A DNA stretch of 64,000 bases from contig NJBI01000009.1 in the NCBI GenBank assembly GCA_005222975.1, forward strand, positions 1-64,000. Reading direction: 5' to 3'. The first letter of the stretch is position 1. Every line of letters starts with the position of its first letter. The position numbers were made by a program, and so were the translations under genes. The DNA is from Promethearchaeota archaeon Loki_b31. Its GTDB lineage: Archaea; Asgardarchaeota; Lokiarchaeia; Sigyniarchaeales; SOKP01. This document shows, in pieces, positions 1-64,000 of this stretch. A model generated the notes under the pieces. It was not told the origin of the DNA. It did not search any database and saw only the letters and a program-made list of their open reading frames with translations.

Positions 1-81
1 CGATCGCCTTCTCAAGACGGTTACCACGATTTCTCAATGAGCCATCTCTCATCCCTCGAGCATATCGAACCTCGAAAGTAA
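1..81 (+). other. Possible 3' end of a gene cut by the window edge
   Basis: Frame 1 is open from the first base to a TAA at 79-81, and the stretch is clearly more GC-rich than the following 500 bases. The opposite strand is also open across most of this stretch, so the coding strand is uncertain. No family is recognisable from about 26 residues. Confidence 0.15.
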
Positions 82-100
82 TGCTGAAAACATCTAAAAA

Positions 101-447
101 TCAAGTTTTTACTTTTAAAACCTTTTTGCCGTTAGAATTAACTAATTCCAACGTTTCTACCTCGTTAAAATTAGATTTGAAATAACTTTTTGTTGTTTCT
201 GAACCCAACAATGACGGACTATGTACTTTCATGAGTTTCTTGATGAAAAAATACTTATCTATATAAGAACCTATTGCCCAAATAACAAGTATTCGTGATG
301 TCCTATTTTGAACTTGAAGACACCACTTATCTTTACATATAGGTGAACAAAATCGATGTCTTTTAGTTCTTTGTGCGATATTCACATGCTCTATTTTTTT
401 TTTTCAGAGTCCTTGAATGATTCACCACAGTACTTACATATCATCAT
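101..447 (-). pseudogene. Small zinc-finger protein gene, frameshifted in a poly-A run
   Basis: Reading leftward from tandem ATGs at 447 and 444, the frame gives MMICKYCGESFKDSE and then stops at TAG after a run of 11 A (394-404 on the plus strand are T). One extra A would join it to the next frame, which continues HRFCSPICKDKWC to a TGA at 101. Together the pieces make one CxxC...CxxxC zinc-binding protein of about 115 residues, resembling FCS-type or treble-clef fingers. A genuine frameshift, a homopolymer sequencing error and slippage on the A run are all possible. The downstream half alone has only a GTG start at 385. Function unknown, probably nucleic-acid binding. Confidence 0.45.
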
Positions 448-600
448 GATACGAAGAAAATCCGTTATTGAGAATATTTTCGTTTTAATTACTTAATAAA
501 ATTGCAATATTTAAAAGAAAAAACACCATATACCATTCTATAAATAGTTTTAATTTCTTATAATATACTTTTAAGAGAGAAAGCATTAAATTTCTTCAAG

Positions 601-1350
601 ATGAAAGAAATTGATAAGATACAATATCTAAATGTTTCAGAGATAAGTGAGATATTTCATCAAAAAATTACCGAAAATGAAATTGAGAAGTATTTTGAAG
701 CTGGTAAAATAAACGGAATAAAAATCGAAAATGAATGGCACACAAATCAAGAAGCGATTGATTATTTTGTTAAAAATGTTATACTTAAGGAAAGAACGTA
801 TAATGTTGGACTTCACACAATTGACTTATCAACTATCAAACTAACAGGAAGGATTTTAGATATTGGAGGAGGAGGACAGGCTATAATTGGTCAATTTAAA
901 GGAGAACAAGTAGTAGCAATAGATCCAAATAGAAATGAGCTTGAAGAGGCTCCAGACAGCAAAGAATTAAAAGTGATAATGGATGCAAAAGAATTAAAAT
1001 TTTTAGATAATACTTTTAATACGGTTACCGCCTTTTTCACATTCATGTATATTCCAGTGGAAGATCATAAAATAATTTTCGAGGAAATTCATAGGGTTTT
1101 AAAAAACGGTGGAGATTTTGTGATTTGGGATGCGATCATGCCGGTTAAAGGTAATGATAAAAGGGATATATTTTATATTGAACTCAGAGTTAAAATATTT
1201 GATAGAATAGAAGAGACGGGTTATGGTGTTTCATGGGATAAAGAGATTAATGTAGATACTTTTACCAACTTGGCTAAAAATATTGGCTTTGAAACTTTAG
1301 AAAGAAAAGTAGATAAGGATACAATTTTTATCAGATTTAGAAAAAATTAA
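601..1350 (+). CDS. Class I SAM-dependent methyltransferase with N-terminal HTH-like segment
   Basis: The 249-residue product has a methyltransferase domain from about residue 85: ILDIGGGG is motif I (SAM-binding glycine loop), VVAIDPN gives the acidic residue of motif II, and the segment ending in the IHRVLKNGG helix-loop is typical of Methyltransf_11 enzymes. The first 60 residues (NVSEISEIFHQK ... EAGKINGIKI) look like a winged-helix or excisionase-type DNA-binding segment, an uncommon partner for this domain. The substrate cannot be told. It stands alone, with an AT-rich promoter region upstream and convergent small genes downstream. The methyltransferase assignment is firm; the DNA-binding role is inferred. 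Confidence 0.8.
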   Translation: MKEIDKIQYLNVSEISEIFHQKITENEIEKYFEAGKINGIKIENEWHTNQEAIDYFVKNVILKERTYNVGLHTIDLSTIKLTGRILDIGGGGQAIIGQFKGEQVVAIDPNRNELEEAPDSKELKVIMDAKELKFLDNTFNTVTAFFTFMYIPVEDHKIIFEEIHRVLKNGGDFVIWDAIMPVKGNDKRDIFYIELRVKIFDRIEETGYGVSWDKEINVDTFTNLAKNIGFETLERKVDKDTIFIRFRKN

Positions 1351-1451
1351 GTAAGAATTTATCAAAAAAAAAAGCTGAATAGAGATTCTGTCTCATTTCT
1401 AATAAATAGTTAAAGTTCTTTTCATCTTTGATTTGAATGAAATTAAAAAAT

Positions 1452-1712
1452 TCAATCTAATACTCTTACAAATTCATAATCAACGGTAATTGTACTCTTT
1501 GTTTCAATTATTTCTCCAAGTATCAACACTTTTTTATCAATAAATTTGTGTAATATAGGGTCGTTCTCCCATAAGTGGGTTTTTTTCCTCACGAGAATTT
1601 CCGACCATCTATTTGCATAATCATCCAGCGGTTTAATAAAATATTTAGGTCCTTCAGATAATGTTCCGACCCCTGCGGTTTTAGCATAAAGAATTCCCGT
1701 AATTTCATCCAT
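1452..1712 (-). CDS. Small conserved-looking hypothetical protein
   Basis: An 86-residue protein starting MDEITGILYAKTAGVGT and ending in a predicted beta-rich segment (KVLILGEIIETKSTITVDYEFVRVL). The alternating hydrophobic pattern suggests a small beta-barrel or SH3/OB-like fold, but no family is recognised. No membrane segment or cysteine motif is present. It is the first of two separated minus-strand genes and has its own AT-rich upstream region. Coding is supported by a clean frame, an ATG start and sensible composition only. Confidence 0.5.
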   Translation of the reverse strand: MDEITGILYAKTAGVGTLSEGPKYFIKPLDDYANRWSEILVRKKTHLWENDPILHKFIDKKVLILGEIIETKSTITVDYEFVRVLD

Positions 1713-1851
1713 CTAATCAAAACACCTAAATGAGAAATATAGCAATTATAATGAAAATAAATTGGCGCTTAATAAATTTATACTCTTCATAGAATTCAAT
1801 TAATTCAGATTAGTATGAGTTATTAAAAAAAAAATGAATTTTTTAAATTTT

Positions 1852-2250
1852 TTAAACTTTAGGAGGATTTTTCTCTGCCCACAATGGATATTTCTTAGAA
1901 CAAACTTCATAGTTTTCGTACAATCTAGGCATATTTATTTCTTTTCGCATACCATAAACAATAGGTTCTACTTTTTCCCAAAGCATAGAACCATATAAAT
2001 CAAAGACTAGATCCTCACTAAGAAGTTCCTTGTTAACAAGCACGCCTATAAGTTCCCCATTTCTAGCAAATCTCATGAAGTTTTTATATCCTTCACTTCC
2101 CATTGGATACTTGGTTTTGAAATCATCATAGTTCTTTTCATGAAAATCTGCCCAGATCCAGTTAAAAGCTTTATTATTTTCTTCATCCGCAGCCATTACC
2201 GCCATTAATTGGAGTAATAATGCTGCATCTTCTTTTGTTGGTTTCGACAT
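1852..2250 (-). CDS. Hypothetical soluble helical protein
   Basis: A 132-residue protein rich in Trp, Phe and Tyr (FNWIWADFHEKNYDDF; SMLWEKVEPIVYGMR) and predicted mainly helical, without membrane segments or metal motifs. It resembles the short DUF4760-type bacterial and archaeal proteins only loosely, and I do not name a family. A GGGGAT purine-rich stretch lies just before the ATG and could act as a ribosome binding site. Function unknown. Confidence 0.55.
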   Translation of the reverse strand: MSKPTKEDAALLLQLMAVMAADEENNKAFNWIWADFHEKNYDDFKTKYPMGSEGYKNFMRFARNGELIGVLVNKELLSEDLVFDLYGSMLWEKVEPIVYGMRKEINMPRLYENYEVCSKKYPLWAEKNPPKV

Positions 2251-2366
2251 TTTTGTATCCCCTTTATTGATGATAACTTATTATTTAAATTTTTCTTTAA
2301 ATATCCTCTCACATTTTAAGAATAAAATATTTTAAGATAAACTAAAATAACAGGAAAAAGTGGTGA

Positions 2367-2525
2367 TATGATATTTATAATCCTAAATTAGCACACATTA
2401 TAGGTACAACTTCTGAAGAACATAACACAGAAGGCACTATAAGCACAATAGACGATTATATTTTGGACGGGTGTTCTAGCCCAGATAATTGGGATTCGAT
2501 GGTGCGAAAGTTTAAGCGAAAATAG
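2367..2525 (+). pseudogene. Remnant of a small gene without a usable start
   Basis: An open frame of 52 codons reads NPKLAHIIGTTSEEHNTEG ... DNWDSMVRKFKRK and ends at TAG 2523-2525. The composition looks like real protein, but the frame begins right after a TGA and has no ATG, GTG or TTG at its head. A GGTGAT site followed by ATG (2368) lies immediately upstream in a different frame, so a single-base shift near 2371 may have broken the start. Family unknown. Confidence 0.3.
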
Positions 2526-2557
2526 AACGCTGCAAATAAGAAATAGAGGTAAATAAA

Positions 2558-2782
2558 ATGAAAAAAATACGAAATCTTGAATGGCAAGATTATCGGCACC
2601 CGGAATTTCTCCAATCTTTAAATGTAAGCGTGAACGAGGTAAAATTCATTAGGTTGTTTTTAAAGCGCGGAAGTGTAGCAATCATAAACGAAATGTTAAG
2701 AGAACGTAAAGGTAAACAAAATTCATCTCATAAAGAAGATTTCTCAAATCGATTTCACCAACTCAAAAAAATAAAAGCTTAA
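2558..2782 (+). CDS. Hypothetical small basic protein
   Basis: A 74-residue, strongly basic protein (MKKIRNLEWQDYRHPEF ... FHQLKKIKA), preceded by GAGGTAAATAAA, a plausible ribosome binding site. The helical, positively charged profile would suit a nucleic-acid-binding protein, but no motif supports it. It follows a degraded gene remnant by about 30 bases. Coding is moderately likely. Confidence 0.4.
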   Translation: MKKIRNLEWQDYRHPEFLQSLNVSVNEVKFIRLFLKRGSVAIINEMLRERKGKQNSSHKEDFSNRFHQLKKIKA

Positions 2783-2830
2783 ATCATAAAATTATTTTTG
2801 AGTTCTTTTTGAACAACGATTTGTTGGTGA

Positions 2831-2896
2831 ACAGGGTTTACAAATAAAGAGTTTTTAAAAGAACTTTCTATGTTCATTGATCAAGGTTTTCCTTAG
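2831..2896 (+). pseudogene. Short fragment similar to the C-terminus of the zinc-finger protein at 33970-34344
   Basis: After a TGA, the frame reads TGFTNKEFLKELSMFIDQ and stops at 2894-2896. The intact zinc-finger protein at 33970-34344 ends GITPKEFLKELSAFSEQ, which matches at about two thirds of positions. No start codon or upstream part of the gene is visible, so I read it as a decayed remnant of a related gene. The rest of 2783-3144 holds nothing else I can recognise. Confidence 0.3.
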
Positions 2897-3144
2897 AGAA
2901 AGGAAGAATCGTAATTGAACACATAATTTTAAATTGGTTTGAATCTCAATTTTATATTAAGTAAAATTAAATTAAGATTCATAAATATTAATCAATTTAC
3001 TTTGAAAATTGAAATCAGAGTACAATTCTTTGAATAGAGAGAAATAAAGAAGTTTTAACCAGAATATTAAAGCAAACGGATGAGAAAAGAAAAGTAAAAC
3101 GAAGTACATTGATAATAAAATTAAATTGCTAGAAGAAGGGTTGA

Positions 3145-3480
3145 ATGCAAGTGAAAAAAAATAAGATGGTAGAGATTAAAGAGATCGAACATGTAATTAG
3201 GGAAGAAATACATAAACTTCGTAATTTAGGAGAACATGCACGAGAAGGAAGCGATCATCTTTATTATAGATCTATTAGTAAATTCAAGTTGGGGAAACTA
3301 AAGAAAACAAAATCTCAAGAAAGATTTTCTTTTGAAGTTATTTGTACATATGATATTTATACTGAAACTGAATTCTTGCATTCTCCAGATATGGACGAAC
3401 TCTATACGGAACATTACAAGGATAAATTTATTATTGATAGAGATTTCAGAATCGTAGAAGTTAATGATATAAATATCTAG
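3145..3480 (+). CDS. Hypothetical protein
   Basis: A 111-residue, charged protein beginning MQVKKNKMVEIKEIEHVI. It has a helical N-terminal half and a beta-rich C-terminal half (RFSFEVICTYDIYTETEF; KFIIDRDFRIVEVNDI). The second half has the alternating pattern of a small alpha/beta domain, but no family is recognised. There is no membrane segment. It is the last AT-rich gene before base composition changes at about 3.5 kb. Confidence 0.5.
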   Translation: MQVKKNKMVEIKEIEHVIREEIHKLRNLGEHAREGSDHLYYRSISKFKLGKLKKTKSQERFSFEVICTYDIYTETEFLHSPDMDELYTEHYKDKFIIDRDFRIVEVNDINI

Positions 3481-3519
3481 ACGGGATATCTTATTCTGAG
3501 AGATGATAAAAAAAAAAAA

Positions 3520-4695
3520 CTATTTTCTTAAGAGTCGCTTTTGAACTACATAATGCGTTCTTGTTGGGGTCCCGTGCGGAAAGATTGTCTTTATCGCTCG
3601 GTCGTTATTAGCCCAGATTGTAGTTCCTTCGTAGTAGTTAAATCCATAGGAGCTGGACGACAGAAACATTCCGATATTGTGAAGCGCGGAGAAGATTCCC
3701 TTTCCAGCGTATTCTTTTTTTATCATAACCGTGTCTACATTTAAGTGGGTTAACGGTTCTCCGTTCCACAGCTGAAACAAGTTCGGTTGGCACATAATAA
3801 CGCCTACCAGCTCGTTAGTGTTTCGGTCGAAACCGAAGATGGCCATAGGAACGATTTTTTTGAGGTCGCAAGATTTCCAAGTTTCTCGGAATCCAGGCAT
3901 ACCGGCGTAATCTTGGGGAAATTCTTCGCTAACTAATTTTAGTACTTTGCACGCTTGAGCGTACCCGTCCATCATTTCTTCAAATCGAGCTCTACCACCT
4001 GGCGCATCCGCAAGTACGGCGTATAGAGATTGAGATGCTAAACCCATTATTTGTTCCTTTAAATCCCTTATTTCGTCGAGGGGCAAAAACCTGACTGCTA
4101 TGTTTTCGTCTAGATTTTTACCTTTGTCCCACTTTTTTAAGAAAGTGTCAAGGCACGAGTACTTCGAGTCTTTTTTGTAGCCTAATTGTTGCAAGTACTC
4201 CAGAACTTTTGACTCGGGATCGCCGAACGTTACGCCGCTCATCATGGGAGCTTCAAACCCTTCGGTCTGAAAACCGATCCCGCCGACAAATTTCGGGTAA
4301 TTGATTGGACCACGGAGCTTTTTCTTTTTGTTTTCGCGAACGAAATTTTCACACTCATTCATGAGCTTTTTACAAGAAAGAAAATTTTTGGCATGAAGCC
4401 AGCCAAAAGTCGGGCATGACATTCCGTAACTTTTGTAATCACCGTCTATTTGACAAATTACGAATCCCGTTAAGATTCCGTCCTGAGTAGCGTAAGAAAA
4501 TCTAATTTTATAGTCTGGTTCCGAAAATTTCTCTGTAAAATAATCTACAAGTTCTAAAACAATCACGAGTTTTAGCCTTTCATCAGGAACGTATAAAAGC
4601 TCAGTTAAAACAAATTGAATTTCCGAAATATTTCGAGTTGAAGCGACAGTAAGCTCCTTTTTTTTAAAAATTGGTTTTTCTAAACTAATTTCCAC
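3520..4695 (-). CDS. GNAT acyltransferase, YghO-like
   Basis: A 391-residue protein with a C-terminal GNAT domain: KKEYAGKGIFSALHNIG (about residues 325-341) is the acetyl-CoA pyrophosphate-binding motif A, followed by a NNDRA motif-B helix. A second landmark near residue 126 (RGPINYPKFVGGIGF, then EGFEAPMM) matches the signature of the long YghO-like GNAT proteins, which carry two GNAT-like halves. Such enzymes move acyl groups onto amines; the substrate here is unknown. It shares the region with a second long GNAT protein (5415-6650) and a divergent E1-like enzyme (6785-7675), and I infer a common pathway. Codon use is richer in TCG and CGA than in genes to the left. Confidence 0.7.
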   Translation of the reverse strand: MEISLEKPIFKKKELTVASTRNISEIQFVLTELLYVPDERLKLVIVLELVDYFTEKFSEPDYKIRFSYATQDGILTGFVICQIDGDYKSYGMSCPTFGWLHAKNFLSCKKLMNECENFVRENKKKKLRGPINYPKFVGGIGFQTEGFEAPMMSGVTFGDPESKVLEYLQQLGYKKDSKYSCLDTFLKKWDKGKNLDENIAVRFLPLDEIRDLKEQIMGLASQSLYAVLADAPGGRARFEEMMDGYAQACKVLKLVSEEFPQDYAGMPGFRETWKSCDLKKIVPMAIFGFDRNTNELVGVIMCQPNLFQLWNGEPLTHLNVDTVMIKKEYAGKGIFSALHNIGMFLSSSSYGFNYYEGTTIWANNDRAIKTIFPHGTPTRTHYVVQKRLLRK

Positions 4696-4791
4696 TCTTT
4701 AATCAACTTTTTATATTTCTATAATAATTTAAGATAATATCCTTCAAAGAAGAATATATTTAAAGAAAAAAATCTAAATTCAAAAAAAAAA

Positions 4792-5370
4792 CTAGTAAAA
4801 TCCAAAGATTAGAGCTGCAAAACTACTTAAAGTTAATGCTATAGTTAAAGCAATTATTAATTTATATCTGTATACTTTCTTCTGTTTGGCGATTAATTCT
4901 TCTCGTTTTATTCTTTCCTCCATGTTATCTTTAAATAAAAATCGCCGTGAAGCCTTAGTTCTTCCTGCAAAAGCTAACATTGCACCCACTTTTTTATCTC
5001 TAAGAGTAGAAACAGCAGAAAACTTAAACGAAATTATAAGATAAATCCCTGAAGGGAAAAGAAGTAAAGTGTAACCTAATCGACGTCCTGTTAGTATATA
5101 AGAAAGCCTATAAGAGAACAAAATAAGTGCTATAAATGTAAAGAAAAAATTATTAAAAGCAAATGCTCTAATTAGATAGATATTAAATGGGTTCCGAGAT
5201 ATCCACAAAAATAAAACTACAAACGCGATAAGAACAACTATAATGATAAATATTAAAGAAACTATCAAATTGCTTAAAATAAGGATAGCAGTTAAGACCA
5301 TACATAGTGTGTTAAGGAATGTAAAAACTATATCTAGAATTTCATATTTGTTTCTTGGTAAATCATTCAT
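4792..5370 (-). CDS. Multi-pass membrane protein of unknown function
   Basis: A 192-residue protein with about five hydrophobic helices: two near the N-terminus (IVFTFLNTLCMVLTAILIL; LIVSLIFIIIVVLIAFVVLF), one or two in the middle, and one at the C-terminus (LIIALTIALTLSSFAALIF). A charged cytoplasmic-type loop (DNMEERIKREELIAKQKK) precedes the last helix. No transporter or enzyme motif is seen. It lies on the same strand between the two GNAT genes, with intergenic gaps of 96 and 44 bases, so it could be a membrane component of the same unit. Base composition is more AT-rich than its neighbours. Confidence 0.6.
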   Translation of the reverse strand: MNDLPRNKYEILDIVFTFLNTLCMVLTAILILSNLIVSLIFIIIVVLIAFVVLFLWISRNPFNIYLIRAFAFNNFFFTFIALILFSYRLSYILTGRRLGYTLLLFPSGIYLIISFKFSAVSTLRDKKVGAMLAFAGRTKASRRFLFKDNMEERIKREELIAKQKKVYRYKLIIALTIALTLSSFAALIFGFY

Positions 5371-5414
5371 ATATTTCCACTATAAAATTCGATATATAAA
5401 TGTTGTTGATTAAG

Positions 5415-6650
5415 TTAAATGTTAATTTGTAGATTTAATATGTTTACTAAATCTTGACCTACTGGAAGAAGGTCAGCTTGTGGAACCTCTCCCTCGAAAT
5501 AATTAAATACTACATAATCTTCGAACTTATTTTCGGTTTTGTTGTAGTTCCAGCAGGGCACGTATCCTCTCGCCCGAAACCCGAATTCGTAAAATAATTG
5601 CTGATCTTCCGGACGAAATGCTGAAATAAACGCTTCGCAATATCGTATTTTGTTAATTTTCATACTCTTTAGGAATTCTTCGAGATATACATACAATTCT
5701 TCTAAAGATTCAACACGATACTTAGTTTTCTCGAAGTTTTGAATTTGAGATGTATGTAAAAAAGTAAAGTAAGATTTTGTGCCCCTAATAAAAAATTGGT
5801 TGTACCCGTACCCGTACTTGTCGGTAATTAAATCCTTTCTGAAAGCTTTTTGTAGCTCGAAAATTTTGTTGTAGTCCAAGTCGAGGTCGGGGGAGGCCAA
5901 CTGAAAGTTCCCAAGTTTGTAAAGTTTGTCGCAGTGCAAAAAACTGTCCAAAGCGTTTTCGATCAATACCGGCGTTTTTCGTTCCCTGTACTTTTTAAGA
6001 GTTTTTTCGTGATAAATTACTCCCATAACATCTGACTCAATTCGGTTGTAGAATACATCTTTATTGGGAAAGAAAGCAACCGTATTTATCCCGCACACGG
6101 AAGTAATGTACTGAGATGCTGCGTGAGCGGTTCTGTTTTCGCAATACCACATCAAAATCTCCTTCTGATAAGTTTTCCACATCCAAGCATACGAACCAAT
6201 TATGGATTTCGTTACGTCTAAGATTCGTTGGTATTTCTTTTTTATCATAAAACCGCCAGAATATCCTTTTTTGTGCTCGAAATCTAATGAACATCGAAAA
6301 CAACCGGCGACCTCTCCGTTTATTTCGAATAAAATAAAGTGGTTGTCGGGACTCTCGATCATCTTCTTAACCATGCGCTCGTCTTCGATCTCTTTATAGG
6401 GATATGTACCATTGTACACCTCTTTACAAATACTTGCGATAATTTTAGCATCTTTAGGCTTAGCAAGTACTAAAGTGGGGCTTATTTTATCGCTTCCCAT
6501 TTTAGTGTCGATTAAAAAGTCAAGATCCATGCCTTTCTCTAAGTCTAAGTCCAATACATCTTCAAAAATTTCTAGAAATTCGTCAATTGAGTTTGGACCA
6601 AGTTTTTTGTATGGTATAATGGGATATTGAATTATTTCTTGGGTTATCAT
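5415..6650 (-). CDS. Tandem GNAT-domain acyltransferase
   Basis: A 411-residue protein. The first half (about residues 65-215) carries GNAT features: HFILFEINGEVAGCF is the beta-strand pair before motif A, and GGFMIKKKYQRILDVTK stands in the motif-A position, although the usual Q/R-x-x-G-x-G/A loop is poorly kept. The second half (about 230-400) has the GNAT-like ending AFRPEDQQLFYEFGFRARG. Two GNAT units in one chain recall the long acyl- or aminoacyl-transferring GNATs. It faces the E1-like gene across a 134-base divergent promoter region containing a palindrome. Substrate unknown. Confidence 0.6.
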   Translation of the reverse strand: MITQEIIQYPIIPYKKLGPNSIDEFLEIFEDVLDLDLEKGMDLDFLIDTKMGSDKISPTLVLAKPKDAKIIASICKEVYNGTYPYKEIEDERMVKKMIESPDNHFILFEINGEVAGCFRCSLDFEHKKGYSGGFMIKKKYQRILDVTKSIIGSYAWMWKTYQKEILMWYCENRTAHAASQYITSVCGINTVAFFPNKDVFYNRIESDVMGVIYHEKTLKKYRERKTPVLIENALDSFLHCDKLYKLGNFQLASPDLDLDYNKIFELQKAFRKDLITDKYGYGYNQFFIRGTKSYFTFLHTSQIQNFEKTKYRVESLEELYVYLEEFLKSMKINKIRYCEAFISAFRPEDQQLFYEFGFRARGYVPCWNYNKTENKFEDYVVFNYFEGEVPQADLLPVGQDLVNILNLQINI

Positions 6651-6676
6651 TTTTTTTGCGCTATAACTACTTTCTA

Positions 6677-6694
6677 TTAGTTGTATTCAACTAA
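6677..6694. promoter_or_regulatory. Palindrome in the divergent GNAT/E1-like promoter region
   Basis: TTAGTTG-TATT-CAACTAA is a perfect 7-base inverted repeat. It lies between a TATA-like TATATAAATA on the left-going side (near 6704-6713) and the start codon of the 411-residue GNAT gene at 6650, which places it near that gene's expected transcript start. It could be a repressor operator or a leader hairpin. No repressor candidate is adjacent. Confidence 0.3.
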
Positions 6695-6758
6695 AAGCGA
6701 GTCTATATAAATAAAAATTTGAAATAGATTTCTTTTTGTGAATTTTTCTTAAATTTTC

Positions 6759-6767
6759 TTTTAAATA
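6759..6767 (+). promoter_or_regulatory. TATA box of the E1-like gene, leaderless spacing
   Basis: TTTTAAATA is centred about 22 bases before the ATG at 6785. Archaeal transcription starts about 25 bases after the TATA centre, so the transcript should begin at or next to the start codon. Confidence 0.5.
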
Positions 6768-6784
6768 GCTTCGGTAGTTAAGCT

Positions 6785-7675
6785 ATGAAAACACACAAAA
6801 ATGGTTTATTAAAGATGTTTGTCAATCAAAAATTAGATGATTGGTCAAATTCTTATTGGGAGCGCGTTACTCGGAACATTGGCCCCATAACTTATCAAGA
6901 GCAAGAAACGATTAGGACCTCGAGAGTTGCAGTTCTCGGAGTGGGCGGGTTAGGAGGTCCTTTAGCAGAAAACTTGGTTAGAGCTGGCTGCCAAAACTTA
7001 GTAATTTGCGATCACGATGTTTTCGACGAGTCCAACTTGAACCGGCAAATCTGTACCATTGATGATGTTGGTAAAAGAAAAATCGATGTTATGGAAACTT
7101 TCTTGCGAAAGATCGATCCTGAAGTTAATATTAAAAAATATTTTAAAATTATTGAGAGAAACATAGATTCAGTTCTCGAGGATGTGAAAGTTGTAGCCCT
7201 CACTTTAGACGACCCCGCTACCTCAATATTTATCGCTAGAGAGTGTCGAAAAAGAAATATTCCCATGATCGAGTCGTGGGGCGTTCCTTTTTTGTTCACT
7301 TGGTGGTTCACTCATGACAGCGTAGACTACGAAAATTGCTACGGTTTAGACACGTACCATTACAGTTATTCTGAGCTTAGAAACCCGAAAAAAGAAGTAA
7401 ATCTAGCCGTCTACCAAGCCTTATTACCGAAAGTTTTTCGAATGCCAGGAGTCAGAGAAAAGTACGACCGAGAACCGGGAGCTTTCGAAGAGATGATGTC
7501 TGGAAACATCGGAGCTCGTTCTTTTACCCCGTTTGTAAGGATTACTTCTGATTTTCTTTCTGTGGATGTGATTTTTTCCGGCATACTTAAAGTAAAACCT
7601 ATGAATTTAGCCCCCAACCTAAAAGGGTTCGATTATATACAAATGAAAGTTTGCGAAACGATTTTAACGCATTAA
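6785..7675 (+). CDS. E1/ThiF/MoeB-like adenylating enzyme
   Basis: A 296-residue protein with the E1-like Rossmann core: GVGGLGGPLAENLVRAG (residues 52-68), the acidic DHDVFDESNLNRQ segment (76-88) that binds ATP and Mg, a lysine after it (K98), and LDDPATSIFIARECRKRNIP (141-160) before the substrate cleft. Family members adenylate a C-terminal glycine of ubiquitin-like or sulfur-carrier proteins, or a small carboxylate. The CxxC zinc pairs of MoeB and ThiF are absent; C185 is the only plausible catalytic cysteine in the usual region. No ubiquitin-like or sulfur-carrier gene is visible nearby. The divergent GNAT genes suggest a joint acylation or ligation pathway (inference). Confidence 0.85.
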   Translation: MKTHKNGLLKMFVNQKLDDWSNSYWERVTRNIGPITYQEQETIRTSRVAVLGVGGLGGPLAENLVRAGCQNLVICDHDVFDESNLNRQICTIDDVGKRKIDVMETFLRKIDPEVNIKKYFKIIERNIDSVLEDVKVVALTLDDPATSIFIARECRKRNIPMIESWGVPFLFTWWFTHDSVDYENCYGLDTYHYSYSELRNPKKEVNLAVYQALLPKVFRMPGVREKYDREPGAFEEMMSGNIGARSFTPFVRITSDFLSVDVIFSGILKVKPMNLAPNLKGFDYIQMKVCETILTH

Positions 7676-7758
7676 ATTTCTATATTTATTTTTAAAAAAA
7701 AAAGCAAATCCTTGAAAGTTAATTCCATAAAATAAAGGTAAATAAAAGAATTTTAAAT

Positions 7759-8676
7759 TCATTTATTAAAGTTGTTAAAAAGCGAGCCTAAACTCCTCTC
7801 TACTTTTTCGAGGAATTTAGGATTGCGTTCCAATCTACTCGAAAAATATTGGTGTAAATTCTTGTAAAACAACTTCTCGTTTCCAACTAAAAGTTGAGCG
7901 TCTAAATTGCTCGTTATTAGGTAAATAAATAGCCGAACAAAAGCGTTATGAGCTATTTCCATATCAGATGGAGTTAAATCGTAATTGTCGTGTTCAGCGT
8001 TGTTTCGGATTGTTATATACTTAATTAATTCTGTGGTTACCTCCTCAGGAAAGTTTAATTTCGCTATTTTTTCAGCCATAATCTCATGTTCTACTTTAGC
8101 GTTTTTGGTATTTTTGGGTTTTTTACCATCGTCTCCAAACTTCTGGCGGTAGAGTGTTTGCAACTTGTTGTATAGTTTTACATAGAACTTATAGTTGTTG
8201 TACCCGCACATATCGAACCATTCATCGATTTTAACAGCTAAAAAGACCCGTTTTATTTCGTTCTTTATTGTGTCTTCCAAACCTAGACTTTCAGTCTCAG
8301 TAGAAGGTATTTTCTTTACTTTTGACACAAGAGTGCTAATCCTTTTTGCTATTACTTCCAACAACTCGTTTCTTTCTGCCATCTCTTGCCGTAATTGGTC
8401 GTTTGCTAAATCACACTGATTTAAGTTAGTAAAATTATTATCAACCGGAGCTTGATCGTTATTTCGCGCACGATCGAGGCAAAAGATTAAGAAGTTCGAT
8501 ATATCTTTTACCATACGACCTCGACTGCGGAGTAGGTTTTGTTTTAGTTGTTTAGGTGTGATTGCTCTCTCGCTAAAGTTTCTGATGGCGATTTTGAGCT
8601 CATCTAACTCTCCCTCGTCAAAAATTATTTTTTCTATCACTTCTTCGAACTCCTCAACTTCTTGCGTTGTTGCCAT
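7759..8676 (-). CDS. HEPN-like protein, possible RNase
   Basis: A 305-residue helical protein, last in the membrane-ATPase operon. Near the C-terminus IRNNAEHDNYDLTPSDME (221-240 region) contains R224-N225-x3-H229, the RNxxxH signature of HEPN domains. It is followed by an amphipathic helix of the kind that closes the four-helix HEPN bundle. HEPN proteins are often metal-independent RNases in defence and toxin systems; that activity is an inference here. The N-terminal 110 residues form a separate helical region, with no named family. The ATG overlaps the stop of the upstream ATPase gene as TAATG, a translational coupling arrangement. No membrane segment. Confidence 0.5.
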   Translation of the reverse strand: MATTQEVEEFEEVIEKIIFDEGELDELKIAIRNFSERAITPKQLKQNLLRSRGRMVKDISNFLIFCLDRARNNDQAPVDNNFTNLNQCDLANDQLRQEMAERNELLEVIAKRISTLVSKVKKIPSTETESLGLEDTIKNEIKRVFLAVKIDEWFDMCGYNNYKFYVKLYNKLQTLYRQKFGDDGKKPKNTKNAKVEHEIMAEKIAKLNFPEEVTTELIKYITIRNNAEHDNYDLTPSDMEIAHNAFVRLFIYLITSNLDAQLLVGNEKLFYKNLHQYFSSRLERNPKFLEKVERSLGSLFNNFNK

Positions 8677-11600
8677 TAAATCGCCCCCATATCTCCTTCG
8701 ATGTATCGTTTAAACCCATCGAAAATCTTAGAATACATCTCGAAGGTTTCTTTGCTGCGCCTTTCTATGCCTTCCTCTTCGAAAGATATGTTTCCGCATT
8801 TAGTATGGAAATCCGTTAGTTCGTTGGCGGAAAACGGAAATCCCTCTACATCTGATATTGACTTGATAAATTTGTTGATGTCTGCCCTCATAATCGCGTA
8901 ATTAACGCTATAATAAGAGTTATATATTGCGTGAAGGAACTTTTTAAGTAAGTTTTTGCCGATTTTAAGCGCTTTTTCGAATTCTTCGCTTTTAATAGAT
9001 TGATGCATTTTAAAATGTTCGTAGTATAAGATTGGAGCGAAATGCTTGGTAAAAGCGTTCTTTAGGTTTTTAGCGTTAATTTTTTGTACTTGTGAAGAAC
9101 TCTCAGATTTATCGGAGTTTTCGGATTCCACATCTAACGGTTCGTAGGAGATTACCGCATTTCTCTGGGTTTCGTAGTAGTCGTGTAAAACTTCGTCGTA
9201 GTGCGGTCCGACAACGAAAGAAGTTTGTAAGGATTCCGAACCGCTTGCCCTTCTTGGATGACTCTCAACTAAGTATCGATGTCTTACCAAAATTTCGAAA
9301 GTTTTGTTTTTGATCTCTTTTTCTCTTTTTTTATCTTTAGTTATTTTCAGAATGTAAGGATGCAGCCATTCTGTTAGCTCTTTCTTAACTTTTTGTTCGT
9401 AAAGGTTGCCTACTTGGTCCAATTTTTTTAAGTTGTTTAGAAACTTTATTATTCCCTCAATTAACACGCTATAATTTCCGAAATCTTTCTGGAACAAAGT
9501 CTTTTCTGCTCGTTGTATTATTCGTTTTTCAGCGTTTTCCAAATCGTACCCTTGCTTTCCCATGTTGGCTACAATTTCTTCCCAAGACAGCGGTTTTACG
9601 TCCCTTACTTCTTTCAAATCAAATTCTACAGGAAAAGGTTGGTAAATGTCTTCTCGTTTTACCACGGCCTCGTCTTTTTTCATGCTTGCGATGTATTTCA
9701 ATTGGTATCCTTCGTTTCTACTGCGACTATAATACCCTATCCCGTGAAGAGATTCTAAGTTCATTAGAGAGCCAAGCGTCGCGCTATCTCTTTTATCGGT
9801 CGCTTTAAAAGTAACTAAGTTTTCGAAGTAATTGAACGCGTTAGGGTGTATATATCTAATTTGAGAAGCTGAGCAGATCGTTCCAAAACCTTTTTGCTGA
9901 AAAGGTTCGAGAAACTTGTCGATTATACCGTAATTAACTTTTTTATCTATAAAAAACCCGTCAAAAATTACATCTAAATGCGGTACAATTAAGAATTTAG
10001 GGTAATAAGCCTTTTCGGTCTTTAGATAATGGATAAACTTAGAAAGAATAACGAACGTAAAGTAACACTGCTTATCGTAGTTTTTAACTTCCGAAAAATC
10101 GATAATTACCGTTTTGTCGTGCATTATAAGCTCGTAAGAGGGAATAATCTCTTGCTTATCTAATTGTTGGCGTTGCATGAAGCTTATGTCTTGGGAGGTG
10201 AACTCGCTGAAAAACGATAGTAACGAATCGGTAATAGGTGACTTTTCCCACTCTCTCATAGTAGTTAGGTCTAAAGTTAAAGTAGAAACATCTATATTGG
10301 GATTACGCGCGATAGTATTTTTGAAGGCGTCGATCGTCCTCTCGTCTTTTTTGAAGCACAACGCAAAGGCATCGAACATGTAGTCCAAATAGCCTATGTT
10401 GTCTTTATCGTAGGGAAGTTCCGAAAAAAGAGGATTAACTAGAAATGTTTTGCCAACTTTGAGGTACAAAAACTTATCTTCGTATATCGTCCCCTCGAAA
10501 ACACTCATTAATTTAGACCAATTACCGGTGAAATCGAAAATTACAGATGGATATCCCGCTTTCACGAGTTCCGCAACGATTTTTTGACACAACGCTTCTC
10601 TACTCGAATTTGTCCCGTTAGTTATGAATAGGGAGCGTAACTGCTCGAGACTAAACCCCATTGGAACTTCATTTTCTAAGAACTCAGTGTTTATGGTGTG
10701 GCCAATAGTAATAAAGTTAGTTAATTGTAAAGGTGTGTTAAATTCTGCGGCTAACCTAGTCTCGATCCCCTTTTTGAATTGGTCGGAAATTTCGGTTATA
10801 AACATAAGAGTTTTTCCTTGAAACATCAAATAATTCAAATGGGTACCGTTCCTCCTAAAAAACTTGTTTTTGAGCGTTTCGAACAGGAGCCCCGATTCTA
10901 ACTCGTTTTTTCTAAGCTGTTTTAACTCGTAAGTAACAAAAAATTGCTTGAAGCTTTTTCGCAACACCAAACTTTGATTTTTTAACTTTTGCTCTATCTC
11001 GTCAATAATCTCGTAGTCAAGAGTAGGAGCTTTTAAGATTGCCGAAGTGGAATAAGTTATAATAACACTCCAGATGCCCGATCGAGAGCTTAGCCATTTA
11101 TTTCCGTCTATAAATGATTCCGTTCTTGTTAGCAATTTTTGCTGTTCTATGTCTTTTAAGAATTTAAAACCTTCTTTATCGAACTGATGGAAGTTTAAAG
11201 GAGTTAGTTGAATCGTGGTTGTAAAAGGCATTTTTTCGTGGATGAGAGCTTCGTAAAACTTACTCGCAGAGCAATAGGGCGGCGGATGAGTGAAATACGC
11301 GTTATTAATCTTTATTCCCCCGATTATTTTTCCTTCGACTTGGTAAAAAATAGTCTCGGGCGCTTCTGATACCTTGAAAAACTTAATATCAGAAAATGGA
11401 TCCACGACCTGGATGTCGTTCGATTTAAATAACTTGTTTTTGATTAGAAAGAAAAACACCTCACGCCACCAAATTACTATTATTGCTATAAGAATCGTAA
11501 GAGTTGCTAAAAATTGTGCTATTATAGGTAAGTTAAATACTAGAAGCAACCGATCTAGACATATAACAATCGCTAAAATGTAGCTTGCTTTCAATATAAT

Positions 11601-12449
11601 AGGTTTTATTTTAGGTTCTACCGTTTTGCAATTAATTCTTTTCGAATCTTCTTCGATTTTTACGTCCTGCTTCAAAACCAGGATTCTATAGGCGTTTACT
11701 AACTCTTCTCCAGAAAGCTGAACGACCTTAAAGTGGTGGAAGTTGGAAGCAAACGCCGATTTTAAGGAGACCGCGTATTCTCGGAGTGTCTCGATCATTT
11801 TTACCAATTTCGATTCAGTAATTTTTCCTTGAATGTTGTAAAAGGTACTGAAGAAAATAATCGTCTCAAAAGTCGAAGATTCAGAATTATTGCAGTTATT
11901 ACTTGTTTGAAGCGGTCTTTGAATTATTTGATACGAAAACGGCACTTTAAGCGCATGCAATCCTTTATAGAACCGGTTTAAGTTAGCGTGTACATTTTCA
12001 GGAAGAACTTTTATCCTAAAAGTCCTAACCCCTGTAGTATTGAGCTCTTTGTAATTCGTAAAAAATAACACGAATTTGTCGTATTTTGTCTGCCAAAAAA
12101 CAATTTCTCCAAGCGGCTTAAAAGAGCGAAAATCAAATAAGTGGCGCAAGCTAAAAAAATTATTATGGAACGCCATAACAAAACTAATTGATACGATCAC
12201 TGCAATTCCAATGGAAAGCACGAGGTTATAGGTCGTGTATAGCACAGAAGAAAAAAATAACAGCCCAATTACGACTAAAGAAGTCGCTTTAAGAACTGTC
12301 TCCCTCGTGTTAACATCCTTGTAAGAAGGATTTACCTTCCACACATCCAAATACCTGCTATTGTCTTCTTTTTTGCTATCGTCGGTATTTGGTCTAAACC
12401 TATTATTACTGTTTGAATCGTTTAAAAAATCTCTGTATGTTTTTACCAT
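8676..12449 (-). CDS. Giant membrane HerA/VirB4-like protein with degenerate P-loop
   Basis: A 1257-residue protein with two pairs of membrane helices (about 52-93 and 285-335). Each pair is followed by a similar domain: FYKGLHALKVPFSYQI near 161 and FYEALIHEKMPFTTTI near 398, which suggests an internal duplication. Residues 590-890 follow the HerA/FtsK/VirB4 layout: LFITNGTNSSREAL in the P-loop position, SVIFDFTGNWSKL, a Walker-B-like PKFLIVPHLDVIFD (817-830) and GFGTICSASQI. The Walker A lysine and serine are missing, replaced by R-E. The C-terminal 350 residues are helical and unknown. Relatives pump DNA or protein through membranes. It is 9 bases downstream of the 284-residue gene and overlaps the HEPN gene. 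Confidence 0.6.
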   Translation of the reverse strand: MVKTYRDFLNDSNSNNRFRPNTDDSKKEDNSRYLDVWKVNPSYKDVNTRETVLKATSLVVIGLLFFSSVLYTTYNLVLSIGIAVIVSISFVMAFHNNFFSLRHLFDFRSFKPLGEIVFWQTKYDKFVLFFTNYKELNTTGVRTFRIKVLPENVHANLNRFYKGLHALKVPFSYQIIQRPLQTSNNCNNSESSTFETIIFFSTFYNIQGKITESKLVKMIETLREYAVSLKSAFASNFHHFKVVQLSGEELVNAYRILVLKQDVKIEEDSKRINCKTVEPKIKPIILKASYILAIVICLDRLLLVFNLPIIAQFLATLTILIAIIVIWWREVFFFLIKNKLFKSNDIQVVDPFSDIKFFKVSEAPETIFYQVEGKIIGGIKINNAYFTHPPPYCSASKFYEALIHEKMPFTTTIQLTPLNFHQFDKEGFKFLKDIEQQKLLTRTESFIDGNKWLSSRSGIWSVIITYSTSAILKAPTLDYEIIDEIEQKLKNQSLVLRKSFKQFFVTYELKQLRKNELESGLLFETLKNKFFRRNGTHLNYLMFQGKTLMFITEISDQFKKGIETRLAAEFNTPLQLTNFITIGHTINTEFLENEVPMGFSLEQLRSLFITNGTNSSREALCQKIVAELVKAGYPSVIFDFTGNWSKLMSVFEGTIYEDKFLYLKVGKTFLVNPLFSELPYDKDNIGYLDYMFDAFALCFKKDERTIDAFKNTIARNPNIDVSTLTLDLTTMREWEKSPITDSLLSFFSEFTSQDISFMQRQQLDKQEIIPSYELIMHDKTVIIDFSEVKNYDKQCYFTFVILSKFIHYLKTEKAYYPKFLIVPHLDVIFDGFFIDKKVNYGIIDKFLEPFQQKGFGTICSASQIRYIHPNAFNYFENLVTFKATDKRDSATLGSLMNLESLHGIGYYSRSRNEGYQLKYIASMKKDEAVVKREDIYQPFPVEFDLKEVRDVKPLSWEEIVANMGKQGYDLENAEKRIIQRAEKTLFQKDFGNYSVLIEGIIKFLNNLKKLDQVGNLYEQKVKKELTEWLHPYILKITKDKKREKEIKNKTFEILVRHRYLVESHPRRASGSESLQTSFVVGPHYDEVLHDYYETQRNAVISYEPLDVESENSDKSESSSQVQKINAKNLKNAFTKHFAPILYYEHFKMHQSIKSEEFEKALKIGKNLLKKFLHAIYNSYYSVNYAIMRADINKFIKSISDVEGFPFSANELTDFHTKCGNISFEEEGIERRSKETFEMYSKIFDGFKRYIEGDMGAI

Positions 12450-12458
12450 TTTTTATTA

Positions 12459-13313
12459 TCACCTATTACCAAAATAAGTTTTATTTACGAAATAAAGCAC
12501 AACGATGGCCCCAAAACAGACGAGCAAGTTGTAGCTAATAGCCACCGACAAGAACCCGTACATTAAGGCCTCAATTAAAGATACACTACCAACCATGGCA
12601 AATAAAATTATAATCCCGATAACTAAAAATTGCCCAACCTGTTCCTTCGATTGCTTGTAAGAAATATTGTCTTTTAACGAGCCTGATATAACGATTTTTC
12701 CGCCTTTTTTTTGCTCAATACTTTTCCTAATGGTTTTGAGTTGTAAAATTTTCTCAAATGTGTTCTTGTCGAATTGTTTATTTAGCTGGTATTGAAGTGC
12801 TTTTTCTTCTTCTTTAAATTTGTGAAGCAAAATTGGATTAAACAAATCTTCTTTTTTACGCTTTGCGTTCTGACCACCCGATAAAAAAGAGAACAAGGAA
12901 ATCGTGCGATTTTTATCAATAATCTCCGAGTTAATGTTGTCGTGTAAGTTGGGAACATCTAACTTGCGAAGCTCGTAATATATTTCGAATATTTCCTTAA
13001 CGTACTCTAAACGAAGCTCCCCTTCTTTTTTCATGAACAAAAGTTCTATTCTCTTTAATACATCGATTAATTCTGGTCTAAACACGTTAACGCTAAAGTT
13101 TACCCTAAAAACTTTGTTTACGAGCTCCATGTATTCAAATATCTTTTCGCCTGAGTTTTTCTCTCTTGGTCGCATTCCTAACTTGATTCCGATTTCGTCG
13201 ACTGTGTTGCTCGTAAGTACGAAGCTTACCACGGCTAGCTTTTTATAGTTGTGAGTTTCTTTACAGAGCTGGATCAACCGCTTGAGCTTTAAGTCGAATA
13301 ATTTTTCCTTCAC
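12459..13313 (-). CDS. Membrane-anchored helical protein
   Basis: A 284-residue protein: a charged helical N-terminal 220 residues, then two C-terminal membrane helices (FLVIGIIILFAMVGSVSLI and LLVCFGAIVVLYFV), so most of the protein would sit on one side of the membrane. No enzymatic motif or known family. Its ATG overlaps the stop of the upstream 253-residue gene by four bases (13310-13313), and the giant ATPase-like gene follows after 9 bases. It is therefore translated as part of one unit and is a likely structural partner of the ATPase-like protein. Confidence 0.6.
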   Translation of the reverse strand: MKEKLFDLKLKRLIQLCKETHNYKKLAVVSFVLTSNTVDEIGIKLGMRPREKNSGEKIFEYMELVNKVFRVNFSVNVFRPELIDVLKRIELLFMKKEGELRLEYVKEIFEIYYELRKLDVPNLHDNINSEIIDKNRTISLFSFLSGGQNAKRKKEDLFNPILLHKFKEEEKALQYQLNKQFDKNTFEKILQLKTIRKSIEQKKGGKIVISGSLKDNISYKQSKEQVGQFLVIGIIILFAMVGSVSLIEALMYGFLSVAISYNLLVCFGAIVVLYFVNKTYFGNR

Positions 13314-14071
13314 TTTCTTACTTTCGCCCCCCGAAATGTTAAAAACTCGCTGTAAATCTTTTCTGCTTCGCTTTTAGGCATCGAAGCTTCTTCTAAGGAG
13401 TTTTTTGATTCGAGCTTAAACTCCTCTCGAGCTATTAACTTGTCTAAGTCCAAATCTTCTCGAATGCTACCAATATATTGATTTATCTTGTTTTCTACGC
13501 TGGATTGCTCTTTTTCGAATGTATTAATTACTGAATGATTGAACATAGCGTAAGGAAAAGTACAAGCGAACGAGATTAGTTGGAGAAAATATCCAGGACC
13601 TAACGAATAGCATAAGGTAATTTCTAATTCATTATTATAATACACTAAGAAAGGGTAGTACAAACCGTTAGGGAGCAAGAAAAACAACGGGTAGATTAAA
13701 ATGAAAAACCCAATTAAAATCACCAAGGATAAATTAACAAACCCAATCTTCTTTAATTTTGGAAGGTTATCTTTGCGTTCCGCGTCGAGAAATAATACTG
13801 AATACGCGGACAAAAAAATAACGACTAAGAAAGCAATAACAATGGCAACAGGCAGGGAAGCGTTTTTAGGCTCGTAAAAATCGTTAATGACGGCGCCTTG
13901 GGAAAATGGGGAGCTCCAATCGAACAGCGCGCTGTAAACCCAATATATTACTATTTCACCGGAATCGTTTACTCCTTGAAAGTAATACCAGTCCAAAAAC
14001 AACGAAGCAAACCCGAACAACAGACCAATTATAAAAATAATTTTGTATCCTGATTTAAAATTTAGCGTCAT
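13310..14071 (-). CDS. Multi-pass membrane protein
   Basis: A 253-residue protein with about five membrane helices: the N-terminal IIFIIGLLFGFASLFLDWYY, LPVAIVIAFLVVIFLSAYSV, VNLSLVILIGFFILIYPLFF and further segments to about residue 190, then a charged C-terminal tail of about 60 residues. No recognised family. It is first in a tight four-gene run (253-284-1257-305 residues) with its own TATA box, and ends in a four-base overlap with the next gene. Likely a membrane scaffold of the same complex (inference). Confidence 0.6.
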   Translation of the reverse strand: MTLNFKSGYKIIFIIGLLFGFASLFLDWYYFQGVNDSGEIVIYWVYSALFDWSSPFSQGAVINDFYEPKNASLPVAIVIAFLVVIFLSAYSVLFLDAERKDNLPKLKKIGFVNLSLVILIGFFILIYPLFFLLPNGLYYPFLVYYNNELEITLCYSLGPGYFLQLISFACTFPYAMFNHSVINTFEKEQSSVENKINQYIGSIREDLDLDKLIAREEFKLESKNSLEEASMPKSEAEKIYSEFLTFRGAKVRK

Positions 14072-14096
14072 ATTATACTTAGACTCTATTAATTCC

Positions 14097-14106
14097 TATT
14101 TATAAA
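14097..14106 (-). promoter_or_regulatory. TATA box of the four-gene membrane-ATPase operon
   Basis: On the minus strand TTTATAAATA is centred about 30 bases before the ATG at 14071, the distance expected for a transcript starting at or just before the start codon. Confidence 0.4.
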
Positions 14107-14181
14107 GAAAAAATTAAGAAATTACAAAATCCAGAAATAGTAAATTAAATTCGTAGAAATTTTACTAATAAATTTTAATAT

Positions 14182-16053
14182 TTAATCTTCTAAGAATGAG
14201 CTATATTTTATTTCGTGCTTAGGTTTGTCTTTTCTTATAAAATTATATTCTATTTCAGAATCCAATTCGTATAATTGTGGGACCTCTCTCTCTTGTTGTC
14301 TTACTACGATGTTTTCTTTAATGGTATCCTTTTCGATCTGCTCTAACACCTTAAAATCATTTTCTTTTCCAAAACACTCGTAGCCAAATTGAACCATCTG
14401 CTCGTCTGTGAACTCTTCCTTAATGTATAGCAAATCGGTCTCGCTAAATTGTGCGTTCTGCAAGTAATAAGGGGTTTTAAATTCGGTCGTTAGCTCTTTT
14501 TTAGTCTTGTAAAACTTAAGGTAGAAATATGCGATGACGAAAAGATAAATCCCCATAACAGCAAACCCGATGTTATTGAACAGTCTCAGAAGGAAATGCA
14601 ATTGCGAAAAATAGATAACAAGCAGTACTATAGAGTATCCGAGGAACGGAATCGAAGTCATCCTTAGACTAGAACGAAACTTAATGTCTGCGTTTTGGTA
14701 CATCTCGATCGAATTAGTTCTTTTGTCGCGAGATTCGATTAGTTGGTACTTTTTCTCCAAGAATCGTAGTAAAGTCGCGATGTTATATCGATCGATAACG
14801 TGTAAATTTGTTTTTCTTTGGTATGGGAAAAGAATCGATTTTTCCAGGCATTTCGCGGGAATTTTGGTAACAAAAATGGGTTCAATTAAAACTTTGTATT
14901 GAGTCTGTCCTGAAATGAAAAATAGTTTTTTGTTTTTTGCGCTTTCTTCGGCCGTAAATCTTACTTGTAAGTATTTTTGAAAGAAATTTCGAAACTTCTC
15001 GCCGTTAACGACGTCTTCAAATATAGCGTCTTTAATTCTTAAAAGATCATCTATATAATGGTTCGCTGTAAGTACTGAGTCAGATTTTTGAGTTTTCGAG
15101 TAAGTTTTATAGCCTATTTTCTCTTCGTTTACAAGTATCGTTCCTTCTAAGTCGCAAAGTTTAATTGGTACGAGATATATTAGTTTCAAGTTGTTGTTAA
15201 CGCTTACGAGCTTGAACCCGATGGAATCGATATTCTGGAAAAATGGCATTAAAACATTTAATGTATTTGGAATTACGTAATGTCCTGAATTTTTTAACGA
15301 TTCTTCGATTTTTGATTTAGTTTCTTCCCGCTCATCTCGTATTTTTGATATTTTTGGAACATTTTCAACTTCAAAAATCTCACTTATCTCCGGAACAAAA
15401 GAGGTTTCTTCACGGGAATCTTCTTCTAGCGATTTAGGTTTTTCAACCACAAAAGATTCTTCATTGAATATATTATCAATCTGTTCCTGAAGTTGTTCTT
15501 CGATTTCTTCAATTTCTACTTTAGATTCTTTTGACGATCTTTCTAAGATGGTGGGATGAGAAGCTGTAAGTCGAGAATAATTAAATTTATCACTAAACCA
15601 CTGTTTTTGAATAGTTTCGAAGGGTTTTTCTTCTCTTTGGAACTTTTCCTGCGGGAGTTCCTCCTCAACAATTATGTCAGCAACTTCGAAGGTTTCAATA
15701 TTATCAACTTCGGTTTCTTTTTCTTTCTTTAATATTTCAGTGGTTTTTTCTATTACATGATTCTGTTTATTAACAAAATTTTGTTCTTGAAATTCACCAA
15801 GAAGATTTTTCGCTTCCTCTATAAATTTTCTAGCCGTAGCTATACCAACTCCAGGAACTTCAGATAGTTTCTCAGGCGTTAGTTCGGCAAGCTGTCGATA
15901 AGTGTAAATTTTTCTAGCGTTTAGCTTTTCAGCGGTACCAGGGCCAATGCCTTTAATTTTAGTTAGGTCGTTGGTAGTTTGGGGTAATTTATCCGCTCGT
16001 TCTTCGAGAACTTTGACAATTATTTCCGGCGATTTATGATAAACATTTGTCAT
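14182..16053 (-). CDS. Helix-hairpin-helix membrane protein
   Basis: A 623-residue protein. Residues 22-86 are a tandem helix-hairpin-helix domain (IKGIGPGTAEKL and VPGVGIATARKFIEEA), like the N-terminal DNA-binding part of RadA. A glutamate-rich linker runs to about 250, then a globular domain to about 440. Two membrane helices (about 468-515; IVLLVIYFSQLHFLLRL and FAVMGIYLFVIAYFYL) precede a charged tail. The layout suggests a protein that ties DNA to the membrane, an inference. It lies 110 bases upstream of the four-gene operon on the same strand and is divergent from the SWIM helicase. An HhH of the same type occurs at the C-terminus of the island RadA. Confidence 0.65.
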   Translation of the reverse strand: MTNVYHKSPEIIVKVLEERADKLPQTTNDLTKIKGIGPGTAEKLNARKIYTYRQLAELTPEKLSEVPGVGIATARKFIEEAKNLLGEFQEQNFVNKQNHVIEKTTEILKKEKETEVDNIETFEVADIIVEEELPQEKFQREEKPFETIQKQWFSDKFNYSRLTASHPTILERSSKESKVEIEEIEEQLQEQIDNIFNEESFVVEKPKSLEEDSREETSFVPEISEIFEVENVPKISKIRDEREETKSKIEESLKNSGHYVIPNTLNVLMPFFQNIDSIGFKLVSVNNNLKLIYLVPIKLCDLEGTILVNEEKIGYKTYSKTQKSDSVLTANHYIDDLLRIKDAIFEDVVNGEKFRNFFQKYLQVRFTAEESAKNKKLFFISGQTQYKVLIEPIFVTKIPAKCLEKSILFPYQRKTNLHVIDRYNIATLLRFLEKKYQLIESRDKRTNSIEMYQNADIKFRSSLRMTSIPFLGYSIVLLVIYFSQLHFLLRLFNNIGFAVMGIYLFVIAYFYLKFYKTKKELTTEFKTPYYLQNAQFSETDLLYIKEEFTDEQMVQFGYECFGKENDFKVLEQIEKDTIKENIVVRQQEREVPQLYELDSEIEYNFIRKDKPKHEIKYSSFLED

Positions 16054-16224
16054 AGGGATCTAATCGAAAAAAATAATCCCAACTATTTAAACAAAAAATT
16101 AGAAGTAGATTAAAATTCTTCTCGTTCCATTTCAAATAGACAAATTTTCGTAATTTTTCATAAAAACAATTTTTTATTTAAATAAGGCTATCGGATTAGT
16201 TAATAGATATACTATTTTAACAAA

Positions 16225-16322
16225 GTTCTTGCCAAATTAAAGCCCACAAAACACCCAGAGTTGTGATAAACAAGTCTCCCCTTGCTTTTTCTAACGAGTA
16301 AGGCTCTTAATTAGGCAAGAAC
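16225..16322. ncRNA. Long imperfect hairpin with internal hairpins, candidate structured RNA
   Basis: GTTCTTGCC (16225-16233) pairs with GGCAAGAAC (16314-16322). After one mismatch AATTAA (16235-16240) pairs with TTAATT (16307-16312), and after one bulge AGCC (16241-16244) pairs with GGCT (16302-16305). Inside are CACAA/TTGTG (16245-16249/16261-16265) and CAAG/CTTG (16271-16274/16281-16284). The result is a multi-branched fold of 98 bases in the gap between divergent genes. On the plus strand an ATTTAAATA TATA-like box lies about 45 bases upstream and a T run follows at 16328-16332. It could be an RNA gene, a leader structure, or terminal inverted repeats of a small element. Confidence 0.35.
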
Positions 16323-16365
16323 GACTCTTTTTATTGTTAGCAAGCAATAATAATAATTTTTTTTA

Positions 16366-16378
16366 TTTATATATTTTA
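16366..16378 (+). promoter_or_regulatory. TATA box upstream of the leader ORF and SWIM helicase
   Basis: TTTATATATTTTA is centred about 28 bases before the ATG at 16400, so the transcript should start at the leader ORF rather than at the helicase start. Confidence 0.45.
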
Positions 16379-16399
16379 AGTCGCACTTTCTAGCAGTTC

Positions 16400-16432
16400 A
16401 TGAAAAAATGGTTTAACCAGTACTATAGGTGA
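16400..16432 (+). CDS. Ten-residue leader peptide in front of the SWIM helicase
   Basis: ATG at 16400 encodes MKKWFNQYYR, ending in TGA (16430-16432) and TAA (16433-16435). It is in the same frame as the helicase. Its stop codon lies inside GGTGAT (16428-16433), a perfect match to the archaeal ribosome binding consensus, so reinitiation or translational coupling is plausible. Whether the peptide is made cannot be told from sequence. Confidence 0.3.
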   Translation: MKKWFNQYYR

Positions 16433-16510
16433 TAAATAATTTCTTTAACAAACTTTACAAGCGCTCCAAAGGATAAGGAAGACTTTAAAGATGAGGAGAT
16501 ATTTCAGTAT

Positions 16511-18961
16511 GTGCAAGACGAAAGGATCCTTCGAGTTTTGCTAGAGCTAAAAATATTTAAATTGCGAGAAATCCAGAAAGAAGCGATTCAGAAAGGGCTA
16601 TTTTTTCGCAAGTCGTTTTTAGTGTGTGCTCCCTCTGGTAGCGGAAAGACTTTAATTGGAGAAGTGTGCGCTGTTAATAATGTGTTTCAAAATTTTGGTA
16701 AATCAATTTATCTAGTGCCATATAAAGCGTTGGCCACCGAGAAATACGTTCACTTTAAAAAAAGCTACGAGCGATTTGGTGTTAAAACCGAGCTGTCGAT
16801 TGGCGATTACGACGTGGACGACGACAAGTTAGAACAAGCGGACATAGTTGTTACCACGTACGAAAAGATGGATTCCATTTTAAGAAATTTTTACGACAAA
16901 GAATGGATTTTTAACATTTCTACTATAATAATAGACGAGATACACATTATCGGAGAGTCCGATCGGGGCCCACGCTTAGAGTCGCTAATAGTAAGATTGA
17001 ACGAATTTTTGCACAACCCGCAAATCATTGGACTTTCGGCAACCATCGCAAACCCCGAGTTTTGTAACGATTGGCTTACTTCTTTAGGAAATCATACGAC
17101 TCTTATTATCTCGGACGAGCGACCGGTACCGCTTCATTATAGAATTGAAGTGACTCAAAACAAAGATTCTACACTTAAAAAAATAATTAAATCCACTCTA
17201 AACGATGGCGGTCAGGCGTTGATTTTTCTAAACAGAAGAAAATCGACTCAAATGACGGCTCAAAACTTAAAAAACCTAATAAAAACACATATTAACGAAA
17301 ACGAGCTAAAAATGTGTAAAAAGATTGGAGATAGACTCAACAAAATTAAGGGAAGGCATAACGAGCTAAAAAAAGTCGTAAAATGCGGTGTTGCGTTCCA
17401 TCACGCGGGGTTGCTTCCTAAAGAGAGAAAGCTCGTCGAGGACGCCTATCGGAAACACACATTAAAGGTTATCTGCAGTACTACCACGTTAAGCGCGGGC
17501 ATAAATGTCCCTGCCCGAGTAGTGATAATAAAAGATTTTAAAAAATATGTTACTTCAGGGCATAACATAAAAAATTTTAAAGGTTTTTACGAAAATGGAG
17601 ACGGATTTTCATACTTTAAAGCGTTTTCAGCCAACGAGGTGTTTCAGATGCTCGGTCGTGCTGGTCGACCCGGTTTAGACGAAGTTGGGTTTGGAGTAGT
17701 GCTAGTAAAGGACGTTAACGAGCGAGATTGGGTCGAAGATCATTACTTTCAAAATTCTTTTACATCTAAAACTTACTTACCGAAATACAACGATCTAACT
17801 TCCGGGTTAAACAGAGTAAACACCTTAAAAGAGCAAGTTCTACTACGGGTGTACGAGGAGAAGCACATAACTCTTGAAAAACTAAAAGAATTCTTTCAGA
17901 AAACTTACTTTTGGTATAGTATAAAAAACAAGATGAAAACGCAAGACATCCCCATAGACCAATTCCTCATGATTAAAGAAATAACTCCGACAAACATTTT
18001 AAAACTTCATTCGGACCCTCAAAAAGTAAAAGAATTGACTAACAACCACCATCAAATAAAAATTACCAAGCTTAATAGTTCAACTATTTCAGGATATGTC
18101 AAAACCGATTTTGGCGTGTTTCTTTGCGAGTTCGACGTGGACCTCGGCATTAGGTGTTCTTGCGGTTTCGAAAACGGAATATCCGATAACTACGCTAACG
18201 ACCAGTTTTCGTTCGAGTTTTGCGACCACATCACTGCCTTTTTGCTTCATCTAATAGAAATACCGGACAAAAACTTTCAAAAATATGTGAATGACATCGT
18301 GCCTAAATCCGTTAAAAACCAATACATTCTCAACTATCTTTTTGAGAAAGGTTTAATTCTAAAAAGGGAGGACGGTACCATCAAGTGCTCGCAGTTTGGT
18401 AAGCTTATAATTCGGCTTTACTTGTACCCCGTATCTGGAGTGTTAATAAGGTATAAGCTCGAGCGAGCCGAGATAGAGTCTTTTCAAGATATCGTAAAAG
18501 CAGCTTACGAAGTGCTGAAAGCAGAAGGGAGAACGAGGAACTACAAGTTGCTCCAACCGGTATTAGAATGGTGCGACGAAGAAACACTCGATGAGATTTT
18601 AGAAAGACACAAAATTATGGCAGGCGACTTGTACTCCGTTCGGGACAACCTTGAAAGAATTATTACGTTTATAGGGATTATCGCGATACACCTAAGCGAA
18701 TCCGACTTCGATTTACAAGATAAACTAATAAACATCGCTGAGATGGCGGAAACCCTCAAAATTAGGATACATTACGGGATCAGAGAAGAACTGTTCGATC
18801 TGGTTGTGAGATTAAACAATGTGGCAAGGGTTCGGGCCCGCATACTTTACAACGCTGGCTACCATACGGCAACCCAAGTTAAGAAAGAAAATCCTTACGT
18901 TTTAAATCGCAAAACGGGGTTAGGAATTAACCTGTGTAAAAAAATTATAGGAAAAAAGTGA
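16511..18961 (+). CDS. Hel308-like superfamily 2 helicase with SWIM zinc motif
   Basis: An 816-residue Ski2/Hel308-type helicase: APSGSGKTLIGE (P-loop, 40-51), DEIH (142-145), GLSATIANPEF, FLNRRKS, FHHAGLLPKERK, STTTLSAGINVPARVV and QMLGRAGRPG (motif VI). Between the helicase core and the C-terminal domains sits C549-x-C551...C571-x-H573, the CxC...CxH SWIM zinc motif. The last 40 residues form an HhH-like end. Hel308 enzymes unwind stalled forks. The GTG at 16511 lacks a good ribosome site. In-frame coding continues upstream to ATT at 16439, five bases after GGTGAT, so a non-AUG start adding 24 residues is likely. Divergent from the HhH membrane protein. Confidence 0.85.
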   Translation: MQDERILRVLLELKIFKLREIQKEAIQKGLFFRKSFLVCAPSGSGKTLIGEVCAVNNVFQNFGKSIYLVPYKALATEKYVHFKKSYERFGVKTELSIGDYDVDDDKLEQADIVVTTYEKMDSILRNFYDKEWIFNISTIIIDEIHIIGESDRGPRLESLIVRLNEFLHNPQIIGLSATIANPEFCNDWLTSLGNHTTLIISDERPVPLHYRIEVTQNKDSTLKKIIKSTLNDGGQALIFLNRRKSTQMTAQNLKNLIKTHINENELKMCKKIGDRLNKIKGRHNELKKVVKCGVAFHHAGLLPKERKLVEDAYRKHTLKVICSTTTLSAGINVPARVVIIKDFKKYVTSGHNIKNFKGFYENGDGFSYFKAFSANEVFQMLGRAGRPGLDEVGFGVVLVKDVNERDWVEDHYFQNSFTSKTYLPKYNDLTSGLNRVNTLKEQVLLRVYEEKHITLEKLKEFFQKTYFWYSIKNKMKTQDIPIDQFLMIKEITPTNILKLHSDPQKVKELTNNHHQIKITKLNSSTISGYVKTDFGVFLCEFDVDLGIRCSCGFENGISDNYANDQFSFEFCDHITAFLLHLIEIPDKNFQKYVNDIVPKSVKNQYILNYLFEKGLILKREDGTIKCSQFGKLIIRLYLYPVSGVLIRYKLERAEIESFQDIVKAAYEVLKAEGRTRNYKLLQPVLEWCDEETLDEILERHKIMAGDLYSVRDNLERIITFIGIIAIHLSESDFDLQDKLINIAEMAETLKIRIHYGIREELFDLVVRLNNVARVRARILYNAGYHTATQVKKENPYVLNRKTGLGINLCKKIIGKK

Positions 18962-19129
18962 AGTAAAAAAACCTTCAAGAAATGAGAAGTTTTAAGATCG
19001 TGAATTACTGATTCTCCATGTTTTAAATATGTAATTTCAACTTATCTTCAAATCACTGGATTTTGTATGGGATGAGGATTTTTTATTTAAATACTATTGT
19101 AATAATGGTTTTTAAAATCGAATTTTTAG

Positions 19130-19375
19130 GTGTTTTTAAAGATTAAGTCAAAAATAATTAGAGAGAAAAGAATTATAAAAAATTCTGAAAATAAAATGTT
19201 GGAAATAAAAGAAAAAAAATTAGACACTATTCCTAAAAAATGCTATATATGTAACAGCGAGGAAATTAAATTTTGGGACGAAACTAATGAAGAAAAAATA
19301 TACATATGCCGAAGTTGTAAGCATTTCATAGCTATCCCATTTGATGTTGATAAGATAAGATTTTATTTCATATAA
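19130..19375 (+). CDS. Small zinc-ribbon protein
   Basis: Up to 81 residues; the ATG at 19196 (59 residues) is the better start because it follows an A-rich leader and removes a basic tail. CYICNSEE...YICRSCKHFI gives two CxxC knuckles about 21 residues apart, a single zinc ribbon. Composition is AT-rich, unlike the helicase before it and like the YhaM-like gene after it. Probably nucleic-acid or protein binding; no family name. Confidence 0.5.
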   Translation: MFLKIKSKIIREKRIIKNSENKMLEIKEKKLDTIPKKCYICNSEEIKFWDETNEEKIYICRSCKHFIAIPFDVDKIRFYFI

Positions 19376-19537
19376 AGATTCGATTTAAATAATAAATATC
19401 AGGATTCTATTTCAATTTAATAAAAGAAATTATTTTTACATTATTTTTTCTATAATATCATAATAATAAATATGATAATATCATTAATCTAATTAAATAA
19501 TTAACTCTATAAATCCAGATTTGTAAAGTGGAATAAA

Positions 19538-20443
19538 ATGAGTAAGTTTCTAAAAGCCAATGAAATTATTAATAAAGGTTCAGAATCTCGTGATGATTTT
19601 CATTTTTTATCAAAAATGCAAATATTTAGCCAAACTACTAGCACAACTAGGTATGGAAACCCCTATCTTGTTATTTCAATGAGAGATATAACTGGAAATA
19701 TTTCAAATATAAAAAAATGGATTGATAACAATGATGATCTTGAAAAATATCAGGAAATTTTAAAAATTGGAAATGTTGTAGAAATAACCGGGGTATTTAA
19801 TAAGAAACATAAAAGTGTTACAATTATTAGTACGAAAGTAATAGATCCTGATGATTATGAACTTAAAGAATTTGTTGATTTACCTTTTATTGATGAAGAT
19901 CTATTAATCAAACAATTATTTGATACTATTTCAAAAATTCAAAATAAATATCTAAAAAATCTTATAGAAAATATTTTTAATGATGAGGAGATAAAAAGTA
20001 AGTTTTTTGAATGTCCATCTGCGATAAAACATCATCATTCTTATAGATGTGGTAATTTAGAGCATACAATAGGGATGATAAATGTGTTTAGGAATTTTGA
20101 GGATTTTTATAATAGAAACACCGAACTTAATGTTGATTTAATTTATGCCGGAATTATTTTACATGATATAGGTAAAATATATGAATATAAGATATATAAT
20201 GGAATTCCTATGAAGACAATTAATTCATTAATTGGACATCACAGTCTAGGTTTTCAATTAGTCTCAAGATTTATTAATGAAATAAGTGATTTCCCAAATG
20301 ACTTAAAAAACAGAATCTTACACATAATTTTAAGTCACCATGGGCGAAAGGAATGGGGTTCACCTGTAGAACCTCAGTTTTCCGAGGCAGAAATTGTACA
20401 TTACTTAGATATGATTGATTCTAGATTTAAATCACAATCATAA
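19538..20443 (+). CDS. YhaM-like OB-fold/HD-domain 3'-5' exoribonuclease
   Basis: A 301-residue protein. The first 110 residues form an OB-fold (ISMRDITGNISNIKKWI; GNVVEITGVFNKKHKSVTI). The HD domain follows: KHHHSYRCGNLEHTIGM, LHDIGKIYEY, GHHSLGFQLV and ILSHHGRKEWGSP, the metal-binding histidines and aspartates in the order typical of YhaM/CBF1 enzymes, which trim RNA or single-stranded DNA from the 3' end. Length fits the family. GGAATAAA precedes the ATG. The gene and its zinc-ribbon neighbour are AT-rich compared with the flanking helicase and operon, so this pair may have been added separately. Confidence 0.85.
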   Translation: MSKFLKANEIINKGSESRDDFHFLSKMQIFSQTTSTTRYGNPYLVISMRDITGNISNIKKWIDNNDDLEKYQEILKIGNVVEITGVFNKKHKSVTIISTKVIDPDDYELKEFVDLPFIDEDLLIKQLFDTISKIQNKYLKNLIENIFNDEEIKSKFFECPSAIKHHHSYRCGNLEHTIGMINVFRNFEDFYNRNTELNVDLIYAGIILHDIGKIYEYKIYNGIPMKTINSLIGHHSLGFQLVSRFINEISDFPNDLKNRILHIILSHHGRKEWGSPVEPQFSEAEIVHYLDMIDSRFKSQS

Positions 20444-20512
20444 GCTTTCTCTAATTTTGTATCTTATCAAAATTTTTCTTTTTTAAACGCTTGATTTGAT
20501 ATCAAAGGTATA

Positions 20513-20800
20513 ATGGACTCTAAGACCGAAAAAGATCCGTTTGACCTCAACTTCAAAAAAAAAGTTAGGATGAAGGATTTTTTAGTCTTTAAAGAATCGA
20601 ACGACGACCAAGACAATTATAAAATCATAGAGTTCGAAAAAACAAAAGAGCAGAACCTTGAAGTTCTACAATTCATCCAAAGAATGATTAAAAGCAATCC
20701 GGACTTGAATTCGAGTCAAGTAAAAGATTATTTAAAGCGCCAGCGGTACTTTATTAAGCTATACTTGAAAGAAATTAATAAAGATCGTGTTGATGAATAA
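20513..20800 (+). CDS. Hypothetical charged protein
   Basis: A 95-residue highly charged helical protein (KDPFDLNFKKKVRMKDFL ... VKDYLKRQRYFIKLYLKE). No cysteine motif or membrane segment. Codon use resembles the island genes rather than the AT-rich gene before it. A TTTTTTAAAC box lies about 29 bases upstream of the ATG, suggesting a leaderless transcript. It is followed by a second small gene on the same strand. Function unknown. Confidence 0.55.
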   Translation: MDSKTEKDPFDLNFKKKVRMKDFLVFKESNDDQDNYKIIEFEKTKEQNLEVLQFIQRMIKSNPDLNSSQVKDYLKRQRYFIKLYLKEINKDRVDE

Positions 20801-20857
20801 TTTTTTTTTATATAAGATCGCGGTTTTTGGTAGTAAAACCTTAAAAAAACCAGTAAA

Positions 20858-21118
20858 ATGAGTTTAGAAGCAGATAAAAAAAATAAGCAAGAGCCAGTGA
20901 TTGTAGAAGTCCAAGAGTACGACAACATCAAAATTATCCTTTCGAAAATAATAGTTCCCTTTTCTGAGATCGCGAAAGAATTAAGTGCGCCCGATGTATA
21001 TTCTGGTTGCAAAAACATCCCTTTTGAAAATCGCGATCCGTTCTATAAAAGCGTAATAAGGAATGAATTTGCCGATGCGATGCGTTCTTTTAGAAAGGAA
21101 AACGAACTTAAAGTGTAA
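20858..21118 (+). CDS. Hypothetical small protein
   Basis: An 86-residue protein (MSLEADKKNKQEPVIVEV ... FADAMRSFRKENELKV) with one cysteine and a helical C-terminal half. It is downstream of the 95-residue gene, and its last 11 bases overlap the end of the convergent zinc-ribbon gene at 21108. TATATAAG lies about 45 bases upstream. No family recognised. Confidence 0.5.
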   Translation: MSLEADKKNKQEPVIVEVQEYDNIKIILSKIIVPFSEIAKELSAPDVYSGCKNIPFENRDPFYKSVIRNEFADAMRSFRKENELKV

Positions 21119-21668
21119 AACTTAATCTTTTTTTATTTAGTTTATAGTAATAGTTCTCGTCTTTTGACACGGTTAGAAGCCCAGCTTTTTTTGATCCTCT
21201 AACAAGCTCCGTTAATTTGGAGGTCGGGATCCCGTAATTTTCTGCCATAATCTTGAGCATGTACATTGGAAACTTCCCGTAAAGGTTAGATAGCTTTAAC
21301 AACATTTCTTTAAATTTCACCTCATAACTTTTGTCCTCGTCGTTGTTTTTCTCTGATAAAGTTATTCTTTTACTTTTAGGCTCGGTAGCACGGTCTTTAA
21401 AATTATTCGTAGCGACTACAAAATCGCTTTCCGACCTGAACTCTGGTACGCTCAATTCGCTTTGTTTCTGTTTTACGGTGTCTACAGCAGCCGTCATCCC
21501 ATAAACGATCTCCCCTAAGCTTAAAATATCTTTTACTTGGTGGGTGCGACCGCAGCGCAAACATTTCTTAGTTTTTTGAACTATCTTAACGTAGGAATAT
21601 TGCCGACACTTTTTACAAGCAAACACCAAGTAAGGAGTCTCGTCATTTCGAAAAGTTAATTCTTCCAT
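21108..21668 (-). CDS. Zinc-ribbon protein with helical C-terminus, DUF1922-like
   Basis: A 186-residue protein. Its N-terminal zinc ribbon ACKKCRQYSYVKIVQKTKKC is followed by LRCGR (C18, C21, C36, C39), as in the archaeal DUF1922 zinc-ribbon family. A charged linker follows, and the C-terminal 70 residues (MLLKLSNLYGKFPMYMLKI; IPTSKLTELVRGSKKAGLL) look like a winged helix-turn-helix. Such proteins usually bind nucleic acid. The start codon is one base after the stop of the Hef-like helicase, so the two are almost certainly co-translated, and I infer a role as its accessory factor. Confidence 0.7.
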   Translation of the reverse strand: MEELTFRNDETPYLVFACKKCRQYSYVKIVQKTKKCLRCGRTHQVKDILSLGEIVYGMTAAVDTVKQKQSELSVPEFRSESDFVVATNNFKDRATEPKSKRITLSEKNNDEDKSYEVKFKEMLLKLSNLYGKFPMYMLKIMAENYGIPTSKLTELVRGSKKAGLLTVSKDENYYYKLNKKRLSFTL

Positions 21669-21669
21669 T

Positions 21670-23850
21670 TTAAAGACTCATACCTTCTTTTTCTTTTTTC
21701 GCGTGTAAATATATGTTTTTTAAGATAAAATATAGTTCTTCGGAGTTATCAATCGGAATCGCTTGAAGATCGTTCTTCTGCCCCCAATTCATAACTTTTT
21801 GTTTAAGCAACCTTTCTTCTTCTCGAAATTCTTCATTAAAATCGACAAAATCGAAAATCGAAACTATTAAGTGGTATTTTTTGCTTAATAAAATAATTTT
21901 TTTTAAAAGCGCATCCTCTATGAATTGGTGAGGATCGATAACTTGGATTATTACTCGATCAAGCAAATTTAAGTGAATTATCGATTTAGCTATTTCAAAA
22001 GGGATTTGGTCGCGTTGGAGCTTCTTTCTTACGCCAAATTTAACTGGAAACGACTGACTTATCTTGATCTCGGTAGCAATATGTTTTTTTTCTTCGTTAA
22101 TTGTAGTTTTTTGAAAGTACCTTAGCAAATTAGCTTGTTTTTTGGTGCCTTTAATCTTTTTCATGTCTGCGAGGGGTACTTCTGCTATTAATCTCGCATC
22201 AATAATAGTTTCTACAGGAGATTGTGAATGATTATAAGACGTTTTTAATTGCTTCCCGCTTTTAAGGTTAAGGTTCATCTTTTTTAGCTTGTTCAGAGCG
22301 ATGTGCATGTAAATTTCGTCGTGTGTGTCCTTACAATAAAGGATAATTACTTTTCCTTCTCGATGTCGCGCAGTCCTTCCTTTTCTCTGGATAAACCTAA
22401 TTTCTGAGGCCACCACGTCGTAAAATATTACCAAATCGCACTCTGCTATGTCGAGACCTTCTTCACCTACGTTAGTGCTTACTAAAACGTTGTATTGGCC
22501 TTGTTTGAATTGCTCTAGTATTTCGAGTTGTTTTTTCTGAGACAGTCCTTTGTCGTCTTTTGATTTGGTTGATTGTCCAACGAATCGAGCGGGTTGGATT
22601 AAATTTTTTCCGTTTAATTTAAGTTTGTTTGTTATGTTTTTTACCGAGTCCCGAAGCTTTACAAATACTAAAACCCTCGAGGGTGGGTTATTTTCAAACT
22701 CTTGGACCAACAATTTTTCTAACACGTAAAATTTTGGGTGAATCAAACGTTCAGGATAGTAATCTTCGTTTTTTTTAAGCTCAATAAATATTTGGTTTAT
22801 TCTATGATCTGAGGCTAGTATTTTTACCGCTTTCGAGCTATTTTTTTTACGAGCGTTTTGCTTTATCTTAGTTAGATAGATTAACAACACATCCAAACCT
22901 TGTTGTTCGATTAGTTCGAGCATGTGAAAAAGAATTAGCCCTTGTGCATTCACCGAAATAGCGCTATAAACCCCTGTTTTATCGCCATCTCCTTGAACTA
23001 ACCTCACCAATTCGGCATTGAGCTTTAGCAAGTCCTTACGGATCACCTTAGTATATAACTTGTCAGCTTTAACGCTCAAGAAACCTAATTGCGAAAGATA
23101 CTGCAACCTCTCTTCTAAAAGGTTTTGAACGGCGATGTAGGCTTCCTCCATTAATTCGGTTAGATTAACGCCGATTTTATAAACATCCATCGGTTTCAAA
23201 TATGTTTTTACATCAACATCTTTTCTCGTGCGCGTGTGTATGTTTTCCAGAGGAACGTGTAGGTTTTTACATAGAACTCTGATTTTTTCTTTAGTCGCTC
23301 CAGGGCTAGCGGTCAACCCCAAAATAGTTCCGTCCGGGTTTTGATCTGTATATTCGTCCGCTATTAAAGTGTAAGCGTAATCGCCAGAAGCGTGATGAGC
23401 TTCGTCAAAAATTATTAAACACACTCTTTCTAAAGTGTATTTTCTATTAGCGAGGTCGTTTCTCAATGTCTGGGGCGTGTAAAAAATGATTTGATTTTCT
23501 CGAAAAAAATCTACTCTTTTTTCAGGAGGAATTTTACCAGTTAAAACAACGAATTGTTCTTCTGGGATCGTCATTAAGGTTCTAAAAGAATCGTAGTGTT
23601 GGTTAATTAACGGTCGCGTAGGGGCTAATACTATAACTTTAGTTTTAGTGGGAAACTTTTCTAAGATTTTTGCGGCAACATAGACTCCGATTATAGTTTT
23701 TCCGAGTCCGGTTGGAAGCACCACCAGCGAATTTTTAGACGCGCACGCTTGAGCTATCTTTAGTTGGTATTCCCTATGCTCGATCTGTTTTTCTCGCAAG
23801 TATTTATTTTTCGAATTTTTATTACTGTTTCTTTCTTCTATTTCAATCAC
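21670..23850 (-). CDS. Hef/FANCM-type superfamily 2 helicase lacking an evident nuclease site
   Basis: A 726-residue protein with the Hef helicase motifs: REYQLKIAQ (Q motif), VVLPTGLGKT (43-52), APTRPL, DEAHHASGDYAY, GLTASPG, a Hef-type insert, RVLVFVKLRDS, NVGEEGLDI and QRKGRTARHREGK (motif VI, in the form seen in Hef and Mph1). Archaeal Hef normally ends in an XPF nuclease with ERKxxxD and HhH. Here the last 150 residues are alpha/beta with no ERKxxxD, so the nuclease is absent or inactive. Hef acts on stalled forks. It is the middle gene of a minus-strand trio with a 191-residue protein upstream and a zinc-ribbon protein downstream. Confidence 0.85.
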   Translation of the reverse strand: MIEIEERNSNKNSKNKYLREKQIEHREYQLKIAQACASKNSLVVLPTGLGKTIIGVYVAAKILEKFPTKTKVIVLAPTRPLINQHYDSFRTLMTIPEEQFVVLTGKIPPEKRVDFFRENQIIFYTPQTLRNDLANRKYTLERVCLIIFDEAHHASGDYAYTLIADEYTDQNPDGTILGLTASPGATKEKIRVLCKNLHVPLENIHTRTRKDVDVKTYLKPMDVYKIGVNLTELMEEAYIAVQNLLEERLQYLSQLGFLSVKADKLYTKVIRKDLLKLNAELVRLVQGDGDKTGVYSAISVNAQGLILFHMLELIEQQGLDVLLIYLTKIKQNARKKNSSKAVKILASDHRINQIFIELKKNEDYYPERLIHPKFYVLEKLLVQEFENNPPSRVLVFVKLRDSVKNITNKLKLNGKNLIQPARFVGQSTKSKDDKGLSQKKQLEILEQFKQGQYNVLVSTNVGEEGLDIAECDLVIFYDVVASEIRFIQRKGRTARHREGKVIILYCKDTHDEIYMHIALNKLKKMNLNLKSGKQLKTSYNHSQSPVETIIDARLIAEVPLADMKKIKGTKKQANLLRYFQKTTINEEKKHIATEIKISQSFPVKFGVRKKLQRDQIPFEIAKSIIHLNLLDRVIIQVIDPHQFIEDALLKKIILLSKKYHLIVSIFDFVDFNEEFREEERLLKQKVMNWGQKNDLQAIPIDNSEELYFILKNIYLHAKKEKEGMSL

Positions 23851-23866
23851 TATCCTCGAACTCCCT

Positions 23867-24442
23867 CTAAACGATTTTTACGAAGTATTCTCCTATTTGT
23901 AGTTTGGAAACCAATTTTTTGGTTCTCTCGTAAGACAAGATTAAGTTACCCGCGTCTACCGCTAATTCTGAAGGGTACACGAGACCGTTACTTTTACTCT
24001 CGAAAAAGTACGGGTGAGCCTTCTTTAGCTCTTTTACCTTTCTCGCAAGCTCGGTACCGTTTCTTTTCACATCGAACCCTTTTCCGATTTTTACGCGTTG
24101 AAAAAAGTAGACGATGTCGCTTAACAATTTAACTTGGTCTCGATCAATTTCTATTTCTTTTAGCTCGAGAACGCTCCCGTCTTTAACTTCAGATTTTGGC
24201 TTTAAAATTAAGTAAGTTTTGTCGTTTTTCCATTTTTTACAGAGAACATAGCCTTCGAAAACACAATTAAATAACTTTTGGAAGCGAAAAATTACCTCTA
24301 AAACCGCGTCTAATTCGCTCGCAGATAGTTTGAGGTACTCAGCTAACTTGTCGAGACTAAATAGATTATTTTTTCGGACTTGGAACATCTCCAACGCTGA
24401 TAGGATCTGATTTAACTGCTTAATTTTTACGCTCTGAGCCAT
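23867..24442 (-). CDS. Hypothetical protein with winged-helix-like N-terminus
   Basis: A 191-residue protein, first gene of the Hef-like trio and separated from the helicase by 16 bases. Residues 5-65 (LNQILSALEMFQVR ... DKLAEYLKLSASELDAVLEV) have a helix-turn-helix pattern. The rest is mixed alpha/beta with many lysines and ends in a second helical region (YPSELAVDAGNLILSYERT). No catalytic motif or known family. Position suggests a DNA-binding partner of the helicase. Confidence 0.55.
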   Translation of the reverse strand: MAQSVKIKQLNQILSALEMFQVRKNNLFSLDKLAEYLKLSASELDAVLEVIFRFQKLFNCVFEGYVLCKKWKNDKTYLILKPKSEVKDGSVLELKEIEIDRDQVKLLSDIVYFFQRVKIGKGFDVKRNGTELARKVKELKKAHPYFFESKSNGLVYPSELAVDAGNLILSYERTKKLVSKLQIGEYFVKIV

Positions 24443-24537
24443 TACTACCTAAATTTATCGAGAGAATAAAAAGGAAAAATCTTAGACATATTAAGAAAAA
24501 AAAGAAAAACAAAATTTATTTAATATATAGTCAGATG

Positions 24538-27483
24538 TTATTGTGGAGCGGAGCGACTCAACCTAGATTTGAATTTTAATTTATTTTTCTTTTTAGCGAA
24601 TTCTTTGTTAAAGTGCCCTTTTTTTAAGGTGCTGAAAATTACTCCTGAGCCTACAACCCCAATAATTATGGCCAAAGGAGGCGTTAAGTTTGCGTCGCTT
24701 TCGTAACTTGGAATAAGATCCTCTAAATCCGTATAAGTGTAAGTAATGGCGATCACAAATTGCGAACTCGAATGGAAGGGATCTTCCATGAATATTTCAA
24801 AACGATAATTTCCGAAGTAAGAAGGTCGATAGACGAAAGTAAATGTGGTGCTTTTCAAATCGTTTTTCGAAGCAAAAAATATAGTGTCAATTAAAATACC
24901 GTTCCTATACACTTCAGCGCGCATAAGTCCATCGTACACGGGCTGTTCTCCGGAAGCGAATCGTAAGGACGCGATAACAGTGATTTCGATTTTAGATTCA
25001 GTTTTTGAGACTAAAGTGTTGTAAATCGAATCGAAAGTGGTTTGAAACGAAATCGGAAATTGTGCGACCTTAAGGCTACCGTCGTACACGCACAATTCTC
25101 CTTCGATTAGAGGGTAATTCTGAGGGTCAATAGGAACATTTATTTCTTTCTGGTGAGTATGGTTATCCATTTTATCTAATAGAATGGTTCCGAGTTGCTC
25201 GCTTTCTAGTTTAACCGTCATGTATAGTCCGAAATCAGACAAAATTATATTGCACAACTCGACAGAAATTAAGTTGTTTCCTCCTAATTGGATGGAGTTA
25301 GAGTACTGGGCGTTAATTCTTATGGGATCGTTTTTAGCCATTTCGCAGATCCACGCGAAAGCTTCTTGCTCCAACGCGTTCCTTTCCGTAGACTCAAAAA
25401 ACTCGTGGTGAGAGCCAGAATAAATCGATTGTATTAGCGAGTGCGATTGTTCCACATCGAAAACTGCCGATAAGTTTAAAATCTCGGATATTTTGTAGCT
25501 GAAATAGAGATTTTTGACGTTTGAGTAATTAAGGTGGTTAAAAACGAAGTTCTCTATTTTGGTACTATCCAAATTGTACTCGTCAATTGCCTTCAAGATA
25601 TAAATCGCGTAGTAAGTGTTTTCTAAAGCGATCTCGATCGAGTTAGAGTATTTTACATCAAAATAAAGTTCTGTCGGAGATCCTATTATATTTCTAATGA
25701 TATAAGTCGCTAAAGCTGATTCATCGAAGCCTAAGTTTGTGATAGGTCCCAACCCTAAATAATCGGCAATAAGTTCCATAACTTTTACCGCGTAAAAAGA
25801 GTACTGCAAGTAAATAAATCGACTCTTCCATTCTGAAGAGGAGAATATGTTATCGAACTGAAAAGCTCCAAAACTTTCTTGGTATTCTGGGTCCATAAAT
25901 TGCGAATCGATTACATCCTGCAACTCGGAATTAAGGTCGTGAGATGAAGCAAAATCGTTCAATTTAAATATTTTCTGAAGAGAATTAAGGATGAGATATG
26001 TTTCTTTGTGTGAGTACAACGCGTTTATTTTGTCGATGTGTTTATGAAAACCTAAAGTATAATAGTCGAGTTGTTTGGAACGGAAACGCGTAACAATTGG
26101 GTCCAGCTTAGTACATGCGAAAAAATCGTATTGTCCGCCCATATACAGCGCGCTACCTTCTAAAAGGTTGTATAATCCTTGTATGTCTAAGTCCACGATT
26201 CGGTCGAAATAATCGTACGAAGAAATAATCGAGTGGATAAGCTCTATTGAAGTGTAATCTTCCGAGAGCAATGAATACCCGTTAAATTGAGGGAAGAGCC
26301 GAATATAAGAGGCAATTTCGTTTTTTGTGCTCAGAGTCAATTCTGAGATCGCTCCTGTGCTTGCGAGAGACCTTACGATTTGAAAAGTGTCTATTAATTC
26401 GTGGTATTTGATCGTAGTCGAAGCGTCCCAACCGCCCAAAGCGTTTCTATTATTAATTATGAAGCTAATTACTTCGTTTCTGTTAATACCTGTAAAGCCC
26501 GTAATGCCTGACAATTCTAAATTTATGGCAGTTGCGACGATGTTAGTGTAATTAGTGAACAAAATGACCGAAGATATATCGAAGAAAAAGTCTTCGGGGT
26601 GATAAAGGTCGTTCAGATCTTGGTGAAACCTAGCCGTGTCAATAACATCGACATAGCTACTCCCAAAAGTTTCTAAGGTTTTTATGGCGTAAAAAGACGC
26701 GAATTGATTCGGTCCTAACTCTAACAAAGAATCAAATAATGGCTCGTTATCATTATAGAAGCCTGCGTGAGAGCCAACCGATTGCAACCCGTCTATATAG
26801 CTTACGATGTCGCTCCTTTCTTGAGAGTAGCTGCTCCAATCAGATATAAGAAGATCGAGTGTTATCACCGCATAATATGTATTATCTGCAGTAGGAATTT
26901 TAAGACCTTCGTCTAGCGAAGCGTCGTATGGCTGACCTATAAATCCATGTAGGTTAGGATTGTAACACTCCCAAATAAAATCGATGGTTTCAGCAGTATC
27001 GATAAAACTTAAAGCATTTAGAATGTCTAAAGATAGCACAGCGTAGCAATTAACCTCCAACAAAGTAGTTAGCGGCATATACAACCCCGGTATTATAGAA
27101 GACAAGTATCTTTTCGCGCTTGAATCTACGAACTGGTGAGAGCTTGAGTTGTAAAACGACATTACATAATTAGAAACTTCTCCTTGGTCGATTTCGCTTA
27201 GTTTTCCGATGGAGTCTAAAACTGAAAGCGCGTAATAAGTGGCTTGAAGCGAATCGGAGTAAAACTGAGGGTAATAACCGTAGGTAGAATAATCATCGTT
27301 TTTGGAGTCGAATATAGATTCGATAATTTCGAGGTTTGTCGCATTGGAAGATTTCAAAGTATCGAACTTGACGTCGGTTACGATATCAGGAGCGGCTATA
27401 GACTTGTTGCCAATAATCAAAAAACAAGCTAAAAATACGATTGATACAATTCCAATTATAACTATAGTTTTTTTCGATCGCAT
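24538..27483 (-). CDS. Large surface protein with prenyltransferase/toroid-like repeats
   Basis: A 981-residue exported protein: N-terminal signal or anchor (TIVIIGIVSIVFLACFLIIG), a long run of helical repeats with recurring YYA-hxxL, NTYYAVITLDLL and ATYYALSVLDSI units to about residue 720, then beta-rich domains, and a C-terminal membrane helix (PLAIIIGVVGSGVIF) with a basic tail. The repeat pattern matches the alpha/alpha-toroid of prenyltransferase, squalene-cyclase and TED-type proteins. No DxDD cyclase motif is evident, so a binding rather than catalytic role is likely. It would face outside the cell. The gene stands alone with its promoter to the right. Confidence 0.65.
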   Translation of the reverse strand: MRSKKTIVIIGIVSIVFLACFLIIGNKSIAAPDIVTDVKFDTLKSSNATNLEIIESIFDSKNDDYSTYGYYPQFYSDSLQATYYALSVLDSIGKLSEIDQGEVSNYVMSFYNSSSHQFVDSSAKRYLSSIIPGLYMPLTTLLEVNCYAVLSLDILNALSFIDTAETIDFIWECYNPNLHGFIGQPYDASLDEGLKIPTADNTYYAVITLDLLISDWSSYSQERSDIVSYIDGLQSVGSHAGFYNDNEPLFDSLLELGPNQFASFYAIKTLETFGSSYVDVIDTARFHQDLNDLYHPEDFFFDISSVILFTNYTNIVATAINLELSGITGFTGINRNEVISFIINNRNALGGWDASTTIKYHELIDTFQIVRSLASTGAISELTLSTKNEIASYIRLFPQFNGYSLLSEDYTSIELIHSIISSYDYFDRIVDLDIQGLYNLLEGSALYMGGQYDFFACTKLDPIVTRFRSKQLDYYTLGFHKHIDKINALYSHKETYLILNSLQKIFKLNDFASSHDLNSELQDVIDSQFMDPEYQESFGAFQFDNIFSSSEWKSRFIYLQYSFYAVKVMELIADYLGLGPITNLGFDESALATYIIRNIIGSPTELYFDVKYSNSIEIALENTYYAIYILKAIDEYNLDSTKIENFVFNHLNYSNVKNLYFSYKISEILNLSAVFDVEQSHSLIQSIYSGSHHEFFESTERNALEQEAFAWICEMAKNDPIRINAQYSNSIQLGGNNLISVELCNIILSDFGLYMTVKLESEQLGTILLDKMDNHTHQKEINVPIDPQNYPLIEGELCVYDGSLKVAQFPISFQTTFDSIYNTLVSKTESKIEITVIASLRFASGEQPVYDGLMRAEVYRNGILIDTIFFASKNDLKSTTFTFVYRPSYFGNYRFEIFMEDPFHSSSQFVIAITYTYTDLEDLIPSYESDANLTPPLAIIIGVVGSGVIFSTLKKGHFNKEFAKKKNKLKFKSRLSRSAPQ

Positions 27484-27767
27484 AATATTTCACGTGAATA
27501 TGTTTTTAAAAAAGCTTTTAGACTAGATTAGTCGTAAGTTTATAAAAGAAAAAAAGAAGTTTCCGACAGATTTATGAATGCCAAATTAACTTGTTTTAAT
27601 TTAACTTCTATGGGTAATTTCATTATGGTAAAAATTAAAATAAATCTCGAAAACTAACTTTTCTTACCAGAGCGCTTCTCTCTTAAAAAAAGATATAACT
27701 TAATCCAACAAAAAATGTCAGTAAAGAATATATGTTTAATTGTCTTTATATTTTTCTTGAAAATACT

Positions 27768-28124
27768 ATGAAAAAAAAAATTCAAAATATTATTTTTCTT
27801 ATTATTGGTTTCATTTTTATGTCAATTGCAATCTTCCCAATAGTTTATTTTCATGTAATTTTTTTCGATAAAACTAATAGTTTTGCTTATTACCTATTTA
27901 AGGGGGAACCATATTACAATTTAATCTTATTTACATTTATATTCTTTCTTTTAAGCTTCTTTTTTATAGTTCCTGGAATAAGTTTGTTCCAACATGAAAA
28001 AGAAGAGAAACCATTCTCATTTAAACGAAGCTTTTATATTCTTGTATTTGTATCGTTAATTGAATTTTTTATAATGAATCTTCTTTTCCCAGGAGTAATC
28101 ATAACTATGCCCCCTCCAAATTAA
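27768..28124 (+). CDS. Small multi-pass membrane protein
   Basis: With the ATG at 27768 the product is 118 residues with three hydrophobic helices (IIFLIIGFIFMSIAIFPIVYF; ILFTFIFFLLSFFFIVPGI; FYILVFVSLIEFFIMNLLF). An upstream in-frame ATG at 27732 adds 12 residues. Composition is very AT-rich, unlike the large surface-protein gene to its left. No family. Confidence 0.45.
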   Translation: MKKKIQNIIFLIIGFIFMSIAIFPIVYFHVIFFDKTNSFAYYLFKGEPYYNLILFTFIFFLLSFFFIVPGISLFQHEKEEKPFSFKRSFYILVFVSLIEFFIMNLLFPGVIITMPPPN

Positions 28125-28286
28125 TTTTATAATTTATAAAGTCATCTTTAAAATACTACTGATATCGGTAATTTCATTTAAAGGGTTATACAACCCTTTT
28201 GAAATCATTTCAATCGCTAAACTTGATTGACATAATTATTAATTATTTACAAATTATTAATTACTTACAAATCATATCTTACAATT

Positions 28287-29744
28287 ATGGTGAAAATGAA
28301 ATCGAAATCAAAATTAAAAATATTAATTTTAATCGCTTTAGGAATCTTTTTCGCTTTATCACCAATGATTACCGTCAATTTTAGTTTTATTACAGGTAAT
28401 AGCAACAAATATTTGGAATATAGCGATGATATTAATTTAGATAATAAAAATCTAAAAATCTCAGCAGTTTCGGAAAGAATTCATATAATCAATAATTCCG
28501 GATGGGTTGCTTTTAAAAACGCTGGAAATTGTACGGGAGAAGGCACTTATTCCGACCCTTATGTCATAGAAGATTTGGTAATAGATGGCGGAGGTTCGGA
28601 AAATTGCATCTGGATTGAAAACTCTAGCGTTTATTTTAGGATTGAAAATTGTTCCATTTCTTATTCCATGATAGGAATACAATTATCAAATGTAAACAAT
28701 TCTCTGATAATCACGAATAATTGTTCGCCGAATAATTGTGCGATATATTTATTGGAATGTAATAATAACACCCTTTCGGGGAACACCGCAAATAACAACT
28801 TTCATGGGATATATTTATTCGATAGTAATAATAACACCATTTCGGGGAACACCGCAAATGATAATACTATGAATGGGATATCTGTAAACTATTTTACGGG
28901 GATACCTGTAAGCGGGAATAATATCATTATTTCGGGAAACACCGCAAATAACAACGAAAATGGTATATTCTTATATAATAGTAACTATAGCACCATCTCG
29001 GGAAACACCGCTAACGATAATACTTATAGTGGAATATTTTTAAGCGGGAATAATAACATTATTTCAGAAAACAACGCAATTAATAATAGCGGTGGGATAT
29101 TAAATAGCGTTGGGATAGTAGTGGGGATGATAAGTAATTATAACAATACTATTTCGGGAAACACCGCAAGCAACAACGACTATGGGATATTTTTACGCGG
29201 TAATAACAACACTATTTCGGGAAACACCGCTAACGATAATACTGATTATGGAATATGTATAAGTGAGTCTAGTAATAACACAATTTTGAGAAACACAGCA
29301 AATAACAACAACTATGGTATATGCTTAGAAGAAGCTAGTGATAATAACAACATTACGGAAAATATCGTAAATTACAATTATTTGATAGGCATTTATTTAG
29401 ACTCCAGTAATGGGAATATTATATATTTTAATTGCTTTAATAATTACCTCAATGCTATTGATGATGGTTCGAATAATCATTGGGATAATGGAATTAAGGG
29501 GAATTATTGGAGTGATTATACAGGTTCAGACGCAGATGGCGACGGAATTGGTGATGTGCCATATAAAATTACTGGTTCTGCAGGAAGTCAAGACAACTTT
29601 CCATTAATGAAATGTCCATTTTCAGCTCAAGATGATGGAGGAATTCCAATCGAACTGGTTATTTTTATTTCGGTTATTAGTGGAGCAGCATTGGTAAGCG
29701 TTGTATCCATATTGTTAATTAGACATAAAAGGAAGAGAATATAA
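28287..29744 (+). CDS. NosD-like parallel beta-helix surface protein
   Basis: A 485-residue protein with an N-terminal signal (LKILILIALGIFFALSPMIT). A long parallel beta-helix follows, built from about ten units of the type NNTISGNTANNN-x-GI, then HWDNGIKGNYWSDYTGSDAD, characteristic of NosD/periplasmic copper-binding and CASH-domain proteins. It ends GGIPIELVIFIS, a hydrophobic helix and RHKRKRI, the C-terminal anchor or sorting-type tail. The same GGIP motif begins the tail of the LVIVD protein at 38882-40084. It probably sits on the cell surface and binds carbohydrate or another polymer. The repeats give visible direct repeats at DNA level between 28780 and 29300. Confidence 0.8.
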   Translation: MVKMKSKSKLKILILIALGIFFALSPMITVNFSFITGNSNKYLEYSDDINLDNKNLKISAVSERIHIINNSGWVAFKNAGNCTGEGTYSDPYVIEDLVIDGGGSENCIWIENSSVYFRIENCSISYSMIGIQLSNVNNSLIITNNCSPNNCAIYLLECNNNTLSGNTANNNFHGIYLFDSNNNTISGNTANDNTMNGISVNYFTGIPVSGNNIIISGNTANNNENGIFLYNSNYSTISGNTANDNTYSGIFLSGNNNIISENNAINNSGGILNSVGIVVGMISNYNNTISGNTASNNDYGIFLRGNNNTISGNTANDNTDYGICISESSNNTILRNTANNNNYGICLEEASDNNNITENIVNYNYLIGIYLDSSNGNIIYFNCFNNYLNAIDDGSNNHWDNGIKGNYWSDYTGSDADGDGIGDVPYKITGSAGSQDNFPLMKCPFSAQDDGGIPIELVIFISVISGAALVSVVSILLIRHKRKRI

Positions 29745-29783
29745 TTATTAAAAAACAAGAGAAAAAAAAGTAGGAAAGTAGCG

Positions 29784-31067
29784 CTAACAAGTCAAAGGGG
29801 GTCCCGTGGGGTTGTAATACCTCCACAATTCCAGCTTAACAAATTTTTTGTTTTCACATTTTTCTACTTTTCCAACGCTTTTGACATTTGCAAATTTTCT
29901 ATTGTTATTAATGTAAGTGTTATGATTCTGAATGATGGTTGCAAATAAGTACCCGTTAATGTTTTTTAAGAATAGGTAAAAATCTTTGCTCTCGTTTAAG
30001 TTGTTAAATACCTGGGTTGCATTTCCTAAGACTACTTGGACTATGTCTGCGCCATCAACGAGCGAATCTTCGTAATCGCCTGACTCTCCATCTACACAGA
30101 CAAAAGCAGGGTCGAGCACACCTAATTTAGACATTACTTTCTTTAACAAGCCGGCGGATTTTACTAAGCTCCTAAAACCTGAAACCCTAAATCGTTCTAT
30201 AACTCTCCTCTCTACTTGCCTGTGGATCGTTGACATTTTGATCCCTAACCTCTCGCAAAGAGCTGAAACGCTCACTCCATTGGGCTGAGAACAGAGCAGA
30301 GTGATGGAGGTTACGAGCCCCACGATAACATCGTCCTTCGTGTTTTTAATTTTCTCGTAAAACCGAGACAAAATCTTGTATGACTGGTAATAAAAAGACA
30401 TTCCCAAATCGAAGTGTTCGGTAATTTCTAAAATTCTTTGGATTATATATTCCTTGCGGTCTCTTTCTTTGTATTGCGGCCATAAACTTGCCATAGGAAT
30501 CTTGAATTCGTTAAAATCCTTTTTGGAAATCTTCGAAACTTCTAACAATTCTCTCTCGCTTATTGGTGTATTGTTGTGCTTATAATAAAAATAAATCACG
30601 CAAGGCACTAACATTTCAGTGCTCCGAAATTTCGTGCCTTTGCCTAATTGAGCTCGAATCTTTTTAAAAACTTCCAAAATACTAACAGAGTCGCTCAGAG
30701 GAAAGTCAAGATTCGTTAAAATGCTTTTTATCGCTATTTTTGCCGAAATTACAACGTTTTCCTCGCTCGTACGGTGAGAATCTAGCCTGTTTAAACCTTC
30801 GAGTCTAACCGAGTTTTTTGTTGCGCGCCTTTCGCTTTTGTACCCCATCTGAGTTTTACCCAAGACGGCGTACTGAACGATATCGGCGTCGTACGGTCTG
30901 TGGTACTCTAATTTCTGAACTTCTAGAACGATACCACAGTCTCGGCAGGTGTAGCACTCGCGAGTTTCGACAATGTTGCAAGATCCGCAAACATCGCAGC
31001 GCTCCAAAGGGTTTTGAACGGAGTCTACTACTATCGAATCGATTTTTACTAATTCGTGGGTTGCCAT
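29784..31067 (-). CDS. tfb: Divergent TFIIB-like transcription factor
   Basis: A 427-residue protein with an N-terminal zinc ribbon (CDVCGSC at 24-30 and CYTCRDCG at 38-45) and a B-finger-like stretch. Two cyclin-like folds span about 100-310, the second ending in an HTH (VSALCERLGIKMSTIHRQVE). TFBs recruit RNA polymerase to TATA-TBP. It is about 120 residues longer than typical archaeal TFB because of a C-terminal extension (about 320-427) of unknown fold ending WRYYNPTGPPLTC. Codon use is of the island type. An island-borne TFB may direct transcription of the island, an inference. Confidence 0.8.
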   Translation of the reverse strand: MATHELVKIDSIVVDSVQNPLERCDVCGSCNIVETRECYTCRDCGIVLEVQKLEYHRPYDADIVQYAVLGKTQMGYKSERRATKNSVRLEGLNRLDSHRTSEENVVISAKIAIKSILTNLDFPLSDSVSILEVFKKIRAQLGKGTKFRSTEMLVPCVIYFYYKHNNTPISERELLEVSKISKKDFNEFKIPMASLWPQYKERDRKEYIIQRILEITEHFDLGMSFYYQSYKILSRFYEKIKNTKDDVIVGLVTSITLLCSQPNGVSVSALCERLGIKMSTIHRQVERRVIERFRVSGFRSLVKSAGLLKKVMSKLGVLDPAFVCVDGESGDYEDSLVDGADIVQVVLGNATQVFNNLNESKDFYLFLKNINGYLFATIIQNHNTYINNNRKFANVKSVGKVEKCENKKFVKLELWRYYNPTGPPLTC

Positions 31068-31718
31068 TTTTTTATAATCACTAACTTTATTTTTAGTATT
31101 TTTTAATATTTTAATTCTGTAATTATTTTTAAACTAAGAAATGAAGATCACCAGTATGCTATTTTAAGATTTGGAATTAGGTAAAAAATAGCGTAGAAGT
31201 TCAAAAAGAAAACGCATAAAAGCGTAAATAGTGAAAATTGATGCGGAACCTAATAATTATTCTTCTAAAATTCATCAATCTATAGTGGAGGGTTTCATAT
31301 TTAGAAGATAAAATTAACAATTTTTTGTGAAAAACACAATTTTGCAATTCTAATCCCAACTAGTAAAATTATTTTTTCACAACCGTCGTAGTTACAGATT
31401 AAACTGGGAATATAAAAACAATCCTAATAGAAAAATTGATTTAAAATAATCGTGGATATATGTCAAAATAGAATTATGACAATATTCTTAATAAGATAAA
31501 AACCCCTATAAAATCTATGCATAAATCAAATATTATTAGAATTGGGTTTTAAATTTTCGACTTTTCTTAAGTCTCCCGTTGAAATTACATGTTAATTATT
31601 ATATTTGTCATAAATTTGTGAGAATTGTCCTATTTAAACCCCATTTTTTTATATAAAAGTCAAAGAAATTAAATAATTAAAATAAGACTATTAATTAAAG
31701 GAAATTCGAAAAAAAGAG
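31068..31718. other. Long intergenic region
   Basis: About 650 AT-rich bases between the divergent TFB gene and the next plus-strand gene. I see no convincing gene. Short broken frames occur near 31260-31400, and TATA-like stretches near 31597 and 31633 could serve the zinc-ribbon gene at 31719. Confidence 0.3.
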
Positions 31719-31949
31719 TTGGAGCATGTGCAGAAAGACGATGATTTTCGGTTCGAAAAGTTAGATTGCCCGCGATGTAAGTCCAAGAAGATGATTAGGT
31801 TTGCGTGGGAGTCTGAAGCCGAACTCGAATGCACGGAGTGCGGAGAGCGATTTGACGAGAAAGACCTGTTAACTATCGACGACCCCTCGAACATTTTAAC
31901 TGTCAAAGAAAAGTTAGCGTTCATTCGCGCTTTCAAAGAAAGCGATTAG
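31719..31949 (+). CDS. Small zinc-ribbon protein
   Basis: A 76-residue protein with CPRCKSKK...CTECGERF, two CxxC knuckles about 18 residues apart, followed by an acidic helical tail (SNILTVKEKLAFIRAFKES). The start is TTG at 31719 or GTG at 31728; neither has a strong ribosome site. A zinc ribbon of this kind is common in archaeal transcription-associated small proteins. It precedes the metalloprotease-like gene by 74 bases. Confidence 0.6.
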   Translation: MEHVQKDDDFRFEKLDCPRCKSKKMIRFAWESEAELECTECGERFDEKDLLTIDDPSNILTVKEKLAFIRAFKESD

Positions 31950-31994
31950 TCCTGATTTATTGAAGTCTCCTGTTTGAAGAAATCTAATTTTTTC

Positions 31995-32003
31995 TTTATA
32001 AAT
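31995..32003 (+). promoter_or_regulatory. TATA box of the HEVAH membrane protein gene, leaderless spacing
   Basis: TTTATAAAT is centred 25 bases before the ATG at 32024, so transcription should start at the start codon. Confidence 0.5.
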
Positions 32004-32023
32004 TCTCGCCATATATTGATTTT

Positions 32024-32785
32024 ATGTTGGATCTATTCTTTTGGCTGTTCTTAATGCTATTAATTTCCATCGGAGTTCAAACTTGGTATAGACGCGTTCA
32101 CACCCGGGGTCTCAAAGCGTTTCTGCACATTTTAGCCTTCGTTGGGGTTTTTGTTCACGAAGTGGCTCATTACGCCTTCAATGTTTTGTTTGGCGTCAAA
32201 ACCGGCAAAGTAAAAGTTAAATACCGTAGCGAAGATAAAATGAGGGTCGCCCCTCACGGATCGGTCGGTTTACCTGAGTTCGAGCGAAACTCTTTTCTAC
32301 AAACGTTTGTTGGCAGCGTAGCCCCGTTGTTTGTGTCGACTTTCCTTTTTCTTTTTTGCGTAGACATCATTTTCAACATACAAACTGATGCTTGGGTAAA
32401 TGTAGTTGCCATCGTTTTCTGCGTATCGCTTTTTATCGGTTCCGAACCTTCGGGGCAAGACATGAAACTAATTGGCGAGACTTTTAAAAGAGACCCGAAA
32501 TATTCCATTTACCAAATAGCTTTAGTCGTCGCGTCAGGGCTCATCGTGTGGTTTTTCGTAGACCTCTATTTTATCTACCTACCATTTGAAGTTCTATACT
32601 ACATCGAATACTTCTTTTTCGTGATATTGGTCTATTTCGTTTTGAAAACTGCCTTTTGGATTATCAGCAGTTGTTTCAGTGCTTTAAAAAGGCCTAAATT
32701 TCCAAGTATAAAGTTGTTGACTCGAAGGAGAAGGTTTAAAATGTTTGCTCCAAGAAAATTAAAAGAAAAAGAGGCGCAATGGTAA
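32024..32785 (+). CDS. Membrane protein with HEVAH motif, M50-like metalloprotease
   Basis: A 253-residue protein with about five membrane helices. In the second helix, VFVHEVAHYAFN contains H45-E46-x2-H49, the zinc-binding HExxH of gluzincin-type proteases. A later GSEPSGQDMKL offers the third metal ligand (D) in the position used by M50-family intramembrane proteases. These cleave membrane-bound substrates, often regulatory proteins. The C-terminal 40 residues are strongly basic. The next gene starts with GTG directly after this stop codon. Substrate unknown; it could also be an inactive relative. Confidence 0.65.
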   Translation: MLDLFFWLFLMLLISIGVQTWYRRVHTRGLKAFLHILAFVGVFVHEVAHYAFNVLFGVKTGKVKVKYRSEDKMRVAPHGSVGLPEFERNSFLQTFVGSVAPLFVSTFLFLFCVDIIFNIQTDAWVNVVAIVFCVSLFIGSEPSGQDMKLIGETFKRDPKYSIYQIALVVASGLIVWFFVDLYFIYLPFEVLYYIEYFFFVILVYFVLKTAFWIISSCFSALKRPKFPSIKLLTRRRRFKMFAPRKLKEKEAQW

Positions 32786-33136
32786 GTGAAAGGTTTTTGT
32801 TTAGTGGCGGTCGTAGTCGCAATGTTGATGTTTTACCAAAAAGAACCCGTATACACCCTAGTTATTATCGGTGTAGGATTATTCTTCTATTTGTTCTACA
32901 AAGCGAGAAAGAGCGGAAATGGAAACGGTCTACTGGGGGCTTTTTTGAGCAGAAATCAGACTTCGCAAGATAGAAACTTCGACGATTTAATGGCATTAAT
33001 AATGCTCCAACAACTACTCTCCAACAATCCTCAAGGCTCGAGCGCTTCAAGGGAAATATCCGAAGAGAGCCAGAAGCGTCGAGAAGAGATAGATAAAATT
33101 CAGCGAGAAGTTTTAGACTTGCTGGATAGCGATTAA
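32786..33136 (+). CDS. Small membrane protein with charged helical tail
   Basis: A 116-residue protein starting at GTG immediately after the TAA of the HEVAH gene. Two N-terminal hydrophobic segments (CLVAVVVAMLMFY; VYTLVIIGVGLFFYLFY) are followed by a soluble region, with a coiled-coil-like end (SEESQKRREEIDKIQREVLD). The contiguous arrangement implies co-translation and a shared membrane role. No family recognised. Confidence 0.55.
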   Translation: MKGFCLVAVVVAMLMFYQKEPVYTLVIIGVGLFFYLFYKARKSGNGNGLLGAFLSRNQTSQDRNFDDLMALIMLQQLLSNNPQGSSASREISEESQKRREEIDKIQREVLDLLDSD

Positions 33137-33165
33137 TCTTTTTATTTTTAGATGGTAATTAAATC

Positions 33166-33876
33166 ATGATCGAGCTCGAAGAATCGGCAATTATTTCTCA
33201 TATTTTCGATTTAGCTAAGAAAAACGGTCTTATATCGATCGCCGGCAAATCTGGTACGGGAAAAACCACCTTGGCTCTGCAATTTGTTAGCACACTTATG
33301 ACGCTCGAAAAAACTTACCGAGACCAGTGCGTCTGGATACAAGCAAGCGAACAATTTCCTAAAAAAAGGTTAAGAACGCTTTTTGAAAGTTATTCTGATA
33401 AAGTCAATTACGTTCTGAAAAACATATTTATTGCCCCTGGAATAAAACCTTTTTCTAACTACCAAGAGCAATCTTCTTACTTTAGAAAATTAAAGACCAC
33501 GATTTTTCCAAGTAACGCTAAAATCATCGTTATCGACAATATTTCCCATTTTTTGCGCTTTAACATCGCTTCTAACTCGGACTTTAAAAAACGGGGAGCT
33601 ATCATGGACGAATTTTTCAGCGTACAGTTGTTTCCCTTAATAATGCGTTGCCTAAGAGAGAAAATAATTCTTATCTTGGTCCACGAGGTTTCTTTCGATC
33701 CTACCTCAGGCAAGACAAAACCTTTTTTTAGCAAGTTATACGATAGAATTGACTCGATAAACATCAACCTCTCGAAGACTATGGGTTCGGGTCTAAAACA
33801 GATGGAAATTAGTTCGAAAGGTACCTCTACGAAGTTTGTCTACGAAATTGCAGAATCTGGAATCGTAAATTTGTAA
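33166..33876 (+). CDS. RadB/KaiC-like RecA-fold ATPase
   Basis: A 236-residue RecA-fold protein: Walker A IAGKSGTGKTTLALQF near residue 26, Walker B AKIIVIDNISHFL near 121, and KIILILVHEVS as the following strand. Size and layout match RadB or single-domain KaiC-like ATPases; no HhH or second RecA domain is present. RadB modulates RadA-dependent recombination, while KaiC-like proteins regulate diverse processes. It follows the two membrane genes by 29 bases on the same strand, and RadA lies about 1 kb downstream. Confidence 0.75.
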   Translation: MIELEESAIISHIFDLAKKNGLISIAGKSGTGKTTLALQFVSTLMTLEKTYRDQCVWIQASEQFPKKRLRTLFESYSDKVNYVLKNIFIAPGIKPFSNYQEQSSYFRKLKTTIFPSNAKIIVIDNISHFLRFNIASNSDFKKRGAIMDEFFSVQLFPLIMRCLREKIILILVHEVSFDPTSGKTKPFFSKLYDRIDSININLSKTMGSGLKQMEISSKGTSTKFVYEIAESGIVNL

Positions 33877-33969
33877 TAAGGGTTAGCGTTTCCGATTATA
33901 TAAAGGCAAAATTTTAATGTGCCAATTTTCCTTTTCCTTTAAATACATTGGTGAAGAAGATAATTTACG

Positions 33970-34344
33970 ATGAATGCGCCAAATACCACGATCACGAACG
34001 AAATAAAATGTTCGATCTGTCGAGCCGACATAAAACACCGCAAGATGTACCAAACAAGTTTGAAGCTCGGTGTGATTTGTAGGATGTGTAGGCAGCGCTT
34101 CTCAGACGAGGACATCGAGATGATTATAAACATGTTTTTCGCGTTTGGGGGATTCTTTGGGGCACTCGATAGGTCCAAATTCTCCATCGAGGATACTATC
34201 CTTGAATTTGCCAAAAATTTAGATAAAGAAAAGGTTGATTTTCATTCGCAAAACATCAGAATGTGGCATAAAGTATTAACTCACGGTATTACCCCAAAAG
34301 AGTTTTTAAAAGAATTATCAGCTTTTTCTGAGCAAGAACTGTGA
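33970..34344 (+). CDS. Zinc-finger protein with helical C-terminal domain
   Basis: A 124-residue protein. CSICRADIKHRKMYQTS...CRMCRQRFSD gives two CxxC knuckles about 27 residues apart. A mostly helical domain follows and ends GITPKEFLKELSAFSEQEL. TTTAAATA lies about 29 bases before the ATG, suggesting a leaderless transcript. A decayed fragment resembling its last 17 residues occurs at 2831-2896 on the other side of the island. Probably nucleic-acid or protein binding; family not named. Confidence 0.6.
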   Translation: MNAPNTTITNEIKCSICRADIKHRKMYQTSLKLGVICRMCRQRFSDEDIEMIINMFFAFGGFFGALDRSKFSIEDTILEFAKNLDKEKVDFHSQNIRMWHKVLTHGITPKEFLKELSAFSEQEL

Positions 34345-34531
34345 ATGCTTAGTATTTAGGGAATTAATATAGAAAGAATTTTAAACTTAGCTCTTCGTTT
34401 TTGTTATTTCTTATAAATATTATTATTATCCGTTATTTCATGACTTTGATACAAACAAACTATTTTTGAATTAATTCTTTAAAGATTATTTTTATGTTAT
34501 GAGTATATATCGTTAGAAGTTAGATTATTGT

Positions 34532-34654
34532 ATGAGAAAATTAGCAGAAAAACTCAAAAAAGTAGACATAGAATTATCTAAATGGACCAGAGAAGTTCTA
34601 TTTGAGCATTTAGTAGAAGTATGTCAAGATATTAAACAACATGGGAAATTATAA
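34532..34654 (+). CDS. Forty-residue hypothetical protein
   Basis: A short frame from ATG 34532 encodes MRKLAEKLKKVDIELSKW ... QDIKQHGKL, a charged amphipathic helix with three tryptophan or phenylalanine residues. It sits in an otherwise empty 450-base AT-rich gap (34345-34802). No clear ribosome site. It may be a real small protein or chance. Confidence 0.3.
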   Translation: MRKLAEKLKKVDIELSKWTREVLFEHLVEVCQDIKQHGKL

Positions 34655-34872
34655 AGAGCCTAATACTATTTTTATTTTCCAATTTCAATTTAGTTTAAAG
34701 AGTTAGAATTTTTAATCCAATTTTTTATGAATAAATGAAATTGTGTACAATTTTTTTCTTTATTAGTAACCGTGTCTAATCTGAATTAATTTAAATTACA
34801 TTATGGAGTTGATACAAAAAAACGTCAGATTTAGACCAAGTAAAAGGGATCAACGCTCGACAGATAAAGCTC

Positions 34873-35673
34873 TTGCAAGAGAGCGGTATTAGCACGGCGG
34901 AAGCTTTAGCAATGTCCCCACATAACATCATATCGGAGATCGACGGGTTAGGCGATAAAACAGCCAAGAAACTGATTTGGAATGCGCGAAACGCGTTAGG
35001 TATGACTGAGTTCATAACTGCCGATGACATCGACGAGAACACCGAGTACATTACCACTGGCTCTTCCGAATTAAACAGAATTTTAGGCGGCGGATTCCAA
35101 ACCGGAAAACTTACCGAAGTGTACGGACCCTTTAAGTCCGGTAAAACCAATTTAGCTCATACGATCGCTGTAACCATCCAGCTTCCTAAAAAAAAAGGAG
35201 GTTTAGGTTCCACAGTAGCCTACATCGACACCGAAAATACTTTTGCTAAGGAAAAAATCAAAAGAATCGCCAAAAGGTTTGGACTGGATCCGAAGAAGGT
35301 TCTATCGCAAATTTATCACGCCAGGATTTATTCATCGGACCACCAATCGCAAATGATTCAAAAAGCTGAAACTTTATGCAAAACTCGAAATGTGCGTTTA
35401 ATTGTAGTAGACAGTTTGATGGCGCTTTTGCGGGCCGAATATGTGGGTATTGGCATGTTAGCTCGTCGACAAAGCTTTTTGAACAATATGATACACGCCC
35501 TTTCCCGGGTTGCAGAGACATACAATTGTGCTGTTCTTCTTACCAATCAAGTTTCGACTAAGATGATGGGAATGTTTTCAGGAAACGACGCAATTGGCGG
35601 AAATAGTGATAAGATATTTCATCAATCACTTCTAAATCGTAGCCCATGGCTGCCACTTTCGTGTGATGTTTAA
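34873..35673 (+). CDS. radA: RadA recombinase, 5' part of an interrupted gene
   Basis: The archaeal RadA recombinase core: N-terminal HhH (ISTAEALAMSPHNIISEIDG), YITTGSSELNRILGGGF, Walker A YGPFKSGKTNLAH, Walker B RLIVVDSLMALLRAEY, the AETYNCAVLLTNQ strand and AIGGN. RadA forms filaments on single-stranded DNA and drives strand exchange. The TTG at 34873 is not the real start: matching sequence (TSDLDQVKGINARQIKLL) continues upstream in frame without a start, while ATG 34803 is one base out of frame across a run of seven A (34816-34822). After codon AAT 35602-35604 the RadA sequence breaks; it resumes at 35636 in another frame. The printed last 23 residues are therefore not RadA. Confidence 0.8.
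   Translation: MQESGISTAEALAMSPHNIISEIDGLGDKTAKKLIWNARNALGMTEFITADDIDENTEYITTGSSELNRILGGGFQTGKLTEVYGPFKSGKTNLAHTIAVTIQLPKKKGGLGSTVAYIDTENTFAKEKIKRIAKRFGLDPKKVLSQIYHARIYSSDHQSQMIQKAETLCKTRNVRLIVVDSLMALLRAEYVGIGMLARRQSFLNNMIHALSRVAETYNCAVLLTNQVSTKMMGMFSGNDAIGGNSDKIFHQSLLNRSPWLPLSCDV
35605..35635. other. 31-base insertion with a hairpin inside radA
   Basis: Removing exactly 31 bases (35605-35635) joins ...AIGGN to IVAHGCHFRVMFKTKG and restores the conserved RadA sequence and frame. The insert starts AGTGAT and contains ATCACT (35625-35630), a 6-base inverted repeat with a 14-base loop, and ends TCTAA. It adds an in-frame stop path. It might be a very small intron, a bypassed element, a scar of a mobile element, or an inactivating mutation. 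Confidence 0.7.
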
Positions 35674-36088
35674 AACTAAAGGTTTCTCTTCCAATAATTC
35701 GTTAAAGCGGAGAGCTATAATAGTGGATGCGCCAGACTTGCCACCTGAAGAAGCAGAGTTTTACATAACGAGTGTAGGAATTGCCGACACGGAAAAGGGA
35801 GAGGTTCCCGAAGCTCAAGGCTTAGATTTCGAAGTCGAGACATTGTACGAAGAAGAGAGTAACGCCGAAGAGAGCGAAGTTTCCGATAATGGTAATGGTA
35901 ACCATTCGCTCATTGATGTTAAAGGAATTGGAGCCGGCACCGCAAAGAACTTAATAAAGGTCGGAGTAGGCTCTGTAAAAGAGTTGGTAAGTTCTGACCC
36001 CGAAAAAGTGGCTTCTAAAATTAACGGAGTCTCTTCTAAAATGGTCCTTGAATGGCAAACCAACGCAAAGACCTTGTTGAGCGTTTAA
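35663..36088 (+). CDS. radA: RadA recombinase, 3' part with an extra C-terminal HhH
   Basis: This frame holds the RadA C-terminus. RadA-like coding actually resumes at 35636 (IVAHGCHFRV), before the first start-like codon GTG 35663. RRAIIVDAPDLPPEEAEFYI matches the conserved C-terminal strand and helix of RadA. Beyond the usual end, about 100 more residues follow: an acidic linker (EEESNAEESEVSDNGNGN), then a helix-hairpin-helix (IDVKGIGAGTAKNLIKVG, about 90-140). RadA normally has HhH only at the N-terminus. The extra HhH resembles the one in the membrane protein at 14182-16053. Function as a separate protein is unlikely. Confidence 0.75.
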   Translation: MMFKTKGFSSNNSLKRRAIIVDAPDLPPEEAEFYITSVGIADTEKGEVPEAQGLDFEVETLYEEESNAEESEVSDNGNGNHSLIDVKGIGAGTAKNLIKVGVGSVKELVSSDPEKVASKINGVSSKMVLEWQTNAKTLLSV

Positions 36089-36255
36089 AAATTAATAATT
36101 ATTACTATTTTTTTTTTCCTATCTACTTACTATTAGTGTTCTCTATTATCAGTGGCTTAGTTCCAGTAACTTTAGTTCTTATTTTTATATCTTTACTTAT
36201 TCGAAGAAAGAAGTTAAAGAACTTCGTCATAAAAATAGTACATGATTACGGCTGA
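36052..36255 (+). CDS. Possible small membrane protein overlapping the radA end
   Basis: A 67-residue frame whose ATG lies within the last codons of radA. Residues 13-55 are strongly hydrophobic (YYYFFFPIYLLLVFSIISGL; TLVLIFISLLIRRKK), giving two membrane helices and a basic end. The first 12 residues are only a shadow of RadA. The last 42 bases overlap the tail of the convergent gene. Low certainty. Confidence 0.3.
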   Translation: MANQRKDLVERLKINNYYYFFFPIYLLLVFSIISGLVPVTLVLIFISLLIRRKKLKNFVIKIVHDYG

Positions 36256-36441
36256 AAAAATCCCTGCGGCAATAAAAGACATCGCTGACCACTCGGATGT
36301 AAACAATACAACCCAGAAATTCTTTTGAACTTGAGAAAAAGTTGTATATGCGCCCCAAATCGCTAAATTTATGGCACATGCTAAAAGAAATGCAATTACC
36401 ATCCAGATAGCAAAAATTATTATTACTTTTATAATCCACAT
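36214..36441 (-). CDS. Small membrane protein
   Basis: A 75-residue protein with two membrane helices (IIKVIIIFAIWMVIAFLLA; SFIAAGIFSAVIMYYFY) and short polar loops. An ATG with an AT-rich upstream region supports expression. Overlap with the convergent frame is tail to tail. No family recognised. More AT-rich than its neighbours. Confidence 0.45.
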   Translation of the reverse strand: MWIIKVIIIFAIWMVIAFLLACAINLAIWGAYTTFSQVQKNFWVVLFTSEWSAMSFIAAGIFSAVIMYYFYDEVL

Positions 36442-36559
36442 CTTTTATGTAAAATGCTTATTTTTATCATAGTTAACGCAGATTATCTATTTATATGTAT
36501 ATGGAACGATTTTTTACAAAAAATGAAGCAATTATTAAATTAAGATTTTAGTAAAAAAG

Positions 36560-37591
36560 TTAATTGGTCCGCAAACTGACAGAGTTCTTTTTCCTGCGAA
36601 CGCTTCCTATAACGATCAAAGCTCCAACTACGAGTCCCGCGCTGAGGATAAACCCGAGAGTCCATTCTATCGGCACATAAAAGTAGCCTTGAATAGTTCC
36701 GTTGGTTGGTTCGGGGTCTGGCTCGGTTCCGTTTATACCGGTGCTTATAGAATAGTCTTCAGCTATCGCGTAAGCTATGTTTACCACGTCGACCTTGCAA
36801 TAGATTTTGATTTTAACAGTGTAAACTCCGCCAACCGCGGTCCCGAAGTTAAAGTGCAAGACCGTTCCAACGTTTCCAACGGTGTCGTTTCTGTAGATAA
36901 TAAAGTTGATGTCGTCGGGGTCGGTTAGATCGTAATCAATGCCGACTTCTTGACTAATTGGCTCGCCTCCAATCGCAGAAACTCTTCCGAGATAAAATTT
37001 GTAAGACACATCGGTTTTAAGCATTACGTTGTGTTCAATAATCGATCCGGCGAGAAACTTGTTGACTTGATATAACTCTAGATTGGCGATGAATTCAGGA
37101 GACATGATGTCGTACAGGCATTTGTCTTCCTTATCAAAAGAGATTTTAATGTATAAATTTAAGTTCAGCTCGGCAATAACCGAAAAAATAAGAGTGTAGT
37201 TTCCGTCAATCGCCGTCCCGAACGGTATTTCGAACCACTGGTCGCCGTGCGACACGTTGACTTCGGTTTTGAATATTTGATAAATGTCTGAGTCGGGATC
37301 TACCACCGTAACGTTGATCTCGCAATCGTGTGGCGTTACGATTTCTACTAAGATGTAATAATTGAGCTCTTCGTACAAGTACAAGTCGTCGAACTGTTGA
37401 ATATCGCTCGGAGCTAGAAATGTGAACACTTTGTCTACGAGCAATTCTTCGGAGCTCGCGTTAGGCGCGTCTATAAGTGCTAACTCGATATTTTCGTTGC
37501 CATTGAAGATAATTCGAAATTTATTAGTTAACAACCCAATAGTTAATCCTGATACGACCAAAAAAGCAAAAAGTATCGCTTTTGTATGCAA
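36560..37591 (-). CDS. Secreted membrane-anchored beta-rich protein
   Basis: A 343-residue protein with an N-terminal signal (AILFAFLVVSGLTIGLLT), beta-rich repeats (two segments with YNIxV-type pre-strand loops and GTAVGGVYTVKIKIY / GTAIDGNYTLIFSV motifs, like emp24 GOLD or PPC-type jelly-roll domains), a threonine- and proline-rich linker (GTEPDPEPTNGTIQ), a C-terminal membrane helix and a basic end. Translation starts at TTG with GGTG a few bases upstream. It probably faces the outside. It follows the zinc-ribbon gene by one base on the same strand, so the two are coupled. Confidence 0.6.
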   Translation of the reverse strand: MHTKAILFAFLVVSGLTIGLLTNKFRIIFNGNENIELALIDAPNASSEELLVDKVFTFLAPSDIQQFDDLYLYEELNYYILVEIVTPHDCEINVTVVDPDSDIYQIFKTEVNVSHGDQWFEIPFGTAIDGNYTLIFSVIAELNLNLYIKISFDKEDKCLYDIMSPEFIANLELYQVNKFLAGSIIEHNVMLKTDVSYKFYLGRVSAIGGEPISQEVGIDYDLTDPDDINFIIYRNDTVGNVGTVLHFNFGTAVGGVYTVKIKIYCKVDVVNIAYAIAEDYSISTGINGTEPDPEPTNGTIQGYFYVPIEWTLGFILSAGLVVGALIVIGSVRRKKNSVSLRTN

Positions 37592-37592
37592 T

Positions 37593-37910
37593 TTAATAGC
37601 CGTACACCTCCAATTCTTTGAACTCCGAGATTAATTCCTTAACGATGGGACATCTGTCGTAATCGATGCAGGTAAAACACGGTTGGTCCGACCAGAAATA
37701 CGCTTTTTGGTCCGGTCTTTCGACTATAAGTAGCGGGAACTTGCTTTTTGGACATTCCAGAGCCGAATTGTTTATTTTACCTCTTTTAGGTAGCGCGTAC
37801 GAGAGTCCGCACACCTCGCACTTAACGAACCGTTTGTAATTGTTCGTCTTAAAAACGATTAGAGAGCACTCGCAACTAGGGCAAGCGCCTATTTCATCTA
37901 GTTTTTTCAA
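37593..37910 (-). CDS. Zinc-ribbon protein of topoisomerase C-terminal type
   Basis: A 105-residue protein with CPSCECSLIVFKTNNYKRFV and KCEVCG, a zinc ribbon like those at the C-terminus of type IA topoisomerases, then a second cysteine group (ECPKSKFPLLIV ... CFTCIDYDRC). Probably a nucleic-acid-binding protein. It is the first gene of a two-gene minus-strand unit with the secreted protein and the last island-type gene before AT-rich sequence begins at 37.9 kb. Confidence 0.6.
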   Translation of the reverse strand: MKKLDEIGACPSCECSLIVFKTNNYKRFVKCEVCGLSYALPKRGKINNSALECPKSKFPLLIVERPDQKAYFWSDQPCFTCIDYDRCPIVKELISEFKELEVYGY

Positions 37911-38073
37911 CTGAAAAACTCCTTTAATTTAATTTTAAAGGGAAAAATAGCTTGGGCTATTTAAAGAAAAAAAGGCTTTCCGACAAAAAATCAGAAATCA
38001 AGGAAAGAGGTTTCTTTTAAATGAAACGATGTTCCTTTTAAATTTTGAAACTCCTTTATTTTTTTTTTAGATT

Positions 38074-38106
38074 GGTTAGGGTTTTTAATTCTAACCTTTC
38101 TTTTTT
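38074..38106 (+). terminator. Hairpin plus T-rich tract
   Basis: GGTTAG (38074-38079) pairs with CTAACC (38091-38096), followed by TTTCTTTTTT. It lies in the 400-base gap 37911-38317, which holds no gene I can see. No transcript clearly ends here, so the role is uncertain. Confidence 0.25.
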
Positions 38107-38317
38107 ATTACATTAATCAAGTCTAAAAGCATTCGCCAATTTCTCCACTAAACAATTTTACTACTTTTAAAAATCCCTGTAAATTTTTAATAAATAATAT
38201 TCTATACCTTTTTTTTTAAAAAACTAATATCTAATGCTTCTATTTTTATATTTTAAATTATAAAAGATATTGTATAAGTAGAAACATTTAAAAAAAAGCC
38301 AAAAAAGAGGTAAGAAA

Positions 38318-38617
38318 ATGAATAAAATATTGCAATTTTTATTTGCATTTTTCTTTTGTCTTTGTGTTATAGTTATATTTTTTATTGGTTGGAGTATAAT
38401 AGATGAGTGGATAATATTTTTCGATTACGGTTGGAATTGGCACGAATATACCGCCACTCCTATAATTTTATGGGATATTTTTTTCGATAATATATTGACA
38501 ATACTTGTTATTACTACATGTATTACTTCAATTGGATTTTTTTTATATCATTATTATTATCATTATAGAGAAAAAAAAATAAAAAGTGAATTATCGAAGC
38601 ATCAAATAGCGATTTAA
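38318..38617 (+). CDS. Small two-helix membrane protein
   Basis: A 99-residue protein with an N-terminal hydrophobic helix (FLFAFFFCLCVIVIFFIGWSI), a tryptophan-rich extracytoplasmic-type loop (YGWNWHEYTATPIILWD), a second helix (ILTILVITTCITSIGFFLY) and a lysine-rich tail. GAGGTAAG lies six bases before the ATG, a good ribosome site. Very AT-rich; marks the return to host-like composition. Function unknown. Confidence 0.55.
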   Translation: MNKILQFLFAFFFCLCVIVIFFIGWSIIDEWIIFFDYGWNWHEYTATPIILWDIFFDNILTILVITTCITSIGFFLYHYYYHYREKKIKSELSKHQIAI

Positions 38618-38845
38618 ACAATTTTTCTTTTAGCACTTTAAAAGTACTTTTCTTTTCTTCAATGGCTAATATGTTCGAATTGCCAAACTTCTCTAAATCC
38701 TCTTTACCAAATTTTAAATTCTATTCAGCACGTTCGAAAGTGCCGCTATAATTTTCTTTCCATTATATCGGGGGCACGGAGATCTGTCGTTTTTCAATTA
38801 CCGATCGCATTCTTTAAAAGTAATAGTATCTTAATATTTAAACGA

Positions 38846-38868
38846 TATCTTTAAAAAAATTAAAGATA
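38846..38868. promoter_or_regulatory. Perfect inverted repeat at the LVIVD gene promoter
   Basis: TATCTTTAA-AAAAA-TTAAAGATA, a 9-base perfect inverted repeat, lies between the TATA-like AATATTTAAA (38833-38842) and the ribosome site GGTG (38871). It would overlap the transcript start, fitting a repressor operator or a 5' hairpin. Confidence 0.35.
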
Positions 38869-38881
38869 GTGGTGTAAATCA

Positions 38882-40084
38882 ATGAAGAAATCAAAAAAAA
38901 AATCAAAAAAAATCAAAAAAATAAATATCTTGCTGATTATTCTACTTATTTCAATGTTTATCGTAATTCCAAATTTGTTAATAAGTATACAGAGAGAGAT
39001 CGAAATTCCCATTGAAGAGAAGAATCCTAACGAGATTATTAATATACGACCACCCCAAGAATCTTCTGTTTACTACGAAGATACGACAGGATCTGCACGT
39101 GGTGTTTATGTGAGCGGAGATTACGCCTATGTGGCAGATGATACTTCCGGTTTGGCGGTTATCGACATTTCCGATCCGACAAACCCGGGAACGCCCATCT
39201 ACGAAAACACGATAGGATCTGCACGTGGCGTTTACGTGAGCGGAGATTACGCCTATGTGGCAGATACTTTCTCGGGCTTGGCGGTCATCGACATTTCCGA
39301 CCCGACAAACCCGGGAACGCCCGTCTACGAAGACACGACCGGAGAGGCACATTGTGTTTACGTGAGCGGAGATTACGCCTATGTGGCGGATAGTACTTCT
39401 GGCTTGGGTGTCATCGACATTTCCGACCCGACAACCCCTGGAACGCCCGCCTACGCAGACACGACCAAATATGCATATGATATTTACGTGAGCGGAGATT
39501 ACGCCTACTTGGCGGATCTTGAATCGGGCTTAGCAATCATCGATATTTCAGATCCGACAAACCCGGGAACGCCCGTCTACGAAGACACGAGCGGAGGTGC
39601 AATTGGCGTTTACGTGAGCGGAGATTACGCCTATGTGGCGGATGGTCCTTCCGGCTTGGCGGTCATTCAAGTCAGAAAGAGGGTTGCTATGGAAAACCCG
39701 ATAATATCAAACGCCCCAAGCGATCTTACTGTGGAAGCGGGATATACCGGACAGAGCTTGTCGTGGACGGCAACTGATGCAAATCCAGATACTTATACGA
39801 TCGAACTGAATGGAACTGGTATAGTAGTATCGTCTACACCTTGGGCTAATAATGCGCCGGTCGTATATAATAACCCCGATGGCTTTTCTCCTGGTGTTTA
39901 TGCATATACAATAACTTTTACAGACGAAGGTGGAAATTCTATCTCGAACACAGTTACGGTAACTATTAAATCAATCCCTGAAGGAGGAATTCCATTTGGT
40001 AATTTCTTCTTGATATTCATTGGATTTAGCGTAATTTGCTTAATTTTTGCCAAAAAACGCCAAATTGTTCGCGAATCTAGATAA
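38882..40084 (+). CDS. LVIVD-repeat beta-propeller surface protein
   Basis: A 400-residue exported protein: basic N-terminus and signal helix (INILLIILLISMFIVIPNLL). Five nearly identical 42-residue repeats follow, with the core VYVSGDYAYVAD and LAVIDISDPTNPGTP, the LVIVD motif. An Ig-like domain (NAPSDLTVEAGYTGQSLSW) precedes the tail GGIPFGNFFLIFIGFSVICL with basic end KKRQIVRESR. LVIVD repeats form a propeller on the cell surface, usually for binding. The GGIP tail is like that of the NosD-like protein, suggesting a shared anchoring or sorting route. Repeats are 126 bases apart and very similar, implying recent duplication or homogenisation. Confidence 0.8.
   Translation: MKKSKKKSKKIKKINILLIILLISMFIVIPNLLISIQREIEIPIEEKNPNEIINIRPPQESSVYYEDTTGSARGVYVSGDYAYVADDTSGLAVIDISDPTNPGTPIYENTIGSARGVYVSGDYAYVADTFSGLAVIDISDPTNPGTPVYEDTTGEAHCVYVSGDYAYVADSTSGLGVIDISDPTTPGTPAYADTTKYAYDIYVSGDYAYLADLESGLAIIDISDPTNPGTPVYEDTSGGAIGVYVSGDYAYVADGPSGLAVIQVRKRVAMENPIISNAPSDLTVEAGYTGQSLSWTATDANPDTYTIELNGTGIVVSSTPWANNAPVVYNNPDGFSPGVYAYTITFTDEGGNSISNTVTVTIKSIPEGGIPFGNFFLIFIGFSVICLIFAKKRQIVRESR
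39107..39700 (+). repeat. Five tandem 126-base coding repeats
   Basis: The segment reading gtgagcggagattacgcc recurs at a 126-base period (39110, 39236, 39362, 39488, 39614). Units are close to identical over long stretches even at silent positions. Confidence 0.85.
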
Positions 40085-40110
40085 TAAATCAAAAATCCAA
40101 CAAATTAACG

Positions 40111-40143
40111 TTAACACCTTTTAGGTGTTAAGAATTTTTTTTT
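40111..40143 (+). terminator. Intrinsic-type terminator after the LVIVD gene
   Basis: TTAACACCT (40111-40119), a three-base loop and AGGTGTTAA (40123-40131) form a perfect 9-base stem, followed by a run of nine T (40135-40143). It lies 27 bases after the stop codon. Confidence 0.7.
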
Positions 40144-40532
40144 CTTTTACTTAATTTGTAAAAATTTAGATTGATATCATTGTATCTATTAATTTTTAGT
40201 TTAGAGACTATCAATCTCTTTGTTGTTTGGGCGTTCCACCTTAAGGAAAACATTAAAATAAAAGCTCTTCCAAATATTAAATAATTTCCAGTTTAGAAAA
40301 AGAGGAATTATTAAAATTATTTCTATTATCGAAAAAAGAAAAACTGATTATCAAATTTTTTAATTGATTACTGTTTTCTTACAGAGATCAAAAACGAAAA
40401 AGTGGGAAAACTTTCGGAAAATAAGATTTTCATAACTTTACGCTTAGGAATACAACCATAACATTTAAAAATAAACATATCCATTAATGATCTAATCAAG
40501 TTTTATTTGTATAGAAAAGTATTTAATTAAAA
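40144..40532. other. AT-rich intergenic region, no gene seen
   Basis: About 390 bases between the terminator and the next small gene. A short hairpin (AGAGACTATCAATCTCT near 40203) is the only structure I see; no open frame looks coding. Confidence 0.3.
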
Positions 40533-40544
40533 GTGATAGTAAAA

Positions 40545-40754
40545 ATGATTGATAGTACACCAGAATACTTGAAATTCTTTGGTGAAATTAAATTTGCAGA
40601 AGAAAAAAGTTTAAGCGCAAGCGATTTTGAAAGCTCTCTTAAGAGTTATTTTTCGAAAGAGAAAAGACTTCCACAAGGGCGCTATAAATTTGCTGAACTT
40701 AACAATTCTAGCATTAAGGATTTCGAAGATTCCTTCTATAGTTATTTTGAATAA
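40545..40754 (+). CDS. Hypothetical small protein
   Basis: A 69-residue protein from ATG 40545 (GTG at 40533 would add four residues). It is rich in Phe, Ser and Lys (LSASDFESSLKSYFSKE; IKDFEDSFYSYFE), with two similar DFExS-xxSYF segments that may be a short internal repeat. A TTTAATTAAA stretch about 20 bases upstream may be the promoter. No family recognised. Confidence 0.4.
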   Translation: MIDSTPEYLKFFGEIKFAEEKSLSASDFESSLKSYFSKEKRLPQGRYKFAELNNSSIKDFEDSFYSYFE

Positions 40755-41004
40755 AGAATTAAAGATTTTTTTAAAATTCTCTTTATATATTAATTTTTAT
40801 TTATATTCTCTTTTATTTCATCATTTGATACTCCTTATCAATAACCTTATTTATTAATAGATAGCCTCTATTATCGTTATTTTCAGAATTAAACATAATT
40901 GTGTATAATAATTGTAATTTTAAATATAAGGCTTTAATTTATAATCAAAGAAAATCAATTGAAAATAAGGTATTTATTACAAGAAATTATTTTAGTCAAA
41001 TATT

Positions 41005-41850
41005 ATGGAATTATTTAATATTGGCGAAGAGAAATTCGTCGAAACAAACGGTATAAAACTCCATACTGTTATAAGCGGGGAAGGTGAGCCCTTAATCTTG
41101 CTTCACGGTTTTCCAGATTTTTGGTTTGGTTGGAAAAACGTTATTCTTGGGCTTAAAAAAGAATATAAGCTAATTATCCCTGATATGCGCGGCTATAACT
41201 TATCTGACAAACCTGAAGGCGTTAATAATTATAAAATGGATGTTTTAGTTGAGGATATTAAAGGATTAATTGAGGCTTTAAACTTAGGTGGCGTTTTTCT
41301 TGCAGGACACGATTGGGGCGGCGTAGTAGCGTGGGCATTCGCCGAAAAATATCCTAAATTAGTACGAAAGTTAGCAATTTTAAATGCTCCTCACATGAAG
41401 ATATTCCAAGAAAGGTTGCGCTCAGATAAAAAACAACAAAAAGCTAGTTTTTACATCTTTGAATTTCTTAAACCCGATGGAGAAAAATTTCTTTTTAAGG
41501 ACGACTTTAAGTGGTTAAAATTCGCAGTTTTTGAAGGATTAATAAATAAAAAAGGTTTTACTGATTTTGACAAGAAAAAATATTTAGAAGCGTGGGCAAA
41601 ACCGGGCGCAATTTTAGGAGGGGTGAATTATTACAGGGCCAACATAAGTTTTAGCAATTGGACAGGGAAAATAACAGTCCCCACTTTAGTCATCCATGGA
41701 ATGAAAGATATAGCCGTGTTACCGTCTGTCTTGGATGGACTACCTAATTATGTAGCTGACCTAAAAATAATCCGTGCTGAAAATTCTTCACATTGGGTTA
41801 TGCACGACGAGCCCGAATTAATTATTTCATCATTTAAAGAATTCTTCTAA
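41005..41850 (+). CDS. Alpha/beta hydrolase, epoxide-hydrolase-like
   Basis: A 281-residue alpha/beta hydrolase: HGFPDFWFGWK carries the HGxP oxyanion motif, DMRGYNLSDKP is the conserved loop, AGHDWGGVVAW contains the nucleophile Asp in GHDWGG, GMKDIAV supplies a candidate acid residue and SSHWVMHDEP the catalytic histidine. An aspartate nucleophile and the DWGG pattern point to epoxide hydrolases or haloalkane dehalogenases rather than esterases. The oxyanion pattern HGFPD favours an epoxide hydrolase. Cytoplasmic. It stands alone. Substrate unknown. Confidence 0.85.
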   Translation: MELFNIGEEKFVETNGIKLHTVISGEGEPLILLHGFPDFWFGWKNVILGLKKEYKLIIPDMRGYNLSDKPEGVNNYKMDVLVEDIKGLIEALNLGGVFLAGHDWGGVVAWAFAEKYPKLVRKLAILNAPHMKIFQERLRSDKKQQKASFYIFEFLKPDGEKFLFKDDFKWLKFAVFEGLINKKGFTDFDKKKYLEAWAKPGAILGGVNYYRANISFSNWTGKITVPTLVIHGMKDIAVLPSVLDGLPNYVADLKIIRAENSSHWVMHDEPELIISSFKEFF

Positions 41851-42057
41851 TTTTTTGCTGCTTAATCTTCAAAAAAACTACTTAAAATTAATTTTGATTA
41901 AACTATTCTTTTGTAATATCTACTAATGTTTCAATATTTCGATTTGATATAACAAAAAACATAGATTTAAATGTTAACGTTTTTTGTTAAAAATATAACA
42001 TAAAGGTTTAACTTTTATCCGAAATTATATTAATAGAAAAACTTGATTTTTAATAAC

Positions 42058-42501
42058 ATGTCAGAAAAAGAAGCTTGGGCTTATCAACTTGATTGGTTGA
42101 ATATTCTTCATCTTATAGGTTTAGATTCAATCTACCAAATCCCAGAACATAAGAGAGAAAAGGTAGTAAAGAAATTGACTAAACTATATGATACAGAATT
42201 GTTATTATCTTTTACACCTAGTGAATTGGACGAATTAGTAGCAAATGAGTTAAATATCCTTATGAAAAAGGAATTAATTTTGCACGACAGACAGAAAAAG
42301 AGAATTGAAAAGCAATTAAGAAGTCAAATGGGGCCTTTAAGAAAACGGATAATCCCAATCGATATGAACGACTTAAAAGATTTAGATCCAAAAGATATAA
42401 TGAAATTTTTCTCTAAAAAGCTAATGGGCAAAGAAGACGAAGACGATAACGACGATGACAACGATACGAACGTAGACGATAAAACGGGATATTATATTTA
42501 A
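42058..42501 (+). CDS. Hypothetical protein with acidic tail
   Basis: A 147-residue protein starting at ATG 42058 (an upstream TTG adds five residues). Helical, charged body (WAYQLDWLNILHLIGLDSIY; LHDRQKKRIEKQLRSQMGP) and a run of Asp and Glu near the C-terminus (DEDDNDDDNDTN). The acidic tail suggests binding to a basic partner or metal. No named family. Confidence 0.5.
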   Translation: MSEKEAWAYQLDWLNILHLIGLDSIYQIPEHKREKVVKKLTKLYDTELLLSFTPSELDELVANELNILMKKELILHDRQKKRIEKQLRSQMGPLRKRIIPIDMNDLKDLDPKDIMKFFSKKLMGKEDEDDNDDDNDTNVDDKTGYYI

Positions 42502-42530
42502 ACTAATTTTATTAATATTAAAAAAAGAAT

Positions 42531-44129
42531 TTAATAAATTTTAACCTTTAACCATTTTAATTCTACTTTTTTTGCCTTCCTGTAAAATAGGGCGAATGTT
42601 AGATAGACTATAGATGACCAAATAATCCAAGATAGGGCTTGATAAATATCTATGTTTAAGAGATAATTAATAAATTCTTCTACGATGTAAAGTCCTGAAT
42701 CGTTCGAATCTCCGGGAAACTTGAAAGTTTCAGAAAAAAATTGAATGGCGACAGCTTCATGTGTATTATTCTTTAAGTTTTTGAAAATATTTTCAATCGT
42801 TTTATTATTTGGATCATCTAATTTTAATTTGATAAAAGTGTTTAAGTCTTCATTAGTGTGAATGTCAGACCCCGCTATGCAAATTAAATTGTTATCCAAG
42901 CAAAATTGACGTATCTCTATATACTTGGTATAACCCCCACCATTGATGATTTCAAAACCATCGACGCCCCAATCGCGCAATTCTTCAAGGTTATGTGGCG
43001 CTCCAGACCCGTCTTCATAATTATAATGGTTTACCGTTATAAAACCACCGTTAGCTTTTACATAACTGATTAAATCAGAGGCATTCATCGCTTTAGGACC
43101 TCCTGGTGTATAAGATTCGAGAGGTACTAATTCTTCTTCTATCCCAAAGTAATTCATATGAATTTCTGGATCTGGTTCGTGATTTGTCCATTCTTCTGCT
43201 ATCCAGACTGTAAAATCCAGTCCATTCTTCTCAACAAATTCTCGAGCTGCTAAAGCCCCTCTTATGTTATCGTGATCGGAAAATGCCGCTCCAGAAATCC
43301 CGTGTTCAATATACCATAAAACTCTCTCTTCGGGAGTTAGCCAACCGTCAGAAAAGGTCATGTGGACATGAAAGTCAAACAAAAACTCATCGTCGTCAAG
43401 AGGAGTAATTGGGATTATTTTATGCGTTGGAAATTGAATTGACAATAAAATAACATTAGAACCAAGTAATAGCAATAAAATTCCGGCAAAATAAACAAAT
43501 TCTTTCTTCAAATCCGCAGTAATTTTTCTCTTTCCTTTTTCTATTTTAGCAGCAAAATTAAATTTAAGCCTTGGATGGAATAATTTTAAAAGAGAATGCC
43601 CAGCTTTAATTGAAATTAATATAACACCAAATTGTATTCCAATTTGAACTGGGACCATAAAGTATCTATTAACAAAGAAAAATCCTTGAATTAAGTATCC
43701 TACTAGTATTATTAATAAAATTGCTACAAGTGTTATAGAAAAGACTTTAAACGAAAAATAAATGAAATCTGTTAACAAATGTTTTAAATGATTGTATTTA
43801 CTTGAGTTTAATTTGCCCGATTTTCTTAAGAACACATAAATAACGCGTAGAATAGGGTATATTATCAAATACAGGAAAAGCCAAGTGAATCGGTATTCTA
43901 AAATAAAAGCAATTGTTGCAAAGGGTTCAAAAATGTACCTTAAAAACGGCAAAAAGCTAAAATAATCAGAAGAAACATCTCTTTGTCCAAGAGGTCCAAG
44001 AGCATCCCAAAAAACTACTTCCCTACGACTAAATATTGCCAACAAAACTAAAATAATTATCCAAATTGAAAAGAATAGAGTTCCTATTGAAAATATTTTG
44101 TTTTTATAAAATAGAGTCTTTAAACGCAT
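42531..44129 (-). CDS. Membrane-anchored PHP-domain metallophosphoesterase
   Basis: A 532-residue protein. About six membrane helices occupy residues 1-235 and one more lies near the C-terminus. Between them a PHP domain (about 245-440) has metal ligands in FDFHVHMTFSDGW (HxH), AFSDHDNIRG, ITVNHYNY and IAGSDIHTN. PHP domains bind three metals and hydrolyse phosphoesters, as in histidinol phosphatase or polymerase-linked nucleases. Membrane-tethered versions are of unknown substrate. It shares strand with the Mre11-like gene about 100 bases upstream of its start. Confidence 0.75.
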   Translation of the reverse strand: MRLKTLFYKNKIFSIGTLFFSIWIIILVLLAIFSRREVVFWDALGPLGQRDVSSDYFSFLPFLRYIFEPFATIAFILEYRFTWLFLYLIIYPILRVIYVFLRKSGKLNSSKYNHLKHLLTDFIYFSFKVFSITLVAILLIILVGYLIQGFFFVNRYFMVPVQIGIQFGVILISIKAGHSLLKLFHPRLKFNFAAKIEKGKRKITADLKKEFVYFAGILLLLLGSNVILLSIQFPTHKIIPITPLDDDEFLFDFHVHMTFSDGWLTPEERVLWYIEHGISGAAFSDHDNIRGALAAREFVEKNGLDFTVWIAEEWTNHEPDPEIHMNYFGIEEELVPLESYTPGGPKAMNASDLISYVKANGGFITVNHYNYEDGSGAPHNLEELRDWGVDGFEIINGGGYTKYIEIRQFCLDNNLICIAGSDIHTNEDLNTFIKLKLDDPNNKTIENIFKNLKNNTHEAVAIQFFSETFKFPGDSNDSGLYIVEEFINYLLNIDIYQALSWIIWSSIVYLTFALFYRKAKKVELKWLKVKIY

Positions 44130-44226
44130 AATTATAAATCTGCTTTCATCCTTTAAAATATTTTTAATTAATTTAATAGCTCTTCAAATTTTCTTTGATA
44201 AAGGAATTATTCCATAAAAAATAATT

Positions 44227-45420
44227 TTAAACAAACGCCTCTATTGTTTTTAGAAAATTTGAAAACTTTTGATAAATCCTCACATCTACTACAGGTAGAT
44301 TTTCACATAATAATTTCGATAATTCTTTTTCGTTAATTTTGCCTTTAGTAAAAGGTCTCCGACCTTTTAGTGTAAGAAGAAGCACAGGAATTTGAACATT
44401 AGAAGGTTTTAAATCAAAATAGCTAACTGAACTCAAAGATTTTCTTAATTTCTGAGTAATATAGGCATATAATTTTTCTTTATCCCTAAATTGCCTTTGA
44501 AAATAAATACTTTCCCATCGGAATGTCCTATTAGATAACTGAATTTTCTTAACTTTTTTGAAATATTTATCTTCTTTTGAAATTGAAACTAGAAATACGC
44601 CCCGATTGAACGAAAAATCCATGGTACACGCCGATTCAGAAGATCCAGGGTTATAAACCCAATCGTCTAAAATAAACTGCAAATGGTAATGCCCAAGTGC
44701 CAAGTAATTTACTCTATCTTTCAAGGGAATAAGTTTCTCGTAGCGCACTCCTGGTACTCTTTTCATTTGCCCCTCAATACCAAAATGCTGTAGAAGAATG
44801 TGGAAATAACCATCATCTTTTATTATTCCTTTCCTTATTTTTAATAAATCGTCCTCGGGGTTTTCTCCTAGATATCCCGTACCATAAATCAGCGCATTTT
44901 TTATTTGGATTTTACCACCTTTTCTTGTTTGGAAATTATAACTCTTAAATATTTCTTCAGGTGCTCCATCTAATTCCGCGTCAAGTAATACAATTAACCC
45001 TAAACGGGCTAGTAGCTTTAACCACGATTGTCCACGCTTTTTAAACCTAACACCTCTTGAAAACTTTCGAATATCGTGGTTTCCTTCAATTGCTATTATT
45101 AAAATTTGGTTTTTCGTGACTTTTTTGAAACTCGTCAAGAGATTAATTATTTTGGTTAATTTCCCAGGTAGCATTTCTAAGGATGTAAAAACATCTCCCC
45201 CCAATAACAAAAAATCCACTCGATGGATAACTGCTAAAGATAAAATTTCTTCAAAAGCAAAAATAAAATCGTTCGCACGATAATCGTTACGATATTGGTG
45301 ACTACCTAGATGAATGTCGCTAGCGTGGATAAACTTTATTGAGTGATTATAACCATATTGATTTTTTGTTAGATGCTCTAGATTTGTTTCAAATACTTTG
45401 GCACTCGTCATTAACATCAA
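44227..45420 (-). CDS. Mre11/SbcD-like DNA repair phosphoesterase
   Basis: A 397-residue calcineurin-like phosphoesterase: HASDIHLGSH (motif I), LLLGGDVF (II), AIEGNHDIR (III), LLQHFGIEG (IV) and ALGHYHLQ (V) are all present and in the Mre11 order. A C-terminal cap domain follows. Mre11 with Rad50 processes DNA double-strand ends; no Rad50 gene is adjacent, so this may be a stand-alone paralogue. Start options at 45420 (ATG) include a second ATG one codon later; the first 25 residues precede the domain. Confidence 0.8.
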   Translation of the reverse strand: MMLMTSAKVFETNLEHLTKNQYGYNHSIKFIHASDIHLGSHQYRNDYRANDFIFAFEEILSLAVIHRVDFLLLGGDVFTSLEMLPGKLTKIINLLTSFKKVTKNQILIIAIEGNHDIRKFSRGVRFKKRGQSWLKLLARLGLIVLLDAELDGAPEEIFKSYNFQTRKGGKIQIKNALIYGTGYLGENPEDDLLKIRKGIIKDDGYFHILLQHFGIEGQMKRVPGVRYEKLIPLKDRVNYLALGHYHLQFILDDWVYNPGSSESACTMDFSFNRGVFLVSISKEDKYFKKVKKIQLSNRTFRWESIYFQRQFRDKEKLYAYITQKLRKSLSSVSYFDLKPSNVQIPVLLLTLKGRRPFTKGKINEKELSKLLCENLPVVDVRIYQKFSNFLKTIEAFV

Positions 45421-45519
45421 TTAAAAGACTTTATTTTACAATAAGAATAAAGTGTCAATAAAAACATATAAACCAAAAAGGGCTATAAAAATAGTAAAAA
45501 AAAGAGGTATAAGTTTATT

Positions 45520-46779
45520 TCAAGTAAAATACAGCTTTTCTTTTAAAGAACTATTTATTTGTTTAAGCAGTTGTCGTTTAACTCCGTTATCGAACTCATA
45601 GTGTTTCGTATTTAAAAAATCCTCAAGCAACTCCTTATTCATGTTTGGATAATTGTTACTTTTTACCCAGCTAATTGCTTCTTCTATTAACTTACCATCT
45701 CCACCACCAATAAAAGGGGGTAAGTAAAAGTCTGCAATTATTTTTGAAGAATAGAGCGTTCTAACGTATAAGCCCTTATGCTCTAAATTACGATATAAAT
45801 GAGGTACTTTCTCCGAAAGTGTATCTATTACAATGTTTTTACCTGCTTTTTGGATTTTTTTGTATAGAGGGATCCACTCTTCTGATCCTTGTGGTTGCCG
45901 ACCTGCTCCTGATACCCATTGGATACCTGTTAAGTGTGAGATTGATAAAAAATCGTCTAAAAAGGGGATTTGATAAGGTCCATCCATATGATAAATTGAG
46001 TAATCCATATGTTCGATTTGAGTAATTATATCTGGTAACACAAACCTTTTAAACCATTTTGGGTTAAGCATCGCGATAAAGTCACATTGAACGGGATACC
46101 AACTTTTCCTACACCAGACATTTAGCCAAGCATTGAAGCCTTTGCAATCCTTCTTAATTATTTCATAAAGCTTATCGTAGATTTTTATTAACTTTTCAAG
46201 AATTATTTCTCGACAAGTGTCTATTATGTGTGGTTTACGTTTCATAGTTAGTATTAGATTAGTTGGCCCTAAGAACGAGGAAAGAATATCTAAAACCCCT
46301 CCTAGATCTGTAATTGAAATCTGATAATTTTCTTTCGCTCTTTTCACAGCATACTCTGTGATTCTAAGAATCCTCGAATACCATTCGTTATTCTGGTTTA
46401 ATTTTACGCTTTCAAGTAGAGATATTATTTCTTCTGGTTTGGTTGGGCGACTAAACCAAATAGTTTCAGATTGAAATTTAGGTTCAACGCCAAAAATAGC
46501 CGCAACTATGCCCGGGCCGTAATTTGGTAAATAAGAAGGTATTGCTTCTCCACCATAAAAAGTTTTTTCCGCTTTTTTCTCAAAACTATCAAGAGCTTCC
46601 TCGATACCCTCTGGGTTTTTTGCTAACTTCCAATCTTGCCCCAAGGCGTCTAAATAACCTCCAATGGCTGCCCTTTTCTTCGAAAAATAGTACGATATAA
46701 CCGGACGATCAATTACCTCGTGATCCCACCACGCATCCATGCGTTCTTTCGATTCTTCGATATCCTCTTTTAGTAACAT
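45520..46779 (-). CDS. Uroporphyrinogen decarboxylase-like protein
   Basis: A 419-residue protein of the UroD/MtaA-like TIM-barrel superfamily: ISITDLGGVLDILSSFLGP, LNPKWFKRFVLPDIITQIE, YHMDGPYQIPFLDDFLSI and GIQWVSGAGRQPQG follow the usual order of conserved strands. Anaerobes use such proteins for corrinoid-linked methyl transfer more often than for heme synthesis. A clear zinc ligand set (HxC...C) is not obvious, so the activity is open. It is divergent from the nucleotidyltransferase gene. Confidence 0.7.
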   Translation of the reverse strand: MLLKEDIEESKERMDAWWDHEVIDRPVISYYFSKKRAAIGGYLDALGQDWKLAKNPEGIEEALDSFEKKAEKTFYGGEAIPSYLPNYGPGIVAAIFGVEPKFQSETIWFSRPTKPEEIISLLESVKLNQNNEWYSRILRITEYAVKRAKENYQISITDLGGVLDILSSFLGPTNLILTMKRKPHIIDTCREIILEKLIKIYDKLYEIIKKDCKGFNAWLNVWCRKSWYPVQCDFIAMLNPKWFKRFVLPDIITQIEHMDYSIYHMDGPYQIPFLDDFLSISHLTGIQWVSGAGRQPQGSEEWIPLYKKIQKAGKNIVIDTLSEKVPHLYRNLEHKGLYVRTLYSSKIIADFYLPPFIGGGDGKLIEEAISWVKSNNYPNMNKELLEDFLNTKHYEFDNGVKRQLLKQINSSLKEKLYFT

Positions 46780-46879
46780 AATAATAAACCTATCGTCAAA
46801 TTGAATAATTTATATGGCAAAATTATTAATCTTTTTTGAATTATTCGAATTATTTTATAGCGACAAATAATTAACTAGA

Positions 46880-47461
46880 ATGAAGCAAGTTAAAGGAACA
46901 CAGTACGAAACAGGCGTAATTCACGGAAGACTCCAAATACTCCACAACGATCATGTGAAATTTCTCCTAGCAGGAAAAAAACTATGTAATCATTTAATCG
47001 TGGGAATTACCAATCCTGATCCTACCCTAACTAAAGTCCACGATTCAAATCCTCATCGCAGTACGCTTATCGCTAACCCTTTGACTTACTATGAACGCTA
47101 TGTAATGGTAAGAGAAACTTTATTAGAAAAAGGTTTGGAATTGTCAGAATTCTCTATTGTACCGTTCCCTATAAATGTACCTGAGTTATTAAAATATTAC
47201 GTTCCAATAGATATGGTGTTTTTCCTCTCGATTTACGACGATTGGGGCCGACAAAAGAAAAAATACCTAGAATCTTTAGGATTGAATGTTCATGTTTTAT
47301 GGGAAGTCCCTTTAGAAAAAAAAGGGCTCAGTGGAAGCGATGTACGCGAATCTATGCTCAAGGGTGGAGAATGGGAACATTTGGTACCCCCAGTTGTAGC
47401 AAAGTTAGTAAAGAAATGGGATGTAATAAAGCGACTTAAAAATCTAAGTGAAACTAAATAG
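46880..47461 (+). CDS. NadM-like nucleotidyltransferase
   Basis: A 193-residue HxGH-superfamily protein: TGVIHGRLQILHNDHVKFLL is the ATP-binding T/HxGH motif in a slightly altered form (HNDH for HNGH), and KGLSGSDVRESMLKGGEW is the ISxTxxR-like motif near the end. This matches nicotinamide-nucleotide adenylyltransferases of archaea, which make NAD from NMN and ATP. The HNDH change and a longer middle (DWGRQKKKYLESLG) suggest a paralogue, so the substrate is uncertain. A decayed copy of its last 23 codons and 3' flank lies at 51995-52111. Confidence 0.75.
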   Translation: MKQVKGTQYETGVIHGRLQILHNDHVKFLLAGKKLCNHLIVGITNPDPTLTKVHDSNPHRSTLIANPLTYYERYVMVRETLLEKGLELSEFSIVPFPINVPELLKYYVPIDMVFFLSIYDDWGRQKKKYLESLGLNVHVLWEVPLEKKGLSGSDVRESMLKGGEWEHLVPPVVAKLVKKWDVIKRLKNLSETK

Positions 47462-47510
47462 AAATAAAATTTTTGAAATTCAATAAAATAAAAAATAAAA
47501 AACCAAAAAA
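47393..47510 (+). repeat. Copy A of a duplicated 3' end (nucleotidyltransferase end and flank)
   Basis: About 115 bases covering the last 22 codons of the NadM-like gene and its AT-rich 3' flank. They match 51995-52111 at most positions, including the noncoding attcaataaaataaaaaat. The two copies are about 4.6 kb apart in direct orientation. Confidence 0.75.
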
Positions 47511-47529
47511 ATAAGCTTAAATTAGGTAA

Positions 47530-47994
47530 TTATCGCATAAAACTCCTATCTTTATGTTTTAATTCAAAATAATTCTTGTCTCTTTGAATGTCTTCGTGTA
47601 TTTCTGCTAAACTCTCGTTTTGCAATAATTTCTTAAAAAAAGACAATATAGACTCATGTGCTTCTTTGACATAAGTATTTGTTTGAGAGAATTCAAAAGA
47701 AATCTCTTTTAGTAGATCAAAATCTAATTTAATATCAACTTCCCTTGTCCTTTCAATTTTGATCCTTAATCGTTTGTCGTGATAATTAGTCCATATTGCT
47801 TCATAGAAAAAATAATTAATAAATTGAACTGTTTCTGTGACCATTCCAATAGAAAAAGCAGCAATCATATCCCCTGTAATTGTAAAAATAACTAGCATTC
47901 CAAGAAAGATTGTTATTATCCTATATAATACGCTTTTAAAGAAACTTTCCTTGAGAATTTCCTTATTTTTTATTAACTTTTGTATTAATTTCAT
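47530..47994 (-). CDS. DUF2061-type membrane protein
   Basis: A 154-residue protein. FKSVLYRIITIFLGMLVIF and IAAFSIGMVTETVQFINYFF form the two-helix DUF2061 membrane domain with its conserved R and the EAIWTN end. A charged cytoplasmic helical extension follows (about 70-154). DUF2061 proteins are small membrane proteins, sometimes fused to sulfate-assimilation enzymes, of unknown function. It lies just inside the segment bounded by the duplicated nucleotidyltransferase ends. Confidence 0.7.
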   Translation of the reverse strand: MKLIQKLIKNKEILKESFFKSVLYRIITIFLGMLVIFTITGDMIAAFSIGMVTETVQFINYFFYEAIWTNYHDKRLRIKIERTREVDIKLDFDLLKEISFEFSQTNTYVKEAHESILSFFKKLLQNESLAEIHEDIQRDKNYFELKHKDRSFMR

Positions 47995-48266
47995 TTGATA
48001 ATGGAGAAATAAACTAAATATTTATTTGTTTACTGGATTTAAATAAGAAATATCATGAAACTTGAATTATTAACTTGAAAAGATTTGTTGAGAATGTAAT
48101 AAATTTACACTGCTGGAATTTTTCGCCATCTACATAAATATAATCTAAAAGCGAGCAAAAACTATGCTATAATATAATAATATAAAAAATAGAATAAAAA
48201 AAAAAGGGGCAGCGTCATATTTGTAGGTTTTAAATTTATTAATTGATTTGAAAGAGATTACCTATG

Positions 48267-48989
48267 TTATTTGGTGTTTAATTCTTTTTGAGCTAAAGAT
48301 GAATCTGTTAATGAATTTTCTAATTTATTCAAAATATAATTTCGAAAATCTTTTCTAGAAAAGTCTGCTTGACCAAACTGGATTATTTCACTTGCAAGAT
48401 TACCATTAAAGTCTTCACTTTGCTCGATTATTCTCATATGTCTATCTACAATAGCAGCACCCAAAATTAGACTATAAGTATAGAAAGAAAGTATTCCTGC
48501 ATTAGACTCTTTAATTTTTCCATCATTAATTCCATTCTGTATAACTTTTGCTGTACCCTTTAAAAAATTGAATTTTCGATATTCCTTTTCAAAAGGACCC
48601 ATTTTATCAGAAGAAGGAGCCTCAATAAGATGCATCATACTAAAAGCTCCAAAATCTTTATCAGCAAACTGTAAAAAGTTTTCAAAAATCTTCATTAAAA
48701 GATTGATTATTGATGTATTATGATTTTTAATAATTTCAATATTTTCATCTCTATATTGCTTAAAAAATTTATTTCGAATAGCAATCCACAATTCTCTCTT
48801 ACTTTCTACATAATTATATAAATTATTTTGGTTCATATCAAGGCTTTTTGCTAAGCCTCGTAGACTAAAACCGTCTCTTCCTTTTTCCAAAAATAAGTCC
48901 TTTCCTGTTTTCAAAATTCGTTCAAATTGAGCTGCTTTTTTCTTAGGTGAACGACTTCGAGTCTTTTTTTTTTTTTCCATTACACTCAT
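48267..48989 (-). CDS. TetR-family transcriptional regulator
   Basis: A 240-residue protein with a basic N-terminal tail (MEKKKKTRSRSPKKK) and a TetR-type HTH: AQFERILKTGKDLFLEKGRD, then SLRGLAKSLDMNQNNLYNYV and KRELWIAI. The C-terminal ligand-binding domain is helical. TetR proteins usually repress nearby genes until a small molecule binds. The facing nitronate-monooxygenase-like gene across a 700-base gap containing a tandem duplication is one possible target, and fatty-acid genes further right are another. The choice is inference. Confidence 0.85.
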   Translation of the reverse strand: MSVMEKKKKTRSRSPKKKAAQFERILKTGKDLFLEKGRDGFSLRGLAKSLDMNQNNLYNYVESKRELWIAIRNKFFKQYRDENIEIIKNHNTSIINLLMKIFENFLQFADKDFGAFSMMHLIEAPSSDKMGPFEKEYRKFNFLKGTAKVIQNGINDGKIKESNAGILSFYTYSLILGAAIVDRHMRIIEQSEDFNGNLASEIIQFGQADFSRKDFRNYILNKLENSLTDSSLAQKELNTK

Positions 48990-49152
48990 CTTAAACTTCC
49001 ATAAATTTCATTTAGAAAGATTCAATTAACAAAATAATCGAACATAAGTTAAATTACATTTTTAATTAATTCATAACAAATTATTAAAAGATTTACACAT
49101 TGAAAAGAATATTTTCAGTATCTTCCAAGTTATGTTTATAGATTTATTAAAT

Positions 49153-49632
49153 TAGATTACTTTTTTTAATAACTCAGATTAAATCAAATATTGCTTCTAC
49201 TTTGATTTTGATGGCCTTATGCAAATTAATTTTAATTTATTTAATAAATTTCTATAACCATTAAAGATCACACTTAATAATCATATTAAGTATACACATT
49301 ATATTAATCCAGATGAATTGATTAAACTTAAATATGATGTAGATGATTCAACTAGATATCTATTAAATTAAATAAAACCTGTATCGAATAGATAGATTTC
49401 TTTTTTTAATAACCCCAATTAAGCCAAATATTGCTTCTACTTTGATTTTAAGAAACCTACGCGAATCAAATTTAATATTTTTAATAAATTTCTTTGTCAA
49501 TTAAAGATTATGCTTAATGATCATATTTAATATACACCTTATATTAATCCAGACGAATTGGTTAAACTTATATAAGATGCAGATTATTCAACTAAATATC
49601 TATTAAGTCAAATAAATATTGTATCTAATAGA
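49153..49632. repeat. Two diverged 240-base tandem repeats
   Basis: 49153-49392 and 49393-49632 align at a constant 240-base offset, with shared blocks such as caaatattgcttctactttg and ttatattaatccaga. In unit 1 a frame reads YINPDELIKLKYDVDDSTR before a stop; in unit 2 the matching frame is broken by stops. This suggests a duplicated, decaying gene fragment. It fills most of the gap between the TetR gene and the flavoprotein gene. Confidence 0.8.
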
Positions 49633-49684
49633 TGAATATTTATTAAAAAATAAAGAAAAATTTAATAAAAAAAGGTTGGAAAAA

Positions 49685-50710
49685 ATGGTTATAAAGACGA
49701 ATGTAGCTGAAATGTTAGGTATTAAACATCCAATAGTTGCAGCACCCATGGGACCCTTCTACACGACAAAACTAACAATTGCGGTCTCAGAAGCAGGGGG
49801 TTTAGGTGTTTTAAGCCATGTAACATTAAGTGAAGGAATTACTTTAAATCAGATTCAAGAAAGCATGAAAACAGTAGTTGAGTATACTGATAAGCCTTTT
49901 GGGTTGAATATTAGAACAGCCTCACTGCAACCTGATGCGATAAAATTATGTAGGCGAATTCCAAGATTTATAATGGACAATCCTAAAATCAAAGACCAAT
50001 GTACCTATTTAATTACGAGCGCAGGCTCTCCAAAAATGTTATATAACAAGCATTTTATGGCTCTAAAAGAAACATCAAATATCAAACATTTTCATGTAAT
50101 ACCTTCTTTAAAGCTAGCTAAAAAAGTGATAAAAAATGGTGTTGATGGAATAGTCGCAACCGGGCATGAAGGTGGAGGGCATCAATCTTATGAAAATACA
50201 AGCACTTTAATTCTCTTACAACAAATTAGACAAGAATTCCCAAATATCCCTATGATTGCTTGTGGAGGCTATGCTACTGGAGAGGGATTAGCTTCCGCTT
50301 TAGCTATGGGTGCAGGGGCAATTGCTATGGGAACCAGACTTATTGCATCAAAGGAATGTGAATTTCATGAAAATTACAAAAATGAGGTCAAAAATTCAAC
50401 TATATCTGATACTAAATTAGTTACAGGTGTTTTTGGGCCTGCCCGAGTATTTAAGAATAGTTATGCAGAAAATGCCACTGCTGTTTTAAATAAAGCAGAA
50501 AAAAGAGCTGAAGAAACTTCTATGTCAGTAATAAGAGACGGCGTAATAAAATTAGAGAAAGCATATAATGGAGATGTTGATAATGGTATTATTCTCTTAG
50601 GACAGAGTTGTGGACTAGTAGAGGAAATTGAGAGCGTCTCAGATATTATTAATTCAATTGTAAGTAGTGCTGAGAAATGTCTAAAGAGTGCATATTGCAT
50701 GATAAATTGA
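49685..50710 (+). CDS. Nitronate monooxygenase / FabK-like flavoprotein
   Basis: A 341-residue FMN TIM-barrel protein from ATG 49685 (an earlier ATG at 49634 lies in the repeat tail and adds a poor, lysine-rich leader). HPIVAAPMGPFYTTKLTIAV, SEAGGLGVLSHV, VDGIVATGHEGGGHQ and MIACGGYATGEGLASALAMG are the phosphate-binding and FMN-contact segments of 2-nitropropane dioxygenases and FabK enoyl-ACP reductases. The family oxidises nitronates or reduces enoyl thioesters; with fatty-acid genes nearby either is possible. AAAGGTTGG precedes the start. Confidence 0.85.
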   Translation: MVIKTNVAEMLGIKHPIVAAPMGPFYTTKLTIAVSEAGGLGVLSHVTLSEGITLNQIQESMKTVVEYTDKPFGLNIRTASLQPDAIKLCRRIPRFIMDNPKIKDQCTYLITSAGSPKMLYNKHFMALKETSNIKHFHVIPSLKLAKKVIKNGVDGIVATGHEGGGHQSYENTSTLILLQQIRQEFPNIPMIACGGYATGEGLASALAMGAGAIAMGTRLIASKECEFHENYKNEVKNSTISDTKLVTGVFGPARVFKNSYAENATAVLNKAEKRAEETSMSVIRDGVIKLEKAYNGDVDNGIILLGQSCGLVEEIESVSDIINSIVSSAEKCLKSAYCMIN

Positions 50711-50744
50711 GGCAATAATCAAAAATAACGGTGGATTTAAAAAA

Positions 50745-50972
50745 ATGTTTGATTCCGTAATTCTATCAATTTTTCAAAAAACTAATATCGCAGAAATAAG
50801 TAGCTTGAAATTATACGATTATGAAAATTCTCATACTAATTATTTTAGTAATAGTATTAATTCAAACTTTTATCAACGATATTTTAAATGGTTTGACCAT
50901 ACTAAATTTGAAAAAACCAATAATTCTTTCTTAAAGGATTATAAAAAATGGTTTTGTGAATTTTTTTTTTAA
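50745..50972 (+). CDS. Hypothetical small aromatic-rich protein
   Basis: A 75-residue protein very rich in Phe, Tyr, Asn and Lys (SNFYQRYFKWFDHTKF; FLKDYKKWFCEFFF). GGTGGA about ten bases before the ATG is a fair ribosome site. It lies between the flavoprotein and the DUF166 gene on the same strand. Family unknown. Confidence 0.4.
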   Translation: MFDSVILSIFQKTNIAEISSLKLYDYENSHTNYFSNSINSNFYQRYFKWFDHTKFEKTNNSFLKDYKKWFCEFFF

Positions 50973-51021
50973 TTTGATTTTTTAATTGAAGAACACCTTA
51001 ATATAAAAATTGCTATAAAAT

Positions 51022-51936
51022 ATGTTGAAAGTTAAATCTATGTTAAGTAAAAAAGATTATAAATTAGGAATTTTTTATGGTAAAGATCCTGAAACTGAAG
51101 AATTAGCAACTAAATTCATTGGGCATTTAATAAATGACTTAAAATTTTGCTATGCTTGTCAAATATCAAAAAATAAAATAGATTGCATTCAATGTCGTAA
51201 ACATCTAAAAAGTCATGCTAGTAAAATTTATTTCTATATAAAAGTTAGAGGGGCTTTTAATAGCGCTGAAGAAGATAAAATCAATCTTTTACCAAAAGAA
51301 ATTCCTCCTATTGACTTTTTATTAGTGATTGGCATCCATAAAAATTTACTTGTCAAATTACCTGAATATTTGAAAGATAAAGGAGTGAAAGCCGTAATTG
51401 TTCCCATTGAAAATCCTAAGTGGGTTTCTCCAGAACTTCAAGTTAAGGTTTTATTTGAGTTTGAACGATATAATATTCAAGCAGCATTTCCAAAACCTTT
51501 CTGTTCACTAAGTAAAGAAGAAGACCAATATAATAAAGTAGGATTTCATATAACAAAACAACGGAATTATATTGATGAGTTCATAGATTATTTTCAGATA
51601 GGTGTACCAATTATATCTATTTTAATGAGTAGTGATGGGAGATCAATAGAGGATGCATGTATATTACAGAGTGCTCCATGTGGATCCACTAACTATATTA
51701 TTCAAAAATTAAAATTGAAATGCTTTAATAAAGAAAATCAAGATGAATTTAGCTTAATTGAGGAAATAAATAAAGCTCATTATTCATATCCTTGTAGAGC
51801 ATCAATGTATCACGATCATATTCTAGAAGATTCGATTTTTCAAAAAAGTGGTTATATCGTCAGAAACTCTATTCGTTGCGAATTATATCAAGCTCGTTAT
51901 AAAAGAAAATTATATGTGAAATTAGAAGAAAGTTAA
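51022..51936 (+). CDS. DUF166 family protein
   Basis: A 304-residue protein matching the archaeal DUF166 family. N-terminal KLGIFYGKDPETEELATKFI is followed by a cysteine group (CYACQISKNKIDCIQC), VPIENPKWVS, and the C-terminal signature SAPCGSTNYIIQKLK with HYSYPCRASMYHDHILEDS. These proteins occur in methanogens and other anaerobes, sometimes annotated as thymidylate-synthase-like. The conserved cysteines and histidines suggest a metal or cofactor site. True function not established. Confidence 0.75.
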   Translation: MLKVKSMLSKKDYKLGIFYGKDPETEELATKFIGHLINDLKFCYACQISKNKIDCIQCRKHLKSHASKIYFYIKVRGAFNSAEEDKINLLPKEIPPIDFLLVIGIHKNLLVKLPEYLKDKGVKAVIVPIENPKWVSPELQVKVLFEFERYNIQAAFPKPFCSLSKEEDQYNKVGFHITKQRNYIDEFIDYFQIGVPIISILMSSDGRSIEDACILQSAPCGSTNYIIQKLKLKCFNKENQDEFSLIEEINKAHYSYPCRASMYHDHILEDSIFQKSGYIVRNSIRCELYQARYKRKLYVKLEES

Positions 51937-51994
51937 AATAAAATTAGAAAGAAAGTTGAATAATTTTTAAATTATTATTGCGTTTATGTTCATA

Positions 51995-52066
51995 GTTGTA
52001 GCAGAGTTAGTAAAAAAATGGGATATAATAAGACGACTTAAAAATCTAAGTGAAACTAAGAAGTAA
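51995..52066 (+). pseudogene. Decayed 3' end of a nucleotidyltransferase gene (copy B)
   Basis: The frame VVAELVKKWDIIRRLKNLSE plus TKK and a stop equals the end of the NadM-like protein at 46880-47461 (VVAKLVKKWDVIKRLKNLSE). No upstream part of the gene is present. Similarity continues about 45 bases into the 3' flank, to about 52111. Confidence 0.7.
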
Positions 52067-52121
52067 TAATATTTTTAAAATTCAATAAAATAAAAAATAA
52101 AAATAAAGTAGAATAAGTTTC

Positions 52122-53531
52122 TTATTTCTTCTTGCGTTTAGGTTCAATTTTTTTAATGATAATTGCCTCGGCGTGGATCTTGCAGTTCTTTAAGATAACC
52201 CTGAATCCGCCTGTGCCACCTACTCCAGGAATAGTCATCCCAACAGTTCCCATTGGAACCATCGCGCCTTCTGCTTCCCATTCTTCTTCCTCTTCCTCCT
52301 CTTCCGCTAACGCCTCTGCCCATGTTTCGACTATGGGATGGTTAACATCCTGTAACCATTGTTTTAATGCGTTAATATCAATAACTTCTTCTTCAGTTGC
52401 GATTTTAGGTAAAAGGTCTTTCGGAAGGAACTCGCCAACGCGATCTTTTACTCCCTTGTTCATCCACACGATAGTCTCAATTCCACCATCGTATTGCTGG
52501 TATTTCGGTGATACGATGTATTGGATGCTGATGCCATTAAAACCGGGCATCTGCTTGCCTCCACCAGTTTGATTTGCCATCGCGGTGAACGGAAGCCCGT
52601 TAATTGCTACGTCGCCGTAGTTTCGATCTACAATTCCGTGTCCGTTTACTTCAGGGATGTAAAAATCGATAGCTTCGAAACAACCGCACGATGTATGTGG
52701 GAATTCCATGCCCGAAAATAGATAAATTCTATCAATTTCTCCTAACGAACGTTTCTTGATCATCTCATTTATACCGGTATATTCGCCAGCAAGTTCGTTT
52801 AAGCAATCGCCTGGGGGAATTTCGAATAAAGGTCCCTTAGGATCGACTTTCGCAGCTGCCCTTGCATCGAACCAATTAATTGAACCGCATAAACTTGTTC
52901 GATCAGGTGTAATGCAACATGCGTGAGTCGGGGCGAAGGATTGGCATAATACACATCCATAGAACATATCCACATCATCATCGTGGATTGTTCTGGCTCT
53001 CTCGTCTCTTTTATCGTAAATTCCTATTGCCATCTCATAAGGTTTTTCAACTTCTTTTTCATTTGTATAAAAAGTGACTTGAGCTTGTTCGATGATCGGT
53101 AGTTCAGCTTTGTAAAGTCTAATAAGAACTGTTCCTAGTAGTTGAAACGAATTGAAGCCCTTTTCCACTGCTGTCTTAGAGATTCTTAGCCAGTTTGTAT
53201 ATCTCTGGTTAAGGTGCATAATTCCGTTGACGAAATTGCAGAATTCGTGGATCCTTCTTTCAAAAACGGCTTCTAAGTCCACTTCTAATTCTGGTCCGGC
53301 GACCTCTACTAATATTCCGATTGGATGGGTTGATCCTTCTTCCATGTCTTTTAAATCGGGTCCGTGGATTGTTATTTGACCATCTTTAATATCTTTTGCT
53401 GATTTGACTCTGCAAAGTTCAAAGTGTTTTTCCATTTTGGGGCCGCCTAATTCTACATACATTTGTTTTGCCCTAATACGTTCACCCTCGTATACAGGTC
53501 CAATTGGAACAGGAATATCTTCAAAACTCAT
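52122..53531 (-). CDS. cdhC: Acetyl-CoA decarbonylase/synthase beta subunit
   Basis: A 469-residue CdhC, the subunit that joins methyl, CO and CoA into acetyl-CoA in the Wood-Ljungdahl pathway. The A-cluster ligands are visible: GCVLCQSFAPTHACCITPDR, SLCGSINWFDARAA and HTSCGCFEAIDF, supplying the cysteines for the Ni-Ni-[4Fe-4S] centre. The archaeal type lacks the N-terminal domain of bacterial AcsB, as here. An acidic run (EEEEEEEEWEAEG) before the glycine-rich C-terminal domain is also seen in archaeal CdhC. The epsilon subunit gene lies 41 bases upstream of its start; alpha, gamma and delta genes are not in this window. Cytoplasmic. Confidence 0.95.
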   Translation of the reverse strand: MSFEDIPVPIGPVYEGERIRAKQMYVELGGPKMEKHFELCRVKSAKDIKDGQITIHGPDLKDMEEGSTHPIGILVEVAGPELEVDLEAVFERRIHEFCNFVNGIMHLNQRYTNWLRISKTAVEKGFNSFQLLGTVLIRLYKAELPIIEQAQVTFYTNEKEVEKPYEMAIGIYDKRDERARTIHDDDVDMFYGCVLCQSFAPTHACCITPDRTSLCGSINWFDARAAAKVDPKGPLFEIPPGDCLNELAGEYTGINEMIKKRSLGEIDRIYLFSGMEFPHTSCGCFEAIDFYIPEVNGHGIVDRNYGDVAINGLPFTAMANQTGGGKQMPGFNGISIQYIVSPKYQQYDGGIETIVWMNKGVKDRVGEFLPKDLLPKIATEEEVIDINALKQWLQDVNHPIVETWAEALAEEEEEEEEWEAEGAMVPMGTVGMTIPGVGGTGGFRVILKNCKIHAEAIIIKKIEPKRKKK

Positions 53532-53572
53532 ATTGTATAATTCTCCTCTTAGTATTTTTCCTTTTTTAATTT

Positions 53573-54103
53573 TTATAAATTTTCAATTAATTTTTCTAAA
53601 AATTCTTTCCAATCGTTGTCGCTAAAATTCGGAAGACTAAATCGAGCGTTAGGATGTGAATATTTATCCAGTTCAACGGTTCGCAGGTGATTTTGAAAGT
53701 TCTTCAATCGACTTAAAGTCTGACTTACATAATAGACAACATGTCCACCAAAAATAGCCATTCTATATTGTCCTTCGCCATCTAAGCCTTTCCAATCTTT
53801 ATCTACTAGTCTACCGGTAATATTAATCAACGACATATCCCATAATTTATCGTCTGGTATTTTACCTTTTACATACTTATATGTATGACCCGTAGTAAGG
53901 ACGTGACAATCTAGTTTCTTTGCTATTTCAATAAAATAGTCAGCAACATTTTTTCCATCAAGTTCCCAAGTTAAAGACTCTGAGCCTATGACAAAAAGCT
54001 TCTTTTTATCGTCCTTCAAGAAGTTTGCCATGACTTTTGGATCAAAAACGGTCGTACCTTGTTCAGGTCCTGGGATATTCGCTTTTTGATATGGTCTTGT
54101 CAT
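53573..54103 (-). CDS. cdhB: CO dehydrogenase/acetyl-CoA synthase epsilon subunit
   Basis: A 176-residue protein (MTRPYQKANIPGPEQGTTVF) of the CdhB family: KKLFVIGSESLTWELDG, LDCHVLTTGHTYKYV and the DLDGEGQYRMAIFGGHVVYY-like segment before the C-terminal helix. The epsilon subunit binds the CdhA CO dehydrogenase and may aid electron transfer. The open frame extends upstream to 54232, but that part is a hydrophobic, AT-rich leader with no counterpart in the family, so ATG 54103 is preferred. It is co-directional with cdhC. Confidence 0.85.
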   Translation of the reverse strand: MTRPYQKANIPGPEQGTTVFDPKVMANFLKDDKKKLFVIGSESLTWELDGKNVADYFIEIAKKLDCHVLTTGHTYKYVKGKIPDDKLWDMSLINITGRLVDKDWKGLDGEGQYRMAIFGGHVVYYVSQTLSRLKNFQNHLRTVELDKYSHPNARFSLPNFSDNDWKEFLEKLIENL

Positions 54104-54256
54104 ATTTACATCAATTTCCTCTGTTAAAGATTTTAGCTGTAAGTTTAAAATAATTACTATATTTTTATTTATTAAGCGTATTTTAAAAAAGTTGGTTTTA
54201 TTTAAATTGACCAAACTTATATGTATAAACATTAGAATTAAAGTGAAATATTAGAT

Positions 54257-54556
54257 ATGTGCGAGTTTAAGATAATAAAGAAAAACGATGGCTCCCAAAT
54301 ATTAGAAGATATTGTAATTCTATCTTATACCGAAGATAGTGAATTATTATTCAAGGATGTGATCGGAATGGGGGAGATATTAGAATCAGCCCTCATTTTA
54401 GATGTTAACACGTTAAATCAAACTTGTGTTGTACTGGAACATCCTCTGATTAGGGGTTTTATTGACATAATTCAAAAAGTTAATAATAAAACAATTTCCA
54501 AATCCGAAGTTGAAAGTTTCGAAAAACAATTAGACGATCTCAAAAAGAACCTTTAA
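54257..54556 (+). CDS. Hypothetical protein
   Basis: A 99-residue protein, MCEFKIIKKNDGSQILED, with an N-terminal beta-rich half (DIVILSYTEDSELLFKDVIG) and a coiled C-terminal helix (KSEVESFEKQLDDLKK). This pattern resembles the small CooT-like/DUF2097 proteins (start MC, beta barrel, ES-x-hhDVN) found beside CO dehydrogenase genes in anaerobes, which bind nickel. It is divergent from cdhB. The CooT-like assignment is plausible but rests on the MC start and strand pattern. Confidence 0.5.
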   Translation: MCEFKIIKKNDGSQILEDIVILSYTEDSELLFKDVIGMGEILESALILDVNTLNQTCVVLEHPLIRGFIDIIQKVNNKTISKSEVESFEKQLDDLKKNL

Positions 54557-54609
54557 TTAGTACTGACATTCCCACACGCGTTAATTTTTTAATTAGTGAA
54601 TCTTCTTAT

Positions 54610-55482
54610 ATGATTATGGAAGCAAGATTTTATGAAGAAGTAGATGATTTTTATGATATCGCATATCCTTTTTTATTAGCGCGAGAGGCTGAAAACAACC
54701 TCCTTTTATCTCTTCTTAACTCTCTCAAAGAAAATATTCACCGTTATGGAAAAGAGGTGCCACTTTTATTTTCATTAACGGACCATGATGATGTAAAATT
54801 AATTGCTTTAAGAACCCCCCCGCGTGATATAATTATTTCCTATGTAGATGATTTAAATTTTATCGAAGTATTAGTGGAAGAACTTTTAAAACGAAACGAG
54901 AAATTACCTGGCGTATTGAGTTTTAAAGAGGCGGCAGACAAATTTGCTGAGTTATGGTGTGAAGAAAATTCATTAAAACCTAATTTATTTAGGAAAGAAA
55001 GGATTTATAAATTAGAAGAAGTCTCAAAAGATACAATTGGTACTAAGAAGTTTTCTGTTGCATCAAAAACTCATCAAACAATAGTACTTAAATGGGCAGA
55101 GGATATGATAAAAGAAGCATTAGCGGATACAACAGAAGAAGATATTGAACGGATGACTACTAATTTGAAAAATGAATTTGAAGAGAATAAAAGTAAAATG
55201 TTTCTTTTATTTGATAATAACGAACCCGTTTCAATGGTGAGAAAGGCTGGTAGAACTCCAAATGGTAATTTTGTTAACTTAGTTTACACCCCACCGTCCT
55301 TAAGAAGAAACGGATACGCAACTGAGTGCGTTGCAAAATTGAGCAAACAGCTTTTAGAAGAAGGAAATAAGTACTGTTTCTTGTTTACGGATTTAAGTAA
55401 TCCAACTTCAAATAGTATTTATAAAAAAATAGGTTATAGACCTGTTATTGACGAAAATCACTATAAATTTTTAACAAAATAG
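54610..55482 (+). CDS. GNAT-family acetyltransferase
   Basis: A 290-residue protein with a C-terminal GNAT domain: PVSMVRKAGRTPNGNFVNLV, VYTPPSLRRNGYATECVAKL (motif A, R-R-N-G-Y-A) and TDLSNPTSNSIYKKIGYRPV (motif B). The N-terminal 120 residues are a separate helical region, as in GCN5-related proteins of the YkwB/DUF4081 type. Substrate unknown. ATG 54616 two codons later is an equal start. Host-type AT-rich codon use. Confidence 0.8.
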   Translation: MIMEARFYEEVDDFYDIAYPFLLAREAENNLLLSLLNSLKENIHRYGKEVPLLFSLTDHDDVKLIALRTPPRDIIISYVDDLNFIEVLVEELLKRNEKLPGVLSFKEAADKFAELWCEENSLKPNLFRKERIYKLEEVSKDTIGTKKFSVASKTHQTIVLKWAEDMIKEALADTTEEDIERMTTNLKNEFEENKSKMFLLFDNNEPVSMVRKAGRTPNGNFVNLVYTPPSLRRNGYATECVAKLSKQLLEEGNKYCFLFTDLSNPTSNSIYKKIGYRPVIDENHYKFLTK

Positions 55483-55502
55483 TATTTTGTTAAGGGGATA
55501 TT

Positions 55503-57191
55503 TTATGGGGCGTCCCAGCCTCCATTTACTCTAGCATTATCGATATCTGCTTGAATACGCTCTCTTAAAGTCACATAATCTGTTTTTGCTACACGATTTA
55601 AAGGAAATTCGTCTAGAAAAACAACCAGTGAAGGTCTTTTAAACGCAGCCATTCCTTTGCAATGTTCCATAACATTTTTTTCTGTTAACTTTTCTCCTTC
55701 CTTCAATTTGATGTATGCAACGATACCTTCTGAAAAAACTTCATGTTTTGCTCCTACAACGCCAACAAACTCAACTTGTGGTAATTCTCCGATAAAAACC
55801 TCTACTTCAGGTGGGAAAACTTGATATCCTTTTGGTTTAATAAGAAATTTCCTCCGACCTGCTAGATGGAGCCAATTATTATTACCTTTAAACCCCATAT
55901 CTCCTGTGTATAATATTCCATCGACAGAAATGGTATTTCGAGTAGCTTCTTCATTGTTAAAATATCCCACAAATAATTGTGGTCCAGAATAACAAATCTC
56001 TCCAATTTCACCATTAGCCAATTCTTCTCCTGCTGTTCTATCTTCTTTCATTTGACTTCGAATTGTAAGAGGTGTTATGGGATAATCGTGTCCTAAGCTT
56101 TCTAAAATATCGTCAACTGTACCATCTAAAGGAGTATAACTGCAAAAACCAGAGACTTCGGTTAAACCTAAACCAGATCCAAATTTAGGTGCCATACTCG
56201 AGAGTTTCTCTAGAAATGGACGGTCAACTGACTGTCCTCCATAAATAGCATATTTTAACGAACTTAGATCGTAGTTATTATAATTTGGTAATCGCCATTC
56301 CATAACGAACAATGCAGGTATTTGACCAAAAATCGTGACTTTATATTTTTGAATGGCGTCCAGAGTATTTGTGGGATTAAAGATATGTAAAACAACACAT
56401 GTACCTCCTTTAAACAAAGTCGTCATAAGTTGCTCGGTAGTTCCGCCTACATGAGAGGGTGGAAGGTTAACAAGCATGAGATCATCATCTTCTACATGAA
56501 TCCCTTTGGCTAAGCACAAATTTTGGCAAGTAATACCTATATTTGTTATCATTGCTGGTTTTGGAAATCCCGTGCTTCCAGTTGTAAAAATTATTAAAAT
56601 AGGATCTTTTTCGTCAACTTTAGAACATTCTTCCAAAAAATCCTTCATAGTATCTGGATTTTTAATGGCTTCTAAATATTCATTTTTTGCTTCCTCCGCA
56701 ATTTGAAAAGCAGGAATAATTCCATTCCGATACTTATCTTCTGGGGTGCTAAACTGCACGACATATTTCAACCATGTAACTTCTTTTTTAATAGCTGCTC
56801 CAATCATTCCAAAATTTGCCGCTGATGTTTTTCCTAAATGGCAATACATTTTTGCTTTCTCTTTTAACAATTCCAAACTTCTCATGATTTCTGCTGGCTT
56901 TAAGCGTAGGTCTAAAGGAGTCCACATTACCCCAAGCTTAGCGCAAGCGTAACCTAATACAATATGTTCATAGAGAAAAGGTAAAGATGTTACGAGTATA
57001 TTTCCTTTTCTAAATCCCATATTGTATAGTTTTAACGCCATAGCCATGATATTACCATTAAATTCTTTGTAAGTAACTTGTTTTTCAGTATTATATATAA
57101 TTAAAGCTATTTTATCTGGAGTTTCTTTCGCCCATTTTTCGATAACTCCGCAAATAGTGTGAGGATATTTATCAAATTCTTCCCAAGACAT
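55503..57191 (-). CDS. Acyl-CoA synthetase / AMP-dependent ligase
   Basis: A 562-residue adenylate-forming enzyme: ILIIFTTGSTGFPKPAMIT (P-loop A3), SGLGLTEVSGFCS (A5), LYTGDMGFKGNNNWLHLAGR (A7-A8) and NRVAKTDYVTL (A10 with the catalytic lysine). It activates a carboxylic acid as the adenylate, then the CoA thioester. Length and motifs fit medium- or long-chain acyl-CoA ligases. It lies next to an enoyl-CoA hydratase gene on the same strand, supporting a role in fatty-acid degradation. Confidence 0.9.
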   Translation of the reverse strand: MSWEEFDKYPHTICGVIEKWAKETPDKIALIIYNTEKQVTYKEFNGNIMAMALKLYNMGFRKGNILVTSLPFLYEHIVLGYACAKLGVMWTPLDLRLKPAEIMRSLELLKEKAKMYCHLGKTSAANFGMIGAAIKKEVTWLKYVVQFSTPEDKYRNGIIPAFQIAEEAKNEYLEAIKNPDTMKDFLEECSKVDEKDPILIIFTTGSTGFPKPAMITNIGITCQNLCLAKGIHVEDDDLMLVNLPPSHVGGTTEQLMTTLFKGGTCVVLHIFNPTNTLDAIQKYKVTIFGQIPALFVMEWRLPNYNNYDLSSLKYAIYGGQSVDRPFLEKLSSMAPKFGSGLGLTEVSGFCSYTPLDGTVDDILESLGHDYPITPLTIRSQMKEDRTAGEELANGEIGEICYSGPQLFVGYFNNEEATRNTISVDGILYTGDMGFKGNNNWLHLAGRRKFLIKPKGYQVFPPEVEVFIGELPQVEFVGVVGAKHEVFSEGIVAYIKLKEGEKLTEKNVMEHCKGMAAFKRPSLVVFLDEFPLNRVAKTDYVTLRERIQADIDNARVNGGWDAP

Positions 57192-57338
57192 TTTTTATCC
57201 TTTCTCATTTATATTTCAAAATATAATAATATAATTTTAGTTCATTATTGCTATAAAATTATTCTATTATTGCGAATAAAATTTGGCATACAATACAAAA
57301 AGAAAGCTTTTTAGGTTAAATAGGAAGCATTATTTCGC

Positions 57339-58115
57339 CTATTCAAATTTCTTTCGCAAATCTAAGATAAATTTTTTTTTATCTTCGTGTTCATACCATC
57401 CAGAAGCAATTTTTTCTATTTCATATGCATCCTTATAAGATTTATCAAGGAAATGATTGCTGCATAGTTTAATCGCGTTCAATACAGTTTGATTTTTTGA
57501 AAAGAGAAAACTCGCTTTTTTCATAGATTCTTCGATTAATTCCTCTCTACTACCTACAATCTCATCAATTAACCCGATTTCTAAAGCTTTTTCCGCGCTT
57601 ACTTTTTCACCAAACATAAGCATCTTTTTCGTCCATGGAATCCCTATAATTTTTGAAAATAGAACTACACAACCAGTGCCAGGGAAGATTCCAGAGCGTA
57701 TTTCTGGCATTTGAAAAAAACTATCTTTAACGGCGATTCGATAATCGCAACATATTGTGAACACAACACCTTCGCCCATCGTTCTACCATTTATAGCACA
57801 AATAACCGGTTTTCCGTTAAATAACAATTTACAAATATCTGCAGCAGTAACTTCGAGATCTCTAACAGCTGCATTATTGCTACCATCAATAGCATCTAAA
57901 TCCATTCCTGTACTGAACGAATAGCCGCTGTTTGTTAAAATTAAACCTCTAATTTTATCGTTGTTTTGGCAGTATTCAATCGCTTTTTTTAAATATCTTA
58001 ATTGATCAATAGTAAAAGCATTCGACCGATGAACTCTATTGAGTGTAATCGTGCCAAATCTTTTTTTTACAGAAAACTCAATATACTCTCCAAAATCTAA
58101 ATTATTAATAGACAT
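57339..58115 (-). CDS. Enoyl-CoA hydratase/isomerase (crotonase family)
   Basis: A 258-residue crotonase: RGLILTNSGYSFSTGMDLDA and CAINGRTMGEGVVFTICCD form the oxyanion hole, PEIRSGIFPGTG holds the usual catalytic glutamate position, and SAEKALEIGLIDEIV is the conserved helix. It hydrates 2-enoyl-CoA in beta-oxidation. Divergent from the 3-hydroxyacyl-CoA dehydrogenase gene with a 91-base shared promoter region, so the two successive steps may be co-regulated. Confidence 0.9.
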   Translation of the reverse strand: MSINNLDFGEYIEFSVKKRFGTITLNRVHRSNAFTIDQLRYLKKAIEYCQNNDKIRGLILTNSGYSFSTGMDLDAIDGSNNAAVRDLEVTAADICKLLFNGKPVICAINGRTMGEGVVFTICCDYRIAVKDSFFQMPEIRSGIFPGTGCVVLFSKIIGIPWTKKMLMFGEKVSAEKALEIGLIDEIVGSREELIEESMKKASFLFSKNQTVLNAIKLCSNHFLDKSYKDAYEIEKIASGWYEHEDKKKFILDLRKKFE

Positions 58116-58206
58116 AAATAAAATTTATTTTCTTTCAATAAAAAGTAATTATTATTAAAAATCCCTTCTAACTAATAATAAGAATAATTTTAAATAGCTG
58201 AAGAAA

Positions 58207-59148
58207 ATGGAACTTGATAAAATAAAGCGCATATTGGTTGTAGGTGCTGGCACGATGGGACACGCCATTGCACAAGTCTATGCTACTGCCGGGTTTGAAG
58301 TAGATCTTGTAGATTTAAATCAAGAGGTTCTTGATAATGCCATAAATAAGATTAAATCAAACCTTTCTTTGTTGGTAGAGTATAAGCATGTAAAAAGTGG
58401 TGAAATTTCAAATATTTTGAATCGTATCCATCCATCTACCGATTTAAAAGTTGCTGCCCAAAATTGCGATTTAGTTTTAGAAGCAGTTTCTGAAGATCGT
58501 AACATAAAGCGAGATGTTTTTTCTCAATTAAATGAATTCTGTTCTGAAGATATTATTTTAGCAAGCAATACTTCTGAATTAAATATATTCAATGTCGCAA
58601 AAGTTAAAAATCCGAAACGCTTGGTAATCCACCATTGGTTTCATCCACCATACATTATTCCTTTAGTTGAAATAGTAGCTGGGCGTAAAACTTCTTCTGA
58701 AGTCATTGATATTTCGTTTAAATTATTAGAAAAAATTGGCAAAAAACCTTTAATCTTGAAAAAGTTCACGAATGCTTTTATTGTCAATAAAATCCAGCAA
58801 GCAATTAATTCTGCGGTCTTTGCTCTTTTAATACAAGGCATAGCTTCTCCAGAAGAAATTGACATGGCGATTAAGAACAGTGTAGGTATACGTCTGCCGT
58901 TTGCCGGAGTAGCACAAAATCTTGATTTTGTAGGACTCGATGTTGTATATGATATTATCAAGAATATGGGCATGGATCTCGCGCTACTTAAAAATAAAGT
59001 GAAGAATGGGCAATTAGGGGCTAAAACATCAAAAGGTTTTTACGATTACCAAGGTCGAACTGAAGAAGAAATCCTTACTAAGAGGGATAAACTTTACTTA
59101 CAAATGCTCGATTTTCTTAAACAAATGAACGCATTTAAACCAATTTAA
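58207..59148 (+). CDS. 3-hydroxyacyl-CoA dehydrogenase
   Basis: A 313-residue NAD-dependent dehydrogenase: VVGAGTMGHAIAQVYATAGF (Rossmann loop, residue 11 on), SNTSELNIFNVAKVKNPKR, HHWFHPPYIIPLVEIVAG (catalytic histidine) and the C-terminal domain with PFAGVAQNLDFVGLDV. It oxidises 3-hydroxyacyl-CoA to 3-ketoacyl-CoA, or runs the reverse with hydroxybutyryl-CoA. The size is that of the single-function enzyme. The start ATG is preceded by an AGCTGAAGAAA stretch. It pairs with the divergent enoyl-CoA hydratase. Confidence 0.9.
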   Translation: MELDKIKRILVVGAGTMGHAIAQVYATAGFEVDLVDLNQEVLDNAINKIKSNLSLLVEYKHVKSGEISNILNRIHPSTDLKVAAQNCDLVLEAVSEDRNIKRDVFSQLNEFCSEDIILASNTSELNIFNVAKVKNPKRLVIHHWFHPPYIIPLVEIVAGRKTSSEVIDISFKLLEKIGKKPLILKKFTNAFIVNKIQQAINSAVFALLIQGIASPEEIDMAIKNSVGIRLPFAGVAQNLDFVGLDVVYDIIKNMGMDLALLKNKVKNGQLGAKTSKGFYDYQGRTEEEILTKRDKLYLQMLDFLKQMNAFKPI

Positions 59149-59219
59149 AGAAAAACATTTAATTCAATAATTTTCATTTAATAATAAAATTATAATATTG
59201 AAACTGTAATGAAATTAAA

Positions 59220-61337
59220 ATGCCCAAAACACTAGATGCTTTTATCGAGGATAAAAATATCAATTTAATTAGAAAAAGGGATTTAAAAAGATCTTCAAAT
59301 CTGAAAAAGGAATTTAATGAAATCAATCAACACCTTTATGCGAAATTAAAACACACGGAAACTGATACAAGAGCTCGTTCAAATGAAATTTTAAAACTTA
59401 TTTTATGTAAATTAGTTGATGAAATAAGTAATTCTTTACCTGATTCTATCATGTCGTTTAGCATTAAACAGGGTGAAACAGAAAAAAAATTATTCGATCG
59501 GCTTCAGAATTTCTTTAAGGAGAATCTAAAAGATAAATATAAGAATCTCATTGATGAAAATGAAAAAATCAATTTAAACAAAGAGTTGGTATTTTTAATT
59601 GTTGAAAAATTACAAAGAATATCTCTTCTTGAATCTTCTAAAGATGTTTTGGCTGATACTTTTGAGATCTTTGTAAGTAGATTATTAAAAGAAGAAGGAG
59701 GGCAATTCTTTACTCCCACGAGTATAATTAAATTTATGGTGCGCTATTTAAATCCCGAGACGGATTCTAAGATTATAGATCCTGCGTGTGGGCATGGTGG
59801 TTTTCTATTAGAATGCAAAGACCTCTTATGGTCAAAAATTGAACAGAAATACGGAGCTCAAATAGATATTTTTAAAAAAAAGAAAATCGAAGTTATATCC
59901 AATCTCTATGGGATTGATAAGGATTCATATCTAGCAAAAATCTGTAATTTATACTTAGATATAATAAGTCAGGGTAAATCTAATATATTTTGCGATAATT
60001 CTCTGGATCCTAATAACTATAGTAAAGAATCTTCAGATGCAATAAAAAATAACCATTTCGATTTTGTGGTTACTAACCCCCCTTTTGGCGCAAAAATACC
60101 CATTGATAATAAGGAAATTTTAAAAAAGTATGCTTTAGCACATAAGTGGGACTACAAAGATAATATATGGGTTAAACAAAATAAGTTAGTTAAAAAACAA
60201 CCACCTCAGATTCTATTTATAGAAAGATGTGTACAACTATTAAAAGACAGTGGAAAATTAGGAATTGTTTTACCTGAAGGTCTTTTTGGAAATCCTTCAA
60301 ATAGATATATCTGGGAGTATTTACGGAGTAAAGGTAAGATAGTAGGAATTATTAGTTTAGATCAGAACACATTTCAGCCTTACACATGTAATAAGACAAG
60401 TATTCTTTTCTTTCAAAAATTAAAAGAAATCCCCAAGAACTATAAAATTGATTTTGGAATTGTTGACAATGTTGGCCACGATAAAGACGGAAAAGTTTTG
60501 TATAAATTAAATAAGGATGGAAGTATAAAATATGATCAGTATAAAAAACCGATTGTCAATAATGAATTAATTAATTTACACCTTAAAATTAATGAAAGTG
60601 CTGAATTCAGCTACTTAGAAAACCAAAAAGTTTTCAAATTAAGTTTAAATCAGATAAAAAACAATATTTTCATACCTAACTATTACACAGGCGTAGAAAA
60701 AACTCTAAAATCTTTAGAAAATAATAAGGACTTTCAATTAGTATCTATAGGTGATTTAGTTAAAAAAGGAATAATCTACACAAAAAATAAAGGGTACTTA
60801 CCAAGAGGAGACGAAATTGGCTCACACGTTTATGGTTTAGGAGATATTCCGTTTATCCGTACTAGCGAAATTAATAAATGGGAAGTCGATCTAAATTCAC
60901 ATAAAAAAACTTCCAACGAAGTATACGACCAATTTAAAGACAAACAGAATATCAAAATTGGAGACATTCTGTTAGTAAAGGATGGCGGGCCAAATCTAAT
61001 TGGAAATACAGCATTTATTACTGAGTTAGATACAAGAATTATTATCCAGAGTCATATATTTCAGATAAAAACTCTTAAAAATAACGATTATATTGATTCG
61101 CACCTTTTATTATACCTTCTAAATCTTGACATTGTTCAAAAGCAAATAAAAGCAATAACCTTCGTTCAAGGCACTATTGCTACAATTGGTAATAGAATAA
61201 TGGATGTAATTTTACCAATTCCATCTGAGATTAATAAAAGAAAAGTAATTTCAAAATATATTAAAGAAATTATTGATAATAAAACAGAAATAAGAAAGAA
61301 AATAAATAAACTCTCTATTAACTATTTCAGTGATTAA
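59220..61337 (+). CDS. Type I-like HsdM-HsdS fusion DNA methyltransferase
   Basis: A 705-residue protein: an N-terminal helical region (1-165), then the N6-adenine methylase core with GGQFFTPTSIIKFMVRYLNP, IIDPACGHGGFLLE (SAM motif) and FDFVVTNPPFGAK (catalytic NPPF). From about residue 480 a specificity-type domain follows (VSIGDLVKKGIIYTKNKGYL; VQGTIATIGNRIMDVILPIP), as in HsdS target-recognition units. No restriction subunit or nuclease motif is nearby, so it looks like a solitary methylase. Only one target-recognition domain is visible, so a partner or dimer is probable. The gene end overlaps the start region of the GNAT gene. Confidence 0.85.
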   Translation: MPKTLDAFIEDKNINLIRKRDLKRSSNLKKEFNEINQHLYAKLKHTETDTRARSNEILKLILCKLVDEISNSLPDSIMSFSIKQGETEKKLFDRLQNFFKENLKDKYKNLIDENEKINLNKELVFLIVEKLQRISLLESSKDVLADTFEIFVSRLLKEEGGQFFTPTSIIKFMVRYLNPETDSKIIDPACGHGGFLLECKDLLWSKIEQKYGAQIDIFKKKKIEVISNLYGIDKDSYLAKICNLYLDIISQGKSNIFCDNSLDPNNYSKESSDAIKNNHFDFVVTNPPFGAKIPIDNKEILKKYALAHKWDYKDNIWVKQNKLVKKQPPQILFIERCVQLLKDSGKLGIVLPEGLFGNPSNRYIWEYLRSKGKIVGIISLDQNTFQPYTCNKTSILFFQKLKEIPKNYKIDFGIVDNVGHDKDGKVLYKLNKDGSIKYDQYKKPIVNNELINLHLKINESAEFSYLENQKVFKLSLNQIKNNIFIPNYYTGVEKTLKSLENNKDFQLVSIGDLVKKGIIYTKNKGYLPRGDEIGSHVYGLGDIPFIRTSEINKWEVDLNSHKKTSNEVYDQFKDKQNIKIGDILLVKDGGPNLIGNTAFITELDTRIIIQSHIFQIKTLKNNDYIDSHLLLYLLNLDIVQKQIKAITFVQGTIATIGNRIMDVILPIPSEINKRKVISKYIKEIIDNKTEIRKKINKLSINYFSD

Positions 61338-61338
61338 G

Positions 61339-61782
61339 ATGAAGATAGAACTTTTTACTATGCGATACTACCACGATATTATTAATCTATGGAAAAGATC
61401 GGGAATAGAAGTAAGCTCATCAGACACCCAAGACGAGATAGCTAAGATACTAAAGCGAAATCCCGATCTATTTCTAATCGGTAAGGAAGGTGAAAATGTT
61501 GTAGCAGTAGGAATAGGTGCTTTTGATGGAAGAAGAGGTTATGTGCATCATCTTGCTATAGATCCAGATTATCAAAAAAAAAAGTACGGCAAAATGATGA
61601 TGGACGATTTAATAGAAAGATTTCGCAAAAAAAAAGTACACAAAGTTCACTTATTTATCGAGAAACATAATGAAGAAGTAGTAGATTTTTATAAGAAATT
61701 AGGATGGGATATTAGAGACGATTTAATTATGATGAGCTTTGTCCCGGATAAAAGTTTGTATAAAAGAGACGTTGAAATTTAA
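61339..61782 (+). CDS. GNAT-family acetyltransferase
   Basis: A 147-residue GNAT protein: RRGYVHHLAIDPDYQKKKYG gives the beta-4 strand and motif A (Q-K-K-K-Y-G), followed by VHLFIEKHNEEVVDFYKKLGW (motif B; shown here split from its flanks). It resembles RimI-type N-acetyltransferases. ATG 61339 lies one base after the methylase stop, and the GTG at 61330 overlaps it; ATG is preferred. Tight spacing implies co-transcription with the methylase. Confidence 0.8.
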   Translation: MKIELFTMRYYHDIINLWKRSGIEVSSSDTQDEIAKILKRNPDLFLIGKEGENVVAVGIGAFDGRRGYVHHLAIDPDYQKKKYGKMMMDDLIERFRKKKVHKVHLFIEKHNEEVVDFYKKLGWDIRDDLIMMSFVPDKSLYKRDVEI

Positions 61783-61889
61783 ATATCCTATTTTTAACTA
61801 TCATCATACTTTTTTTTAGTTTATATTAAAATTTTATATATTATTGGAAGAATATAATCATACTTACAACTATTCAATTGTGATCAAAA

Positions 61890-63662
61890 ATGAGTGACGA
61901 AATTAACGAATATTGGATGCAAAATTGGCCTGAGGAAACCCCTAGACATGTTGAGTATGATGACATTTCTTTAGGTCAAATGTTAAGAAACACAACAGAA
62001 ACTTACCCCGAAAGTGAAGTTATTTACTTTGAAGGGTTTAGGATGAAATATAAGGAATTAGATGTTTTCGTAGATCAGTTTGCTACAGCTCTATACTATA
62101 TGGGAATAAAAAAAGGCGATGTTGTTCTTATAAATTTGCCAAATACACCTCAATTTGTAATTGCTTACTTTGCTCTTGTAAGAATTGGGGCTATAGCTAA
62201 CCCGATTATTCCATTAAATAGATTCTCAGAGATTGTACATCAAGCGAACGACTCTAAAGGTAAAATGATGATTATTTTAGATGTTCTATATGAAGAGCAT
62301 CTACACGGTAAGGATTTAAGTAAGATGCCTACTTTAAAGGACATCATTCTAACAGGTGTTGCAGAATATCTGCCAAAAATCAAGGCAAAATTAGGAACAG
62401 CTTTAGGTAAGGTTCCTAGAATGAAAAAGTGGCCCACTAAAGTTGGAGATGTAAATTTTCATAAATTTCAAGATGTTTTACAAAATGGGCTTCCGATTAA
62501 TTTACCGGATGTGAAAATAAATCCTAAAGAAGATGTTTCTACGCTAATTTATACGGGTGGGACAACTGGTTTACCTAAAGGTTGTATGATGTCTCATTCG
62601 AATTTTGTTGTAAACGCTCAGCAAGGGAACACTTGGGTTCAAACCCAATTGCCGGAGATACAAGATGTTATGGGTAAAGGGGGAATGTTTGTAGTTTTAC
62701 CTTTAGCACACGAATTTGCATTATCAATAGCTATGAATATTGGCATTTCAAATGGTTATAAATTAATACTATTTATTAAGCCTCCAGAAAAGCTTTCAAA
62801 AATATTAGACCTTATTCAGAAAGAAGGAGCAACTTTTGGACCCGGCGTACCCACATTATGGAATAAAATTAGCCAAGACCCTGACTCTAAAAAGTACAAA
62901 AATAAGCTTCCAACGCTTGTAGCCTGTTTGAGTGGGGCTGCTCCTCTTCCTTTAGAAGTTAAACAGGAATTTGAGGATTTAACGGGATCTTTAATAATCG
63001 AGGGCTTTGGTATGAGCGAGACGAGTCCTATTTTAACAGTAACACCCTTCCATAAATATAAAGAAAACACAGTTGGGTTTCCCGTTTCAGATACATTAAT
63101 AAAAATTGTGGATGCTGAGGATGGTATCAAAATCCTACCTCAATGCCAAAACGAAAGCTGCGAAAATTGTGGCGTCGATGAGTCACAATATATTGGAGAA
63201 ATTTGCGGTTCTGGGCCTCAAGTTTTTATGGGTTATTTAAATAGACCTGAAGCGACTGAATATGCGCTAAGAAAAGACTCTAAGGGAAGAACATGGTATT
63301 ACACCGCCGATATCGGATGTATTGATAAGGATGGTTATTTACGCATCAAAGATCGAAAAAGAGATATGATCAAATACAAGGGACACTCAGTATTTCCAAG
63401 AGAAGTAGAGGATTTATTATACCAACTCGAATATATTAACGAAGTTGGCGTTATAGGCGTTCCAGATCCAGAAGTTGGAGAAAATATTAAAGCGTATATA
63501 TCCTTAAAACCAGAATTTCAAGGTAAAGTTACTGAGGAAGATATTACGAAATGGGCTAAAGAAAATATTTCTGCTTTCAAATACCCTCGAATAATTGAAA
63601 TCATACCAGAGTTGCCAAAATCCGTAGTGGGTAAAATTTTGAGAAGAGAACTTCGAGAATAA
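61890..63662 (+). CDS. fadD: Long-chain acyl-CoA synthetase
   Basis: A 590-residue adenylate-forming ligase: TLIYTGGTTGLPKGCMMSHS (A3), EGFGMSETSPILTVTP (A5), YYTADIGCIDKDGYLRIKDR (A7-A8) and PKSVVGKILRREL (A10 lysine). It is of the FadD-type long-chain class by size. Between A5 and A7 there is an insert CQNESCENCGVDES with three closely spaced cysteines, not usual in the family. It would feed the beta-oxidation enzymes encoded just upstream. The symbol denotes the family rather than proven orthology. Confidence 0.85.
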   Translation: MSDEINEYWMQNWPEETPRHVEYDDISLGQMLRNTTETYPESEVIYFEGFRMKYKELDVFVDQFATALYYMGIKKGDVVLINLPNTPQFVIAYFALVRIGAIANPIIPLNRFSEIVHQANDSKGKMMIILDVLYEEHLHGKDLSKMPTLKDIILTGVAEYLPKIKAKLGTALGKVPRMKKWPTKVGDVNFHKFQDVLQNGLPINLPDVKINPKEDVSTLIYTGGTTGLPKGCMMSHSNFVVNAQQGNTWVQTQLPEIQDVMGKGGMFVVLPLAHEFALSIAMNIGISNGYKLILFIKPPEKLSKILDLIQKEGATFGPGVPTLWNKISQDPDSKKYKNKLPTLVACLSGAAPLPLEVKQEFEDLTGSLIIEGFGMSETSPILTVTPFHKYKENTVGFPVSDTLIKIVDAEDGIKILPQCQNESCENCGVDESQYIGEICGSGPQVFMGYLNRPEATEYALRKDSKGRTWYYTADIGCIDKDGYLRIKDRKRDMIKYKGHSVFPREVEDLLYQLEYINEVGVIGVPDPEVGENIKAYISLKPEFQGKVTEEDITKWAKENISAFKYPRIIEIIPELPKSVVGKILRRELRE

Positions 63663-63735
63663 TTAAAAAAACATATTTTATTCCTTTTTTTTTTGTTAAT
63701 ATTAAATAAAAAAAAATTATTATTGTAATAGACTT

Positions 63736-63993
63736 TTACTGGATATTGCGAAATGGAACTAATCTAATTGCTTTATTAGGACATCTATGGTAACATACAG
63801 AACAACCCCCACAATAAGATTCAGTTATAATTGTTATAGCTTTTCCCTCGTCGTTAAATTTTCTAATATTGAGTGGACAATATATTACGCAAGTTCCACA
63901 TGATTTACACTTAGATAATTCTGTTATCGCTTTATACGATAATTTGGATAATTCTCTGATTTTTTTTTGTAATTTAGGTAAGGCTGTTTTCAT
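63736..63993 (-). CDS. 2[4Fe-4S] ferredoxin-like protein
   Basis: An 85-residue protein with two [4Fe-4S] cluster motifs, CKSCGTCVIYCP and CGGCSVCYHRCP, each followed by NI or NKA as in bacterial-type ferredoxins. A helical N-terminal 28 residues precede the clusters. It likely carries electrons for anaerobic metabolism (for example CODH or acyl-CoA oxidation). It lies convergent to the acyl-CoA ligase and starts eight bases before the window end, so its promoter is outside. Confidence 0.85.
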   Translation of the reverse strand: MKTALPKLQKKIRELSKLSYKAITELSKCKSCGTCVIYCPLNIRKFNDEGKAITIITESYCGGCSVCYHRCPNKAIRLVPFRNIQ

Positions 63994-64000
63994 TATTTAA

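Follow-up and report, generated by a model that had tools for sequence, protein, structure and literature searches.

A 31-base insert in a Lokiarchaeal radA gene is most probably an intron that archaeal tRNA-splicing enzymes would remove from the pre-mRNA, with a relaxed bulge-helix-bulge (BHB) structure of the HBh′ form, and on the sequence comparisons reported here we give this reading a probability of about 0.9. It rests on the position of the insert, its exact excision length, a covarying fold shared among relatives, the machinery genes of the host genome and the selection acting on exon 2. A sequence-only reading of the same DNA had named a tiny intron among several options; this option is now strongly supported and its type can be named, as a relaxed BHB intron for the tRNA-splicing endonuclease (EndA).

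A 31-nt insert breaks the frame of a RadA-type recombinase gene

The window (the whole stretch of DNA analysed, 64,000 nt) comes from a 3.5-Mb metagenome-assembled genome of a Lokiarchaeote, in which it is contig C16. It carries a RadA-type recombinase gene at 34822-36088 (+ strand), the frame of which is broken by the 31 bases 35605-35635, read directly as AGTGATAAGATATTTCATCAATCACTTCTAA (31 nt). Exon 1 ends with ...GCA ATT GGC GGA AAT, its last base being 35604, and exon 2 restarts at 35636 with ATC GTA GCC CAT GGC. The parts of the gene are as follows:

34805-34813, + strand: Shine-Dalgarno-like sequence GGAGTTGAT, 8 nt before the start codon; this sequence or GGTGAT stands upstream in many relatives
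34822-34824, + strand: radA start, the non-AUG codon ACG, at the position where most relatives have ATG; N-terminal residues conserved
34822-35604, + strand: radA exon 1, with the N-terminal helix-hairpin-helix (HhH) and most of the RecA/Rad51 core (PF08423, PF14520 and NF003301 above cut-off)
35605-35635, + strand: putative relaxed BHB (HBh′) intron, 31 nt, from fold, relatives and frame restoration
35636-36088, + strand: radA exon 2, with the end of the Rad51 core, an acidic linker, a C-terminal HhH and the stop

The claim that excising exactly 31 bases restores the RadA frame proved accurate to the base: the spliced reading runs ...NDAIGGN-IVAHGCHFRVMFK..., with GGN-IVAHGCHFRV across the junction, and then stays open to the gene end at 36086-36088. 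The rest of the gene had also been called intact, which holds for the spliced frame but not for the start position, where ACG (34822-34824) is found instead of ATG, GTG or TTG. Read unspliced, the gene leaves the RadA frame and stops at TAA 35671-35673; because this lies inside the conserved core, a full recombinase would require splicing. RadA homologues of known structure have no gap at the insert point. Two other kinds of intervening sequence were considered and rejected. A group I or group II intron needs a catalytic core of hundreds of nucleotides, whereas the insert has 31 and an Rfam search of the window gave no match; an intein needs an in-frame protein insert, and a length of 31 nt is not divisible by three.

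The insert recurs at the identical base in one Lokiarchaeal family

A spliced-protein search of 84,980 species genomes recovered 36 Lokiarchaeal-type loci, six of which (L032, L033, L038, L040, L041 and L046) are interrupted at the identical base by an insert of 31 nt; the insert is also present in the window gene and in an N-terminally shortened copy on contig C63. The comparison with radA of related genomes, which had been suggested as a check, thus sets seven genomes with an identically placed 31-nt insert beside about 25 relatives with an uninterrupted GGN-IVAHG. In all seven distinct insert-bearing genes the spliced frame is intact and equal to that of the intronless homologues. Covariance-model searches covering 83 genomes within the class and 227 within the phylum placed insert-bearing radA in seven genomes, belonging to three genera of one Lokiarchaeal family: model R1 found the intron in no genome outside these seven among the 227 of the phylum, other classes included, and model R2 found no convincing intron-family copy outside radA in the 83 genomes. 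Weak R2 matches (E 0.003 to 0.5) were judged to be chance, those inspected (L083-L089, L091, L092 and L097) lying in unbroken frames or apparently non-coding DNA. Within radA itself, we saw no other interruptions besides contig ends and the known copies.

These distributions bear on the options of a recent mutation, an assembly error and a mobile-element scar, all raised by the sequence-only reading. A recent mutation is excluded, as site, length and structure are common to seven genomes. An assembly error is contradicted by independent assemblies from different studies, in which an insert of identical length and position recurs. A mobile-element scar is disfavoured by an exact empty site, no target duplication and no convincing copy outside radA in the 83 genomes. 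An AAAT direct repeat flanking the insert, 33 nt apart, was also considered as a transposon target duplication; its collapse would give GGA AAT CGT, unlike the observed empty site.

On the radA protein tree the presence and absence of the intron require six changes, and intron-bearing genes are interleaved with intronless ones that are up to about 95% identical to them in exon 1. Repeated exact gain or loss at one base would be expected from reverse transcription of spliced RNA or from allele replacement, not from random indels.

The copy on C63 (G000:C63:17462-18584; L004, L006) encodes a protein 91-94% identical to that of the window gene and lacks the first 48 codons. Its intron equals the window intron exactly, despite 9-12% exon divergence, perhaps as a result of gene conversion. 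One Lokiarchaeal radA lies on a contig labelled Candidatus Neomarinimicrobiota (L028, DAOUYY010000236.1), a label that is most likely a binning error.

Exon 2 is under selection in the spliced frame

Both exons are under strong purifying selection, which bears out the earlier argument against an old pseudogene. In pairwise comparisons of intron-bearing genes, dN/dS of exon 2 is 0.07-0.12, similar to that of intronless pairs, and in its codons 1-9 the pairwise differences counted were 97 synonymous against 0 nonsynonymous. It is accordingly highly improbable that the insert marks a decaying pseudogene, a mobile-element scar or an error. This account can point to the N-terminal truncation of the C63 copy in the same assembly and to the two further radA paralogues, beside which the window copy may be dispensable; it is largely refuted by the relatives, the purifying selection and the codon conservation in exon 2.

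The last three intron bases (35633-35635) are TAA, a stop in the exon 2 frame, in six of the seven sequences (CAA in L041), and the window gene has no standard start codon in the nine codons that follow. Since those nine codons are conserved right after an in-frame stop, joining of exon to exon, at the level of either the RNA or the ribosome, is the sole explanation. At the ribosome, the joining could be a translational bypass, a hop as in phage T4 gene 60, which the sequence-only reading had also listed; the insert does contain a hairpin, and a hop across it would restore the frame. However, the take-off codon (AAT or AAC) differs from the codon before the landing site (TAA, or CAA in L041) in 7/7 sequences, and we regard such a hop as scarcely credible.

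The inserts share a covarying fold that predicts the exact boundaries

The seven distinct sequences share a common fold, in which a 4-bp helix between exon and intron is followed by a 3-nt bulge, a five-pair inner helix and an upper three-pair helix. The hairpin AGTGAT/ATCACT noted previously is real, but as described it was too short: its pairs are GTGAT/ATCAC, surmounted by an upper GAT/ATC and joined to a further helix with exon 1. In the window gene the elements are:

35599-35602, + strand: central helix, 5′ strand GGAA, in exon 1; partner 35630-35633, 100% paired across the 7 distinct sequences, with a compensatory change at one pair
35603-35605, + strand: 5′ bulge A-T-A, predicted cut 35604/35605, from the geometry and the published cut rule (PMC2738675)
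35606-35610, + strand: inner helix, 5′ strand GTGAT; partner 35625-35629, with two-sided changes at three pairs
35613-35615, + strand: upper helix, 5′ strand GAT; partner ATC 35621-35623, the first pair being G-C, C-G or U-A across species
35616-35620, + strand: upper-helix loop ATTTC, between the GAT and ATC strands
35625-35629, + strand: inner helix, 3′ strand ATCAC, from the pairing and covariation analysis
35630-35633, + strand: central helix, 3′ strand TTCT, in the intron, from the same analysis
35634-35636, + strand: 3′ bulge A-A-A, open on the exon side (no outer helix), predicted cut 35635/35636

Across the seven distinct sequences 98.8% of cells are paired and five pairs have changed on both sides, among them a pair of the exon-intron helix in which an exon A to G change in L041 is matched by U to C in the intron. 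The nine core pairs form in six of the seven sequences, and eight of them form in the seventh. Covariation reached 0.440, compared with 0.243 ± 0.037 in shuffles (0/500) and at most 0.167 in slid controls; two of the covarying pairs, 24-45 and 27-42, coincide with third codon positions of the read-through frame, so that by themselves they do not establish a constraint on the RNA. Folded thermodynamically as a single strand, the sequence is only slightly more stable than its shuffles (z -1.68), and the central helix is absent from its minimum-energy structure.

That read-through frame is the one that a programmed +1 frameshift would use: the insert would be read in frame (SDKIFHQSLL), with a shift near CTT-CTA-A, and RadA would gain about ten residues. 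The frame is indeed free of stops in every insert, and the hypothetical insert peptides can be aligned. The peptide, however, varies at positions encoded by the loop (K/E/F/V/N) and is largely invariant only at positions encoded by helix strands, and the shift site is not conserved (CTC TCA in L041). A frameshift would place in the recombinase core ten poorly conserved residues without counterpart in intronless relatives, and it leaves both the central helix to exon 1 and the exact empty sites unexplained; we consider it very unlikely.

For an intron, by comparison, the fold predicts where the cuts would fall. The archaeal tRNA-splicing endonuclease cleaves each 3-nt bulge after its second base (PMC2738675), and this rule, applied unadjusted, yields 35604/35605 and 35635/35636, that is, exactly 35605-35635. 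The predicted excision therefore has the same boundary as that set independently by the intronless homologues. By chance, a motif with the generic BHB geometry (4 bp, bulges of 3 nt and 5 bp or more) arises in the window at a rate of 2.5e-4 per (position, length) pair. With about 26 chance motifs per kb, we judged a de novo BHB search of coding DNA to be of no use unless intronless homologues can be compared.

We found no conserved outer helix between the exons when searching by eye, and columns 13-15 and 54-56 show no consistent pairing. The canonical, strict hBHBh′ motif was rejected, as no outer helix closes the second bulge, and because this helix is missing we filed the insert under the relaxed HBh′ form, of which it has the 4-bp central helix, a 3-nt bulge at the splice site and the inner helix, with 8-9 of the 9 core pairs in every sequence. 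For the same reason, cutting at the 3′ site would depend on an enzyme that accepts relaxed motifs, a property read here from the protein sequence.

The genome encodes the enzymes for splicing

Both EndA and the ligase RtcB are encoded in the genome. There are two single-domain EndA-family proteins (G000:C13 and C79; L001, L002), and most genomes of the class have two such matches. The best match of one is the catalytic EndA subunit of Aeropyrum pernix; it keeps the active-site His, and its K-P-R aligns with K44-P45-R46 of the crenarchaeal loop that confers broad specificity and activity on relaxed motifs. The other protein lacks the active-site His, as expected of a structural subunit. The enzyme thus appears to be of the alpha/beta type with the CSL lysine, and would accept relaxed motifs. 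The genome also has several tRNA genes with predicted introns, and in other Asgard archaea tRNA introns are reportedly abundant and often at non-canonical positions (PMC11291895). We observed in addition that the Lokiarchaeal K-P-R loop resembles one that has been described as Crenarchaea-specific.

In the proposed mechanism, the terminal GGAA of exon 1 would pair in the transcript with UUCU near the intron 3′ end, and the intron would fold into a hairpin; at the 5′ site the bases AUA would form the 3-nt bulge, and at the 3′ site AAA would stay open. After EndA, made of its two subunits, had cut behind the second base at each site, RtcB would join the exons to give ...GGN-IVAHG...

Relation to known archaeal introns

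According to a 2020 paper, no archaeal protein gene other than crenarchaeal cbf5 had been reported to contain a BHB intron (PMC7714728). The cbf5 pre-mRNA intron of Desulfurococcales and Sulfolobales (PMC2738675) resembles that of radA in being short and BHB-like in a protein gene, with an unconventional BHB, cuts between bulge bases 2 and 3, a two-subunit EndA and a patchy occurrence among relatives at one fixed site. It differs in host gene and in phylum, the radA intron being found in the phylum of Lokiarchaeia, and splicing of radA is inferred. Relaxed HBh′ introns of archaeal tRNAs likewise have a central helix, one closed bulge, an inner helix and an open second site, and need a broad-specificity EndA (PMC6379350); in radA, however, the intron sits in an mRNA, and what it pairs with is coding sequence (GGN codons) rather than a tRNA arm. 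At the BHB site in the 5′ UTR of Haloferax HVO_1309 (PMC7714728) an mRNA is also a substrate of the splicing endonuclease, but there the 5′ UTR is processed, whereas in radA the intron lies inside the coding region and its removal would restore the frame.

We found no report of a BHB intron in an Asgard protein gene in the open-access literature, although an earlier report elsewhere is possible. The radA gene would be only the second archaeal protein gene with a tRNA-type intron, and the first in Asgard archaea. A further case in a distant phylum makes it probable that mRNA splicing by EndA is more than a peculiarity of crenarchaea, and splicing of protein genes by the tRNA pathway would be placed in the closest relatives of eukaryotes. 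In metagenome-assembled genomes, genes with BHB introns are scored as frameshifted or as pseudogenes, which may distort counts of gene content. The radA intron, fixed in site and length but often switching between presence and absence, also offers a compact case for the study of intron gain and loss.

The host is an accessory RadA with near-cognate start codons

The window protein belongs to the RadA/Rad51 family, with an N-terminal HhH and a Rad51 core above curated cut-offs (NF003301, 328 bits against 259; PF08423, 239 bits against 22); Pfam marks Rad51 and two HhH stretches. With the stricter TIGR02236 it scores 292 bits, under the cut-off of 361, as expected for a divergent paralogue. The genome encodes two other RadA homologues, with about 44% identity to the window gene. 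Because relatives of these two are found class-wide, and close relatives of the intron-bearing gene in only part of the class, we regard the intron host as a third, accessory RadA, which has an additional HhH at its C-terminus. Some Asgard archaea have been described as having two RadA clades (PMC12722695), in passages that make no mention of this intron.

In the window gene, an in-frame stop (TGA, 34810-34812) lies four codons upstream of the ACG, the first in-frame ATG, GTG or TTG does not occur before codon 18, and the ACG matches the start of the nearest relatives. The start codons of 33 full genes are ATG (20), ACG (5), ATT (5), ATA (2) and TTG (1), so that 12 of the 33 begin with a codon other than ATG, GTG or TTG (the window gene, L011, L012, L013, L015, L017, L029, L031, L032, L033, L043 and L046). 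In these 33 genes the residues after the start codon are conserved and a Shine-Dalgarno-like sequence is often found upstream, which suggests that the accessory RadA probably has conserved near-cognate initiation. A BHB intron at the 5′ end that would supply an AUG was also considered and rejected, as relatives that start with ATT, such as L033, have no upstream ATG.

More speculatively, and we hold this to be doubtful, the tRNA-splicing enzymes might act on mRNA as a control point in Lokiarchaea, with the output of the accessory third RadA kept low or conditional by a required BHB intron together with a near-cognate (ACG, AUU or AUA) start, and similar unannotated BHB introns might sit in further Asgard protein genes reported as frameshifted.

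About 1 kb upstream of the third radA, at 33166-33876, the window also encodes a RecA/RadB-like P-loop ATPase, which scores 40 bits with the RadB model, far below its cut-off, and 24 bits with Pfam Rad51.
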